From Natronorubrum sulfidifaciens JCM 14089 (GTDB lineage: Archaea; Halobacteriota; Halobacteria; Halobacteriales; Natrialbaceae), in contig NZ_AOHX01000026.1 in assembly GCF_000337735.1 (NCBI RefSeq), positions 195,160 through 249,152 on the forward strand: DNA of 53,993 nucleotides, given 5' to 3'. Positions 1 through 53,993 of this stretch are shown one piece after another. Under the pieces are notes generated by a model. That model saw only the letters and a program-made list of their open reading frames with translations, ran no database searches and was not told the origin of the DNA. Numbering within the stretch: position 1 is the stretch's first letter; each line of letters begins with the position of its first letter. The position numbers were made by a program, and so were the translations under genes.

Positions 1-753
1 GTGGTCGCGCTTTTCGGCTTCCTGCTGGCGCTCGAGGTAGGCCTCGAGGTCGCTTTCGTCCTCGAAGGCGGTGCCGTAGATCCGCGTCTGCATCGTATTC
101 TCCTCGTCGCCGCGCCAGTAGGCTCCGGCGATCTCGAGCAGTTTCACGACGCCGATCTCGCCCGTCGAGTCGACGTGCGGGCCGGCACAGAGGTCTTCCC
201 ACTCGCCCTGTTTGTAGAACGAGACCTCGTCGGTCTCGTCGGCGAACTCCTCGAGTAACTCGAGTTTGTAGGGGTCGTCCGCGAGGCGGTCTTCGGCCTC
301 TTCGATCGAGACGTCCTCGCGTTCGATCTCGTAGTCCTCGGCGATGATAGCCTCGATTTCGCCCTCGAGGGCGGCGAGGTCTTCCTCGTCGATGTCGAGG
401 TTGTCGAAATCGTAGTAAAAGCCGTCGTCCGTCGGCGGCCCGATCGCGAGGTCGACGTCGTCGTAGTGGCGTTCGACGGCCTGTGCAAGACAGTGCGAGG
501 CCGAGTGGCGCATCACGCGAAGGTACTCGTCGGACTGGTCGGTGACGATCTCGAGGTCGACGCCGTCGTAGACGGGCGCTTCTTTGGCGACGAGTTCACC
601 GTCGAGTTTGCCGGCGACCGTGTCACGGCCGAGGCCGGGACCGATCTCGTAGGCACAGTCTTCGACCGTCGACCCCGCATCGACCTCGAGTTCGGAACCG
701 TCTGGCAGTACGACCACGAGTTGCTCCTGCGATTGTGGATCTGATTCTGACAT
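1..753 (-). CDS. thrS: Threonyl-tRNA synthetase, N-terminal part (3' end outside window)
   Basis: Charges tRNA-Thr with threonine in the cytoplasm. The 251 residues visible from the ATG at 753 contain a TGS domain (about residues 1-70) and then the bacterial-type second additional (editing) domain with its HSASH motif (HxxxH) and the downstream LCAGPHVDSTGE motif, whose Cys completes the zinc/editing site. The catalytic class II core and anticodon-binding domain lie beyond base 1. The editing domain is of bacterial type, not the D-aminoacyl-deacylase-like domain of many other archaea. The nearest good TATA-like box is about 180 bases upstream, so a long leader is likely (see 789-937). Confidence 0.95.
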   Translation of the reverse strand, partial: MSESDPQSQEQLVVVLPDGSELEVDAGSTVEDCAYEIGPGLGRDTVAGKLDGELVAKEAPVYDGVDLEIVTDQSDEYLRVMRHSASHCLAQAVERHYDDVDLAIGPPTDDGFYYDFDNLDIDEEDLAALEGEIEAIIAEDYEIEREDVSIEEAEDRLADDPYKLELLEEFADETDEVSFYKQGEWEDLCAGPHVDSTGEIGVVKLLEIAGAYWRGDEENTMQTRIYGTAFEDESDLEAYLERQQEAEKRDH

Positions 754-788
754 GGATGTTACTATGGCGTGTTCGTGAACTTCGGTAA

Positions 789-907
789 GAAGTCCGATTG
801 GACGTCCGCTCTGGCCGCTCGTCTGTGGAGCCGTGTCGACACAGCGAGCGGTAGGTGTAGGTTAGAAACGGGCGAAAGCCCCTGTAAAGCGGACACCTAC
901 CATCGTG
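789..907 (-). promoter_or_regulatory. Possible structured 5' leader of thrS
   Basis: A TATA-like box on the minus strand (GTTTTTATC, 929-937) predicts transcription starting near 907, about 150 bases before the thrS ATG. Three inverted repeats follow in order. 850-901 has a 9-bp stem (GGTAGGTGT/ACACCTACC) enclosing a GGGC-GAAA-GCCC hairpin. 816-850 pairs CGCTCG and CTGTG with CACAG and CGAGCG, with one bulge. 792-803 is a 4-bp stem. No TATA-like box sits about 27 bases upstream of the ATG itself. The stems are seen in the sequence; the start site and any regulatory role are inferred. Confidence 0.45.
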
Positions 908-995
908 GCTATGCGTAGTCTCGAGCGGGATAAAAACATTGTGATGGGGCGTCGTCAGCCGAACGGTTTTGGCTCCGAACGGGCTATAGCAGGTC

Positions 996-1352
996 GTGGG
1001 CTTCGATCCGCCGCCGGACGACGATCCGTTTGACGACCCGTTCGGAGACGACCCGCTCGAGGACCCGTTTGCGGGAGATCCACTCGAGGACCCGTTTGCG
1101 GACGACCCGATCGGCGGCGGAGACGGTGACGACGACCTCGAGGAAGCGTTCAGCGAGGGGTCGCGATCGACACTGCTTGCGTTCATCATCGTCGCGGTGC
1201 TCGTCCACGCTGGCCTCTTTAGCGCCAGCCTCGGCGTGCTGTTGGTCGGCTTCCGGAGTCAGTGGGTCGTCGGCAGCGCGCTTGCGATCGGTGGGGTGCT
1301 CGCCCTGGGCCTGGCTGTCGTCGGATATCGGCGATACAAGCACAGCCAGTGA
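996..1352 (+). CDS. Acidic-repeat membrane protein, unknown function
   Basis: A 118-residue protein starting at a GTG. The first 45 residues are a low-complexity acidic stretch with repeated DPF/DDP/LEDPF units. A basic/polar junction and two predicted transmembrane helices follow (about residues 58-80 and 88-108), then a short basic tail (RRYKHSQ). This suggests a small membrane protein with a disordered acidic tail. It converges with pyrE. Haloarchaea have many proteins of this layout under DUF names, but I do not recognise a characterised function. Codon choice favours this frame over the overlapping alternatives. Confidence 0.7.
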   Translation: MGFDPPPDDDPFDDPFGDDPLEDPFAGDPLEDPFADDPIGGGDGDDDLEEAFSEGSRSTLLAFIIVAVLVHAGLFSASLGVLLVGFRSQWVVGSALAIGGVLALGLAVVGYRRYKHSQ

Positions 1353-1421
1353 GTCCCTGGTTGGTGACTCGAGACTGGGCAGAACGGACGAGATACAGCG
1401 AAACGAGCCGAGCGCTCGGCG

Positions 1422-1949
1422 TCAGTCCCGATCGGCCAGCAGCTCCTCGGCGGTGACAAGCGCCTCCATCTCGACGTCCGCGGCCTCGACGTTTTCGCGG
1501 CCGCCTTCCTGTCGATCGACGACGACCAGCGCGCGGTCGACGGTTGCCCCGGCGTCTCTGAGGGCTTCGATGGCGTCGACAAGGCTCGTCCCCGTCGTCA
1601 CGATGTCCTCGAGGACGACGACTTCCTCGCCCTCCTCGAGACGGCCCTCGACTAAGTTCGCGGTGCCGTACTCCTTGCGCTGCTTGCGCGCGATGACGTA
1701 GGGAACCCCGGCGGCGACACTCGTTGCGGCCGCAAGCGGGACGCCGCCGAGTGCGACGCCGCCGAGTTTGTCCTCCGGCGTGACGCGCTCGGCGAAGGCG
1801 TCGGCGATGGCCTCGAGACAGCCCGGGTCGGTCTCGAAGAGGTACTTGTCGACGTAGTACTCGCTGGTCCCGCCGTGAGAGAGTTCGAACTCGCCGAACT
1901 GGACGGCATCAGCCTCGCGCAGGGCATCGATGAGTGCCTGATTCGTCAT
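1422..1949 (-). CDS. pyrE: Orotate phosphoribosyltransferase
   Basis: Transfers phosphoribose from PRPP to orotate, making OMP in pyrimidine synthesis. The 175-residue product has the type I phosphoribosyltransferase PRPP-binding motif [13 protein letters not shown] (about residues 108-120) and the RKQRKEYGT flexible-loop region before it. Length is typical of archaeal PyrE. The start at 1949 ([10 protein letters not shown]) was chosen because the in-frame extension to 2012 is unlike the family. It is divergent from aglM across a 110-bp gap. Confidence 0.95.
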
Positions 1950-2059
1950 TGCTCGAACGGGCGGGCCGAACCGAAATAAGCGGTGTGGATCGGGCCAGCA
2001 CGCGATTCGCACAAACTGAAGCCAAAAACGACTAACGCCACCCCTTCCTCGGAAGGAGC

Positions 2060-3349
2060 ATGCACGTCTCTATCGTCGGCAGCGGCTACGTCGGCACCAC
2101 GGTTGCGGCCTGTCTGGCCGATCTCGGCCACGAGGTCGTCAACATCGAAATCGATCAGGAAATCGTCGACACGATCAACGCCGGCGAGGCCCCGATCCAC
2201 GAGTCGGGCCTCGCAGAGCGCATCGCCGAGCACGCGGGCACGAATCTCCGGGCGACCACCGACTACGCGGCGGTTCGCGACACCGACGTCACCTTCCTCT
2301 GTCTGCCCACGCCACAGGCCGACGACGGCAGCCTCGACCTCGCGATCATGCGTGCCGGCTCCGAATCCCTCGGTCGCGCGCTCGCGGCGAAAGCCGACGA
2401 CCACCTCGTCGTCGTCAAGAGCACCGTCCTGCCGGGCACGACCGAGGACGTCGTCGGCCCCATCCTCGAGGACGAGTCCGGAAAACACGTCGGCGACGGC
2501 CTCGAGCTCGCGATGAACCCCGAGTTCCTGCGAATGGGAACAGCCGTGATGGACTTCCTCGAGCCCGATAAGGTCGTCGTCGGCGCGACGAGCGAGGACG
2601 CCGCCACGACGCTTCGTGAGCTGTACGCGCCGATCTTGTCACGGGAAGGGACGGATCTCGTCGAGACCGACATCCGTGAGGCTGAACTCATCAAGTACGC
2701 CAACAACGCCTTCCTCGCCTCGAAGGTCTCGCTGGTCAACGAACTCGGCAACATCGCAACGGAGTACGGCGCGGACGCCTACGAGGTGCTCGCGGCGGTT
2801 GGCCTCGACGACCGCATCTCCGAGCGGTTCATGCGATCGGGGCTGGGGTGGGGTGGTTCCTGTTTCCCGAAAGACGTCGACGCGCTGCGGGCCGGGGCTC
2901 GCGAACAGGGGTACGATCCAGCCCTGCTCGACGCCGTCGTCGCGGTCAACGACGCCCAGCCGCGCCGGCTCGTCGACTCGCTTGCGACCCACGTCGACCT
3001 CGAGGGCGCACGGATCACGGTGCTCGGCCTGTCGTTCAAGCCCGGTACCGACGACATCCGCAAGTCACGCGCGCTCGACGTGATCGAGTATCTACAGGAT
3101 CGCGGCGCAACCGTCGTCGCCTACGATCCCGTCGCAGTTGAGAACGTCCGACCGATGTATCCCGATGTCGAGTACGCCGACTCGGCCGTCGACGCACTCG
3201 CGGACGCCGACGGCGCAGTCGTCGCGACCGACTGGCCCGAGTTCGACGACCTCGCGTTCGACGGGATGGCCCAGCGCGTGGTCGTCGACGGTCGCCGGAT
3301 CGACGTCGACGAGGCCGACCTCGACGTGTACGAGGGCCTGACCTGGTAG
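2060..3349 (+). CDS. aglM: UDP-glucose 6-dehydrogenase (AglM type)
   Basis: Oxidises UDP-glucose to UDP-glucuronate, a sugar donor for archaeal protein N-glycosylation. The 429-residue protein has the N-terminal Rossmann motif GSGYVGTT (residues 7-14), the central nucleotide-sugar dehydrogenase domain, and the catalytic cysteine in GGSCFPKD (Cys near residue 268). A C-terminal UDP-binding domain has the [12 protein letters not shown] signature. It closely resembles Haloferax AglM by motif order. The glycosyltransferase aglJ follows 84 bases downstream, consistent with a shared pathway. A UDP-ManNAc dehydrogenase is the main alternative. Confidence 0.88.
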
Positions 3350-3433
3350 TGTCCGGCTCGCTCGAGTCGCAATCAGAAACCCGTCACTGGCCGATCAGTA
3401 CGTTTTTGCAGTCACAGCGGAGATTCCTTGGCG

Positions 3434-4453
3434 ATGGACAATGACGCGGTTCGTGCGGACTCGAGGCTGTCGATCGGCGATGGGGAGGTCCTCTCCATGA
3501 GCCGTGAGACGCGCGACATCGCTGCCGAGGACGTCTGTATCCTTATCCCGACGCTCGACGAAGCGGCCACGATCGGCGACGTCATCGACGGCTTTCACGC
3601 CGAAGGCTACACGAACGTGTTCGTCGTCGACGGCGACTCCGAGGATGACACGCGCGAGATCGCCCGCGAGCGCGGTGCACACGTGCTGGTCCAGTCCGGC
3701 GACGGCAAAGGACAGGCCGTCCGCGAGGCCCTCGAGTACGTCAACGTCCCCTACGTGTTGATGCTCGACGGAGACGGGACCTACGATCCGGCCGACGCAG
3801 ATCGGATGCTCGAGCCGCTCTCGCGCGGGTACGAGCACGTGATCGGCAATCGGTTTGCCGATATGGACGACGACGCGATGAAGGCGTTGAACGGTGTTGG
3901 GAACCGGCTGATCAACAAGTCGTTCCGGTTCATCCACGGAGCCGACTACGACGACATTCTCTCGGGATACCGGGCGTTTACCGTCGATTCGTTCGAGCGA
4001 CTCTCGCTCGACTCGGACGGCTTTACGATCGAGACTGAACTCGCCGTCGAGTGTGTCAAACACGGACTCGAGACGACGGTCGTCCCAGTCAGTTACAGCG
4101 CCCGGCCGGATGCCTCGGAGACGAACCTCCACCCGCTCAAAGACGGCGGGACGATCATCCTCGCGCTCTACACACTCGCCAAGACGAACAATCCGCTGTT
4201 CTATTTCGGTAGCCTCGGCATCGGCGGCATCGTCTCCGGTGGGATCATCGCGTCATACGTCCTCTGGCAGTGGATTCAGCACGGACAGGGACACGAAATC
4301 ATGGCGATGGTCTCCGCGGCTGCCATCCTGCTTGGCGTCCAGTTGCTCATGTTCGGCGTGCTCTCGGATATGCTCGTCACGCTCCATCGTGAGCAGCGAC
4401 GCCGTCTCGAACAGATTACGCGCACGGATCGGGAGCGAGACGACGGAAAATAA
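3434..4453 (+). CDS. aglJ: Dolichol-phosphate glycosyltransferase of S-layer N-glycosylation (AglJ type)
   Basis: A family 2 glycosyltransferase. In Haloferax, AglJ adds the first hexose to dolichol phosphate at the inner face of the membrane. The GT-A domain opens with VCILIPTLDEA, has the DGDG metal/nucleotide motif near residue 112, and a conserved SGYRAF segment. Two C-terminal transmembrane helices (LGIGGIVSGGIIASYVLW and MVSAAAILLGVQLLMFGVL) anchor it. The start could be the ATG at 3434 or the later one at 3497, which lies nearer the family's usual start. The assignment as AglJ rests on family resemblance and on the adjacent aglM. Confidence 0.85.
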   Translation: MDNDAVRADSRLSIGDGEVLSMSRETRDIAAEDVCILIPTLDEAATIGDVIDGFHAEGYTNVFVVDGDSEDDTREIARERGAHVLVQSGDGKGQAVREALEYVNVPYVLMLDGDGTYDPADADRMLEPLSRGYEHVIGNRFADMDDDAMKALNGVGNRLINKSFRFIHGADYDDILSGYRAFTVDSFERLSLDSDGFTIETELAVECVKHGLETTVVPVSYSARPDASETNLHPLKDGGTIILALYTLAKTNNPLFYFGSLGIGGIVSGGIIASYVLWQWIQHGQGHEIMAMVSAAAILLGVQLLMFGVLSDMLVTLHREQRRRLEQITRTDRERDDGK

Positions 4454-4455
4454 CG

Positions 4456-4785
4456 TCAGAACGGCAGCATCGATCGAACCTGCTGGAAAACGCCGCCGGA
4501 GTGCTCCCGTCGGTACTCCTCGAACGGCTCGTGAAGCGCGTTCAGCAGTTCCTGCCGGGAGCGAAACTCCGCTGTCTCGACTTCCTCAAGCATCGCCCCC
4601 AGCGCGACGTCGTTGCCGTGGACGTCATAGGGGATCTGCTCGTGGCCGAGTTCGGCGGCGACATCGTCTTTTGTCGCCGGAAACGAGAGCTCTGCTGTTC
4701 TGAGGTGTGCGTCGATCGCGGCGATACCGAACTCGACGCTTTCGGGTTCGTCGTCGTCTCCGCTCGAGGGTGGCCGGACTCCCAT
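4456..4785 (-). CDS. DUF5789-like small haloarchaeal protein
   Basis: A 109-residue acidic protein. The pattern is a short disordered N-terminus, then ELSFPATKDDVAAELG, a segment with a conserved Y/V core, and a helical C-terminal half (SRQELLNALHEPFEEY). This layout recalls the DUF5789 family, which is widespread in haloarchaea and has no known function. The start at 4785 was preferred to the in-frame extension to 4842, which would add a spurious hydrophobic segment. It converges tail-to-tail with aglJ (2-base gap) and is divergent from the RHH gene at 4884. Confidence 0.65.
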   Translation of the reverse strand: MGVRPPSSGDDDEPESVEFGIAAIDAHLRTAELSFPATKDDVAAELGHEQIPYDVHGNDVALGAMLEEVETAEFRSRQELLNALHEPFEEYRREHSGGVFQQVRSMLPF

Positions 4786-4883
4786 ACCAACCAGTATCGT
4801 GTCCGACAGCAAAACCGCTACGAAGACTGTCGCGGGGCCCACGCGGTCGACACGCCTTTGGCACCGGCGACGGAGTATGGCGT

Positions 4884-5093
4884 ATGACAGAGTACACGAC
4901 GGTTTCGATCCCGAAAGATCTCGCTGACCGCGTCGAGGACACGATCGAAGGCACCAGCTTCCAGAGCACGAGCGACCTGACTCGATTCCTGCTTCGCAGT
5001 ATCGTCATCCAACACCAGAAGCAAGGCAAACTCACGGAAGCCGAGTTCGAAGAGATCACCGAACAGCTTCGCGGCCTCGGCTATCTCGAGTAA
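4884..5093 (+). CDS. Ribbon-helix-helix (CopG-like) protein
   Basis: A 69-residue protein with the ribbon-helix-helix pattern: a short beta strand TTVSIPKDLADRVED, then two helices with the turn SFQSTSDLTRFLLRS. This is followed by a helical tail (TEAEFEEITEQLRGLGYLE). RHH proteins dimerise and insert the N-terminal strand pair into the DNA major groove. The ATG at 4884 is used because the longer in-frame ORF adds arginine-rich shadow sequence. The target is unknown. Confidence 0.8.
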   Translation: MTEYTTVSIPKDLADRVEDTIEGTSFQSTSDLTRFLLRSIVIQHQKQGKLTEAEFEEITEQLRGLGYLE

Positions 5094-5139
5094 CAGCGAC
5101 ACACGCTTCCGATCCGGTCATCACGGCCGTTCAAGCCAG

Positions 5140-5559
5140 TCACAGCGACTGCTCCGGCGGGCTGGCGTCGATGACCTCGAGTGGCTGGCGTTCGCCACGG
5201 CGGTCGAAGGCGGCGAACGATCGCTCGTCGAGGTCCCACGGCGGGACGGCGATGAAGACTACCTCCGCGAGATCGTCTCGCCTCGTGACCTCGAGTTCCC
5301 GGATCGGATGTGAGACGAACTGGCCCTGTGCCTGCCGTGCGGGTGTCGAGAGATCGACGCCGAAGACGGCGTTGACGGCGTTTCCGGGGTCCGGAAGGTA
5401 AAAGTCCGTAAACACCGGCGTCTCGGGCGGAACGTCGATCCCAGTTCCCTCGAGTTCGCCCGCAGGCGTGACCGAGACGCCGGTCGTCACACGGTCCGGG
5501 TCGGCGTCGCTGGCCAGATCGAGGAGGACGTCGGCGAGGGCGCGCGTGATGTAGACCAC
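5140..5559 (-). CDS. Conserved hypothetical protein
   Basis: A 139-residue acidic protein beginning MVYITRALADVLLDLA. No transmembrane helix, signal or cysteine motif is visible. The start resembles proteins with an N-terminal helix and a mixed alpha/beta fold, and a JAB/MPN-like relationship came to mind, but the diagnostic HxHx(n)D metal motif is absent. Amino-acid composition and codon use match the neighbours, so it is probably a real gene. I do not recognise the family. Confidence 0.65.
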   Translation of the reverse strand: MVYITRALADVLLDLASDADPDRVTTGVSVTPAGELEGTGIDVPPETPVFTDFYLPDPGNAVNAVFGVDLSTPARQAQGQFVSHPIRELEVTRRDDLAEVVFIAVPPWDLDERSFAAFDRRGERQPLEVIDASPPEQSL

Positions 5560-5655
5560 AGTGATCGCTCTAGGCGTGGCTCGTAGTTAGTTGTATGCCA
5601 CGCGGGCGCCGCTGGGGACGAGCTGGTCGGTTCGAAACCACCGTCGTAAGACAGT

Positions 5656-6339
5656 CTATATGGGAAGAAGCTGTCGAGCCATCCCCGCATACAGCAGCGG
5701 CGTACGCCGACGTGCGTTGGCAAGCGCGTCCTCGAGGGCCGTCGCGGCGTCGGTCATGACGCCGTGGCCGTGACCGACGAGCACCCGCTCGGGTGTGAAC
5801 CGGCCCAGTTCCGCCCGCGGTGGGATGGCCCGTCGCATCGGATGGACGCCGAGGCGTTCGCCGCCGGCGAGAAAGTACGCTGCCGTGCCGACCGATTCGG
5901 GGACCAGCAGGGTTCCGTCGGCCGGGTTGTAGAGTGCGGCTTCCTGCCAGAAACGGTTGTTGACGACGGTCCGGGCCTCGAGGTTAGTATCCGAAAGCGT
6001 CCGCGAAAAGCGAGCAACGGGCGCATCGAGCTCCTCGGAGACACCCTCGAAGAAGTCGGGGAGAAAGACCGGCACGTTGTGGCGATTCGCGATCGCTGCG
6101 GCGTCGCGCTTGTGACGATCGAGTAAGACGACGACACCGGTCACCTCGCCGAAGTCGGCGAACAGGTCGTCGATCCCTTCGGCATCGACGGGATCGATAA
6201 CCCAGACCTTGCCATCGACCTCGAGGGCGTGGCTCGCCCGCTGCATCCGTTCGTCGGGATGGGCGATCCAGCCGACACCGCCGTCGAAGCGGTCGATCTC
6301 GCGAAAGTCCGTCGCACGCTCGTCGACACGGAATGTCAT
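5656..6339 (-). CDS. Metallo-beta-lactamase-fold-like protein with degenerate metal site
   Basis: A 227-residue protein with the strand order of metallo-beta-lactamase-fold hydrolases: VWVIDPVDAEGIDDLF, then VTGVVVLLDRHKRDA where the HxHxDH motif is expected, and a late GHGHGV turn. The usual HxHxDH is reduced to LLDRHKRDA, so the binuclear metal site is probably incomplete. A TATA-like GTTTATAC centred at 6366 puts transcription at about 6340, so the ATG at 6339 is probably leaderless. It is divergent from the VOC gene. Substrate and activity are unknown. Confidence 0.7.
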   Translation of the reverse strand: MTFRVDERATDFREIDRFDGGVGWIAHPDERMQRASHALEVDGKVWVIDPVDAEGIDDLFADFGEVTGVVVLLDRHKRDAAAIANRHNVPVFLPDFFEGVSEELDAPVARFSRTLSDTNLEARTVVNNRFWQEAALYNPADGTLLVPESVGTAAYFLAGGERLGVHPMRRAIPPRAELGRFTPERVLVGHGHGVMTDAATALEDALANARRRTPLLYAGMARQLLPI

Positions 6340-6444
6340 CTGTCAGTGGTATGACCGCGCGGTGTATAAACGTGTAGCCAACAGGAACAAGACACCGACC
6401 GGCCCCGCCAGAGCATCTATGCCTCTCCCGGGTGTAGAACGGGT

Positions 6445-7137
6445 ATGCTCACTGGGCTGTCCTGGCTCGCCCTCGAAGTCACGTCCCTCGAGCGAGCGCG
6501 TACGTTTTACGAGGAGACACTGGACCTTGCTGTGACGACACAGCGGGACGACGAACTCGTGTTTGCGGCGGGCGAGACCGAGCTAATCCTCCGCCGCCCC
6601 ACCGCCTTCCCACGTGGCGGGCTCCACACCCACTACGCGTTCTCGATTCCCCACGCGGAGTACGACGACTGGTGGGCGCGGCTGAGCGAGGCGTACGAAC
6701 TCGAGGAGGCCCAGTTCGGCCCCGTCAGTTCGCTGTATCTGGACGATCCCGACGGCAACTGCGTCGAACTCGGCCAACAGGACGTTTCGGGGCCGGGGAT
6801 CGACGGGATCTTCGAGGTCGTCCTCGAGGTCGAATCACTCGAGCGGGCGACCGCGTTTTACACCGATCTCGGGTTCGAGACGGTCGATACGGGGAGCGAC
6901 CGACAACGCGTCCGTCTGCACGGCCCGATGGCGCTGGAACTCTGGGAGCCACACCTGGGGATCGCCGACGCTCGCGGCGGTGTCCACGTCGATCTCGGAT
7001 TCGAGACCGAAGAGCCAGCGGCGGCGCTCGAGGCAATTTCGGATCGCGTCCGTGCCGTCGAACGGGAGACGGACGACTCGGTCGTCGTTCGCGACCCTGA
7101 CGGGCACTTCCTGACGTTTACAGGCGCTCAGTGCTGA
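6445..7137 (+). CDS. Tandem VOC (glyoxalase/dioxygenase-fold) protein
   Basis: A 230-residue protein made of two vicinal-oxygen-chelate modules, about residues 1-115 (LEVTSLERARTFYEE...YLDDPDGNCVELGQ) and 125-230 (LEVESLERATAFYTD...VRDPDGHFLTF). The paired modules suggest an extradiol-dioxygenase or glyoxalase-like fold. The histidine that usually opens each module is replaced (SWLALEV and FEVVLEV), so metal binding may be altered. The 3' end overlaps the end of the convergent DUF5779 gene by 20 bases. Confidence 0.85.
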   Translation: MLTGLSWLALEVTSLERARTFYEETLDLAVTTQRDDELVFAAGETELILRRPTAFPRGGLHTHYAFSIPHAEYDDWWARLSEAYELEEAQFGPVSSLYLDDPDGNCVELGQQDVSGPGIDGIFEVVLEVESLERATAFYTDLGFETVDTGSDRQRVRLHGPMALELWEPHLGIADARGGVHVDLGFETEEPAAALEAISDRVRAVERETDDSVVVRDPDGHFLTFTGAQC

Positions 7138-7408
7138 CGTCGACGCCCGGCGGTGCCACGAGCAGAAAGCCCCGGAAGTGGATCAGACTGCCACCCGACT
7201 CCTTGACATCGCGGGCAAAGCCCGACGCTAATTCGTTGACGTCGCCCTCGACGTTGAGGACGAGCAGGTTTCCCTTCGAGATTACCTCGAGCCACTCCGC
7301 CGCCGGCGTCGTCCCATCGAGGACGCCAAGGACGACGCTGCCTTCGATCTCGAGTTCCTCGTCGATGTGTTCCTCGACAGCGCGGAGGTCGAGGTCGAAA
7401 TCGCTCAT
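7118..7408 (-). CDS. DUF5779 family protein
   Basis: A 96-residue soluble acidic protein opening MSDFDLDLRAVEEHIDEELE and ending FLLVAPPGVDVSTERL. This matches my recollection of the DUF5779 family, a small, well conserved haloarchaeal family with no known role. The regular strand/helix alternation indicates a compact alpha/beta domain. It overlaps the VOC gene tail-to-tail by 20 bases. Confidence 0.85.
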   Translation of the reverse strand: MSDFDLDLRAVEEHIDEELEIEGSVVLGVLDGTTPAAEWLEVISKGNLLVLNVEGDVNELASGFARDVKESGGSLIHFRGFLLVAPPGVDVSTERL

Positions 7409-7525
7409 ACCGGGTGGGTCGAACCGGGACGAGAAAAACGTTCGCCTCAGCCGACGGTTATGGAGCAGCTATGGGTCCTCGAGTGTCGAGTCGGAGAGAC
7501 GACCACGAATCAGCTTGAAAACGAG

Positions 7526-7599
7526 TCCGCCCTCCCCGATTTGAACGGGGGGCAAGTCGATCTACAGTCGACTGCTCTACCAGTCTGAGCTAAGGGCGG
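7526..7599 (-). tRNA. tRNA-Tyr (GTA)
   Basis: A 74-base cloverleaf on the minus strand. The acceptor stem CCGCCCT/AGGGCGG is perfect, with discriminator A. The anticodon loop CTGTAGA sits inside the stem GTCGA/TCGAC, giving anticodon GTA. The T arm carries GTTCAAATC. The first pair is C1-G72, the archaeal/eukaryotic tRNA-Tyr identity element. CCA is not encoded. A TATA-like CTTATGTTATCC lies about 30 bases upstream (near 7624-7635). No intron is seen. Confidence 0.95.
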
Positions 7600-7728
7600 T
7601 TGCACTTCAACGTAGCCGCTCTGGATAACATAAGAGTTGTTATTTTCGACGGCAGAAGACGCCGCCGTCGACCGAAATGGAAGAATGATTGATATAGATG
7701 GAGTCTCAACAGAGATGATAACCCGCAG

Positions 7729-8295
7729 ATGAGCAAGATCACGTTCCGCGCCGACGATGCCCTCGTCGAGCGACTCGAGACCCTCGAGATTTCGAAAAGC
7801 GAAGCGATGCGGGAGGCGCTGCGCGCGTATCTCGCCAGCAACGGGCAAACTCGAGGGGGAGAACGTGAGCAGCGGATCGAATCCACACGAACGGGGACAC
7901 TCGACGAACTCGTACAGGATCGCGTCGACGAACTGCTCGCTGATCGACTCCACGAACTCGGCCTCGAGTCGGCTCCGGACCGATCGACTCGAGTTGGTGA
8001 CCACACAGTCGCCGATGCTCGCGCACAGCCACACGATCGCGAGATGTATGACACGGCCGAGCGCGAACAGCCCCATGGCCAGCAGTCGAGCGACGACGGA
8101 CCACAGACCCACTGTGAGCAGTGTGGCGAGCACGTCGACGATGACCACATGTACTGCCCAAACTGTGGCGAGAAGACCTCGAGACGGCTATTCTGCGAGT
8201 GTGGTGACGAAATCCGCTCCGGCTGGTCGTTCTGTCCCAGCTGTGGCCGTCGGACGCCGGCCGCAAATGTACTAAATCGAGACAGTCATCCATAA
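7729..8295 (+). CDS. RHH + double zinc-ribbon protein (CdrL-like)
   Basis: A 188-residue protein. Residues 1-45 form a ribbon-helix-helix DNA-binding domain (MSKITFRADDALVERLETLE, then SKSEAMREALRAYL). A charged linker follows, and then two C-terminal zinc ribbons: CEQCGEH...CPNCGEK and CECGDE...CPSCGRR. Its place directly upstream of the cdrS-ftsZ2 pair matches the gene called cdrL (cell division regulator, long) in Halobacterium, reported to control cdrS-ftsZ2. The assignment rests on synteny and domain layout. A TATA-like GATATAG near 7690 fits the ATG at 7729. Confidence 0.8.
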   Translation: MSKITFRADDALVERLETLEISKSEAMREALRAYLASNGQTRGGEREQRIESTRTGTLDELVQDRVDELLADRLHELGLESAPDRSTRVGDHTVADARAQPHDREMYDTAEREQPHGQQSSDDGPQTHCEQCGEHVDDDHMYCPNCGEKTSRRLFCECGDEIRSGWSFCPSCGRRTPAANVLNRDSHP

Positions 8296-8301
8296 CGACT
8301 A

Positions 8302-8475
8302 GTGTAAGACACAGAAAGTCGTATTCGACGAAAGTTTTATTGCCTATGACAGTCTTCCACTTAGTCGCGTAAGACGGTTGTCTTACAACGATCGGCAAAC
8401 GCCGAAAAACGCCCGATGTCGGGCGGTTACCGTGTAAGACACGCCGCGTCTGACAGGGGCGCGCCGCCGTCTTAC
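8302..8475. promoter_or_regulatory. Cluster of five GTAAGAC sites upstream of cdrS-ftsZ2
   Basis: The 198-bp gap between the CdrL-like gene and cdrS holds GTAAGAC at 8304, 8369 and 8434 on the plus strand, exactly 65 bp apart, and on the minus strand at 8380-8386 and 8469-8475. Sites 8369-8386 form a perfect inverted repeat, GTAAGAC-GGTT-GTCTTAC. Sites 8302-8312 and 8432-8442 are identical 11-mers, GTGTAAGACAC, that are themselves partly palindromic. A TATA-like TTTTAT at 8335-8340 would start transcription near 8365, next to the palindrome. These are candidate operators for an RHH regulator, plausibly the flanking CdrL- or CdrS-like proteins (inference). Confidence 0.65.
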
Positions 8476-8493
8476 CCTACAGGGAATACAACC

Positions 8494-8673
8494 ATGGAGC
8501 GTGTGACACTGCGAATTCCGAAACAGCAGATCGAGGAGGTCGAACAACTAGTCGACTCGGGCGAGTACCCGAACCGGAGCGAGGCGATCCGGTCGGCCGT
8601 CCGTGAAATGATCAACGAACAACAGGACGGGCCGAGCGAACAGTCCGGTAAACGAACGTGGGCCAAGGTGTAA
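8494..8673 (+). CDS. cdrS: CdrS-like RHH transcription regulator of cell division
   Basis: A 59-residue ribbon-helix-helix protein: [20 protein letters not shown] forms strand and helix 1, [15 protein letters not shown] forms helix 2, and a short charged tail follows. In Halobacterium and Haloferax, CdrS is encoded directly before ftsZ2 and regulates cell-division genes. The next gene starts 2 bases after the stop here, so the two are surely cotranscribed. The ATG at 8494 was chosen; the in-frame extension to 8416 crosses the operator-like repeats. Confidence 0.9.
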
Positions 8674-8675
8674 CG

Positions 8676-9863
8676 ATGCAGGATATCGTTCAAGACGCAC
8701 TCGAAAACGCGGAGCAGGAGTCCAGAGAGATGGACGCCGACATGGACGGCGACGAGTTCGGCGACCCACGGATCGTTATCGTTGGCTGTGGCGGTGCGGG
8801 TAACAACACGATCAACCGGCTGTACAACATCGGCGTCGACGGTGCTGATACCGTGGCGATCAACACGGACAAACAGCACCTCAAGATGATCGAAGCCGAC
8901 ACGAAGATCCTCGTCGGCAAATCGCTCACCAACGGGCTCGGCGCTGGCGGCGATCCGTCGATGGGCGAACGGGCGACCGAGATGGCACAGAGCACGGTCA
9001 AAGAGGTCCTCGGGGATGCGGACCTCGTGTTCGTGACCGCGGGCATGGGTGGCGGGACCGGCACCGGTGCTGCCCCCGTCGTCTCGAAGATCGCCAAAGA
9101 ACAGGGCGCGATCGTCGTCGGGATGGTCTCGACGCCGTTTAACGTCGAGCGTGCTCGCACGGTGAAAGCCGAGGAAGGTTTAGAGAAACTGCGCGATCAG
9201 GCCGACTCGATCATCGTCCTCGACAACAACCGCCTGCTCGATTACGTCCCGAACCTCCCGATCGGCAAGGCGTTCTCGGTGATGGACCAGATCATCGCCG
9301 AAACGGTCAAGGGGATCTCGGAGACGATCACCCAGCCCTCGCTGATCAACTTAGACTACGCGGACATGTCTACGATCATGAACCAGGGTGGCGTCGCCGT
9401 CATGCTGGTCGGCGAGACCCAGGACAAGAACAAGACCGACGAGGTCGTCAAAGACGCGATGAACCACCCGCTGCTGGACGTCGACTACCGCGGCGCGTCG
9501 GGTGGACTCGTCCACATCACTGGCGGTCCCGACCTCACCCTCAAAGAGGCAGAGGGAATCGCGGACAACATCACCGAGCGCCTCGAGGCCTCGGCGAACG
9601 TCATCTGGGGCGCACGAATCCAGGACAACTACAAGGGCAAGGTGCGGGTCATGGCGATCATGACCGGCGTCCAGAGCGCGCAGGTGCTCGGCCCAACCAC
9701 ACAGAAACAGGCAGACAAGTCCCGACAAAGCATCGAGGGCGTGAAAAATACCGACTTCGACGCGAGCAATCACATCGAAGACGGCGGTTCCAACGTCGGC
9801 GCACACAGCGACGGCGGCCGCGAGGAACTCGAGAAACAGAACGGCGTCGACGTGATCCGGTAA
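8676..9863 (+). CDS. ftsZ2: Cell division protein FtsZ2
   Basis: A tubulin-family GTPase that assembles at midcell and drives constriction in haloarchaea, working with FtsZ1 and SepF. The 395-residue protein starts [13 protein letters not shown], has [10 protein letters not shown] (residues 35-44), and the tubulin signature GGGTGTG at residues 125-131. A catalytic T7-loop region and a hydrophilic tail ending NGVDVIR follow. The opening matches the FtsZ2 rather than the FtsZ1 subfamily. It starts 2 bases after cdrS. Confidence 0.96.
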
Positions 9864-9867
9864 TCGG

Positions 9868-10017
9868 TACGCGGCACTTGACACACCACCTGCCGTACGC
9901 GGCACCTGACACACCACCTGCCGCACGCGGCACCTGACACACCACTCGCCGCACGCGGCACCTGACACACCACTCGCCGCACGCGGCACCTGACACACCA
10001 CCTGCCGTACGCGGCAC
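9868..10017. repeat. 28-bp tandem repeat, 5.4 copies
   Basis: Beginning 5 bases after the ftsZ2 stop, a 28-bp unit is repeated five full times, followed by 10 bases of a sixth. Units differ at only a few positions: the first base is T or C, one unit has CACTTG for CACCTG, and units 3 and 4 are identical and carry CACTCG for the second CACCTG. Each unit junction reads GCCG-(T/C)ACG-CGGC, so a small hairpin recurs every 28 bases. There are no spacers, so this is not a CRISPR array. The function is unknown. Confidence 0.9.
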
Positions 10018-10269
10018 ACCGAATCACGATCGATCGACGGCTCGGTCTTGCCGTCCTCATTTTTCATCGACAGCGCTCGAGAGTCACAACAACCGTCTCC
10101 AGAGCTGGGGTGTCTGACAGACGGTTTGCTGCAAGACCAATTGCGTCTCGTCTTTGTGGCCGGCGAGACGCCTGTTTACAGCCGTATACAGACACAAAAG
10201 CAACGTTTCGCCTCGAGGGCACGAGCGAACGTCCTCGGAGGACACCGGAAGACTGCGCTCAAATGGGAC
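10018..10269. other. Non-coding stretch between ftsZ2 repeats and ncsA
   Basis: With the repeats, this forms a 406-base stretch without a gene. It contains a T5 tract at 10060-10064 that could end ftsZ2 transcription. A stem-loop at 10143-10171 pairs GCGTCTCG with CGAGACGC around a 13-base loop. No convincing small ORF or RNA gene was seen. Confidence 0.5.
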
Positions 10270-11229
10270 TCAGACGAGCGACTCAAGCAGCGAACACTTC
10301 CGACAGATATCGCGGGTCGTCGTCGAACCACACTCGACACAGTCCTGTAAGTCAGCGCCGTCGTCGCCGCTGAACTCGTCGGACAGGATGCCGGCGAGTT
10401 CTTCGTAGCCCGAGAGAATAGAGTGGCGCGTTCCGGGATGGTTCTCCTCGAGTCCGTAGAGGAGTTGCTGGATCTCACCGCGGTAGGCCTCACTCGAGTG
10501 GGGACACTCGGTGATGTGGGCGGGGAGGTCGTTGAGGTGTGCGTAGAGTGCGACTTCCTTTTCGGGGACGTCTCGGAGTGGTTTCGCCCGCGGGACGAAC
10601 TCGTCCTGTTCATCGCGTTCGGAGAGCGGTCCGAGGCTGGCGTCGAAGTGTTTCGCCATCTGTTCGACGTCGCCCTCGAGGAAGTTCATCAGCGCTGACT
10701 GGGCCTCGTCATCCAGGTTGTGGCCGGTCAACAGGAGATCGGCCTCGAGTTCGTCGGCATATTTCGAAAGGAGGTCACGTCGAAAGACCCCACAGTAGGC
10801 ACAGGCGGCCATGTTTTCGGGGTCGTCCTCGACGACCTCGTCCATCCGAACGCCGAACTCCTCCTCGTAGCTGACGACTTCGTGGCGGATCTCGAGGTCG
10901 TCGGTGAGGTCGAGACAGGCCTCGAGGCTCTTGTCTCGGTAGCCTTCGATACCCTCGTGGATCGTCAGGCCGACGAGTTCGATACGAGGGTCGTCCGAAA
11001 AGGTGTCGTGGAGGATCTGTGTGAGGACAACGCTGTCTTTGCCCCCGGAGAGGCCGATCACCCACGTCTGTGGGGTTTCGGGCGTCGCGTCGTGTGGGAC
11101 GAGATCGTCCCGGCGCACGCGGCGGCGCACCCGTTTTTCGACCGACTCACGAAAGTGGTCCGCACAGAGATGCGCCCCGGAGTAGGCGGCGTGCATCACT
11201 GCCTCCTCGGGACACCGATTACAGTCCAT
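10270..11229 (-). CDS. ncsA: tRNA wobble-uridine 2-thiolation protein NcsA
   Basis: An adenylating enzyme that activates the tRNA wobble uridine for 2-thiolation, using a SAMP ubiquitin-like sulfur carrier in haloarchaea. The 319-residue protein has N-terminal cysteines (CNRC, residues 3-6, then Cys22), the PP-loop SGGKDS at 61-66, a central CAYC motif, the LLTGHNLDDEAQ segment, and a C-terminal zinc motif with Cys297, 300, 309 and 312. This matches the TtuA/Ncs6/NcsA family, not the TtcA 2-thiocytidine enzymes. Confidence 0.92.
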   Translation of the reverse strand: MDCNRCPEEAVMHAAYSGAHLCADHFRESVEKRVRRRVRRDDLVPHDATPETPQTWVIGLSGGKDSVVLTQILHDTFSDDPRIELVGLTIHEGIEGYRDKSLEACLDLTDDLEIRHEVVSYEEEFGVRMDEVVEDDPENMAACAYCGVFRRDLLSKYADELEADLLLTGHNLDDEAQSALMNFLEGDVEQMAKHFDASLGPLSERDEQDEFVPRAKPLRDVPEKEVALYAHLNDLPAHITECPHSSEAYRGEIQQLLYGLEENHPGTRHSILSGYEELAGILSDEFSGDDGADLQDCVECGSTTTRDICRKCSLLESLV

Positions 11230-11299
11230 CGGCGTCAGGTAACCAACGAACGCGTATGTCCGTTTCGTCTCCCCGTCGGCTCCGTTCGGCTCGGATCAG

Positions 11300-11405
11300 A
11301 CTGTCGGACAGACGTCAGTGAGACGTCGGTCGCGAAGTCGCGGCCGTCATCGGGAGTGACGGTCGCAGTCGCGCGACCGATCGTCAAAGAGTGTTGTCCG
11401 ACAGT
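11300..11405. repeat. 106-bp dispersed element with terminal inverted repeats (copy 1)
   Basis: It lies between ncsA and the hydrolase gene. The ends are perfect 11-bp inverted repeats: ACTGTCGGACA at 11300-11310 and TGTCCGACAGT at 11395-11405. Inside, GGTCGCG (11328-11334) pairs with CGCGACC (11372-11378), and GCGGCCGTCA (11340-11349) pairs with TGACGGTCGC (11357-11366). A colinear second copy starts at 53899. It carries no ORF. It could be a MITE-like mobile remnant or a structured RNA. Confidence 0.75.
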
Positions 11406-11454
11406 ATCAAGGGCAGAGCTGGATGCCTATCGCTTGGCCACCGACGACCTCGTG

Positions 11455-12192
11455 TCAGGCTGGCACCGGCTCTTTGTCGTCCGTCGCATCGTCTTCCTCG
11501 ACGGCGTCGGCCCCGTCCTCGAGGGCAGCAAGCAGCGTGTCGATGTGGCGGTCGCGGCTCGCGGAGGAGAACAGCTCGTGACCGCCATCGTAGAGGACGA
11601 CGTGTTCGGCAGGCACCCGCTCGCCGATCGGAGCCAGACTGACGACGGGGTCGCGAAGCGAACAGAAGACGACCGCGTCGTGGTCGATTGTCAGCAACTC
11701 GGCTTGGGCTCGGCGGGTTTCCCGGACGAACGCCGGCGACACCCAACGTGGCATCGTCGCGAGCTGGTGGTCAGTTGCCTTCTCGCCGAGGGCTGTGCGG
11801 TCCATTTCACCGATCGGGAGACAGGGAAACGTCGTCGGCAGCTTCGACACCGCCGTCAGTGCCAGTTCGGGGTACACCTCGCTGTACCCCCACCACGGAC
11901 TCAGGTAGACGTGGTTGTCCGCGCCGTCTAACGCTTGGCCGATGAGTGCGCCCGCGCTGTGGCCGAGCAACTGGTACTCCTCGAGGTCGACGACGTATTC
12001 GGCGATTGGCTCGAGCCAGTCGGCTTTGAAGTCGTCGATGTTCGTGGGGAGTTCAAACGCATGCACACGGTAGCCGGCATCAGTGAGCTTCCCGATGAGC
12101 CAACTGACGTTCTCGTGGGTCCAGCGGTTGCCCCAGCCCATGACGAACACGAGCTCGTCGTCGCCGTCTTCGTTGAAGATCCGGTGTCTCAT
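11455..12192 (-). CDS. Alpha/beta-fold hydrolase
   Basis: A 245-residue soluble protein of the alpha/beta hydrolase superfamily. The nucleophile elbow GHSAGAL lies near residues 98-104. A later CSLRDPVVS supplies the probable acidic residue and DGGHELF the histidine, so the triad appears complete. The acidic tail (EEDDATDDKEPVPA) is unusual for the core fold but common in haloarchaea. The substrate cannot be deduced. A TATA-like TTTTTTATC at 12218-12226 fits a leaderless ATG at 12192. Confidence 0.85.
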   Translation of the reverse strand: MRHRIFNEDGDDELVFVMGWGNRWTHENVSWLIGKLTDAGYRVHAFELPTNIDDFKADWLEPIAEYVVDLEEYQLLGHSAGALIGQALDGADNHVYLSPWWGYSEVYPELALTAVSKLPTTFPCLPIGEMDRTALGEKATDHQLATMPRWVSPAFVRETRRAQAELLTIDHDAVVFCSLRDPVVSLAPIGERVPAEHVVLYDGGHELFSSASRDRHIDTLLAALEDGADAVEEDDATDDKEPVPA

Positions 12193-12343
12193 ACGGGTTT
12201 GTTCGCCGGGAACGGATAAAAAAGGTGCTCTCCTGACACGAACTCACCGTGGTCATTACGTCGTCCGCCATCGGCGGAAAAACGGCAAGAATCGGGTCAC
12301 GCGTTCACAAATAGCTTTCCGAGCGGCCACTCGAGTCGAACCC

Positions 12344-12811
12344 ATGTTCGACGCTCTCAGAGCACGGCTCTACCGGCTGGGGTTCAATCTGTTTCCGGCC
12401 TACCGCGGGACTGGCGGCCGCGTGACGTACGTCGCACCCGACTGGCAGGAAGTCCACATCAAGCTACCGCTGTCGTGGCGGACGCGCAACTACGTTGGCA
12501 CCGTCTTCGGCGGCAGCATCTACGGGGCTGTCGACCCGTTTTATATGATGATGCTGCTGAAAACGCTCGGTGACGAGTACGTCGTCTGGGACAAGGAAGC
12601 CGAGATTCGATTCAAAAAGCCCGGGCGAGAGACGCTGTACGCGAACTTTCGACTCGCCGACGAAGAGCTCGAGGCGATCCGAGCCGAACTCGAAACAGAA
12701 GGGGCGGAGTCGATCGACCGCCATTACACCGTCAACCTCGTCGATGCCAAGGGAACGGTCCACGCAACCGTTCGGAAAACGGTCTACATCGCGAACGACC
12801 GAGGCACGTAG
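12344..12811 (+). CDS. DUF4442 hotdog-fold protein
   Basis: A 155-residue protein with the pattern of DUF4442, a hotdog-fold family related to acyl-CoA thioesterases: PLSWRTRNYVGTVFGGSIYGAVDPFYMMML followed by strand-rich segments ending VRKTVYIAN. Activity on acyl-CoA is likely by family but unproven. The ATG at 12344 is chosen over the in-frame start at 12083, which would overlap the divergent hydrolase gene. Confidence 0.85.
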   Translation: MFDALRARLYRLGFNLFPAYRGTGGRVTYVAPDWQEVHIKLPLSWRTRNYVGTVFGGSIYGAVDPFYMMMLLKTLGDEYVVWDKEAEIRFKKPGRETLYANFRLADEELEAIRAELETEGAESIDRHYTVNLVDAKGTVHATVRKTVYIANDRGT

Positions 12812-12880
12812 ACGGGCCGACCGCGGCGGTGAGCACGGTCCGAAGAAACCGTTTTGCGACTCGAGGCCCCACACCCGCCA

Positions 12881-13543
12881 ATGAGTGGCTTTGATCGCCG
12901 TGACGCAGTCGATCGGCTCGAGGAGTTGGTCGACACCGTCGAGAGTGAACGAATGCCCGTCCCGGTGCGGGAGATTTGGGCGTTCGGCGATGTCGCACTC
13001 GGTGTCGATCCCGTCGACCGACTCGATATCTACCTGACCAAAGACATCCTCGTGAGAGACGACAGCGAGCCCACTCACAGAGGGACCGACGCAAGCGAAG
13101 CGTACGACGTCAAGGGTGTCGGACAATCCGTTCGCGTAGACTGGGCCGCCAACTACCCCCACTACCTTCGGGCGAACGCCAACGGGCATGCCGCACCCGA
13201 AAAATGTCTCGCGGCCCACTTGCTCGGCGACGACGAACCGATCCATCTCGAAGTCTGTAACGCCTCGTTCGAGGACAACGTCACCCAGCGGCTTCGTGGC
13301 GCGACACTGCGTGAGGACTACACGCAGTTGCTCGATCCGCGTGGCGTCTGTCTCTGGGCCGACGGCACCCGAAGCGAGGAGGCGTTCCGAAAACTCCGCG
13401 AGAGTGAGTTGGCGCTGCCGACGCTGTCGGCTGCCCTCGAGATGCTCGGCCTCGAGAGCGAGGCGGCCAAAACAGCAGCACAGGAACTCCACGCATGGCG
13501 CGAACAACAGGAGGGAGTGACGGTCCGCGGCGATGTCGTCTAA
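12881..13543 (+). CDS. Haloarchaeal conserved protein (DUF7095-like)
   Basis: A 220-residue acidic protein starting MSGFDRRDAVDRLEELVDTV. A segment VREIWAFGDVALGVDPVDRLDIYLTKD recalls a nucleotidyltransferase-like start, but no clear catalytic GS..DxD triad is seen. The C-terminal half is helical. I associate it with the DUF7095 haloarchaeal family, with moderate certainty. It follows the DUF4442 gene by 69 bases on the same strand. Confidence 0.75.
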   Translation: MSGFDRRDAVDRLEELVDTVESERMPVPVREIWAFGDVALGVDPVDRLDIYLTKDILVRDDSEPTHRGTDASEAYDVKGVGQSVRVDWAANYPHYLRANANGHAAPEKCLAAHLLGDDEPIHLEVCNASFEDNVTQRLRGATLREDYTQLLDPRGVCLWADGTRSEEAFRKLRESELALPTLSAALEMLGLESEAAKTAAQELHAWREQQEGVTVRGDVV

Positions 13544-13923
13544 CGCGGGTGCGCCTGCTCGAGCGAGGGGTTTTGCAGCGCCGTCACCGTCGAGTGGATG
13601 TCTTCGAGACAGTCCGTGAACGCGGTCCGATCGAGACGAATCCGGTCGGTGCTGGGCTCATACTCGAGCAGCCCTGCATCGTCCAACATCGGTAGATGTA
13701 CGTGACGAAGCTCCAGCTCGAGCGCCTGCGACTCAGCATCGGTCTCGGCCGACGACGCGGGCCGAGGACCGACGTTGGTGGCGAGTTCCGTGAACGAGAC
13801 ACTGTCCGTTCGTGTCTGCAGTACGTACTGAAAGATAGATTGGCGGCAAGGGTCGCTCAGGAGATCGAACGAGATCGCTGTGCAGGTGTTATCCGACGCC
13901 CCCACCACGTTCCTGTCGGTCAT
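13540..13923 (-). CDS. Winged-helix regulator, DUF7344-like
   Basis: A 127-residue protein with a haloarchaeal HTH pattern: AISFDLLSDPCRQSIFQYVLQTRTDSVSFTELA, then a helical linker and ELELRHVHLPMLDDAGLLEYE, which reads like a recognition helix and wing. This is the layout of DUF7344 transcription regulators. The ATG at 13923 is used; the extension to 13989 is AT-rich promoter sequence. It overlaps the end of the DUF7095-like gene by 4 bases. Confidence 0.75.
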   Translation of the reverse strand: MTDRNVVGASDNTCTAISFDLLSDPCRQSIFQYVLQTRTDSVSFTELATNVGPRPASSAETDAESQALELELRHVHLPMLDDAGLLEYEPSTDRIRLDRTAFTDCLEDIHSTVTALQNPSLEQAHPR

Positions 13924-14048
13924 TATCCGACTAGTGACCGTGCCATCGGATAGAAATAATGCGGAAATATTCACGTCCTTTATGATCAATCAGGCAGAAT
14001 AGGGAGACAGGCCCCATCCAGCGGGGGCGAGAATACAGACCGTTTCAG

Positions 14049-14705
14049 ATGCTACTCAGTACGTTCTGGATCGACTACCCGATCCTTCGCGATACGTTGT
14101 CGGCTGTACCGGACGTGACGGTCACGTGGGAGCAGTCGGATCTCACCGAGGACGGCGACCATCGAATGCTCGTCTGGGTCGAAGGCGAGTCGGATGACGC
14201 GTTCGACGCGGCCCTCGAGGACGATCCGACCGTCAAACCGCCCACGCGGGTCGTCGAGTTCGACGACCGGCGGCTCTATCACCTCGAGTTGACACCCGAC
14301 GGCCGAGAGAAGAGTGTGTACCCGATACTGATCGAGGATGGGAGTCTCCTGCGAACCGTTACGGCGACACACGAGGGGTGGCACTTTCGTGCCGTGTTTC
14401 CCACCGAGGGCGCACTCGAGCGGTTTCACCGCTTTTTCGTCGAGAACGACGTCAGCCTCGAGTTACAGCGACTCTACGAGGAACGTACTGGCGGCGGCGA
14501 CAGCCAGTTCGGGCTGACCGACCAACAGCGCGAGACGCTCATCGCCGCCGTCGACGCCGGCTATCTCGACATTCCGCGCTCGTGTTCGCTCGCCGAACTC
14601 GGCGAGCAGTTCGATATCTCGCCGAACGCGACCTCCGAGCGCTTCCGTCGGGGAGTCAAAACCCTCACCGAGAACACGGTGTACCCGAGCACTCACTCAG
14701 AGTAA
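14049..14705 (+). CDS. Bat-type HTH transcription regulator
   Basis: A 218-residue regulator. The N-terminal ~150 residues form the haloarchaeal bacterio-opsin-activator-associated sensor-like domain. The C-terminus is the HTH_10 (bat-type) domain: LTDQQRETLIAAVDAGYLDIPRSCSLAELGEQFDISPNATSERFRRGVKTL. Such proteins are usually metabolic or light/oxygen-related regulators. It is divergent from the DUF7344-like gene across an AT-rich 125-bp region. Confidence 0.88.
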   Translation: MLLSTFWIDYPILRDTLSAVPDVTVTWEQSDLTEDGDHRMLVWVEGESDDAFDAALEDDPTVKPPTRVVEFDDRRLYHLELTPDGREKSVYPILIEDGSLLRTVTATHEGWHFRAVFPTEGALERFHRFFVENDVSLELQRLYEERTGGGDSQFGLTDQQRETLIAAVDAGYLDIPRSCSLAELGEQFDISPNATSERFRRGVKTLTENTVYPSTHSE

Positions 14706-14780
14706 GGACTCATCGACGCGACCGCAGTGGTGCTCGAGTGCGATGACAACGGATTTTGCGCTCCCAACGAGTGTCCTCGT

Positions 14781-14981
14781 ATGAGCGTCTCATCGGTTCT
14801 ACAGCAGCTCCGTTCGCCCCGTGTCGCGATGGGTGCCAATCTCGCGCTCGTGATGACGGGGTCAGTGCTTGCCCTGTTCGGCGTGGTCGACTTACTCACC
14901 GGCATCGTAATCGTCGTGCTCGGATTCGCAGGTATTGTCATCTCGCTGCTGGGCCAGCAAGACAGTCAAGAACACGAGTGA
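14781..14981 (+). CDS. Small membrane protein
   Basis: A 66-residue protein with two hydrophobic helices (about 18-37 and 39-58; VAMGANLALVMTGSVLALFG and LLTGIVIVVLGFAGIVISLL) and a charged tail (GQQDSQEHE). No family was recognised. It starts 75 bases after the bat-type regulator and may be cotranscribed. The ATG at 14781 follows a short gap without a better start. Confidence 0.65.
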   Translation: MSVSSVLQQLRSPRVAMGANLALVMTGSVLALFGVVDLLTGIVIVVLGFAGIVISLLGQQDSQEHE

Positions 14982-14987
14982 GCCGGG

Positions 14988-15009
14988 TGTCGGACAGCGC
15001 TGTCAGACA
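14988..15009. terminator. Palindrome between convergent genes
   Basis: GACAGC/GCTGTC (14993-15004) is a perfect 12-base palindrome, extended by TGTC and GACA to a 22-base near-perfect inverted repeat with one mismatch. It lies between two convergent genes and covers the methyltransferase stop codon. It may serve as a bidirectional terminator. Its left half, TGTCGGACAG, also occurs in the 106-bp element at 11302. Confidence 0.4.
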
Positions 15010-15800
15010 ACTCGGCCAGCAGTGACGAAAAACGGCACGGCTTCCTCGCGGCGGTACTCCCGTGTTTCCATCTGGGCGATGACGTCCCGTCCCATCTGTC
15101 GCCACGAACCACGGAGGTCGTCGTACGCCGCCTCAGTTAGTGGGCCAGCGAGCATCGTTTCGCGGTCGTCGGCCAATCCCGCCCCAGTTGCCTTGCGCCG
15201 GGCCGCAAGCAGCGCCCCCTCGCTGTAGGGCGGTTCGACAGTCCTGACGTGGTCGTACCGGCGTGTCTCACAGCCCTCGAGGCCGGCCGCCTCGAACGCC
15301 TCGCGAGCATCAGCCCCGAGGGCGACATCCGTCGGGACGCCCTCGAGATAGGCCTGTCGCGCCCGTCGTTCGAGCTGTCTCTCGGCGTCGACGCTCGAGT
15401 CGATCTCGACGGCAGCGTTGTCGGGTTCGATGGCGGCGACGCGGTCGCTCGAGACGCGGGCGAACTCTCTGAGGGCGGCCACCGGATCGGGGAGATTGAT
15501 CAACAGCGCCTGACAGACCACGAGGTCGAACGTATCGTCGGGAAACGGGAGTTGAAGCGCGTCGCCGGCGACGACCGGGACGTGGTCGCGGGCCGCCGCG
15601 AGCAGGTCCGGATCGGCGTCACAACCGATCACGTCGGCCGCCGACTCGGCCTCGAGCACACGGCTTAGCTCGCCGGTGCCACAGCCGACGTCGAGGATTC
15701 GCTCGCGGGACTCGAGGGCAAGCGGGGCAAGCGCCTCCCGGGAGTCGTCCCACATCCCCTGGCGGGTCCGCTGGAGGTAGTCTTCGGAGAACTCGCGCAC
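15003..15800 (-). CDS. Class I SAM-dependent methyltransferase
   Basis: A 265-residue methyltransferase. Motif I is ILDVGCGTGELSRVL (about residues 35-49), motif II has CDADPDLL, and motif IV/V includes DTFDLVVCQALLINLPDP. The fold matches UbiE/Methyltransf_11 proteins acting on small molecules. The substrate is unknown. The stop falls within the palindrome shared with the convergent small membrane gene. Confidence 0.88.
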   Translation of the reverse strand: MREFSEDYLQRTRQGMWDDSREALAPLALESRERILDVGCGTGELSRVLEAESAADVIGCDADPDLLAAARDHVPVVAGDALQLPFPDDTFDLVVCQALLINLPDPVAALREFARVSSDRVAAIEPDNAAVEIDSSVDAERQLERRARQAYLEGVPTDVALGADAREAFEAAGLEGCETRRYDHVRTVEPPYSEGALLAARRKATGAGLADDRETMLAGPLTEAAYDDLRGSWRQMGRDVIAQMETREYRREEAVPFFVTAGRVV

Positions 15801-15841
15801 GAGAGGTCGTTCGACCGTCTCGAGTAAAAGCGGGTCGATTC

Positions 15842-16213
15842 CTAGGTCCGGCCCAGCTCTCGACCCACAGCGAAAAGCAGGATGAGACCGATCAGGATCA
15901 TCGATCCCTGTGCGACCGCGGCGACAGTCGAGTCGACGGCCCCGCCGGTCAACAGCGCGATCACGTCGGAAATCCCACGGGCAGAGCCGACGACGCCAAG
16001 CAGGGCGAGCACGCCGATCCCGATGACAGCAAGGCGGCGTCGCTCAGTCTGGCGACCCACGACGCCGAGGCCAGCGATGATGACGCCGAAAACGGCCGGG
16101 ATGAGTGCAGTAATACTCGCAAAGTCCGAGACCACGTAGGCGGCGATGCCGACGACGACGAGGACCGCGCCGAGGACGATCCCGAGCGTGGACGTCGTTT
16201 CAGCTGTGTCCAT
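15842..16213 (-). CDS. Four-helix membrane protein
   Basis: A 123-residue hydrophobic protein with four transmembrane helices: TLGIVLGAVLVVVGIAAYVV, SITALIPAVFGVIIAGLGVVG, LAVIGIGVLALLGVVG, and MILIGLILLFAVG. Short basic loops (QTERRR, RELGRT) lie between or after them. The layout resembles small uncharacterised haloarchaeal membrane proteins. The start may be 16213 (MDTAETT) or 16225. Confidence 0.7.
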   Translation of the reverse strand: MDTAETTSTLGIVLGAVLVVVGIAAYVVSDFASITALIPAVFGVIIAGLGVVGRQTERRRLAVIGIGVLALLGVVGSARGISDVIALLTGGAVDSTVAAVAQGSMILIGLILLFAVGRELGRT

Positions 16214-16289
16214 ACGCGTATTCATCGGCGAGTTGTCCTATAGCTTCCCGTTAGGACAGTCGAAAAAAGACGGTCGCGCCGAGCGAAGG

Positions 16290-17156
16290 CTACTCGCGCA
16301 GTTCCCGCACTTTCTGGATGTTCCACGCGAAGCCGCGGCCGTCTTCAGTCGGCGTCTCGAGTGCGAACGGCAGTTCGCGCAGGTCGGGGTGGTTTACGAT
16401 CGCTTGCATGCCGTCCTCGCCGATGTAGCCCTCGCCGACGTGGGCGTGTTCGTCTTTGTGCGTGCCGACGTCGTGTTTCGAGTCGTTGAGGTGGAGATAT
16501 TTCAGGTACTCGAGGCCGACCTCGTCGTCGAAGCGGCCGACCGTTTCGTCGACGGCTTCGGGGGTCGTGAGGTCGTTGCCGGCGACCAGCGTGTGGGCGG
16601 TGTCGATACAGATGCCGATGTCGGTCTCGGTGCGATCGATGATCCCCGCGAGGTGGGCGAACTCGCCGCCGAGTTTCGTCCCGCTACCCGCGTCGGACTC
16701 GATTAGAATCTCGACCCCGTCAGGGACCTCGAGTTCGTCGATCAGACTCGCCGCGTTGTCGAGGCCGCCCTCGACGCCAGCGCCCGTGTGCGCACCGAGG
16801 TGGACGTTGACGTAGGGCACGCCGAGCTTCTCGGCAGCATCGAGCTCCGCCTGCATGCTTGCTTTGGACTTCCGACGGAGGTCGTCTTTGGGCGTACAGA
16901 GGTTGACCAGATACGAGGAGTGAATCACCCACGGCCCCTCGAGGGTTTCGTCGGACTCCGCTCGGAAGCCTTCGGCGGCTTCGTCGCTGATCTCGGGTTC
17001 AGCCCAGACCTGTGGCGAGGTCGTAAAGATCTGTCCGCAGTTGCCGCCGAACGCGAGTTGGCGATGAACCGCGTTCCGAACGTCGTCGTACGGCGGTGTT
17101 TCGTCGTCAGAGGAGACGCGCGAGCCGGAGATCGAAACGTGTGCGCCGATCTTCAT
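16290..17156 (-). CDS. nfo: Deoxyribonuclease IV (AP endonuclease)
   Basis: Cuts DNA at abasic sites in base excision repair. The 288-residue product opens [11 protein letters not shown] and carries the family's metal ligands in [33 protein letters not shown] and [10 protein letters not shown]. Length is normal. A perfect inverted repeat ATCCCT-gat-AGGGAT (17175-17189) lies 19 bases before the ATG and could be an operator. Confidence 0.95.
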
Positions 17157-17305
17157 AGCGTCTCGTCAGTACCGATCCCTGATAGGGATACCGGAGCGAC
17201 TCGAGGAAGACAAGCGTCGCCACTGACAGTCATGGTCGATGTGAGACCGAACACTGATCAGAGCGTCGTGACTGTGGAGCGTAGTTGTCTGGAAAATGTC
17301 GTCAT

Positions 17306-17326
17306 ACAAAGTCGCCGTCAGGCGAC
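17306..17326 (-). terminator. Hairpin terminator of the cold-shock gene
   Basis: On the minus strand, GTCGCC-tgac-GGCGAC is a perfect 6-bp stem followed by TTTGT, 13 bases after the cold-shock gene stop. A short stem and T-rich tail fit a terminator or 3' processing signal. Confidence 0.5.
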
Positions 17327-17339
17327 GGAGATGCCGATA

Positions 17340-17534
17340 TTACTCGCGGGTGACGTTCGTCGCGCGGGGACCCTTGGGGGCCTGTTCGATGTCGAATTCG
17401 ATGTCTGTGCCTTCCTCGAGGTCCGGACCGCCAACGTCTTCCATGTGGAAGAAAACGTCATCGTCCGCGTCGTCCGTCGAAATGAAACCGTAGCCGCCTG
17501 TGTCGTTGAAGAAATCAACGTTACCTTTCGCCAT
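17340..17534 (-). CDS. cspA: Cold-shock domain protein
   Basis: A 64-residue single CSD/OB-fold protein: MAKGNVDFFNDTGGYGFIST carries RNP1 (GYGFI), VFFHMEDV carries RNP2, and a final strand ends in NVTRE. It binds single-stranded RNA or DNA and acts as an RNA chaperone. The in-frame extension to 17762 would overlap the divergent gene and is rejected. The sequence CTTATC about 30 bases upstream fits near-leaderless transcription. Confidence 0.95.
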   Translation of the reverse strand: MAKGNVDFFNDTGGYGFISTDDADDDVFFHMEDVGGPDLEEGTDIEFDIEQAPKGPRATNVTRE

Positions 17535-17761
17535 TACAAACAAATGTACAGCCGATACACGGATAAGACTTGCGAGGGTCGCGGTACCACGACCACGTTC
17601 CTGTGGATTAGTCCCACACGTCGTGGCGAAAGGCCACGAGAGACGGTTACAGCCGCAATTAGAGCCATCGTCAAATAATCTGGACAATCGTGAGTTGTGT
17701 ACGCATACCAGTTCAACGGCGGAACAAAACCCGTTTAGCCGGGCCGTTCTAGGGATGGACA

Positions 17762-18961
17762 ATGAGTACGAGTTACCGGATCGGACTCGTCGGCAAACCC
17801 TCTGTCGGCAAGTCCTCCTTTTTCAACGCAGCAACGATGAACGACGTACCCGAGGGGGCCTATCCGTTCACGACGATCGACCCCAGCGTGGGCGAGGCCT
17901 ACGTTCGCGTCGACTGTGCGGCCCCGGAGTTCGACGAGGAGTGTACCCCAAACGTGGGCTACTGTGACCACGGCACCCGCTTTGTGCCGACGAAACTCGT
18001 CGACGTCGCCGGATTGATTCCCGGCGCTCACGAGGGCAACGGACTCGGCAACCAGTTCCTCTCGGATCTGAACGAGACCGACGTGCTCGTCCACGTCGTC
18101 GACTTCTCCGGCGAGACGGACTCGGAGGGCGAACCCACCGAGGGCCACGACCCCCGCGACGACATCGCCTTCTTAGAGGAGGAACTGGACCAGTGGTATC
18201 TCGGCGTCTTAGAGAAGGGGATCAACCGCTACGAGTCCGGCTACACGACCGAAGACGACGCCATCGAGGAGGAACTCGCTGAGCAGATGAGCGCGTTCAA
18301 GACCAACGAAGACGAGATCAAACGCCTCATCCGACGCGTCGACGTCGGCTTCGAGCCCGAGGAGTGGGACGAGGATGACAAACTCGAGTTGGCCCGCGAG
18401 ATCCGCAAGGAGACCAAGCCGATGGTCATCGCGGCGAACAAGATGGACACCCCTCAAGCACAAGAAAACTACGAGGAGATCACATCCGATCCCGACTACG
18501 AGCATCTGACGATCGTTCCCTGCAGCGCTCACGCCGAGAAGGCGCTCAAGTCGGCTGATCAGGCCGGCGTCGTCGACTACCGACCCGGCGACGACGACTT
18601 CGAAATCGTCGGCGACATCTCGGGCGAGCAAGAACAGGGTCTCGAGCAGATTCGCGATTTCCTCACCGAGTACGGCGCGACGGGCGTGCAGGCGGCCCTC
18701 GAGTCCGCGCTCTTTGACGTCCTCGAGGTCACGCCGGTGTTCCCCGGCGGCGCGAACGGACTGGGCAACGAACGCGGCGAGGTGTTGCCCGACTGTTATC
18801 TGATTCCGCCGAACTCGACCGCGGAGGACTTCGCCTACAGTCTCCACTCCGACATCGGCGACGGTTTCCTCCACGCGATCGACTGTCGGTCGAACCGCCA
18901 GCTGGGCAAAGACTACGAAGTCGAGCCCCGCGACGTGATCGAAGTCATCACGACGAACTGA
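17762..18961 (+). CDS. ychF: YchF/Obg-family GTPase
   Basis: A 399-residue P-loop NTPase of the redox-regulated YchF group. GKPSVGKSS (residues 11-19) is the P loop, VDVAGLIPGAHEG is G3, and NKMD near 226 is G4. The C-terminus is a TGS domain (DCYLIPPNSTAEDFAYSLHSDIGDGF). YchF binds ribosomes and prefers ATP in several species. The archaeal form has an insert between G3 and G4, as here. It stands alone on the plus strand. Confidence 0.9.
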   Translation: MSTSYRIGLVGKPSVGKSSFFNAATMNDVPEGAYPFTTIDPSVGEAYVRVDCAAPEFDEECTPNVGYCDHGTRFVPTKLVDVAGLIPGAHEGNGLGNQFLSDLNETDVLVHVVDFSGETDSEGEPTEGHDPRDDIAFLEEELDQWYLGVLEKGINRYESGYTTEDDAIEEELAEQMSAFKTNEDEIKRLIRRVDVGFEPEEWDEDDKLELAREIRKETKPMVIAANKMDTPQAQENYEEITSDPDYEHLTIVPCSAHAEKALKSADQAGVVDYRPGDDDFEIVGDISGEQEQGLEQIRDFLTEYGATGVQAALESALFDVLEVTPVFPGGANGLGNERGEVLPDCYLIPPNSTAEDFAYSLHSDIGDGFLHAIDCRSNRQLGKDYEVEPRDVIEVITTN

Positions 18962-18989
18962 CCGGCGACACGCAGCGTCGGACCGACAC

Positions 18990-19214
18990 CTACTGTCGCC
19001 AGACAAGCCGATTCGCAAGATCGTCAAGTCGACTCGAGAGCCCCTCGAGCCAGGCGCTCGGCGAGAGGGTTCGAAGCTGCTTTTCGTCGACTTCGATCCG
19101 CGCGTCGCCGTACGGATCGCGGGCAGCCCGTTCGTCGGCGTCTCGATCGCTGTTGGCGACGTCGACGGCGACCGACATTGAACAGCGACCACACGCCTCA
19201 CGTTCCTTTGGCAT
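18990..19214 (-). CDS. Small conserved hypothetical protein
   Basis: A 74-residue protein starting MPKEREACGRCSMSVAVDVA, with one CxxC pair, then a charged middle and a helical C-terminus (WLEGLSSRLDDLANRLVWRQ). A single CxxC could bind metal in a dimer. The start at 19214 keeps the CxxC. It converges with the YchF gene (28-base gap). No family was recognised. Confidence 0.55.
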   Translation of the reverse strand: MPKEREACGRCSMSVAVDVANSDRDADERAARDPYGDARIEVDEKQLRTLSPSAWLEGLSSRLDDLANRLVWRQ

Positions 19215-19318
19215 GTGTGTTCGTCTCAGTGTACGGACTCCCACTGCTTAACTGCTGGCACAGCCGACCGCGACCGCAGTGGCGACGGACTTTTACTCGC
19301 GACGTGGCATCACCACAC

Positions 19319-19951
19319 ATGGACGACGACGAGTCCGCCACGGAGTCACGCGAGATGGCGGCTGACCGGCGGATGGACGAGCGCCTCGAGGGTGTTCCCG
19401 ACTGGGACGACGAGTACGTCGACCGGGTGAGCGACCGGCTCCTGCACAACTACGACCTCGAGAAAGACTACAGCCTCGAGGGCGAGCAGTTCACACTGTA
19501 TGGCAAGATGGAACTAATCAGCAAAAAGCAGTTCCTCCATCCATCGCTCTCGATCGCCGAACACGAGTCGACCGAACACCTGTTCGTCAGGCGGGTCGAC
19601 CGCGTCGACGACCGGACGCTCGATCGGTTCGTCGATCTCGGCGAGCGGCTGGCCGACGAGTGGATCGAGCCGAACGAAGAACACTTCGCGACGGAGTTTA
19701 CGTTCGTCGCGATCGCGCCCTCGATTCCCGACTCGATCCGCGAGCGCGTTGCGGGATTCGACGGGCGAACGATGCTGAAGTACGGCTTCCACGGCCACTA
19801 CGAGATCAATCTGGCCGTCGTCGCCCCCGACAGCACGGCCCTCGTCGCGAGCGACAACGCCGACGTGGCGACCGCGTTTCGGCTTTGGGAACCGCTCGAC
19901 GCAGATGAGTCGGGACTGCTCGAGCGGCTCTCGCGACGGCTCCGGCGATAG
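19319..19951 (+). CDS. Conserved hypothetical protein
   Basis: A 210-residue soluble acidic protein from the ATG at 19319, starting MDDDESATESREMAADRR. It has a helical N-terminal part and a mixed core (VRRVDRVDDRTLDRFVDLGE, TEFTFVAIAPSIPDSIRERV, LKYGFHGHYEINLAVVAPD). No transmembrane helix or cysteine motif is visible. The strand-rich second half suggests an alpha/beta domain. I do not recognise the family. Confidence 0.7.
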   Translation: MDDDESATESREMAADRRMDERLEGVPDWDDEYVDRVSDRLLHNYDLEKDYSLEGEQFTLYGKMELISKKQFLHPSLSIAEHESTEHLFVRRVDRVDDRTLDRFVDLGERLADEWIEPNEEHFATEFTFVAIAPSIPDSIRERVAGFDGRTMLKYGFHGHYEINLAVVAPDSTALVASDNADVATAFRLWEPLDADESGLLERLSRRLRR

Positions 19952-20079
19952 GCCGGCACTCCAAGACGGACTCGTTCTCGAGACGAACGTGTCGGCACAC
20001 GAGCGACAGCAGTCACACACTCGAGTCAAAAAAGTCAAAAGCGCCACAGCAGTCGAACCGCGACTCGTCGTCGTCGCGG

Positions 20080-21942
20080 TCAGTCGTCCGAGCCGACGTC
20101 AGCTGCGACCCCGTCACCAGTGTTTCGGGCTGTCGTCATGTTGTCGTAGCCGATCTTGAACAGCGACAGCGCGAGGTAGATGAGGATCGCGATGATGATG
20201 ATCTGAGCGACGGCCGAAACCTGCCCGATCAGCCCAGTCTCCGCCTCGGCGGTGATACCGAGCAGCCGACCGCCAAGGATCTGGTAGAGTCCGGTCCAGG
20301 TGAGACCGATGACCGTAATAAAGCCCATCAGTGCCATCGGACCGCCGGTCGAGATCAGCTGTTTGGATTCGCTCCAGTTGGCCAGCCAGATGGTGCCGGT
20401 CAGCAGCGCCAGCGACGCCAGCAGCTGGTTTGCGCCGCCGAACAGCGTCCAGAGGTCCTCCCACCGACCGCTGCCGAGCAGGAAGAACGCCACGACCGCG
20501 ATGGCCGTCGTGTTGATGTAGCGGTTTGCTGCGTACGTTTCGACTGGCGTCTCCGGTGTGCCGACGATCTCCTCTAACATGTACCGACCCAGACGGACGG
20601 CGGTGTCCATACTCGTCAGCAGGAAACTCGCGAGCACGAGCGCCATGAACGGCGCGGCGTACTCGAACGGAATGCCAAGGGCAGTGAGAATCGCCCCACC
20701 ACCGGTCGCGAAGTTCGGCAGCGCAAGCCCGATACCGCCGTCGGCAGCCGGGATCGCGACGATCGTCACCGCACAGAGTGCAACGGCCGCCAGCAGCCCC
20801 TCCGCGAGCATGCCGCCGTAGCCGATCAGTCGAGCGTCACTTTCTTTGTTCAACTGTTTGGCCGTGGTTCCCGACGAGACCAGCGCGTGGAAGCCGCTGA
20901 TGGTCCCACACGCGATGGTGAGGAACAACAGCGGAAACAGCGGCATGAGCGGAATCATCTCCGCGAGCGGGCCACCCTGTCCGAGGAAGCCGTACCAGGC
21001 CCCCGTCGTGATTTCGAAGGTCAGCGCGTCGCCGGTTTCGGGATGAACGGCGTCGCTTCCCATCCCGGTGATGAACGTGCCGACGATGACCGCGAGCAGG
21101 CTCCCACCGACCCCTGCATACAGAAGGAACGACGAGAGGTAATCACGCGGCTGCAACAGCATCCAGACCGGCAGGACGCTGGCGGCAGCACCGTAAACGA
21201 GCATCACCAGCACCCACGCACCGATGTTCGCACTGCCGAGCAGTTCCGGGAAGAACGCCGCCGACTCGAGCAAGACGGTCGTTCCCGCGGGGTAGTCGCC
21301 GGGGACGATCGCGAGCGGGTACTGAATACCGACCCAGACCGACCCGAACACACCGGCGACGAAGACGACCGTCCCAACCGAGAACGGCAGTCCAAGCTGG
21401 TAGAGCCAGATTCCGAAGACGAACGCGAGCGTGACGTATAGCAGACTCGCGGTCGCGGCTTGCGGGTAGGCGTCCAGCACGACCCCGATGACGAGGGCGA
21501 ACACGGCGACGACGAGGATCGTCAGCAAGAACGCGAACCACAGCAGCATGTTCTTGCCGCGTTCACCCACGTACTCGCCGATGATGTAGCCGATCGACTT
21601 CCCCTCGTGTCGAAGGCTGCTCGACAGCGAGATGAAGTCGTGAACCGCGCCCAAAATCGGATTTCCGATCGCGACCCACAACACCGCAGGCACCCAGCCC
21701 CAGACCAGTGCGGCCGTAATCGGGCCGACAACGGGTGCACCGCCCGCAATACTCGAGTAGTGATGCCCCAACAGTACCGGCTTCTTCGCCGGCACGTACT
21801 CCTGTCCGTCTTGGTACTTGTGTGCTGGCGTCTCCCGACTATCGTCGAGCCCCACGAACTGTGCAAGGTACCGCCCGTACCCCACGTACGCGACGGTAAA
21901 CGTCGTCAGCACCAGTGCCACGATCCAAATGATACCTGCCAT
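20080..21942 (-). CDS. cstA: Carbon starvation protein CstA family transporter
   Basis: A 620-residue polytopic membrane protein with about 16 hydrophobic helices. CstA-family features include HYSSIAGGAPVVGPITAALVWGW near residue 61 and the loop AVHDFISLSSSLRHEGKSIG. CstA proteins import peptides or pyruvate. The C-terminal tail is acidic and cytoplasmic. An ATTATATTTATG promoter-like box (about 21980-21991) and a CTCAC-N5-GTGAG hairpin (21951-21965) precede the ATG. Confidence 0.92.
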   Translation of the reverse strand: MAGIIWIVALVLTTFTVAYVGYGRYLAQFVGLDDSRETPAHKYQDGQEYVPAKKPVLLGHHYSSIAGGAPVVGPITAALVWGWVPAVLWVAIGNPILGAVHDFISLSSSLRHEGKSIGYIIGEYVGERGKNMLLWFAFLLTILVVAVFALVIGVVLDAYPQAATASLLYVTLAFVFGIWLYQLGLPFSVGTVVFVAGVFGSVWVGIQYPLAIVPGDYPAGTTVLLESAAFFPELLGSANIGAWVLVMLVYGAAASVLPVWMLLQPRDYLSSFLLYAGVGGSLLAVIVGTFITGMGSDAVHPETGDALTFEITTGAWYGFLGQGGPLAEMIPLMPLFPLLFLTIACGTISGFHALVSSGTTAKQLNKESDARLIGYGGMLAEGLLAAVALCAVTIVAIPAADGGIGLALPNFATGGGAILTALGIPFEYAAPFMALVLASFLLTSMDTAVRLGRYMLEEIVGTPETPVETYAANRYINTTAIAVVAFFLLGSGRWEDLWTLFGGANQLLASLALLTGTIWLANWSESKQLISTGGPMALMGFITVIGLTWTGLYQILGGRLLGITAEAETGLIGQVSAVAQIIIIAILIYLALSLFKIGYDNMTTARNTGDGVAADVGSDD

Positions 21943-21950
21943 GCTATCGT

Positions 21951-21991
21951 CTCACTAACCGTGAGTTGAACGGGAGGAACATAAATATAAT
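21951..21991 (-). promoter_or_regulatory. cstA promoter and short leader hairpin
   Basis: A TATA-like ATTATATTTATG (21980-21991 on the minus strand) predicts a start near 21958. A perfect 5-bp inverted repeat, CTCAC-N5-GTGAG (21951-21965), overlaps this start and lies 8 bases before the ATG. It may be an operator. The regulator is unknown. Confidence 0.35.
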
Positions 21992-22124
21992 TCATTGAGT
22001 TCTAACAAATCCGTCAGCCTAGAGATAATTCTCCACGAGAGGAGGTATACGTGTATGGATACCGTCATTCAGTGGATAGATATAGCGAGAGCCGGTGGCT
22101 GAGTAAAATGACCGACAGAGACCT

Positions 22125-23102
22125 TCAATTCGCTTGAGATAATTCGGCGTCCACGTCGTCCAGTTCGAGGTCGCGCGCGACGTCTTCGAGAATGCTCCCG
22201 CGGACCTCTTCGACGCGCGTTTCGATGGTCGCGACGACCGGAGCGTCGAACGTCTCCTCGATGTGCTCGAGGCGGTCGCGTTCGGTGTCGACGCGGTCAC
22301 GGAGGTAGGTCGCCCCGCGGCCCTCCTCGTGGGGCTCCGGTTCAGGCGTCAGGCGGTTAACGACGAGCCCGCGAACGGGTAACTCGGCGTCGGACAGCGT
22401 CTCGAGCGAGCGCCCTGTCTCCCTGATCGAAAGTTCGTCGGGATTCAAGACGAGATAGAAAGCAGACTGGTCACGCAACACCTCGCCGGCGTACTCGAAG
22501 CGTTCCTTGCGCCCTTGTAGGCGCGCGAGAATCGGATCGCCCTCCATCACGCGCCGAGGCTCTTGCTTGCCGATCGCGGCCTTCTCGAAGAGGTCGATGC
22601 TGCGCTCTCGTTTGTCCATCAGCCGCTCGATCCAGCGCTCGAGGAGGTCCGGCAGGGCGAGCAACCGGAGCGTCGACCCGGTTGGCGAGGTGTCGAAGAC
22701 GACCCGGTCGTAGGGATCGGCGTTTCGCATCACGTCGACGAACCGATCGAACAGCGCGGCCTCGTAGGCCCCGGGCGTCTGGTGGGCCATCTCGAGTTGG
22801 ATGTCGACTTCGTTGACCATCGCCGCGCTCAGTTGGGAGTTCAACTGCCGTCTGAGATCCTGCAGGTGGTCTTGGACCTCCTGTTCGGGATCGATCTCCA
22901 TCGCCGACAGCCCGTCGTAGCCCTCGACGGACCGTGGCTCGTCGCCGAACGCCTGATCGAAGACGTCGGCCGTACTGTGGGCCGGGTCCGTCGACACGAC
23001 GAGCGTTTCGAACCCCGAATTGGCACACTCGAGCGCGTAGGCGCTCGAGACGGTCGTTTTTCCGACGCCGCCTTTGCCGCCGAAGAAGGTGAATTTGGAC
23101 AT
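22125..23102 (-). CDS. ArsA/Get3-like ATPase
   Basis: A 325-residue ArsA/TRC40 family ATPase with a single ATPase unit. The deviant Walker A GKGGVGKT is at residues 9-16, STDPAHSTADVF is the switch region, and DTSPTGSTLRLLALPDLLERW is the Get3/ArsA signature. No CxxC zinc pair of Get3 is seen and no second ATPase half, so it is not classical double ArsA. Likely roles are tail-anchored membrane-protein handling or oxyanion export. It starts 3 bases after the stop of the small gene upstream, so the two form an operon. Confidence 0.9.
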   Translation of the reverse strand: MSKFTFFGGKGGVGKTTVSSAYALECANSGFETLVVSTDPAHSTADVFDQAFGDEPRSVEGYDGLSAMEIDPEQEVQDHLQDLRRQLNSQLSAAMVNEVDIQLEMAHQTPGAYEAALFDRFVDVMRNADPYDRVVFDTSPTGSTLRLLALPDLLERWIERLMDKRERSIDLFEKAAIGKQEPRRVMEGDPILARLQGRKERFEYAGEVLRDQSAFYLVLNPDELSIRETGRSLETLSDAELPVRGLVVNRLTPEPEPHEEGRGATYLRDRVDTERDRLEHIEETFDAPVVATIETRVEEVRGSILEDVARDLELDDVDAELSQAN

Positions 23103-23105
23103 CGA

Positions 23106-23402
23106 TTAGAAGTGGTACTGGTGGCCCTTGCGCTCGATGACGGACTGGCGGTCCCACATCCGACGCTCCCAAGACTGATACTCGTCTTCGAGATAGGGCA
23201 GGAGTTCGGCCGTGTAGTAGGAGACGGGACTCGGAATGCCGAACGCATCGGGGAAACACGCGAGCATGAACGCGTCCTCGGTGTCTTCGGCCTCGGCTTC
23301 GATCTTCTCGTAGGCTGGATGGGTGAACATCCCGTGATAGAGCCCACGAAGCCACTCCTCGAGTGTGGCACGGAAGGATTCAATCCGGTCGGCGAGTGTC
23401 AT
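23106..23402 (-). CDS. Small partner gene of the ArsA-like ATPase
   Basis: A 98-residue acidic protein, MTLADRIESFRATLEEWLRG at the start and HQYHF at the end, rich in helix-forming and aromatic residues. No transmembrane helix or known domain is visible. Its stop is 3 bases from the ArsA-like ATG, which suggests translational coupling and a shared function. The start at 23402 (ATG) is preferred to a GTG two codons upstream. Confidence 0.7.
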   Translation of the reverse strand: MTLADRIESFRATLEEWLRGLYHGMFTHPAYEKIEAEAEDTEDAFMLACFPDAFGIPSPVSYYTAELLPYLEDEYQSWERRMWDRQSVIERKGHQYHF

Positions 23403-23504
23403 CGTCACCCATGCTCTGTCCCGAAGACGGAAGTATGTCTCCCCTCGAGACGACAGGGTGAGCCAATACGACGCTTCTTGCCGCTCGAGTCACAACGACA
23501 CGGT

Positions 23505-24746
23505 ATGCACGAAGACGAGATCCCCGTCACCGTCCTCTCTGGCAGTCTCGGCGCGGGCAAGACGACGCTTCTCAATCACCTCCTGCAGAACGCGGGCCGA
23601 CGTGACCTCGCCGTGTTGGTCAACGATATGGGGTCGGTCAACGTCGACGCCGACCTCGTCGCCGAAGGGTCCGATCTCGACGCTGGCGGCGTCACCGAAC
23701 TCTCGAACGGCTGTATCTGCTGTGAACTGCAAGACGACCTCGAGACGGCAGTCGTTCGACTGGCCCGCGAACGGGCGTTCGATCACCTCCTCGTCGAGTC
23801 ATCGGGAATTTCGGAACCGGAACCGGTCGCACGGCTGTTTACGACCGCCTCACGGGTGGCCGCCAGCTACGAGATCGACGCGCTCGTGACCGTCCTCGAT
23901 ACGCGGCGCTTTCTCGACACGTTCGCCGGCGAAGACGTGCCGGAACGCCGCGGCGAGACGGAAGCCAACGAGACGCGCCCGCTTGCGGATCTAATGATCG
24001 AGCAACTCGAGGTCGCAAACCTCGTCTTACTCAACAAGACCGATCTCTGTACCGAGACCGAACTCGAGGAGGCCGAAGCACTCGTCGGCGCGCTCCAGCC
24101 CGGCGCCGAGACGATCCGAACGGCGTTCAGCGCGGTCGATCCCGACCGGATTCTCGGCGTCGACCTGTTCGATGCCGCCCGAATGGGCGAGTTAGCCGGC
24201 TGGCAGCACGCGCTGGCCGAGGAGGACGCAGACGATCAGCATCGCGACCACGACCACGACGATGGGAGCGACGACACCCACGACCACGATCACCGTCATC
24301 CCGAGGAACGCTACGGCGTCGACTCGGTCGTGTTCCGCGCGCGCCGGCCGTTTCACCCCGAGCGGTTCGCGGCGTTTCTCGAAGCCCTCCCCTCGAGTAT
24401 CGTCCGATCGAAGGGGCTCGCGTGGATCGCCGGCCGGGACGGCAAAGTCGACCTCTCCCAAGCCGGCCCCTCGATCCGGGCGACCGTCAGGGGGCCGTGG
24501 ATCGCGGCCCTGCCCGAGATCAGACAAGAGCTGTACCGTTCCAATCGGCCCGACCTCGAGTGGCACGACGAACACGGCGATCGCCAGACCGAACTGGTCT
24601 TCATCGGAACCGGCATCGATGACGAGCAGTTGCACGCACGACTCGAGGACTCTCTGGTAACCGATGAGGAATGGAACCGAGCGGACACCCTCGAGAACCC
24701 GTTCCCGACCGACGAGACCGACGACGTGGTGCTTCGAGAGCCCTGA
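23505..24746 (+). CDS. CobW/COG0523 GTPase, probable metallochaperone
   Basis: A 413-residue COG0523 G3E GTPase. The P loop GSLGAGKTT is at residues 13-21, the metal-binding CxCC motif GCICC at 69-73, and NKTD is the G4 motif. A His/Asp-rich linker (about residues 243-268, HRDHDHDDG...HDHDHRHPEE) precedes the C-terminal CobW_C domain. Family members deliver zinc or cobalt to client proteins. The His-rich linker points to zinc or nickel/cobalt. It is divergent from the ArsA operon. Confidence 0.9.
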   Translation: MHEDEIPVTVLSGSLGAGKTTLLNHLLQNAGRRDLAVLVNDMGSVNVDADLVAEGSDLDAGGVTELSNGCICCELQDDLETAVVRLARERAFDHLLVESSGISEPEPVARLFTTASRVAASYEIDALVTVLDTRRFLDTFAGEDVPERRGETEANETRPLADLMIEQLEVANLVLLNKTDLCTETELEEAEALVGALQPGAETIRTAFSAVDPDRILGVDLFDAARMGELAGWQHALAEEDADDQHRDHDHDDGSDDTHDHDHRHPEERYGVDSVVFRARRPFHPERFAAFLEALPSSIVRSKGLAWIAGRDGKVDLSQAGPSIRATVRGPWIAALPEIRQELYRSNRPDLEWHDEHGDRQTELVFIGTGIDDEQLHARLEDSLVTDEEWNRADTLENPFPTDETDDVVLREP

Positions 24747-24784
24747 GCGTCGTCGTGTCAGAAGCAGTCGCTCGGGGCTGGTCG

Positions 24785-25192
24785 TTAGCCGAGTTCGGCC
24801 TCGAGTGTCTCGAGCGCGCGCGTGAGTTCGCCCTTTCGTTTCCAAGCGGCGATCCGGTCGCCGAAGGGAAGCGGTGCCGCAAGCGAAACCGACGAGCGGA
24901 ACGTGACCCGCGTGCCGTCGGTGGCGTCTTCGACATCGATCCACGTCTCCATGTGTGAGAACGGCCCCTGTTCGCCCTCCTGCGTGTAGTAGACACTGTC
25001 GTCGCGCTCCTCGAAGCGCAGCGGTAACTGCATGCCGGGCCCGCTGGCGACGACGATGGTGGTGTCGGCGTGCTCGTCGATCGTCTCGACAGTGAAACTC
25101 CCCTCCGCCTCGACGATCGTCGGCGGCTCGAGCCAGCGCGACACCACGACGGGCGACGCATCGATGACTCGAGACACCCTGACTTCCCGCAT
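24785..25192 (-). CDS. SRPBCC (START-like) protein
   Basis: A 135-residue protein of the SRPBCC/polyketide-cyclase fold: MREVRVSRVIDASPVVVSRWL, then VEAEGSFTVETIDEH, TRVTFRSSVSLAAPLPFGDRIAAWKRKG, ending in a helix. Family members bind hydrophobic ligands in a deep pocket. The start at 25192 fits the usual strand-first opening. It converges with the CobW gene. Confidence 0.8.
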   Translation of the reverse strand: MREVRVSRVIDASPVVVSRWLEPPTIVEAEGSFTVETIDEHADTTIVVASGPGMQLPLRFEERDDSVYYTQEGEQGPFSHMETWIDVEDATDGTRVTFRSSVSLAAPLPFGDRIAAWKRKGELTRALETLEAELG

Positions 25193-25311
25193 ACCGACCA
25201 CGTTCGGCGCGATTGGCATAAATGCCGCTGTCACCGGCCGTCGACGACGGCGACGTATACGGCACTGAAGACAGGGAAACGGCTAAGTGAGCAACGGTCC
25301 CGTATCTCGGC

Positions 25312-25536
25312 ATGACTGAGTCCGACGCTGATCGAGACGGCTTTCGGGAGGGCCTCGAGTCCTCCCGTGGCGACCCGCGCGTACTGGCCGTGTTGAACGC
25401 CCTCTTCTCCGTGTTGTTTGCCGTGATGATCGTTCAGGGGGCCTCGCTCATCGGCGCGCTCGAGTACCGGATGACGACCGTCGCGGGCGTGGCCGTCGGG
25501 CTGTTCGTCCTGACATACGTGATGGCACGACGCTGA
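25312..25536 (+). CDS. Small membrane protein
   Basis: A 74-residue protein: a charged N-terminus (MTESDADRDGFREGLESSRG) and two transmembrane helices (VLNALFSVLFAVMIVQGASLI and VAGVAVGLFVLTYVMA). It resembles a family of short haloarchaeal membrane proteins of unknown function. It is followed by the spermidine-synthase-like gene 100 bases downstream. Confidence 0.7.
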   Translation: MTESDADRDGFREGLESSRGDPRVLAVLNALFSVLFAVMIVQGASLIGALEYRMTTVAGVAVGLFVLTYVMARR

Positions 25537-25636
25537 GACGGACCACCGCGATCGAAGCCGACGAACGACGGCGACGAACTCACGCGTTTGCAACGACCCG
25601 ATAAGTACTCACGGCCGGATCGACTGGGTTCAGCTA

Positions 25637-27292
25637 ATGGATCTGCGGACCGCCGCGGCCTACCGACCGACAAAGCCCGAACTCGCGGTTTTCGTCTCCG
25701 GGGTCACCAGTATGGGCCTCGAAATCCTCGCGGTGCGGATCATTGCCCCGCAGTTCGGCAGTCATATCTACACCGTCGGTGGCATTCTGACGGTCGTCCT
25801 CGCCGCATTGAGCCTCGGTTACTGGCAGGGTGGCAAGCGTGCACGCGGGGCGACGAATCGGGAGATGTCGTGGCTGTTGCTTGCGACGGCAGTGTACGTC
25901 GCGATCGTGATCTACGCCAGCGATATGCTCCTGATACAGACGTCGACACTGGCGTTGCCGCCGCGATATGCGTCCCTCCCGGCCGCGATCATCCTGTTCG
26001 GGCCGCCGACGTACCTGCTCGGCTTTATCAGCCCGTACGCCGCCGAACTCTCACAGAAGACAGGCACCGGCGAAGCGTCCGGCCACGTCTACGCACTCGG
26101 CACGATCGGCAGCATCCTCGGCTCGGCCGCGACCACGTTCGTCTTCATTCCCGCGATGAGTATCGATGCCATCGGCCTCCTCTTCGGTATCCTCCTCGTC
26201 GGCACGGCCGTCGTCCTGACGCTGCCATCGATCTCACGGCCGCCGCTTATCGCGAGCGCCATCGTCATCCTGTTGCTCGTCGCTGCGGCCGGTGGCGGCC
26301 CGATCGCGTACGACCACCGTGGTGAGGTCGTCCACGAGAGCCAAACCGCCTATCAGCAACTCGAGATCGTCGACGACGGCGACACCCGAACGATGTTCCT
26401 CGATGGCGCTCGCCACAGCGCGATCGACCTCGAGGACCCGAACCGACACGTCTTCGAGTACACGCGCTACTTTCACCTCCCGATGCTCATGACCGAGGAT
26501 GTCGATGACGTTGACCGGGTGCTGTTCATCGGGGGTGGGGGCTACGTCGGACCACAGGACTTCGAGGACCAGTACGACGCCACTGTCGACGTCGTCGAGA
26601 TCGATCCCGACGTCACCACCGCCGCCGAGGACTACTTCGGCCTCGAGGAAAGCGAGACGATGACCAGCCACACGTACGACGGTCGGCAGTTCCTTCAAAA
26701 CACGGACGAGACCTACGACGTCATCGTCCTCGACGCCTACAAGCAGGATCAGGTGCCGTTCCACCTGACGACGGTCGAGTTCATGTCACTTGTCAGTGAC
26801 CGACTCGCCGACGACGGCGTGTTCCACGCCAACGTCATCGCCTCGCCGAGTGGTCCCGCCGCCGAGTTCTATCACGCCCAACAGCGGACGATGGAGCAGG
26901 CCTTCCCCGACACCTACAGCTTCCGCACCTCGGAGTCAAACGCCATCCAGAACATTCAGATCGTGGCGACGAACCACGAAACCGGGTTCAGCGAGGGCGA
27001 TCTCGCCGAACGAAACGACGCGCGCGCGCTGAGCGTCGACCTGTCGGACGCCATCGACAACCACATGGCCGATTCCGACGGCAACGAGGCCCCGATCCTC
27101 CGGGACGACCGTGGCGAGGTCGACAGCCTCCTCGATCCGATGTTGGGCCAACGGTACGTGATCGAGGAGACGGCCGCTGACTCGAGCGAGTCACCGGCCC
27201 CTGCTCAGTCAGCCGGCGGTGGACCACTGCACGCGGCGACACAACAGGCGGCGTTCGAGCCGCCACTCGTCGTCACCCCATCCGAACGGTGA
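25637..27292 (+). CDS. Membrane spermidine-synthase-like protein
   Basis: A 551-residue two-part protein. Residues 1-230 hold about seven transmembrane helices. The remainder is a Rossmann methyltransferase/spermidine-synthase domain with IGGGGYVGP, VVEIDPDVTTAAEDYF and DVIVLDAYK. Polyamine synthase activity is not certain: fused forms of this kind are common in haloarchaea and uncharacterised. The C-terminus is low complexity. The gene ends overlapping the convergent usp gene by 20 bases. Confidence 0.85.
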   Translation: MDLRTAAAYRPTKPELAVFVSGVTSMGLEILAVRIIAPQFGSHIYTVGGILTVVLAALSLGYWQGGKRARGATNREMSWLLLATAVYVAIVIYASDMLLIQTSTLALPPRYASLPAAIILFGPPTYLLGFISPYAAELSQKTGTGEASGHVYALGTIGSILGSAATTFVFIPAMSIDAIGLLFGILLVGTAVVLTLPSISRPPLIASAIVILLLVAAAGGGPIAYDHRGEVVHESQTAYQQLEIVDDGDTRTMFLDGARHSAIDLEDPNRHVFEYTRYFHLPMLMTEDVDDVDRVLFIGGGGYVGPQDFEDQYDATVDVVEIDPDVTTAAEDYFGLEESETMTSHTYDGRQFLQNTDETYDVIVLDAYKQDQVPFHLTTVEFMSLVSDRLADDGVFHANVIASPSGPAAEFYHAQQRTMEQAFPDTYSFRTSESNAIQNIQIVATNHETGFSEGDLAERNDARALSVDLSDAIDNHMADSDGNEAPILRDDRGEVDSLLDPMLGQRYVIEETAADSSESPAPAQSAGGGPLHAATQQAAFEPPLVVTPSER

Positions 27293-27719
27293 GGACAGGA
27301 ACCTCGCTCTTTCGAACGACCTTCTCCGTGACGCTGCCGAGAACGAGTCGATCCGCACCGGATCGGCCGTGGGTCCCCATCACGATCGCATCGATGTCGT
27401 GCTCGTCGGCGTACTCGAGGATCTGGACGTTGGGCTTGCCGTGTTCGATCGCTTCGACGACCTCGAGGTCGTGTTCGCGTGCCAGTTCGGCAATCTCTGC
27501 GGTCGCAGCGTTCCCTTCGTCTCGTTGTTTTTCGACGACGTCACTCCACTCGGCCGACGCCGGCTCCGCACCGGCCGAGAAGCCGCCGAGCGGAATGGGC
27601 TCGACGACGTACAGCGCGTGAAGTTCCGCGTCGTTCTGTGCGGCCAGTTCGATTGCTTCCTTGATTGCGGCGGTGGCTGGGTCGCTTCCGTCCGTCGGCA
27701 CGAGTATCCGGTCGTACAT
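27273..27719 (-). CDS. Universal stress protein
   Basis: A 148-residue UspA-family protein: MYDRILVPTDGSDPATAAIKEA at the start and the ATP-binding MGTHGRSGADRLVLGSVTEKVV near the C-terminus (G-2x-G-9x-GS). Such proteins bind ATP and help stress survival. The ATG at 27719 is the natural start; the in-frame extension reaches far into the neighbouring gene. Confidence 0.92.
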   Translation of the reverse strand: MYDRILVPTDGSDPATAAIKEAIELAAQNDAELHALYVVEPIPLGGFSAGAEPASAEWSDVVEKQRDEGNAATAEIAELAREHDLEVVEAIEHGKPNVQILEYADEHDIDAIVMGTHGRSGADRLVLGSVTEKVVRKSEVPVLTVRMG

Positions 27720-27825
27720 TGTAATCGCGTAGCACGTCACGTCCGTGACCAATATAGATTGCGACGGTTCCGGACGCGTGGTGGGTTCGTCCTCGATGGG
27801 GTGTTCTGTCGAAGCCGCTGTCTTC

Positions 27826-28356
27826 TCACTCCGACCACTCCGCTCGAAGTAGGCCGTACTGGATCGTATCACGGTACTCACCGTCAACGAAGCGGTCCTT
27901 CCGGAGTCGACCCTCCTGACTGAACCCGAGCGACTCGAGCAGGCCGCGGGACGCGTCGTTGAAATCGTAGGCGACCGCCCAGACACCGGGTGTGTCGTAC
28001 GTTCTGAACACGTACTCGATAACCAGCGAGACGGCCTCCCGACCGTACCCCTCACCGTGGACCTCGGGGAGCAGCCAGTACCCCAGTTCGGGACGCCGCC
28101 AGTCGGCGTCTTGCACCGAGATGAAGCCGATCGGACGCGTTCCATCGCACTCCGTCGAACCGTCGAGACAGACGAGAAACTGGTCGTCGTCGGGGTCCTC
28201 GACCCACTCCTCGATTTCCGACTGCGTGCTGACGGGTGCACCGAGTGGGTAGCGAAGCGCCGGATTGGCGCTCCCGCGCTGGAGAAACGGGACGTCTTCG
28301 TTCTCGACTGTCCGGAGCGTGACTCGCTCACCACTCTCGACACGTGCGCCTGGCAT
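27826..28356 (-). CDS. GNAT acetyltransferase (RimJ/RimL-like)
   Basis: A 176-residue acetyltransferase: GERVTLRTVENEDVPFLQRG, then LGYWLLPEVHGEGYGREAVS with the acetyl-CoA pyrophosphate loop (GEGYG), and SRGLLESLGFSQEGRLRKD, typical of the RimJ/RimL subgroup that acts on protein N-termini or small molecules. The substrate is unknown. It is downstream of the SDR gene on the same strand (60-base gap). Confidence 0.88.
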   Translation of the reverse strand: MPGARVESGERVTLRTVENEDVPFLQRGSANPALRYPLGAPVSTQSEIEEWVEDPDDDQFLVCLDGSTECDGTRPIGFISVQDADWRRPELGYWLLPEVHGEGYGREAVSLVIEYVFRTYDTPGVWAVAYDFNDASRGLLESLGFSQEGRLRKDRFVDGEYRDTIQYGLLRAEWSE

Positions 28357-28416
28357 GTTCCCACCGATCGTGTCGGCAAGTATATGTTTTCTGTTCGGCC
28401 AGTCGGAACCGCCGGC

Positions 28417-29280
28417 TCACTCGAGTCGGCTGTAGTCGGGATCGAACAACTGTGCCGAGGTTGGGGCCGGATCGCCCTCCGTCAGGTTGTACGTCGAGAA
28501 GTCGTCGACGCCGGCCTCTCGGAGGAGTTCCTCGTCGTAGACGCTGTTGCCGGTGAACTCGGCTGGATCGCGGCTGAGGATCTCGAGGACGGTGTCGCTG
28601 ACGATCTCGGGGGTGCGCCAGTCGTCTTCGGTTCCCATCCCGAAGTACCGCGTGGCACGCGTATCGATCGCGGTCACAGGCCAGAAGGCGTTACAGCCGA
28701 CGTCGTCGCCACCGAGTTCGCTCGCAAGCGACAGCGTGATGAACGTCATCCCGAGTTTCGACCACGCGTAGGGACCCGAGCCCGGCGAGCGATCGATCCC
28801 CACCGGCGGCGCGTTCGTCAGCAGCCATGCGTTGTCGACCTCGCGCAGGTGGTCGGCGAAGGCCCGCGAGGTGAGATACGTGCCCCGCACGTTCACGTCG
28901 GTCAGCAGATCGAACCGCTTGGGTGGCAGGTCCTCGACGGCCGCCAGCTGGATCGCGCTCGCGTTGTTGATGACGATGTTGACCGTGCCGAACTCGTCGA
29001 TGGCGCGCTCGGCCGCGGCCTCGACCGCCGCTTCGTCGCGAACGTCGAGTTTGAGCGAGAGGGCGTCGACGCCGTGTGCTTCCGCCTCGCGGGCCGTCTG
29101 TTCGATCGAGCCCTCGAGGTCGTTGTCTGCGTAGTCGTCGTCTTCTTCGCTCGTCTTGCCGGTCGAGACGATGTTACAACCCTGCTCGGCCAGCGCGAGC
29201 GCGATCGATTTACCGATGCCGCGAGTCGTTCCCGTAATAAACGCCGTCTGTCCGGAGAGGTCGGGTCTCGAGCGTGTCAT
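28417..29280 (-). CDS. SDR oxidoreductase (HSDL2-like)
   Basis: A 287-residue short-chain dehydrogenase. TGTTRGIGKSIALALAEQG is the cofactor motif, NNAS is motif III, and YAWSK is the catalytic YxxxK. The catalytic Ser is not at its usual place (LLTNAPPVG), which also occurs in HSDL2-type proteins where ISPP is common. Substrates may be hydroxyacyl or lipid-like. The start MTRSRPD at 29280 replaces an in-frame extension that adds unrelated residues. Confidence 0.87.
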   Translation of the reverse strand: MTRSRPDLSGQTAFITGTTRGIGKSIALALAEQGCNIVSTGKTSEEDDDYADNDLEGSIEQTAREAEAHGVDALSLKLDVRDEAAVEAAAERAIDEFGTVNIVINNASAIQLAAVEDLPPKRFDLLTDVNVRGTYLTSRAFADHLREVDNAWLLTNAPPVGIDRSPGSGPYAWSKLGMTFITLSLASELGGDDVGCNAFWPVTAIDTRATRYFGMGTEDDWRTPEIVSDTVLEILSRDPAEFTGNSVYDEELLREAGVDDFSTYNLTEGDPAPTSAQLFDPDYSRLE

Positions 29281-29534
29281 ATGTTCGCATCCATCGGCTC
29301 GTTGATAAGGCTCCCTAAACCGGACGCACGTATCAACGCCGTCGAACGTGTCTCGAGTTTCCATCACGCCGCGGGTGCCGATGGCAACGTCCAGTATCAA
29401 TCCGTGAGCGCGATATCAAATGGGGGAGCCGGGTGAACTCGGAGAGCACTCGAGGCACGACACAGTGCGTCGGGCGACAGCGCCACTGCTGTCCGCAGCA
29501 CTGTGCAAAAAAGTGAGAAGCGCTCGAGACCCGA
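29281..29534. other. Gene-free 254-base gap
   Basis: Between the SDR start and the downstream usp stop. It presumably holds the SDR promoter. No ORF, RNA gene or strong inverted repeat was seen. Confidence 0.4.
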
Positions 29535-29960
29535 TCAGTCGCCGCTGCCGCCGGTGACGACGACCGGGCGGTCAGTGTTCAAGATCACGGACTGCGTGAC
29601 GCTGCCGAACACCGCCTTTCCGACCGGGGAGCGTTTCCGCCCGCCGAGGACGATCGCATCGACGTCGTACTCGTCGGCCCGCGTCAGGATGTCGCCCTCC
29701 TCGACGTCGCCGCTGCCCTCGAGGACGGTGACGTCGACACCGTTGTCCTCGAGGTGTTCTTTCGCCCGGCGAACGGACCCGATTCGAGATGCCGATTTGA
29801 ACTGTTTGAAATCCTTGGGAAGGTCCTCGCTTTCGTCGGTGAAGATGAACAGTAGATACGCCTCGACCGACTCGGCCGCGTCGGGCAGCGATGTGATGTA
29901 TCTGGCCTGTGTGATCGCTCGATCTTCGTTCGTGTCGACGGGTACTAGAACGCGATGCAT
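29535..29960 (-). CDS. Universal stress protein
   Basis: A 141-residue UspA-family protein. It begins MHRVLVPVDTNEDRAITQAR and has LGGRKRSPVGKAVFGSVTQSVI as its ATP-binding loop. It is more divergent from the 27273 protein than a recent duplicate would be. The start at 29960 was preferred to 29981, since the extra residues are unlike the family. Confidence 0.9.
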   Translation of the reverse strand: MHRVLVPVDTNEDRAITQARYITSLPDAAESVEAYLLFIFTDESEDLPKDFKQFKSASRIGSVRRAKEHLEDNGVDVTVLEGSGDVEEGDILTRADEYDVDAIVLGGRKRSPVGKAVFGSVTQSVILNTDRPVVVTGGSGD

Positions 29961-29993
29961 AGGAAGGTGTTCACACATCACAGTAATAAAACC

Positions 29994-30037
29994 GACTCCG
30001 ACTGTCGGTTCCGTAGAACGGACAGCCGATGGGAGTC
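29994..30037. terminator. Interrupted hairpin between acyl-CoA synthetase and usp
   Basis: GACTCC (29994-29999) pairs with GGAGTC (30032-30037), and inner TCGG/CCGA and CCGT/ACGG segments continue the stem with short internal loops. It lies after the acyl-CoA synthetase and before usp on the minus strand, so it may end the first transcript. It directly abuts the partial element at 30040. Confidence 0.35.
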
Positions 30038-30067
30038 ATACTGCCGGACACCAGTCAGTACACGCCC
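30036..30067. repeat. Fragment related to the 106-bp element
   Basis: TCATACTGCCGGACA and the following CAGTCAGTA closely match the left end of the second copy at 53895-53919. The similarity fades after about 28 bases, before the stop of the synthetase gene, and no internal hairpin or right end follows. It is a truncated or decayed copy. Confidence 0.55.
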
Positions 30068-30076
30068 GATCGTGTC

Positions 30077-31726
30077 TCACGGCTCGCGGTCGCGCAGCGA
30101 TCGGCGCTGGATCTTGCCGGTGGTCGTCGTCGGCAGTTCGTCGACGAACTCGATCCGTCGTGGATACTCGTACTCGGCGAGGCGGTCTCGGACGAGGTTG
30201 CGGATCTCCTCGCGGAACTCGTCGGGGTCGTAGTCGTCACTTGCTGGCTGAACATAGGCTTTGATCGCCTCGCCGTGGGTTTCGTCGGGGACGCCGATGA
30301 CGCCCGCCTGTTCGGCCTCGGGATGGTGAAGGATCGCCTCCTCGACTTCCATCGGCCCGACGCGGTAGCCGCTCGTGAGGATCACGTCGTCGGTCCGGGA
30401 GACGAACCACAGGTAGCCCTCGGCGTCGCGTTTGACGAGATCGCCGGTGAGAAACCACCCCTCCGCAGTCTGTTTGTTCGCCGTCTTCTCGGGCAGCCTC
30501 CAGTACTCGTCGAAAAACACGCGGCGATCACCGGGCTTGACCGCGAGTTCGCCGACCTCGCCGGGCTCGAGTTCGTCGTGCGTCTCGGGGTCGAGCACCG
30601 CCAGTTCGTAGCCGGGGAACGGTTTGCCCATGCTCCCGGGACGCGTATCGAACCAACTCGAGGAGTTGCCGACGACGAGGTTGAGTTCGGTCTGGCCGTA
30701 GAACTCGTTGATCGCGACGTCCGCGAACGTCTCGTCGACCCAGTCGACGACTTCCGAGGTGAGCGGTTCGCCCGCCGAGGCGAATGTCTCGAGGGCGAGG
30801 TCGAACTGCCCCTCGGGGTCGTCGACGGCCATTAGCATCCGGAGCGCCGTCGGCGGCATGAACGCCTTGGTCACGCCGTGGCGTTCCATGAGGTCGTAGG
30901 CCGCCTCGGGGTCGAACCCGTCGCGGGGCCAGCCGACGACGGTACAACCGTGGTGCCACGCCGCAAAGAGCGTCCCACCGAGGGCGGCCCCCCAGGCCCA
31001 GTCGGCGGGCGTCCACACCGTGGTCTCACCCGCCTCGAGGCCCTGATCGAAGTAGTTGTACGCCGCCGCCGCTCGACCAAGCCAGAGCGCGTGGCTGTGA
31101 CGAACCCCCTTCGGCGGGCCCGTCGAGCCGCTCGTGTACATGATCGCCGTCGGCGTCTCCGGCGTGGCGTCGTAGATGTCGATGCCGGGTTCGTGGGCCG
31201 CGAGCAGGTCGTCGAAAGCGTGTGCGTCGCCGTCGACCGACGAGTCGTCGCCGAGTTCGATCACGTGCTCTAAGGCGGGGCAGTCGTCGCGAATCTCGTC
31301 GACCGTCTCGCGCACGCTCGGATCGACGACGACGGCCACGGCCTCGCTATCGGCGAGTCGGTACTGCAGGGCGTCGCGGCCGAACAGCACCGTGAGCGGG
31401 ACAGAGATGGCACCCACCTTCCAGTTCGCGAGGTGGGTCAGCGGGTTCTGGGGTTTCTGCGGGACGACGACGCCGACACGGTCGCCCGCCTCGACGCCGA
31501 GGTCGGCGAGGGCGGCCGCGAGCCGATCGGAGCGCTCGTCGAGGTCGTCAAAGGAGTAGGTCTCGAGGCCGCCGTCGGGCTGTTCGTATCGAAGCGCCGT
31601 GCGACTCGTGTCGTCGTGTTTCCGCAGGAAATCGACGGCGGGGTTGAACGACTCGGGAAGGTCCCACTGAAACGTCTCCCTTGCCTGCGCGTGCTCGTCA
31701 AACGTCGGCATCACCGTCCATGTCAT
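30077..31726 (-). CDS. AMP-forming acyl-CoA synthetase
   Basis: A 549-residue ANL-superfamily enzyme that converts a carboxylic acid, ATP and CoA to acyl-CoA. AMP-binding motif IMYTSGSTGPPKGVRHSH, NEFYGQTE, GWFLTGDL and a C-terminal TTTTGKIQR with the catalytic Lys are all present. The layout resembles medium-chain or acetate/propionate-type synthetases of haloarchaea. The start is 31726 (MTWTVMPTF) or 31711. It is divergent from an E1-alpha gene, and acyl-CoA dehydrogenase and CoA-transferase genes lie within 5 kb. Confidence 0.92.
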   Translation of the reverse strand: MTWTVMPTFDEHAQARETFQWDLPESFNPAVDFLRKHDDTSRTALRYEQPDGGLETYSFDDLDERSDRLAAALADLGVEAGDRVGVVVPQKPQNPLTHLANWKVGAISVPLTVLFGRDALQYRLADSEAVAVVVDPSVRETVDEIRDDCPALEHVIELGDDSSVDGDAHAFDDLLAAHEPGIDIYDATPETPTAIMYTSGSTGPPKGVRHSHALWLGRAAAAYNYFDQGLEAGETTVWTPADWAWGAALGGTLFAAWHHGCTVVGWPRDGFDPEAAYDLMERHGVTKAFMPPTALRMLMAVDDPEGQFDLALETFASAGEPLTSEVVDWVDETFADVAINEFYGQTELNLVVGNSSSWFDTRPGSMGKPFPGYELAVLDPETHDELEPGEVGELAVKPGDRRVFFDEYWRLPEKTANKQTAEGWFLTGDLVKRDAEGYLWFVSRTDDVILTSGYRVGPMEVEEAILHHPEAEQAGVIGVPDETHGEAIKAYVQPASDDYDPDEFREEIRNLVRDRLAEYEYPRRIEFVDELPTTTTGKIQRRSLRDREP

Positions 31727-31804
31727 GCGTGGGGGTTGTTGGGCCAGCACATAGCGTTTTTCGACACGTCGTCGGTGGCGAGCAGTTGCTCGAGGCGGCG
31801 ATCA

Positions 31805-31836
31805 GTATATGTATCGAGCCTCCGACAGTGCATCCA
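31805..31836 (+). promoter_or_regulatory. TATA box deciding the E1-alpha start
   Basis: AGTATATGTA (31805-31814) lies 22-31 bases before the ATG at 31836, the spacing expected for a leaderless haloarchaeal transcript. The upstream in-frame start at 31809 falls inside this box, so 31836 is preferred. Confidence 0.55.
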
Positions 31837-32963
31837 TGTCACAAGACGCCCTCGAGGCCGCCGTCTTCGATCGAGAACCCGACGATCGAGTGCAGATCCT
31901 CGACGCCGACGGGACCGTCGTCGCACCCGCTCTCGAGCCGGCCCTCGAGCCCGAGACACTGCGAGCGATGTACCGAGATATGCGGTTTTCCCGGCGGTTC
32001 GACGAACGGATGATCAGCCTCCAGCGGCAGGGTCGTCTCGGCACCTACGCGTCGCTGGCCGGCCAAGAGGGGAGTCAGATCGGGTCGACGTACGCGCTCG
32101 CCGAAGCGGATCTGCTGTCGTTTCAGTACCGAGAACACGGCGCAGTCGCCGCGCGGGGGATGCCGTGGGAGTACCTGTACTACTGGATGGGCCACGAGGA
32201 GGGCAACGCCGCGCTGGCTGAGATCAACGTCTTCCCGCTGAACATCTCGATCGGCGGCCACCTCCCCCACACCGTCGGCTGGTCGTGGGCGGCGAAGCTC
32301 AAAGACGACGAGCGAATTTGTCTGACCCATTTCGGCGATGGCTCCACCTCGGAGGGCGATTTCCACGAAGCGATGAACTTCGCGGGCGTCTTCGATACGC
32401 CGACGATATTTTTCTGTAACAACAACCAGTGGGCGATCTCGATCCCGCGCGAGGACCAGACCGCGAGCGCGACCATCGCCCAGAAAGCCCACGCCTACGG
32501 CTTCGACGGCATTCAAGTCGACGGGATGGACCCGCTCGCGAGCTACGTCGTCACGAAAGCGGCACGCGAACGGGCGCTCGAGCCCGGCGACGACCAGTTA
32601 CGGCCGACGCTGATCGAGGCGATCCAGTACCGCTACGGCGCGCACACGACGGCCGACGATCCGTCCGTCTACCGGGATGACGAAGAGGTCGAACGCTGGC
32701 GCGCAAAGGACCCGATCGACCGGTTCGAGGCCTATCTGCGGAACGACGGGGTTCTCGACGACGAGCGGATCGACACGATCGAAGCCGAGATCGACGACAC
32801 CCTCGCGGCGCTGATCGACCGTGCCGAAGCCGGCGAGCGCGATCCGCTCGAGATGTTCGAGTACACGTACGACGAGCCGACGCCGCGACTCGAGGAACAG
32901 CGAGCCGCCCTCGAAACGCTCCGGGACACCCACGGTGATGACGAATTACTCGATTACGAATGA
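31836..32963 (+). CDS. Thiamine-diphosphate dehydrogenase E1, alpha subunit
   Basis: The alpha subunit of a pyruvate/branched-chain 2-oxoacid dehydrogenase E1. Of 375 residues, the ThDP-binding motif GDGST...FFCNNNQ spans about residues 167-196, and RYGAHTTADDPSVYR is the phosphorylation-loop region of E1-alpha. No E1-beta, E2 or E3 gene lies in the window, so it is an orphan subunit here. Neighbouring acyl-CoA genes suggest branched-chain or short-chain acid metabolism. The exact substrate is not resolved. Confidence 0.9.
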   Translation: MSQDALEAAVFDREPDDRVQILDADGTVVAPALEPALEPETLRAMYRDMRFSRRFDERMISLQRQGRLGTYASLAGQEGSQIGSTYALAEADLLSFQYREHGAVAARGMPWEYLYYWMGHEEGNAALAEINVFPLNISIGGHLPHTVGWSWAAKLKDDERICLTHFGDGSTSEGDFHEAMNFAGVFDTPTIFFCNNNQWAISIPREDQTASATIAQKAHAYGFDGIQVDGMDPLASYVVTKAARERALEPGDDQLRPTLIEAIQYRYGAHTTADDPSVYRDDEEVERWRAKDPIDRFEAYLRNDGVLDDERIDTIEAEIDDTLAALIDRAEAGERDPLEMFEYTYDEPTPRLEEQRAALETLRDTHGDDELLDYE

Positions 32964-33010
32964 GTTTGACAGGTCCAATATAACTCGCGCAATAGGACAG
33001 GGAAGCAACT

Positions 33011-33538
33011 ATGGCCACGTCGTCGCTGCGTTCGCATACGATGCAACTCGAGCAGCCGACACAGGACCCCGACTGGAGCGGCACGATCCCCAGCGCGCTC
33101 GACGTGCGAGTGCTCGGTCTCGTCGTCGTCACAGCGGGGCTGGCCGCGTCGGTGAACATTCCCTACGGTGGCGTGCCCGTCGCACTCGCTGCGTTCGTCG
33201 TTCTCGTGGGTGGCGGCGTCGTCGGTCACGTCCTTGGCGAGCGAAAACTGCGCCGGATCACCGACGGCCTCGTCGAGCGGTGGGCCGCGGCCGGCGGACA
33301 GATCGACGACGTCACGCGGTCGGCCGACGGGATGCGAACGGAGTGGACCGTTCACACGCCGGACGGCGACGTGACGGTCGGCGGGGTCGCACTGGTTCCC
33401 ATCGCCCAACTTTCGGTCGAGTGGCAGGGCGTCGGCGACACGATGGATGCAAGCGAGGCGGCGGCCAATCTCGACACGCTCGCCGACAGCCTCTACGAGG
33501 AGGTCTTCGAGATCGGCGTGACGCCACAGCGGGCCTGA
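33011..33538 (+). CDS. Membrane protein with soluble C-terminal domain
   Basis: A 175-residue protein with two hydrophobic helices near residues 33-75 (VRVLGLVVVTAGLAASVNI and VPVALAAFVVLVGGGVVGHVLG), then a mixed alpha/beta domain (RITDGLVERWAAAGG to the end). An AATATAAC box about 32977-32984 fits a start at 33011. No family is recognised. The gene lies between the E1-alpha and acyl-CoA dehydrogenase genes. Confidence 0.75.
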   Translation: MATSSLRSHTMQLEQPTQDPDWSGTIPSALDVRVLGLVVVTAGLAASVNIPYGGVPVALAAFVVLVGGGVVGHVLGERKLRRITDGLVERWAAAGGQIDDVTRSADGMRTEWTVHTPDGDVTVGGVALVPIAQLSVEWQGVGDTMDASEAAANLDTLADSLYEEVFEIGVTPQRA

Positions 33539-33631
33539 TTTTTCGCGAGCAGCAGGGGTCGACTCGCGACCGTCGATCAGGGGTGATTCCGTGGCTGACA
33601 GTTAAGCCACTCGACAGACACGTGTTCACGT

Positions 33632-34852
33632 ATGCCAGTAGACACCACCGACGGCGTGGGGTTCGGTGTCGGCGACGAAACACAGCTCATCCTCGACAGT
33701 CTCGACGAGTTCCTCGAGCAGGAAGTCGAGCCGCTCCTCGACGACCTCGGCGATGTCGACACGAATCCGCGCACGGGCCATCACGAGAACGGCCGCCTGA
33801 CGGACGAGGTGCTCGAGGCCCGTGAGCAGATCCGGCGTCGATCCGCAGACGCCGGCTTCTACGCGATGAACCTGCCCGAGGCCGTCGGCGGTGAGGACGT
33901 CTCCCCAGTGACGTGGTATCGGGCGAAAAAACACCTCGCGTCTCACGGCCCCGGGCTATCGCGCTACGTGCTGGCCGGGCCGGAAGGGCCGAAACCGCTC
34001 CTGTTGCAGGCAGCGGGCGACCAGATCGAGCGCTACCTCGAGCCGACCGTCCGGGGCGAGAAATCCACGGCGTTCGCCCAGACCGAGCCGAGCGTCGGCT
34101 CCGATTCGCCGAACATGGAGACAGTCGGGAGGAAAGACGGTGACGAGTGGGTACTCAACGGGCGCAAACAGTGGATCACGAACGCGCCGTATGCCGACTT
34201 CGTCCAACTGTTCGCGCGGACGACCCCACAGGAGGAAGCCGGACGCTACGGCGGCATCACCTGTTTTCTCGTCGAACGCGACGAGTACGACCTCGGATCG
34301 TACAACAACGCCGTCGGCGCGGTAGGGACACAGGCCGAGATCGTCCTCGACGACGTCCGTATTCCGCAAGACAGGGTGCTCGGCGAGGTTGACAACGCCT
34401 TCTACGCGGCGATGGCGTTTCTCTCGCTCGGTCGCCTCGAGTTAGGCGCCGAAGCCGTCGGCTACAGCGAGTACGCTCTCGAGCAGGCTCGTGAGTACGT
34501 CACCGAGCGCGAGGCGTTCGGCCAGTCGATCGGAAACTTCCAGCAGGTGTCGGCGAGCCTCGCTCGCGGGAAGGCCAAGACGTACGCGGCCGACGCGGCC
34601 GGGTTGAAACTCGCCTGGAAGATGGCCACCGACGAACGGACCGTGATGGACGCGTCCGTGTTCAAGTGGTTCGCCACGACGGTCATGTGGGAGGTCGCCG
34701 ACGCCGTGGTGCAGGTCCACGGGGCGAACGGCCTCGCCGAGGAAAACCCCTACATGGATCTGCTCCATCAGGCGCGTATGCTGCGAATCGTCGAGGGCAC
34801 GGACGAGATTCAACTCAACACGATCGCCAAGGAGTTGGGACTTACGGAGTAA
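33632..34852 (+). CDS. Acyl-CoA dehydrogenase
   Basis: A 406-residue FAD-dependent acyl-CoA dehydrogenase making trans-2-enoyl-CoA. AQTEPSVGSDSPNMET and WVLNGRKQWITN form the FAD/substrate region, REAFGQSIGNFQ lies in the C-terminal helical domain, and IVEGTDEIQ contains the region of the catalytic base. The normal length and motif order leave little doubt on the family, but chain-length preference is unknown. The CoA-transferase follows on the same strand. Confidence 0.93.
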   Translation: MPVDTTDGVGFGVGDETQLILDSLDEFLEQEVEPLLDDLGDVDTNPRTGHHENGRLTDEVLEAREQIRRRSADAGFYAMNLPEAVGGEDVSPVTWYRAKKHLASHGPGLSRYVLAGPEGPKPLLLQAAGDQIERYLEPTVRGEKSTAFAQTEPSVGSDSPNMETVGRKDGDEWVLNGRKQWITNAPYADFVQLFARTTPQEEAGRYGGITCFLVERDEYDLGSYNNAVGAVGTQAEIVLDDVRIPQDRVLGEVDNAFYAAMAFLSLGRLELGAEAVGYSEYALEQAREYVTEREAFGQSIGNFQQVSASLARGKAKTYAADAAGLKLAWKMATDERTVMDASVFKWFATTVMWEVADAVVQVHGANGLAEENPYMDLLHQARMLRIVEGTDEIQLNTIAKELGLTE

Positions 34853-34915
34853 ACCGGGTGAAGAGATCGACGATCGCCCCGTAACGTAAAGTATCGGTAC
34901 GAGTATCCGTTCGAT

Positions 34916-36115
34916 ATGCAACTCGATGGCGTTCGCGTGCTCGATCTCTCGCGACTATTGCCCGGCCCCTATGCCACGCAGTTACTCGCAGATGCTGGCG
35001 CAGAGGTCATCAAAGTCGAAGACACCGGCGTCGGTGACTACGCTCGAGCGATGGAGCCGCTGACAGATCGTGACATCGGCGCGATCTTCGAGATGGTCAA
35101 CCGAGGGAAACACAGCGTCGCGATCGACTTGAAAAGCGAGGACGGGCGAGCGGCGTTCTACCGACTCGTCGAAGAGGCCGACGTCGTCCTCGAGGGCTTT
35201 CGCCCGGGCGTCGTCGACCGACTGGGGATCGACTGCGAGACGCTCACCGAGTACAACGACGAACTGGTCTACTGTTCGCTCACCGGCTACGGACAGGACG
35301 GTCCCTGGGCGGATCGGGCCGGCCACGATATCAACTACGTCTCACTGGCTGGGCTGATGGATCTGACCCGCGACGCCGCTGGCGAGAAGCCACAGGTGCC
35401 CGGCTACCAGATCGGCGATATAGCCGGCGGGCTGTTCGCTGCGTTCGCTATCGTCGGCGCGCTGCTCTCGCGCGAGCTTGGCAACACCGGCGGCGAGTAC
35501 ATCGATGTCGCGATGGCCGACGTCGTCGCCTCGTTCTCCCAGTCGGTTGCCTACCAGTCGGTGACCGGCGATCCAGCCGAGCCGCGACCGGGGGAGACGC
35601 CGCTGACCGGCGGCGTCCCGTGGTACGACAGCTACGAGACCGCCGACGGCAAGTGGATCACGTTCGGCGCACTCGAGCCGAAGTTCTGGCGAGCGTTCTG
35701 TGAGGCGGTCGACCGGGACGACCTCGTCGACAAACACGGCTCGCAGGACCCAGCCGTGCTCGAGGCACTCGAGGACGAACTCGAAGCCCTCTTTCGCGAA
35801 CGAACGCGAGCGGAGTGGGAAACGATGCTTGACGATGTCGATGCGGCGTTTGCCGGCGTCTACACGCCCGCGGAGATGGTCGACCACCCCCAGTTTCAGG
35901 CTCGAGGCCTCGTCGTCCGGCCCGACGACGCACCGCCACGGCTGGGCTTTCCCGCTCGTGGCAGCGACGTGCCGGAGGCGGCTGACGAGACTGTGCCCGC
36001 CCACGGCGAACACACCCGCGAGTATCTCGCCACCGTCGGGTACGACGACGACGCGATCGACGCGCTTCTCGAGGCCGGGACTGTCCGTCGAGACGAGCCC
36101 TACCGCGGCCAGTAA
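34916..36115 (+). CDS. CaiB/BaiF (family III) CoA-transferase
   Basis: A 399-residue CoA-transferase: LDGVRVLDLSRLLPGPYATQLLADAGAEVIKVED at the start, then the NRGKHSVAIDLKS loop, and the catalytic Asp in EYIDVAMADVVASF. Members move CoA between carboxylic acids by a mixed anhydride. It lies 63 bases after the acyl-CoA dehydrogenase and may be cotranscribed, although a TAAAGTATC box near 34887 allows a separate promoter. Confidence 0.93.
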   Translation: MQLDGVRVLDLSRLLPGPYATQLLADAGAEVIKVEDTGVGDYARAMEPLTDRDIGAIFEMVNRGKHSVAIDLKSEDGRAAFYRLVEEADVVLEGFRPGVVDRLGIDCETLTEYNDELVYCSLTGYGQDGPWADRAGHDINYVSLAGLMDLTRDAAGEKPQVPGYQIGDIAGGLFAAFAIVGALLSRELGNTGGEYIDVAMADVVASFSQSVAYQSVTGDPAEPRPGETPLTGGVPWYDSYETADGKWITFGALEPKFWRAFCEAVDRDDLVDKHGSQDPAVLEALEDELEALFRERTRAEWETMLDDVDAAFAGVYTPAEMVDHPQFQARGLVVRPDDAPPRLGFPARGSDVPEAADETVPAHGEHTREYLATVGYDDDAIDALLEAGTVRRDEPYRGQ

Positions 36116-36213
36116 CCGGCAGTACACGCCCACTCGTCGAGGCCGGCCGTCGGCCCTTCAGACTCGAACTGGATGTTCGTCCAGGAAAATAGTTATTAGG
36201 GACGATATCATTG

Positions 36214-36233
36214 CAGTACTCGGGTGCGTACTG
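36214..36233. promoter_or_regulatory. Inverted repeat just before a zinc-ribbon gene
   Basis: CAGTAC (36214-36219) and GTACTG (36228-36233) form a perfect 6-bp inverted repeat with an 8-base spacer, ending one base before the ATG at 36235. It could be an operator or an RNA hairpin controlling translation. Confidence 0.35.
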
Positions 36234-36234
36234 A

Positions 36235-36381
36235 ATGAAGCGATACGATAGCCGATACGAGTGTCGTGACTGTGCAACAGAAGTTCATCCCGTCTCGTAT
36301 CGAGCGAACTGTCCGGACTGTGGTGGACCCCTTCGTTCCACGGCGACACGGTATCGCGGCGGCGAAGCGACAGGGCGCTGA
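36235..36381 (+). CDS. Rubrerythrin-like zinc-ribbon small protein
   Basis: A 48-residue ORF: MKRYDSRYECRDCATEVHPV, then ANCPDCGGPLRS. Two CxxC pairs (Cys10/13 and Cys26/29) make a compact zinc ribbon or rubredoxin-like knuckle. This matches the short haloarchaeal proteins annotated as rubrerythrin-like domain proteins. The codon use fits the genome. A TATA-like AGTTATTAG lies about 40 bases upstream. Confidence 0.75.
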   Translation: MKRYDSRYECRDCATEVHPVSYRANCPDCGGPLRSTATRYRGGEATGR

Positions 36382-36432
36382 GGACTCGTCGCTGGCTCTC
36401 GAGTGGACTTTTGAGGGTGTTTTCGATCCAAT

Positions 36433-36520
36433 ATAGACATATATCCACTCTTTATCGAAATAATAGACATTTAGTCACTATTCTAGCACATACGGAGAAT
36501 ACACCCACAGCGGATATATA
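36433..36520. promoter_or_regulatory. CBS gene promoter and upstream direct repeats
   Basis: A clear TATA box, GGATATATA (36512-36520), fits a start near 36542, just before the ATG at 36548. Upstream, ATAGACAT-N5-CACT occurs twice exactly 30 bp apart (from 36433 and 36463), within AT-rich DNA. These may be activator sites about 75 and 105 bases before the transcription start. Confidence 0.4.
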
Positions 36521-36547
36521 CTGGGTCATGGTACCGCTGTACAAGCC

Positions 36548-36997
36548 ATGATAGAGATTCCAGTCACACACGTGCTGAAGCATGCCGCACCGACGATTGC
36601 GCCGGAGACGCCCGTTACCGAGGCCGCCGTGGAGCTTCGTGCACCCGAGGTGTCGACGCTGGTCGTCCTTGAGGACGAGGCTGTGGTCGGTATCCTCACC
36701 GAATCGGACGTCGTTGCGTTCGTGGCCGAAACGCTCGAGCCTCATTCGGTCGAGACGATCATGTCGTCGCCAGTCACGACGATCTCACCGGGCGAGTCAC
36801 TCGTCGCTGCCGCCGAACTGATGCAAGCGGATGGCGTCAAACACCTGCCAGTCGTCGACGGCGAGACCTACTGTGGGCTCGTCTCCGCGTCCATGCTCGC
36901 GCCGTACCTCTCACGGAACCGACTCGAGATCGACTGGCAGGACGACCCGATTCGAATCGACGCCGGCGAGGGTCATGGCATTCGAGTCAGCGAGTGA
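36548..36997 (+). CDS. Two-CBS-domain protein
   Basis: A 149-residue protein consisting of a pair of CBS domains: VTHVLKHAAPTIAPETPVTEAAVELR...VVGILTESDVVAFV, then VETIMSSPVTTISPGESLVAAAELMQ...LPVVDGETYCGLVS. CBS pairs sense adenosine nucleotides. It has no fused catalytic domain. The promoter is described at 36433-36520. Confidence 0.9.
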   Translation: MIEIPVTHVLKHAAPTIAPETPVTEAAVELRAPEVSTLVVLEDEAVVGILTESDVVAFVAETLEPHSVETIMSSPVTTISPGESLVAAAELMQADGVKHLPVVDGETYCGLVSASMLAPYLSRNRLEIDWQDDPIRIDAGEGHGIRVSE

Positions 36998-37015
36998 GAC
37001 GCCCCTCGGAAGACG

Positions 37016-37534
37016 TCATTCGAACAGTTCTTCGTGTCGTTCCGCGAGATCCGTGTACTCACCCGAGGAGAACATCTCGAAGATCTCCTCGGGGTCGATT
37101 GTCGTCTCCTCGAGCGGCGTGATTTCAGCGGGGACGCCGCGAACGAACGACTCGGGCGGGATGTCGTACTCGTCGGGGATCACCGTTCCGGCGGCGACGA
37201 CGGTGTTCGAGCCGATCGTTGCACCCGTATTGACCGTCGTGTTGAACCCGACCAGCGACTGTTCGTCGATGGTCGCCTCGTTGAGCACTGCCCCGTGGCC
37301 AACCATGACGCGGTCTGCGAGCGTCGAGGCGTGAATCGTTGCGTTGTCACCGATATGTGCCTGTTGCCCAATGCGGACGGGACCGATATCACCACGAAGG
37401 ACGACTCCCGGCCAGACGCTCGCATCGGCCTCGACCGTCACGTCACCGACAAGCGTTGCCTCCCGGCTGACCGATGCCGAATCGTCGATCGTTGGTGTCG
37501 TCCCTTCGAACGCGTACTGTCGACTGTCCACCAT
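37016..37534 (-). CDS. Gamma-carbonic-anhydrase-like LbH protein
   Basis: A 172-residue left-handed beta-helix protein with hexapeptide repeats (VVLRGDIGPVRIGQQAHIGDNATIH, VGHGAVLNEATI). Gamma-class carbonic anhydrase signatures (RGD, IGDN, VGHGA) are partly retained. Carbonic anhydrase activity depends on the three His ligands: HIGDN, H in TIHAST, and VGHG are candidate positions. The start at 37534 (MVDSRQYAFEG) was used. Divergent from the phosphoesterase gene. Confidence 0.85.
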   Translation of the reverse strand: MVDSRQYAFEGTTPTIDDSASVSREATLVGDVTVEADASVWPGVVLRGDIGPVRIGQQAHIGDNATIHASTLADRVMVGHGAVLNEATIDEQSLVGFNTTVNTGATIGSNTVVAAGTVIPDEYDIPPESFVRGVPAEITPLEETTIDPEEIFEMFSSGEYTDLAERHEELFE

Positions 37535-37676
37535 GAGAAAGCGGCCCACGTCGCCGATAATAAGCGTTCGTTACGGGTTCTGTGACCCTCATCCGACGAT
37601 GCGTGTCGCTCGACCGAAGCACTGGGGAGCCCTCGACGGCACCGATGCTTTCCCTCTCGGACGCCACCAGACCAGT

Positions 37677-38351
37677 ATGCTCGTCCTCGGCGACGCCCAC
37701 GCGTCCGATCCGACTCGTCGCGAGACGCTACTCGAACTCTACCGAAGCCTCGAGCCCGAGTACGTACTGCAAGCCGGCGATCTGGAACTGTACGACCCGC
37801 CAGCGCCGACGTGGTTCGTCGCGGGCAACAACGAAAATCTCGACGTCATCGAGGCACTTCGGGCGGGCGAGGAGCCACCGACGCGCGTGACCGCCACCCT
37901 GCTTGCGAGTACAGCCGCGACCGTCGACGGCTGGCGCGTCGCTGGTCTCTCGGGGAACTACGCGCCGACGAAGTACGACTGTACGCGAACTGAACTCGAG
38001 GGGGACCGTCGTCGCCATTTCACCCACGAAGACGTCGAACGGGCGGCCACGCTGTCCGACGTGGACATCCTGGTCACCCACGAGGCGCCGACCGGCCTGC
38101 TGTCGTACGGCTACGATCCAGGCTGTGAACACATCGACGGCCTGCTCGAGACGCTGTCGCCGGCGCTCTGTCTGGTCGGACACCATCACCGCCACCGCGA
38201 GACCGAGATCGACGGCACCCGCGTCGTGAGCCTCGCACCCGCCTGGGAACGGTACTATACGCTCGAGGGCGACCCCGACGGCTTCTCCCTCGAGGCGACA
38301 GATCACGATTGTGGACCACACACCGGAGCCGCGGGGACACGCCCACAGTAA
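37677..38351 (+). CDS. Metallophosphoesterase
   Basis: A 224-residue calcineurin-like phosphoesterase of the YfcE/MJ0936 type. Metal-binding motifs appear in order: LVLGDAH, QAGDLE, GNNEN, VTHEAP and VGHHHRH. The ATG at 37677 gives the usual near-immediate first motif. An upstream in-frame ATG at 37599 would add 26 residues and is less likely. Probable phosphodiesterase; substrate unknown. Confidence 0.87.
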   Translation: MLVLGDAHASDPTRRETLLELYRSLEPEYVLQAGDLELYDPPAPTWFVAGNNENLDVIEALRAGEEPPTRVTATLLASTAATVDGWRVAGLSGNYAPTKYDCTRTELEGDRRRHFTHEDVERAATLSDVDILVTHEAPTGLLSYGYDPGCEHIDGLLETLSPALCLVGHHHRHRETEIDGTRVVSLAPAWERYYTLEGDPDGFSLEATDHDCGPHTGAAGTRPQ

Positions 38352-38399
38352 CGTCTCGGAAAATCGTACTGCCGTCAGATAGACAAACCACTCTCGAAA

Positions 38400-39352
38400 A
38401 TGATAGGATCGATGTGGTTCGAGTCGACACAGGTCGAACTCGTGAGAGATGCGTTTCCGGAGTGGATGGCGTTTTGCTTTGCGATCCTCTCTTACCTCGG
38501 AAGCGTCTGGTTCGTCGCGCCGGCTGTCGTCCTGGCGTACTGGTTCCACGACCGCTACCGGTTTCCTCATGGCTGGGGATCATCATGGGCGGCTACGCGC
38601 TTATGATCGGCCTCAAGGGAGTCTTCGAAACGCCGAGGCCAGTGTGGGTCCAGCAATTGCCCCTGAGTCACTCCCAACGGCCGTTGCACTGCTGTATGCA
38701 CCAGCCGTTCGGTCGGAACAACCAGTTTCCCCAGTGGCCACGCAATTGCCGCGACGATCATCTGGACGATGGTCGGCCTCGAGTTCGACGGGAGCCTAGC
38801 GTCACGCAGGGAACCAGAAACCAGCCGGCAGTGGCGACTGGCTGGTGCTGCGATACTGATTACGCTCGTCTCGGTTTCCCGAGTCGGCGTTGGCGTTCAT
38901 TATCCGATCGACGTGATCGCTGGCGTGATAGTCGGTGTCTGCTATCTGGCCGTGCTACTGCCGATTCGAACCGTAGCCGAGAGCCACCGCGATCACGCTG
39001 GAGCTAGCGTGACGTTCGCTGCTGGAAGCGGGCTTGCACTCTTGGCTATCCGCGCCAGCGGCCAGCCAGACACAGCAGCGTTGTTTGGTGGCTGTGTTGG
39101 GGCGTTCTCGTCTGGCAGTACGCACGGCCGCCTCGAGAGCCGTGGCCGGTGACGGTTCGAATCGGCGTTCAGGCAGCCCTGGGACTGAGTGCACTCGCAG
39201 CTGTCGCGCTCGTCTTCCTCGTCGTCGACACGACACTCGTCTGGCTGGCTATCGGATTCGCGGGCGGAGTACTCGTCGTTGGACTCCCACGGCTGGTCGG
39301 CCAAACGGCTGTCACACCGTCACAGTCAGAGATGACGACCAGTCGCTCGTGA
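38400..39352 (+). pseudogene. PAP2-family phosphatase broken by frameshifts
   Basis: A polytopic PAP2 phosphatase spread over at least three reading frames. The start MIGSMWFESTQVELV and first helices are in one frame (38400-38570). KGVFETPRP (motif 1, Kx6RP) follows in another frame near 38615. FPSGHAIAATIIW (motif 2) at 38727 and SRVGVGVHYPID (motif 3, SRx5Hx3D) are in the first frame again. The last helices (VTVRIGVQAALGLSALAAVAL) shift once more near 39112. All three catalytic motifs survive, but four or so indels prevent a single protein. Real decay or sequencing error cannot be told apart here. Confidence 0.8.
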
Positions 39353-39446
39353 GGTCGTCATATAAGTGCTGGTGACAGTCTCGAGTTTAGTCAGCAACCG
39401 AATCAAAACACGGCCAAAAACGGGGTAGACAGCGGTAGCGACCAGA

Positions 39447-40802
39447 TCAGAACGTCTCGAGGTAGCGATCGAGTTCCCAATCGGAGACGTCGATGAGGTA
39501 CTCCTCGAACTCCTGGCGTTTGGCTTCGACGAACTTCGAGGCGATGTGGTCGCCGAGTGCGCCGGCGATTGCATCGTCTTCCTCGAGGGCGTCGACGGCT
39601 TCACCGAGGTTCGACGGCAGCGTCTCGATGCCGTGTTCGTCGCGTTTGGCCTCGTCGAACTCGTAGATGTTGTCCCGGACCGGGTCCGGTGCCTCGAGGT
39701 CCTGTTCGATGCCGTCGAGACCGGCGTGGATCATGACGGCGATGGCGAGGTAGGGGTTACACGAGGGGTCGGGCGAACGCAGTTCGATACGCGAGGCCGC
39801 AGGGACGCGGGCGGCTGGTTTGCGGATCAGCGCCGAGCGGTTGCGGTCGGACCAGGCCACGTAGACGGGTGCTTCGTAGCCCGGCACGAGGCGTTTGTAG
39901 CTGTTGACCGTCGGGTTCGCAATCGCGGTGATCGCGGGGGCGTGTTCGAGGATGCCCGCGAGGAACGACTTGGCAGTGGCGCTCAGGTCGAACTCGTCGT
40001 CACCGTCGTGGAAGGCGTTCTCGCCGTCCTCGGTGAACAGCGAGATGTGGGTGTGCATCCCCGAGCCGTTGATCTCCGGGATCGGTTTCGGCATGAACGT
40101 CGCGTGATAGTCGTGCTGGGCCGCAATGGCGCGAACGACGGTTCGGAAGGTGCCGACGTTGTCCGCCGTCGTCAGCGCGTCGTCGTACTCGAAGTTGATC
40201 TCGTGTTGGCCCTCGGCGACCTCGTGGTGGCTGGCCTCGACTTCGAAGCCCATGTTCTCGAGTCCGTAGATGATGTCACGGCGCACGTCGCTTGCGAGGT
40301 CTTTCGGTGCGAGGTCGAAGTAGCCGCCAGCGTCGTTCGTTTTGGTCGTTGCACGTCCCTCCTCGTCTTCTTCGAACAGGAAGAACTCGGGTTCGGGGGC
40401 CGCGTTGACCGTATACCCCATCTCGTCAGCGCGCTCGAGTGCCTGCTTGAGCACGTAGCGTGGGTCGCCCTCGAACGGTTCGCCCGTAGAGGTGTTGTAG
40501 ACGTCACAGATCATGCGGGCGGACGAACCATCCTCACGGTTTCGCCACGGCAACACGGCGAAGGTGTCCGGATCGGGGACCAGACGCATGTCCGATTCCT
40601 GAATCCGTACGAAGCCTTCGATCGAAGAGCCGTCGAAATAGATCCCGTCGGCAAACGCCTTCTCGGCCTGTCGGGCCGGCACCGAGACGTTCTTGACCGT
40701 TCCCAGAATGTCCGTAAACTGCAGTCGAAGGAAGTCAATTTCTTTCTCGTCGATTTCGTCGAGTACGGCCTGCTCGGTCTCAGTGATGTTTCCGCTTGTC
40801 AT
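39447..40802 (-). CDS. glnA: Glutamine synthetase
   Basis: Makes glutamine from glutamate and ammonia with ATP. The 451-residue GSI protein has [19 protein letters not shown] and the FDGSSIEGF loop near the N-terminus, then [20 protein letters not shown], and [16 protein letters not shown]. The start at 40802 ([10 protein letters not shown]) is preceded by a TATA-like GTTTTAGTA about 33-40 bases upstream. It is divergent from an Lrp regulator that is likely to control it, as proposed for the same pair in Halobacterium. Confidence 0.96.
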
Positions 40803-40833
40803 CTTTCTCGTCGTGCTACCCAAGTAACTCCGC

Positions 40834-40906
40834 TACTAAAACCCTACTGCTCCAAGCAAATCTTCTCTCCACCGCTTGAAACTGTATATTCGTAAAGTTC
40901 TAAAGG
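40834..40906. promoter_or_regulatory. Divergent glnA/lrp promoter region
   Basis: For glnA, GTTTTAGTA (minus strand, 40834-40842) sits 32-40 bases before its ATG. For lrp, GTTCTAAAGG (40897-40906) sits about 25-30 bases before the ATG at 40929. Between them, CTGTATATTCG (near 40882-40892) is AT-rich and could carry an Lrp-binding site. Confidence 0.4.
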
Positions 40907-40928
40907 CTCGAGTGAGAGGTTGGATGTG

Positions 40929-41390
40929 ATGACGTACGAAAATCTCGATGCAAAACTAGTAAATGCACTTCTGGGCGATGGCCGAGCCAGCCTCCGCAGC
41001 CTTGCCGAGGAGCTCGATGTCTCCGTGACGACCATCTCGAACCACCTTTCTGATCTCGAAGAAGAGGGCGTAATCGAGGGCTACACACCACGAGTCAACT
41101 ACGACGCCGTCGGCTACGACGTCACCGCCGTCATCCAGTTGCAGGTCGAAGGGAACGCGCTGCCCGACATCACTGACACGCTGCGCGACCACCGACAGAT
41201 GATCAGCGTCTACGAGGTTACGGGCGACTACGACGTCATCGCCATCGGCAAGTTCAAAGACACCGATGGGATGAACGACCAGATCAAACAGCTGCTGACC
41301 GATCCAGACATCAAAGCCTCGAACACGAGCGTCGTTCTCAACGCCGTCTCCGAGAACGAACAGTTCGAACTCGAGATCGACGACACCTGA
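40929..41390 (+). CDS. lrp: Lrp/AsnC-family regulator
   Basis: A 153-residue regulator. The N-terminal AsnC-type HTH ([44 protein letters not shown]) is followed by the RAM ligand-binding domain ([15 protein letters not shown]). Such proteins respond to amino acids. Divergent from glnA. The ATG at 40929 is chosen; GTG at 40926 and TTG at 40920 are alternatives. Confidence 0.92.
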
Positions 41391-41470
41391 GCCGATCGTT
41401 CAACCGAACGGACTGACCGTCTTCTCGAGTAGCTCTACCAGCCACCAGACAGCCGTCACCGCCTCGAGAG

Positions 41471-41611
41471 CTATCTGAGATACAACACCAACACGCCAAG
41501 GACGAGCAACAGCAGTCCCCACCACAGCGAGTCGCCGGGCAGGAGTTTCAAACCGAGCGTGACGACGCCGGAGGAAAACAGTGACCAGCCGATAGTCGTT
41601 CGGTATGCCAT
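41471..41611 (-). CDS. 46-residue membrane protein
   Basis: A short ORF encoding 46 residues: MAYRTTIGWSLFSSGVVTLG then a tryptophan-rich junction (PGDSLWWG) and a helix LLLLVLGVLVLYLR. Two hydrophobic segments with a basic end suggest a hairpin membrane peptide. It lies between lrp and the thermosome. The coding bias (C/G in third positions) supports translation. Confidence 0.6.
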   Translation of the reverse strand: MAYRTTIGWSLFSSGVVTLGLKLLPGDSLWWGLLLLVLGVLVLYLR

Positions 41612-41761
41612 ACCAGAGCTCCATCAGCCGGCCCTATAGTTCGTTTGCCTGTTACATTTCGTGTCAGTCAGCACGTCGGAGATATACGGAATGCCGGCAA
41701 TGGTCGACAGCCGACTCGCTCGAGTCGAGCACTGGCTCGGCGCTCGAGGTTGGGTCGGCAG

Positions 41762-41789
41762 AAAAAACGCGTCGTGATGATCGTCGACG
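41762..41789 (-). terminator. Probable thermosome terminator
   Basis: On the minus strand, CGTCG...CGACG forms a small stem (41770-41789 region) and is followed by T6 (41762-41767), about 75 bases after the thermosome stop. Confidence 0.45.
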
Positions 41790-41840
41790 GTGCAGCGTGG
41801 CAACGACAGCGTGGATGGATATGGGGCGTTACAGCCGAAC

Positions 41841-43502
41841 TTACATCATGCCGCCCATGCCGCCGCCCATGCCGCCCATGCCGCCGGGTGCGCCGCCTTC
41901 TTCGTCGCCGCCCTTGTCGGTCGACAGGTCTCCGGCGGAGATGATGTCGTCGATTTTGAGGACGAGGTTCGCGGCCTCAGCAGCGGAGGTAACGGCCTGC
42001 TCTTTGGCGTGGGCCGGTTCGACGACGCCAGCGTCGAAGGTGTTCTCGACGTCGCCCGAGAACACGTTCAGGCCGGCCTGCACGTCGCCGTCGTCGTGAG
42101 CCGCACGCAGGTCGACGAGCGTGTCGATGGAGTCGAGGCCGGCGTTCTCGGCGAGCACGCGTGGGACGAGCTCGAGCGAGTCGGCGAAGGCTTCGACGGC
42201 CAGCTGCTCACGCCCGGAGACGGAGTCAGCGTAATCACGGAGTCGCGAGGCGAGTTCGACCTCGGTCGCACCGCCGCCGGCCAGCACGCGGCCGTCGGAG
42301 ACCGTCTGTGCGACGACGTCGAGTGCGTCGTTGACACCGCGCTCGAGTTCGTCGACGACGTGCTCGGTCGAGCCGCGCAGCAAGAGCGTGACGCCGTGGG
42401 CGTCCTCGCCTTCGACGTAGAACAGTTCGTCCTCGTCGTCGCGGGTGACGTCACCGAAGCCGAGGTCCTCGGCGGTCGCGCTCTCTAAGTCGGAGACAAC
42501 CGCGGCGTCGACGACTTCCGAGAGGAACTCGAGGTCGGACTTCTTGGCACGACGGACGGCGAGGATGCCTTCCTTGGCGAGGTAGTGCTGGGCGAGGTCG
42601 TCGATGCCTTTCTGACAGAAGACGACGTCAGCGCCGAGGTCGACGATGTGGTCGACTTTGTCACGCAGCTGTTTCTCCTCGCGGTCGAGGAACTTCTGGA
42701 GCTGGTCGGGATCGGTAACGGAGACTTCGGTGTCGACGTCAGTCTCTTCGACTTCGATTGCCTCGTTCAGCAGCAGAATGTCAGCGTCCTCGGCTTCGGT
42801 CGGCATGTTGTCGTGGACGGGGTCTTTGTCCACGATGCCGCCCTCGAGCAGGTCGGACTCGCCAACAGCGCGACCGGTCTGCGTCTCGAGGTTGAGGAAC
42901 TCGAGGTCGACAACGTTGTTGCCCTCCGCGTCTTCGACGGTAACCTGACGGACGGCGTCGACGATAAGCTGGGCGAGGTGTTCTTTGTTGACCTCAGTGC
43001 CCTTGCCGGTCATCGAGGTTTCGGCCGTCTTCCGGATGAGCTCCTCGTCGTCGGTGTCGATCTCGCTTGCGATGTCGTCGATCTCCTCGCGGGCCTGCTC
43101 GCTTGCCATGTGGAAGCCCTTGATGATCGCCGTTGGGTGGATGTCCTGCTCTAAGAGGTCCTCGGCGTTTTTGAGGAGTTCGCCCGTGACTGCGACGGCG
43201 GTCGTGGTGCCGTCGCCGGCCTCGTCCTCCTGCGTCTCGGCGACTTCGATTATCATCTCGGCCGTCGGGTTGTCGATGTCCATCTCCTGAAGGATGGTGA
43301 CGCCGTCGTTGGTGATCGTCACCGATCCCATCGAGTCGACGAGCATCTTGTCCATCCCTTTTGGACCGAGTGTCGAGCGTACAGCCTCGGCGACTGCACG
43401 GGCTGCACTGATGTTGTAATCCTGCGCGTCCTTGTCCTTAACGCGCTGGGAATCCTCGCTCATCACGATCATCGGCTGTCCCTGCTGCATTCGCTGGCTC
43501 AT
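41841..43502 (-). CDS. thsA: Thermosome (group II chaperonin) subunit
   Basis: A 553-residue chaperonin subunit that folds proteins in an ATP-driven double ring. [15 protein letters not shown] and GDGTT (residues 96-100) are ATP-site motifs, [10 protein letters not shown] lies in the later equatorial part, and the C-terminus is a GGM repeat ([14 protein letters not shown]). The start at 43502 (MSQRMQQG) matches other haloarchaeal subunits. A TATA-like TTTATGTA (43530-43537) places the transcript start near 43507, which argues against the ATG at 43517. Confidence 0.95.
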
Positions 43503-43703
43503 AGTCAGCTGATTCATTGATTGTCCTTCTACATAAAGATTCCGTTGTTCGACATTCGCCACAGCGCACAGCGCCAACCATAATCCACCGAAACCACCGT
43601 ACTGCGGTCCGATACCGCGCTAGTCATGGTGTGTGTTAACAGCCATCTTCAGCGATGATAGAATGGGATACACCGCCATATTTAAGAGTGAGTGGAGTTG
43701 CGG

Positions 43704-44414
43704 TCACGACTCGAGTGGCTCGACCAGCGACGGCTCGTCGGTCGACGGATCGTTGACCGCCTTCGAGACGGGGTAGGCCCGCATCTCGTCGGCTGGATAC
43801 GGCTCGAGCAACGCCTGTGGGTCGTCGGCAGTCAGCCACTCGCGTTCGCGCTCGGGCTCGAGGATAACGGCCATCCGGTGGTGGAGGTCCGAGACGAGCT
43901 CGTTCGGAGCGGTGGTGACGATGGTGAAGGTCTCGAGTGGCCCGTCATCTTCGGGCGCGTCCTCGAGGCCGCCGCCGAAGGAATCGAGACCAGTCTGTGT
44001 CGTCTTCTCAGAGGGTTCCCAGCGCTCCCAGAGACCAGCCAACGCGAAGACGCGATCGTCCTCGAACGCGACCCGATAGGGCTGTTTCCCCGCCTCGGTC
44101 TCGACCCACTCGTAGAAGCCGTCCGCGGGAACGAGACACCGCCGCCGTTCGTAGGCCTCGCGAAAGCTCGGCTTCTCGGCGACGGACTCGGCCCGTGCAT
44201 TGATCAGCCCGCCGCTGTCGTCGTCCGCCCACGACGGCACCAGCCCCCACTCGAGTCGTCGAATCGTCTCGGGTTCGTCGCTCGTGATCACTGGCAGTTG
44301 CTGGCCCGGAGCCATGTTGTACCGTGGCGTGTTCACTCCCGAGTCGGCGATTCGCGCATCGAATCGATCCTCGAGGGCCGCCGGCTCGACCATCAGCGTG
44401 TAGCGACCGCACAT
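43704..44414 (-). CDS. HMCES/YedK-type SOS response-associated protein
   Basis: A 236-residue SRAP protein that forms a covalent DNA-protein crosslink with abasic sites in single-stranded DNA. Cys2 of MCGRYTL is the reactive residue. NMAPGQQLPV, GLVPSW, NARAES, VPADGFYEW and LHHRMAVIL supply other SRAP motifs with the Asn, Glu and His. The ATG at 44414 places Cys2 correctly after removal of Met; the in-frame start at 44423 would not. Confidence 0.93.
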   Translation of the reverse strand: MCGRYTLMVEPAALEDRFDARIADSGVNTPRYNMAPGQQLPVITSDEPETIRRLEWGLVPSWADDDSGGLINARAESVAEKPSFREAYERRRCLVPADGFYEWVETEAGKQPYRVAFEDDRVFALAGLWERWEPSEKTTQTGLDSFGGGLEDAPEDDGPLETFTIVTTAPNELVSDLHHRMAVILEPEREREWLTADDPQALLEPYPADEMRAYPVSKAVNDPSTDEPSLVEPLES

Positions 44415-44566
44415 ACCACCCACTTGGTGAGCCTCGAGTAAATCGTTGTCCGCCCGTCGGCACGACCGATCGCTGACTCGAGTATGCGGTCCATACCTCG
44501 CCGGAACGGGACGGTAAGCGCCCTGTTACGATATCCGATTCCACCGGAGCACTCGTTGGGGTCACG

Positions 44567-44680
44567 ATGACGGATCGATACGAGATGGTGGTGTGTCAAA
44601 ACGGAACGCTCGAGCTTCGAGATCCGGACGACCCCAACTGCTGGCTCGCAACCGACTCGCCGGCTGAGATAGCGCGGTAA
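44567..44680 (+). CDS. 37-residue conserved small protein
   Basis: A 37-residue ORF: MTDRYEMVVCQNGTLELRDP then DDPNCWLATDSPAEIAR. The pattern of a short beta segment followed by DP..CW(L/I).(S/T)D recalls the DUF7331-type small proteins of haloarchaea. It starts 153 bases from the divergent HMCES gene. No other function can be stated. Confidence 0.55.
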   Translation: MTDRYEMVVCQNGTLELRDPDDPNCWLATDSPAEIAR

Positions 44681-44735
44681 CCGTCCTGTCTGCGGTGTCG
44701 CTCACCGCACCATGGTTTTTTCGACTCCCAGTTGT

Positions 44736-44740
44736 AAAAA
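44736..44740 (-). terminator. T5 tract after tRNA-Ser
   Basis: TTTTT on the minus strand 54-58 bases past the tRNA 3' end, with a further pyrimidine-rich stretch near 44716-44721. A probable archaeal tRNA terminator region. Confidence 0.35.
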
Positions 44741-44793
44741 GTGGTTTTTGGAAAGGTCGACGCCCCGCTCAGCGGTTTGCTCGCGGAAGAAGA

Positions 44794-44875
44794 CGCCAGG
44801 ACAGGGATTTGAACCCTGAATCCCGAAAGGGAACACGCTTTCCAGGCGTGCGCCTTACCGTTCGGCCATCCTGGC
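44794..44875 (-). tRNA. tRNA-Ser (GGA)
   Basis: An 82-base type II tRNA with a long variable arm (TTCCC...GGGAT). Acceptor GCCAGGA/TCCTGGC is perfect and the discriminator is G. The anticodon loop CTGGAAA sits within the ACGC/GCGT stem, giving GGA. The T arm carries GTTCAAATC. CCA is not encoded. A TATA-like run (ATAAAAGTAAGAGTTAAA on the minus strand) lies about 30-40 bases upstream. Confidence 0.95.
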
Positions 44876-44902
44876 CTACCTGCTCATAACAACGTCGGTC
44901 GT

Positions 44903-45175
44903 TTAACTCTTACTTTTATCGTCGCCGTGTGACCCGGTTTCATCCATTGCCCGGCGGGTCGACCACGTGGCGATCCGATACTCGAGGACGTACGCACTGC
45001 CCGCCGTCAGAGCGCCGACGAGACCGGCGACGACGACGCCCTGAACGATCGAGACGAGTGGGTCGACGACCAGCGCGTAGCCCTGAACGAGCACGAGGAA
45101 GGCCATGAACCCGACAGCGCCCCACAACAGCGCTGAGAGGGTCCGTGGGGAGAACCCAGCAACGGTCGCTCGCAT
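44903..45175 (-). CDS. Small membrane protein
   Basis: A 90-residue protein with two transmembrane helices (LSALLWGAVGFMAFLVLVQGYA and VQGVVVAGLVGALTAGSAYVL) and a charged C-terminal tail. It starts 3 bases after the RidA stop, so it is in the ilvA-ridA operon. Function unknown. Confidence 0.7.
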   Translation of the reverse strand: MRATVAGFSPRTLSALLWGAVGFMAFLVLVQGYALVVDPLVSIVQGVVVAGLVGALTAGSAYVLEYRIATWSTRRAMDETGSHGDDKSKS

Positions 45176-45178
45176 GCC

Positions 45179-45559
45179 TTACTCGAGCGAGGCGACGGCT
45201 TCGAGTTCGATGCCGACGCCTTTGGGGAGGGCAGCGACTTCGATGGCACTTCGGGCCGGCGGCTCGTCGTCGAAGTAGCTAGCGTAGGCCTCGTTCATCG
45301 CGTCGAAGTCGTCGATGTCGTCGAGGAAAACGGTGACTTTGAGGATGTCAGCCGACGTCGCCCCGGCCTCGTCGAGGACGGCATCGAGGTTGTAGAGCGC
45401 TTGCTCGGTCTGGACGTCGATCGGTTCGTCATCGAGGAGTTCGCCGTCGGTCGTCAGGGGAATCTGGCCCGCGGTAAACACCAGCGAGTCGTCGGTCGTC
45501 GCTTGACTGTAGGCACCGACCGCGGCCGGTGCGTCGTCGGTCTGGATAATCCGTTTCAT
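45179..45559 (-). CDS. ridA: RidA-family imine deaminase
   Basis: A 126-residue RidA/YjgF protein: IIQTDDAPAAVGAYSQATTDD, VFTAGQIPLT, and RSAIEVAALPKGVGIELEAVA with the conserved Arg that binds carboxylate. RidA hydrolyses reactive 2-aminoacrylate/2-aminocrotonate intermediates made by IlvA, whose gene lies 44 bases upstream in the same direction. Confidence 0.95.
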   Translation of the reverse strand: MKRIIQTDDAPAAVGAYSQATTDDSLVFTAGQIPLTTDGELLDDEPIDVQTEQALYNLDAVLDEAGATSADILKVTVFLDDIDDFDAMNEAYASYFDDEPPARSAIEVAALPKGVGIELEAVASLE

Positions 45560-45603
45560 GTCCCACTCCTCGGCGTGCTCGGGCTTAAAACGAGGCGATA
45601 CCG

Positions 45604-46815
45604 CTACGCGAGGATGTCGACGTCGTAGCCAGCGCCGCGGAGATCCGAGAGGAACGCGTCGACGTGATCGGGACCGCGCATCTCGAGTTCGATCTCGACT
45701 TCGGTGTCGCTCATCTCGACGTCACGGGAGGTCCGGTCGTGGTGGATCGCGTAGATGTTTGCCTGATGGGCGGTGAAGATGTCGAGCAAGTCCTCGAGCG
45801 CGCCCGGCCGATCCTTCAACACCGTCCGAATCTTGAGATACCGGCCGGTTTCGACGAGCCCGCGGACGATGACGTTCGTGAGCGTGTTGAGATCGATGTT
45901 GCCGCCACAGAGGGCGGCGACGATCGTCTCGTCCTCGTCGTAGTCGAACTGCTCGAAGAGCACCGCCGCGAGCGGGACGGCACCCGCTCCTTCGACGAGC
46001 GTCTTCGACCGCTCGAGGAGATAGACCAGCGCGACGGCGATCTCGGGGTCGGAGACGGTGACGACCTCGTCGACGTACTGCTGGATGTAGGGGAACGTCT
46101 GCTCGCCGACGCTCCGGGTGGCGATCCCGTCCGCGATGGTGTCGACCCCCTCGAGCGAGACGCGTTCGCCCTTCTCGAGGGAGGCCGCGGCACTCGAGGC
46201 TCCTTCGGCCTGTACACCGATGACACGCGTGTCGGGTTTCTGTTCTTTGATCGCGGTTGCGATCCCGCTGATGAGCCCGCCGCCACCGATCGGGACGACG
46301 ACGGTCTCGACATCGGGGCAGTCCTCTAAGATCTCGAGGCCGATCGTTCCCTGTCCGGCCATGATGTCCTCGTCGTCGAACGCGTGGACGTACGTTCGGC
46401 CTTCCTCGCGCTCGATCTCGTGGGCGCGTTCGGCGGCCTCGTTGTAGTCTCGACCCGAGAGAACGACCTCGGCTCCGTAGCTTTTGGTTGCTTTGACCTT
46501 CGAAATCGGCGCGTGCTCGGGCATGACGATCTTCGAGTCGACACCGGATCGTGTCGCCGCGAGGGCGACGCCCTGAGCGTGATTGCCGGCACTCGCGGTG
46601 ACGACGCCGGCGGCTTTCTGTTCCTCGGAGAGGGTTGCGATCCGGTTCGTCGCGCCGCGGATCTTGAACGCCCCCGTCCGCTGGAAGTTCTCCAGTTTCA
46701 GGTGGACGTCGGCCCCGGTCATCGCCGAATACGTATGTGCATGTTCGAGCGGCGTGTGTCGAGAGGTCTCCCGGACCCGCTCGTGTGCCTCGAGAATGTC
46801 GGCAAGTTCGAGCAT
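45604..46815 (-). CDS. ilvA: Threonine ammonia-lyase
   Basis: PLP enzyme that turns threonine into 2-oxobutyrate. Of 403 residues, KIRGA contains the PLP Lys (Lys51), SAGNHAQGVA and PIGGGGLISG are phosphate/PLP loops, and the last ~75 residues form an ACT domain (RTVLKDRPGALEDLLDIF), implying amino-acid control. The start at 46815 fits a TATA-like CTTACAA near 46838-46844. ridA and a membrane gene follow. Confidence 0.95.
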   Translation of the reverse strand: MLELADILEAHERVRETSRHTPLEHAHTYSAMTGADVHLKLENFQRTGAFKIRGATNRIATLSEEQKAAGVVTASAGNHAQGVALAATRSGVDSKIVMPEHAPISKVKATKSYGAEVVLSGRDYNEAAERAHEIEREEGRTYVHAFDDEDIMAGQGTIGLEILEDCPDVETVVVPIGGGGLISGIATAIKEQKPDTRVIGVQAEGASSAAASLEKGERVSLEGVDTIADGIATRSVGEQTFPYIQQYVDEVVTVSDPEIAVALVYLLERSKTLVEGAGAVPLAAVLFEQFDYDEDETIVAALCGGNIDLNTLTNVIVRGLVETGRYLKIRTVLKDRPGALEDLLDIFTAHQANIYAIHHDRTSRDVEMSDTEVEIELEMRGPDHVDAFLSDLRGAGYDVDILA

Positions 46816-46845
46816 ACGGTCGACTACTCGGCAGGTGTTGTAAGA

Positions 46846-46923
46846 CTGTCGGGGACTGGGCAGCCAGTTGGATCGGCTCGGACCGAGTCCCCGGACAGAA
46901 CTGTGCTGCCCGGTGGGCAACAC
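46846..46923. promoter_or_regulatory. Two strong inverted repeats upstream of ilvA
   Basis: CTGTC-GGGGACT (46846-46857) pairs with AGTCCCC-g-GACAG (46886-46898), a 12-bp stem with one bulged base and a 28-base loop. Next, GTGC-TGCCC (46903-46911) pairs with GGGCA-ACAC (46915-46923), with one mismatch and a 3-base loop. A TATA-like CTTTATATGCC on the minus strand (46981-46991) would put both in an ilvA leader, while a nearer box at 46838 gives a leaderless transcript. The role is unknown. Confidence 0.4.
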
Positions 46924-47069
46924 GACAGGGAATACAGGAAATGCACGGCGTGTGACGTGCGAGTGTAGAAGGGAGTGCGTGGCATATAAAGCTCATGGCT
47001 CCGGGGCGAAAGTGAAATCGCAAGACGTGGCGTCGGAGATCAGGATGTCCGACGTCCGGCAGACGGACG

Positions 47070-47519
47070 TCATTCGGGATATCGAAGCACGACATCCGCT
47101 CGCTCGAGTGCTGCGCGGACGGACTGGCGAAACGACGGCGCGTCGGGCCAGCCCACATCGGCCTCGACACCGAGTCGGACCGGATCGCCGACATACACCT
47201 GCACAGGTCGCTGCTCCGTGTCGGGCACCGACACCCGCGTGTACAGTCCGTAGTCGACACCCTCATACCGGTCGAGTCGCTCCAGTGTCCGGTCGTCGAC
47301 CTCGAGCACGCGACCCTCGACGCACTCACCGGGCACGAGCGTCGGATACCGGCCGTCGACACGGTGGAGTCCCTCGAGGACAGCGTCGCCTCGAAACGCG
47401 TACTCGCCGGGGCCGTCGCCCAGAAGCGTCTCGACCCGATCCGGATCGGTCAACGTCCCGTACACGAAGACCAACACGGTCGGACAGTCGTGGTCGGTCG
47501 TCTTGTGTGTGGTGCTCAT
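47070..47519 (-). CDS. Gamma-glutamylcyclotransferase-family protein
   Basis: A 149-residue protein of the GGCT/AIG2 fold: VFVYGTLTDPDRVETLLGDG is the substrate-binding turn (YGTL), EGRVLEVDDRTLERLDRYEGVD includes the catalytic Glu region, and PVQVYVGDP follows. Possible gamma-glutamyl or related amide chemistry; substrate unknown. The ATG at 47519 is used. Confidence 0.88.
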   Translation of the reverse strand: MSTTHKTTDHDCPTVLVFVYGTLTDPDRVETLLGDGPGEYAFRGDAVLEGLHRVDGRYPTLVPGECVEGRVLEVDDRTLERLDRYEGVDYGLYTRVSVPDTEQRPVQVYVGDPVRLGVEADVGWPDAPSFRQSVRAALERADVVLRYPE

Positions 47520-47625
47520 CGGCGATGACGACAGGCGTCCGGGTCGCTCGCTTACAGCACTGACAGTACCCTTTCCGGTGAGAGCAACAAAAGCTGGAGT
47601 AGTCCGAACGGAGTCCGAAACGACG

Positions 47626-48774
47626 TTATCGCTCGTCGAGCGGGACGAACTCCGCGTCCTGCGGGCCAGTGTAGCGCGCACGTGGGCGGATGAGTCGGTT
47701 GTCTTCCTGATACTCGAGGACGTGGCCGACCCAGCCACCGGCACGGCTCATCGCGAAGATTGGGGTGTACATATCGATCGGGATGCCGAGCTGGTAATAG
47801 ACCGAGCCCGAGTAGAAGTCGACGTTCGGGGCGATGCCCTTCTCGCCCAGTCCCTTCTCTTCGGAGAGATACTGCTCGATGGTCGTCGTGTAGTTGTACC
47901 ACTTGTCCTCGCCGTTGTCGGCGAGTTCCTTGCTGCGTTCCTGAAGGATCTTCGCTCGTGGGTCTTTGACGTTGTAGACGCGGTGGCCGAAGCCGGGGAT
48001 GCGTCGTCCTTCGTCGGTCGCCTGTTCGACCCACTCGCGGTGGTCGAGATCACTTTCGTCGATCTCCTTGAGGACTTCCATGACGTCCTGATTTGCGCCG
48101 CCGTGGAGTGGGCCGGAGAGCGCACTGATGCCGCCGGTCACGGCGCTGTAGATGTCAGCCATCGTCGAGCCAATCACCATCGACGTAAACGTCGAGGCGT
48201 TCAGGCCGTGGTCTGCGTGTAAGATAAGCGCCTGATCGAAGGTTTCGGCGTGGATATCGTCCGGCTCCTCGCCGGTCAGCATGTAGAGGAAGTTCGCTGC
48301 AAGCCCCAGGTCAGGGTGAGGGTCGAGCGGCTCCTCGTCGAGTCGGTAGCGCTCGAACGCTGCCAGCGCGGTCGGGATTTTGGCGGTGATCCGCCGTCCC
48401 TTTCGAAGCGACGCCTCGAGGTCTTCGGGATCGGCATCGCGTTCGGGTTCAGTGGCCGAAAACATCGAGACCGCAGTCCGGAGTGCGGCCATGGGCTCCT
48501 CGTCAGCCGCTGCGAGTCGTTCCATCGTCGCGAGCACGTCGTCGCTGACTTCGCGCTCCTCATTGAGCGCGGCAGTGAACGACTCGAGTTCGTCCGCGTT
48601 TGGCAGGTGGCCATGCCAGAGGAGATAGACCACTTCCTCGTAGCTCGCACCACGGGCGAGCTCTTCGATCGTATAGCCGCGATAGATCAGCCGACCTTCG
48701 TCACCGTCGATCGAACTGAGTCCGGACTCTGCAACAAGGACTCCCTCCAATCCTTTCTTGAGATCGTCAACCAT
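47626..48774 (-). CDS. gltA: Citrate synthase
   Basis: Condenses acetyl-CoA and oxaloacetate in the citric acid cycle. The 382-residue archaeal/Gram-positive-type enzyme has HADHGLNASTF, LHGGANQDVM, GFGHRVY and PNVDFYSG, which carry the catalytic His and Asp residues. The start at 48774 (MVDDLKKGLEGV) lies about 25-33 bases from a TATA-like ATACTTTT (48799-48806). Confidence 0.96.
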   Translation of the reverse strand: MVDDLKKGLEGVLVAESGLSSIDGDEGRLIYRGYTIEELARGASYEEVVYLLWHGHLPNADELESFTAALNEEREVSDDVLATMERLAAADEEPMAALRTAVSMFSATEPERDADPEDLEASLRKGRRITAKIPTALAAFERYRLDEEPLDPHPDLGLAANFLYMLTGEEPDDIHAETFDQALILHADHGLNASTFTSMVIGSTMADIYSAVTGGISALSGPLHGGANQDVMEVLKEIDESDLDHREWVEQATDEGRRIPGFGHRVYNVKDPRAKILQERSKELADNGEDKWYNYTTTIEQYLSEEKGLGEKGIAPNVDFYSGSVYYQLGIPIDMYTPIFAMSRAGGWVGHVLEYQEDNRLIRPRARYTGPQDAEFVPLDER

Positions 48775-48943
48775 ACTCGGCATTTCGCACCCCGATGGAA
48801 AAGTATTGTCGTTTGTTCGCTGTCACGCTCGAACACGTGTGATGTCACCGTTTCGTTGCATCTCATCGTAAACTGAACGGTTAATTCCGGCTTTTAGATG
48901 AACACATGATCACTGTTTAATCATTGGGGTGGATTATTTTACA

Positions 48944-49594
48944 TTATTTTTCAAGGATGGCAGCCATCAGCTTCGTCTGCGCCGCCGCCAAATGCTCGGT
49001 AAACGTCGAGCGCGCGATGTCGAGTTCATCGGCGACGTCCGTCGCATTTGCCCCTTTCGGATACTCGAAATACCCACACTCGTGGGCCGTCTCGATGATC
49101 TCGCGCTGGCGCGTCGTCAGTAGTTCGCGGTCGACGATGACGGGGTCCGTCGATTCGTCTTCGCCCTGTGTGAGGTCTTCGACGAGGACACCGTCGAACT
49201 GCGCGCGGAGGTCACCGACGATTTCGGAGACTCGCTCGAGTTCGAGCGTTCGAAACGTCAACAATAGCGAGCCGTTCTGGGCGCGCACGGAGGCGACCGG
49301 CGTTCCAGTCTGCTCGATAATATCACACGCACAGCCAGTCCCAGCGTCGCGCTCGAATCGGTACACGTCTTCGTGAGTGGTCGTCTGCAGCGTGGTCAGT
49401 TCAGTCCCGGAACCGTCGGACACCGCCTCCGTCGACGACCCGGCAGTGACGCCAAACTCCTCGGTAACGGTCCCGTCCGTGGCCGTTCTCGAGCGCGCGA
49501 CGGATGAGATCGGTTCGTCGATGGTCGCCGAGACGTCGGCGACCGGACAGTCGGTCGGTTCGTTGACGACGACCGTTGCTCGAAACCCGCTCAT
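48944..49594 (-). CDS. Bat-type HTH transcription regulator
   Basis: A 216-residue regulator. The N-terminal part is the bacterio-opsin-activator-type domain, and the C-terminus is HTH_10 (LLTTRQREIIETAHECGYFEYPKGANATDVADELDIARSTFTEHLAAAQTKLM). The domain order parallels the regulator at 14049, but the sequence differs widely. It is downstream of citrate synthase in the opposite transcription unit order; the regulon is unknown. The start at 49594 (MSGFRATVVV) was chosen. Confidence 0.88.
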   Translation of the reverse strand: MSGFRATVVVNEPTDCPVADVSATIDEPISSVARSRTATDGTVTEEFGVTAGSSTEAVSDGSGTELTTLQTTTHEDVYRFERDAGTGCACDIIEQTGTPVASVRAQNGSLLLTFRTLELERVSEIVGDLRAQFDGVLVEDLTQGEDESTDPVIVDRELLTTRQREIIETAHECGYFEYPKGANATDVADELDIARSTFTEHLAAAQTKLMAAILEK

Positions 49595-49733
49595 GCATCT
49601 CGCTAGTGTCTCGCACATAATAACCGGCCGTCGAATTCCCGGCCGATGAAAACACACTCGATTGCTGGTCACTCGAGCGGGGACCGTTTAGGGGGACAGG
49701 TCCACCCCTACAGAACCCGATTTCGAACGGCGT

Positions 49734-50096
49734 TCAGGCCCGCTGGCCCAGCTTTTCGCGGCTGATCCGGACGCCAGTTGGCGTGATAATCATCTGGTCG
49801 TCGCCTTTCCGGACGATATCGCCGTCGACCTCGTGGGCGACCTGTCGAAGTTCGTCGACGATGTGTTCGACGGTGCTATCTTCGGTTCGGAGTCGCGTGA
49901 TGTCCGCAATGACGATGTCGCCGTCGTAGACGGCGTCTTTGATGTCGATGGCGTCGGCCTGCCCGCTGACCTCGGCGATATGGACCTGCATCGCCGCGTC
50001 GGCCGAACTTGCCGATACGTCGTCGAGATTCAGTTCGACGTAATCCTCGGCAGTCCGTGACTGACTCCCACCGAGAATTTTACTCATAAATCCCAT
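49734..50096 (-). CDS. sepF: Cell division protein SepF
   Basis: A 120-residue SepF that anchors FtsZ2 to the membrane in archaea. MGFMSKILGG is the amphipathic membrane-binding helix, and the core is VHIAEVSGQ...IKDAVYDGDIVIADITRLR...EHIVDELRQVAHEVDGDIVRKGDDQMIITPTGVRI. It closely resembles Haloferax SepF. The PUA gene ends 84 bases upstream in the same direction. Confidence 0.95.
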   Translation of the reverse strand: MGFMSKILGGSQSRTAEDYVELNLDDVSASSADAAMQVHIAEVSGQADAIDIKDAVYDGDIVIADITRLRTEDSTVEHIVDELRQVAHEVDGDIVRKGDDQMIITPTGVRISREKLGQRA

Positions 50097-50179
50097 TGGC
50101 GTAACTCACCGTCGCCGCCAGTATAGTTCTTACGTCAGACACAGTCTTGTGTGCAGATACTGTCGGCCGTGGCCGACGG

Positions 50180-50659
50180 CTACCCAGCGAACTCGTAGAG
50201 GTCGTCACCGACATGATGGAGCGACTCGACGACTTTGCCCTCATCACCGACCATCTCTGTCCCCTCGACACTGGCGCGCCCGACAGCAAGCACCTTGCCG
50301 TGGGTTTCCTCGGCGATGATGACGAGATCGCCGGGCGAGATATCCTCAGTTGCCGTCGTAATTCCGGGACGCATCACGTCCGCACCGTCGCTGACGAACG
50401 AAATCGCGCCGGCGTCGACCGTGACCAGCCGCTGGTCGGGCTCGTACGCGTTTGCTCCTCTAACCGTTAGGAACGGCTCCTCGTCGAAGTGGGCGACCTG
50501 TGGTTCGCCGTCGATGAGGATGACTTCCCAGTCGGTGTTCTCGAACTCGACGCGTTCATAGGTGTCGCCGTCGGGCGAGACGCCGAGTTGCGCTGCCAAG
50601 GTGTCCTCGAGGTCCGAGACCGCATCGCTGCGGAGATGGTGGCGAGACTTGACCTGCAT
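50180..50659 (-). CDS. PUA-domain RNA-binding protein
   Basis: A 159-residue protein with an N-terminal MCT-1-like part (MQVKSRHHLRSDAVSDLEDTL) and a C-terminal PUA domain (RLVTVDAGAISFVSDGADVMRPGI...ISPGDLVIIAEETHGKVLAVGRA). Related archaeal proteins are predicted to act in translation or RNA modification. TATA-like CTTTTATTTCC (near 50682-50692) fits the leaderless ATG at 50659. It precedes sepF. Confidence 0.9.
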   Translation of the reverse strand: MQVKSRHHLRSDAVSDLEDTLAAQLGVSPDGDTYERVEFENTDWEVILIDGEPQVAHFDEEPFLTVRGANAYEPDQRLVTVDAGAISFVSDGADVMRPGITTATEDISPGDLVIIAEETHGKVLAVGRASVEGTEMVGDEGKVVESLHHVGDDLYEFAG

Positions 50660-50782
50660 ACCCAGCTAAACGAGTGGTCCGGAAATAAAAGGCCCGTTCC
50701 GGCGACCGATCGCCCATCATGACAGTCGATCCGATCGAGGAATGTGACAATTGCTAAATAGTATCACGATGTCGTAGCACTC

Positions 50783-51076
50783 ATGTGGCCCTCCCGGAGC
50801 CGCACTGAAACGGTCATCTGCACGGCCTGTGGTGACCAGTTTACCCGGTCGATGGCTCGTGAGTACGACAAGTACGGCGATCGCTGGGATCGCAAAGACA
50901 AGACGTTCGAGTATCTCTGCAAGCCCTGTCACAGCGACCTGTGTCATCACCCACGAACCGACCTCGAGGCGATCCTCGTCGAGATTGGAGCCGGCGATAC
51001 CGACGAGGAGACGTTTCTCTCGGCGTATCTCGAGACCGTCGAGAAACGGTATGGGAGACTCGAGGAAGAATCCTAA
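50783..51076 (+). CDS. Small zinc-binding protein
   Basis: A 97-residue protein with two CxxC pairs: CTACGDQF (Cys13/16) and LCKPCHSDLCHH (Cys46/49, plus Cys/His after). A treble-clef or zinc-ribbon-like site is likely. The C-terminal half is helical. CTAAATAGTATC (50753-50764) is a TATA-like box 20-30 bases before the ATG. Family not recognised with certainty. Confidence 0.75.
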   Translation: MWPSRSRTETVICTACGDQFTRSMAREYDKYGDRWDRKDKTFEYLCKPCHSDLCHHPRTDLEAILVEIGAGDTDEETFLSAYLETVEKRYGRLEEES

Positions 51077-51148
51077 CTCGTTCGCGTTCGTTCCGAACGT
51101 CTCGGCCGTCCCGACACGACTTTCACCCTTTCGTTCGTACCCCACCGT

Positions 51149-52447
51149 ATGAGTGACGACGCACAGGCCGAAGCCGGTACGGCCGAAGGGCAGGGCCCCG
51201 TCGAGATCAGCGAAGACCTCGCACGACATCTCGAAAACAAACGCGAAGAGCTGTTCGAGAAGTTCGAGATCCGTGATGCGTTTCCCTCGGCCGTCCTCGA
51301 GGAAGCCAAGGCGCGAACCGAAGGCGTCGAGGCAGAGATTCAGGACGAACTCGACGAGCGCAAAGATCTGCGGGACCTGACGACGTGGACGACGGACCCG
51401 ATCGACGCACAGGACTTCGACGACGCGCTGTCGATCGAAGAACGCGAGGATGAGTACGTCCTGTGGGTGCACATCGCCGACGTGACCCACTACGTCAACC
51501 CCGAGGCGGCGATGTGGGACGAAGCCGTCGAGCGCGGGAACACAGTCTATCTGCCGGGCTATACGATCCATATGCTCCCGCCCGTGCTGGCTGAGACGGT
51601 CTGTTCACTGGTTCCTAACGAGGACCGACTGGCCCACACGGTCGAGATGCACCTCGATAAGGAGCACCTCTCGTATGAGACCATCGACATCTACAAGTCG
51701 GTCATCGAGTCCGACGAACGACTGACCTACTCGCAGGCCGAAAACCGACTCGACGATCCCGACGCGCCGCTGCACGAGGAGAACAAACTGGTGCATGAGG
51801 TCGCCGACCGGATGCACGAACAGCGCAAAGAGGACGGCTCGCTCGTCTTGAACCCCGCTCGAGACCGTGCGCACACGATCATCGAGGAGTGTATGCTCAA
51901 GGCTAACAAGGCCGTCACGCACGAACTGATGTGGAATCGCGGCGTCGAAGCGATGTACCGAGTCCACCCGCAGCCAAGTCCCGACGAGTGGTCCGAAGCG
52001 CTCCGAGAGATTCAGGACCTAGATGGCGTCTCCATTCCCGGCGACACGTGGGACGACCCGCGAAAAGCCGTCAACGCGACGCTCGAGGACGCCCCAGGTC
52101 GCCAACTCGACAAGATCCAGTGGGCGGTGATGAAGGTGATGCCGCGCGCGAAGTACATGAACGATCCGTTCGGTGGCCACCACGCGCTGAACTTCGAGAT
52201 CTACGGCCACTTCACGAGCCCGATTCGCCGACTTTCGGACCTGATCAACCACTGGATCGTCTACCAGAACGACGTTCCCGAGAACCTCGTCGAACTCTGT
52301 GATCGGGCCAGCGACAAACAGAAAGACGCCGAGCAGTGCGAACGCGAGTACAAGACCTTCCTGCAGGAGGTCGGCCTCGATCCGATGGCCGTCAACAACC
52401 GCGGGATCGAAGTCGTCGACGACGAAGACGCGGAGAAAACGCTGTAA
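51149..52447 (+). CDS. RNB-domain ribonuclease
   Basis: A 432-residue RNase II/R-type exonuclease. The RNB signature DPIDAQDFDDALSI (about residues 86-99) supplies the catalytic Asp residues, and HFTSPIRRLSDLINHWIVY is the later RNB motif. Cold-shock and S1 domains of bacterial RNase R are missing, as in other haloarchaeal versions. It probably degrades RNA 3' to 5'. Starts 72 bases after the zinc-binding gene. Confidence 0.92.
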   Translation: MSDDAQAEAGTAEGQGPVEISEDLARHLENKREELFEKFEIRDAFPSAVLEEAKARTEGVEAEIQDELDERKDLRDLTTWTTDPIDAQDFDDALSIEEREDEYVLWVHIADVTHYVNPEAAMWDEAVERGNTVYLPGYTIHMLPPVLAETVCSLVPNEDRLAHTVEMHLDKEHLSYETIDIYKSVIESDERLTYSQAENRLDDPDAPLHEENKLVHEVADRMHEQRKEDGSLVLNPARDRAHTIIEECMLKANKAVTHELMWNRGVEAMYRVHPQPSPDEWSEALREIQDLDGVSIPGDTWDDPRKAVNATLEDAPGRQLDKIQWAVMKVMPRAKYMNDPFGGHHALNFEIYGHFTSPIRRLSDLINHWIVYQNDVPENLVELCDRASDKQKDAEQCEREYKTFLQEVGLDPMAVNNRGIEVVDDEDAEKTL

Positions 52448-52490
52448 GCAGCGGCCAGCGTTCTCACTCGCTGGACAGTTACACGGCCGA

Positions 52491-53018
52491 TCAAAGCGAC
52501 TTTTCGTAGACACACTCTTCGAGGCCGTCGGCCAGATCCGTCTCACGCGTCGTGACGTGGTCGAACCCCGCGGCGTCGTAGAACGCAATCCCGCTGTCGT
52601 TGTCGGCGAGGACGGCCAGCCGAAGCCGGTCGAACGTCCTCTCGAGGGCGGTCTCGAGGCGCTCGAGCAACGCGGTTCCGACGCCCTCGCCCCACACGTC
52701 CGGATGGACGTAGAGTCTGGTTAGATACCCCACTGAGACGTCCTCCGGCCACGGAACGACCTGCGCGAAGCCGAGACAGTCGCCTGCGAACGCGTCGTCG
52801 ACAGTTCGGTCTTCGGCGATCAGAAAGACCGCATCCTCGCGTTCGCTCGCGTCGCTGATCGACGACTCGAGATCACCGATCGCGTACCACTCGTCGACGA
52901 CGTCGTCGACGGTCTCGCGACCGAGGAGGTCGTCGTAGGCGGCGTGCCAACTCTCGCGAGCGGTCACGTGGATCGCCCAGATGTCGTCGGTGGTTGCCTG
53001 CCGGACGGCTCGAGTCAC
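52491..53018 (-). CDS. GNAT acetyltransferase
   Basis: A 175-residue acetyltransferase if begun at the GTG at 53018 (VTRAVRQATTDDIWAIHVTA). YLTRLYVHPDVWGEGVGTALLERLE is the acetyl-CoA motif A, and NDSGIAFYDAAGFDHV is motif B. An in-frame start at 53138 would add 40 residues unlike the family. Substrate unknown. Converges with the RNB gene. Confidence 0.83.
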   Translation of the reverse strand: MTRAVRQATTDDIWAIHVTARESWHAAYDDLLGRETVDDVVDEWYAIGDLESSISDASEREDAVFLIAEDRTVDDAFAGDCLGFAQVVPWPEDVSVGYLTRLYVHPDVWGEGVGTALLERLETALERTFDRLRLAVLADNDSGIAFYDAAGFDHVTTRETDLADGLEECVYEKSL

Positions 53019-53296
53019 ACATGCCAGTATCACGTCAGAAGGGAAAAGTGCGTGGCCGGCCGTTGAGTTTCTATACGAAAACATATAGTTGTGCCAGAGA
53101 GATTCTGCCAAACGGGTCCTCAAGCCCGCAGATCGCATCGAGTGTGGAGAGAGTTCAGCAGCGGTAACTGATAAGTTCTAAACAAGACGCCGGCCTGTTG
53201 CACGAGATCGGCTTCGAGTTGTGCCGTCTTTGCACCCGACCGTATGAGATGGCTGCGGCAGCAGAGAGACCGGTCGGATCGAAGCCCGCGGTCGGC

Positions 53297-53770
53297 TCAC
53301 TCGATGTCGATGTGGTGGCCGTGGTCGTCACGGTCGTCGTCGACGATCGGCAGGTGGACCTCGAGGACGCCGTTGTGGTAGCTCGCGGTGATCGCGTCGG
53401 TGACGACCGCCTTCGGGATGGGGACCTGTCGACTGAGCCGCCGCGAGCGGACGGATCGAGACGCGTCGGAACCCGTCTCGACGTCGGTCTGAGCGCGAAT
53501 CGACAGGAGCCCATCGTGGAACACGAGGTCGATCTCGTCCTTTTCGAACCCCGGCAGGTCCATCACGTAAACGTAGCGGTCGCCCTCGTCCTCGAGGGTT
53601 GCCGTCGTCTCTCCACCGGACATCAGAGGCATCAGTTCGCGCTCGCTCCGGCTCTCGAGGGCAGGCTCGAGTCCGGGGGTGGCAAACTCGGACAGCCAGG
53701 CCGATCGGAGCTGGTCGAACGTGCGGTCCATCTCACGGAACATGCGGTTCATCTCATCGAACGATTTCAT
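53297..53770 (-). CDS. Hsp20/alpha-crystallin small heat-shock protein
   Basis: A 157-residue small heat-shock protein. The N-terminal helix MKSFDEMNRMFREMDRTFDQLRSAW precedes an alpha-crystallin domain (DRYVYVMDLPGFEKDEIDLVFHDGLLSIRAQ...ASYHNGVLEVHLPIVD). GVLEVHLP is the family's conserved end motif. The tail is His/Asp rich. TATA-like CCTTATTATTG (53800-53810) lies about 30-40 bases before the ATG. It holds unfolding proteins during stress. Confidence 0.93.
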   Translation of the reverse strand: MKSFDEMNRMFREMDRTFDQLRSAWLSEFATPGLEPALESRSERELMPLMSGGETTATLEDEGDRYVYVMDLPGFEKDEIDLVFHDGLLSIRAQTDVETGSDASRSVRSRRLSRQVPIPKAVVTDAITASYHNGVLEVHLPIVDDDRDDHGHHIDIE

Positions 53771-53898
53771 TGATAATCGGAAATTAGGTAGGCGATTCAC
53801 AATAATAAGGATTTCTAGACGTATGCTGACACGCGTATTGGCGAGATAGTGTGAAAAGCAGCAATTCCAATCGTCGACAGTCACACGTCGGAACTCAT

Positions 53899-53993
53899 AC
53901 TGCCGGACAGAAGTCAGTAAAACGCCAGTCGCGAAATCGCGGCCGTCTCCGTGGATGACGGCCGCAGTAGCGCGACCGGTCGTTGAATAGTTC
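53899..53993. repeat. 106-bp dispersed element, copy 2 (truncated by window end)
   Basis: It begins ACTGCCGGACA at 53899. GTCGCG (53928-53933) pairs with CGCGAC (53971-53976), and GCGGCCGTC (53939-53947) pairs with GACGGCCGC (53957-53965). Offsets of all four arms equal those of copy 1 with no insertion or deletion. The right terminal repeat would begin at 53994, one base outside the window. Confidence 0.75.

Follow-up and report, generated by a model that had tools for sequence, protein, structure and literature searches.

Between two genes of the window (the whole 53,993-nucleotide stretch of Natronorubrum sulfidifaciens JCM 14089 DNA analysed here) lies a short element with inverted ends, and the question raised by this locus is whether it is mobile or represents a structured-RNA family, the two options that the earlier note had set side by side. 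Our analysis identifies it as a MITE, not a structured-RNA family, and very likely one moved in trans at TNA targets within KRC-TNA-GYM, with a 1070-bp IS630-type insertion sequence (IS) as the most likely mover. The element is 108 bp long (11299–11406, + strand), so that the bounds first proposed (11300–11405) were right to one base, the real span extending one base further at each end. It is flanked by identical TCA target-site duplications (11296–11298 and 11407–11409, + strand). The family has a 13-bp terminal inverted repeat (TIR), TACTGTCGGACAG, which the window copy carries at its left end as GACTGTCGGACAG (11299–11311, + strand), with G in place of T as the outermost base, and at its right end as an inverted match to the left end (11394–11406, − strand) with one further change; the perfect 11-bp terminal inverted repeats reported earlier (ACTGTCGGACA, 11300–11310, and TGTCCGACAGT, 11395–11405) are confirmed. 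The TIR core, CTGTC-G-GACAG, is a palindrome in its own right. The element folds into a long hairpin that is much stronger than chance (−65 kcal/mol; RNA z = −7.1, with 0 of 200 shuffles equally good), with a middle stem (11322–11385, + strand; 11322–11334 pairs with 11372–11385) and an apical stem-loop (11340–11366, + strand; 11340–11350 pairs with 11356–11366), the latter being the nested inner stem described previously. The element is positioned 45 bp beyond the end of an alpha/beta-hydrolase gene (11455–12192, − strand; PF12697), as measured from the stop codon to the right duplication, and approximately 67 bp upstream of the start of a TtuA-like PP-loop gene (10270–11229, − strand; PF22082, PF01171); it is not on any stop codon.

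The genome of origin (3.46 Mb, 63 contigs) contains dozens of copies, far more than the two initially recognised: 115 TIR matches at no more than two mismatches were found, versus 3 for a reversed-pattern control, together with 48 BLAST matches of the element. Among Natronorubrum congeners the number of TIR ends per genome ranges patchily from 0 to 100, an unevenness that is the pattern of separate bursts, and copies also occur in named genomes including those of Natrialba, Natrinema, Natronococcus, Haloterrigena, Natronolimnohabitans, Salinadaptatus, and Halobellus. The interiors are of several types (75, 78/79, 95, 98/99, 106–109, 162–167, and 189 bp), which have the ends alone in common and are otherwise wholly unlike each other. 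No ORF is present, as had been noted, and elements of 75–189 bp are too short to encode a transposase; short, non-coding, and bounded by 13-bp TIRs, the family has the form of a MITE. The 162-bp elements L020, L026, and L027 of the same genome and L104 of another (G003) carry the same central insert of ~54 bp with two hairpins (TTGAGCAACCCCGTGGGGTGCGATG...GTTCTGCGG), which may be either a repeat that was captured or an element nested within.

Inspection of the flanks across haloarchaea revealed that, of 101 copies flanked by TNA, 92 have an exact 3-bp TNA duplication and the other 9 an inexact one; 28 of 129 TIR pairs are not flanked by TNA on both sides and may be decayed copies or chance pairs. 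When the joined flanks of 12 copies were queried against the genus, relatives lacking the element were found at several orthologous sites. Two congeners, G002 and G007, have an empty site for L020, with junctions that are 96% and 89% identical, respectively; it reads ACGGGTAAGCGCC or ACGAGTAAGCGC. The duplication is established as 3 bp because TAA occurs once in this empty site, compared with TAA-[162 bp]-TAA in the filled one; together with the matching N on both flanks, this rules out TA as the MITE duplication. Empty sites were also found for L005 and L009, and stretches orthologous to L027, L002, and the window copy (the last in G008 and G002) are likewise without the element, although they show greater divergence or additional indels. 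Dispersed copies with target duplications and insertion polymorphism are both characteristic of MITEs, and copy number, TIRs, exact duplications, and empty sites all uphold the mobile-element option; the similarity between copies does not belong to a longer duplicated region, the contrary case that the earlier note had raised. Three 15-bp scars (TCA-TACTGTCCGACAGTA-TCA and variants; L040 at 1500, L426 at 994, and L419 at 1030) consist of ends collapsed together with the TCA duplication intact. With a palindromic TIR core, each end also nearly repeats the other in direct orientation, and internal deletions leaving such scars could arise in this way.

All four TNA words are stop codons on one strand (TAA and TGA directly, TTA and TCA as complements), and an insertion on a stop codon can therefore regenerate it with the protein unchanged. 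In the mechanism that we propose, a transposase acting in trans, most likely from the 1070-bp haloarchaeal IS630-type (DDE_3) IS, would recognise the 13-bp TIRs, would cut out the MITE or copy it (the chemistry being presumed), and would insert it at TNA in the palindromic KRC-TNA-GYM context, where a repair step would duplicate the three TNA bases. On a stop codon, the duplicated bases would restore the stop and leave the protein unaltered, and the transcript would acquire a strong hairpin immediately past it. Gene calls came from a simple codon-usage finder for which the window served as training sequence, the element having been excised from the sequence beforehand, and the control was the share of stops among the non-CDS TNA words of the same loci. 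MITEs lie exactly on a stop codon at 28 of 89 non-CDS sites, versus 4–8% expected (p ~1e-7 to 1e-9); the enrichment is seen in the genome of origin (11/24 versus 6.3–7.8% in the control; p 6e-7 to 7e-8) and in the other genomes (17/65 versus 4.2–4.5%; p 3e-9 to 1e-9). Because the gene calls are home-made, this excess is a strong indication and not proof.

Much of the stop-codon excess may be due to selection against insertions elsewhere, and we consider it slightly the better bet that purifying selection alone, with no transposase or target-state preference, produced it, a reading that is compatible with a MITE moved by an IS630-type transposase. Just 2 of 91 MITE sites fall inside called genes, and copies of the IS show no significant stop-codon excess (1/34), as purifying selection would have it. 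Against this, the excess survives when the comparison is confined to stop codons and the 100 nt that follow them (11/19 in the genome of origin and 17/33 in the others versus 23% in the control; p = 1e-3 and 3e-4, respectively), and a control weighted by the target motif also fails to account for it.

A search of 392 genomes with an extended-end pattern identified loci with TACTCACGGACATAAGTACGTGAA beside a transposase encoded in two overlapping frames joined at an A run, and thereby a candidate partner, an IS of 1070 bp with two overlapping ORFs. Both transposase halves match NCBIfam NF033545 (transpos_IS630) above the cut-off, and the second half matches Pfam DDE_3 (PF13358; E 6e-32), the transposase type of the IS630 family; a protein search with this transposase found relatives in 134 of the 392 genomes. 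IS copies with 79% or more identity to the reference transposase are 1069–1072 bp long, with TACTGTCGGCTAAAA (or close) at the left end and TACTCACGGACATAAG at the right end; 25 of them have exact TNA duplications and nearly all others have TNA on both sides. The canonical IS630 target duplication is the 2-bp TA. As the at-least-79% clade has TNA in its place, we label it IS630-type and not a typical family member. Among the eight IS copies of at most 70% identity, six have TA on both sides (the TA group comprises L337, L387, L382, L339, L343, and L364, and the TNA group L288, L319–L335, and L369–L386).

The IS and the MITE have in common the terminal TACTGTCGG, the subterminal ACA-AAGTACGTGAA, and the TNA duplication, and their flanks give the same palindromic target logo, roughly KRC-TNA-GYM. 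The IS TIRs are TACTGTCGGCTAAAA and TACTCACGGACATAAGTACGTGAA, and most positions of the second agree with the MITE end in its extended form, TACTGTCGGACAGAAGTACGTGAA. In the MITE end, TACTGTCGG, as at the left end of the IS, is joined with ACANAAGTACGTGAA, as at its right end, and only 9 bp are in common with the IS left end; the match to this IS is strong though inexact. On these sequence likenesses, the IS630-type clade is the probable mover of the MITEs. That the same MITE is moved by a different transposase is improbable in our estimation: such a reading could draw on the lack, in the genomes searched, of any IS bounded on both sides by the exact MITE TIR and of any copy of the clade in the genome of origin, but the IS630-type clade agrees with the MITE in the core of the TIR, the bases next to it, the TNA duplication, and the wider target logo, and the 30 loci with PF01609 (IS4/IS5-type) transposases examined in nine genomes have no such TIRs. 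In the genome of origin nothing matches the IS transposase at E ≤ 1e-10, and its one DDE_3 gene is without IS-like ends; the MITEs are therefore orphans there, unless an IS copy is hidden in an assembly gap. Other candidates gave no partner either. TIR pairs 692 bp apart (G007) and 1198 bp apart (Natronolimnohabitans) flank ordinary genes and no transposase, an extended-TIR search of plasmids found MITE-like ends only and no IS, TIR matches in IMG/VR gave no IS, and more distant IS630 relatives (41–52% identity) mostly have different ends.

With the IS630-type clade as the probable mover, a broader scenario can be put forward, which we regard as tentative and rather doubtful: a haloarchaeal IS630-type lineage would have exchanged a 2-bp TA duplication for one of 3 bp, TNA, and its MITEs would actively prefer stop codons, regenerate them, and leave a strong 3′ UTR hairpin, acting as near-harmless passengers that reshape the 3′ ends of genes.

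The remaining reading, that the element is a structured non-coding or cis-regulatory RNA (e.g. a 3′-end terminator or stabiliser) with its fold under selection, is very improbable given the patchy presence, target-site duplications, and empty sites described above and the unrelated interiors of subfamilies whose ends are the same. Either strand folds very stably, and many copies lie on or shortly past stop codons and are therefore probably transcribed, as such an RNA would be, but the stability itself follows from the long imperfect inverted repeats. Among 41 aligned copies of the 106–109-bp type, 7 pairs have changes on both sides, versus 6.8 in shuffles, which is no excess of compensatory changes over chance; in the apical stem no pair is changed on both sides, the variation being one-sided. 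A slight rise in the covariation score (6 of 500 shuffles reach it) comes mostly from one TIR pair (columns 14/96), a signal that fits the symmetry of the ends, and the RNAalifold covariation term is just −0.51. A search of Rfam with the element gave no match. The change in the inner stem between the two copies that had been taken to preserve pairing involves the bases claimed (T at 11363, C at 53963), but only one partner of the pair differs (G-C versus G-U), which is not two-sided covariation.

The colinear second copy proposed in the window is real, with 81% identity over 93 bp. Its left TCA duplication is at 53895–53897 (+ strand), and it starts at 53898 (+ strand), only its left part (53898–53993) being within the window; it runs on beyond the window end (G000:C26:249057-249241), where a single N lies inside a perfect internal duplication, followed by the right TIR and the right TCA. 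The N with internal duplication is probably an assembly artefact. The same pattern is present in another copy of the genome of origin and in two other draft assemblies, and from its recurrence we take it to arise from the assembly of hairpins; the tandem “dimers” L012, L013, L224, and L241, each with one N within a perfect repeat, were accordingly rejected as likely artefacts.

Two side observations were made. A different repeat of ~80 bp, whose ends resemble CATACGG..ACTGT / ACAG..CCGTATCA, occurs approximately 20 times in the genome of origin and also in congeners; it was met in the right flank of L011 (1719–1800 of the flank query), similar motifs lie within L152 and L233, and it is probably another MITE-like family. 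In a small haloarchaeal genome (G046, GC ~54–59%), single TTATACTGTCGGACA-like motifs lie near gene starts at L101, L108, L122, and L136 without an inverted partner, and these may be chance matches, remnants, or a promoter motif.

Should the proposed explanation hold, it would put a name to the mover behind a large family of orphan repeats in haloarchaeal genomes, reveal a change of target-duplication length within one transposase family, a feature usually held to be diagnostic, and provide a simple example of a mobile element able to sit on stop codons with the protein unaltered. Such MITE families could act as natural probes for archaeal 3′-UTR function. In the open papers searched, with ISfinder names outside the comparison, we found no description of this MITE family, of an IS630-type clade with TNA duplications, or of stop-codon enrichment of MITEs.

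Small palindromic MITE derivatives are known from IS630/Tc1/mariner-type ISs, e.g. Correia/NEMIS and ERIC. The system described here resembles these in its DDE_3 transposase, its frameshifted ORFs, and its small palindromic MITEs. Unlike these TA-duplicating elements, the partner clade duplicates TNA, and its more distant haloarchaeal relatives have TA. Haloarchaeal MITEs (ISH2-type and Haloquadratum HqIRS) and the small mobile repeats (SMRs) of Haloquadratum have been described (PMC3119063), and a 2024 review lists archaeal MITEs (PMC10969869). As described in the former, ISH2-type and HqIRS MITEs are, like the window family, short, with TIRs and a target duplication, moved in trans, and similar to a transposon at the ends only, and orphans with no intact transposase are also known among them; the TIR of the window family and an IS630-type TNA duplication were not seen in the passages compared (PMC3119063). 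The same paper describes SMR-A of Haloquadratum walsbyi, which is alike in its length of ~110 bp, its prominent inverted ends, its copy number (up to 54), and its lack of a transposase, and reports that SMRs lack both a target duplication and a related transposon and that PATEs/IS605 elements are their targets (PMC3119063). In contrast to SMR-A as characterised there, the window family duplicates TNA and has ends in common with an IS630-type IS.
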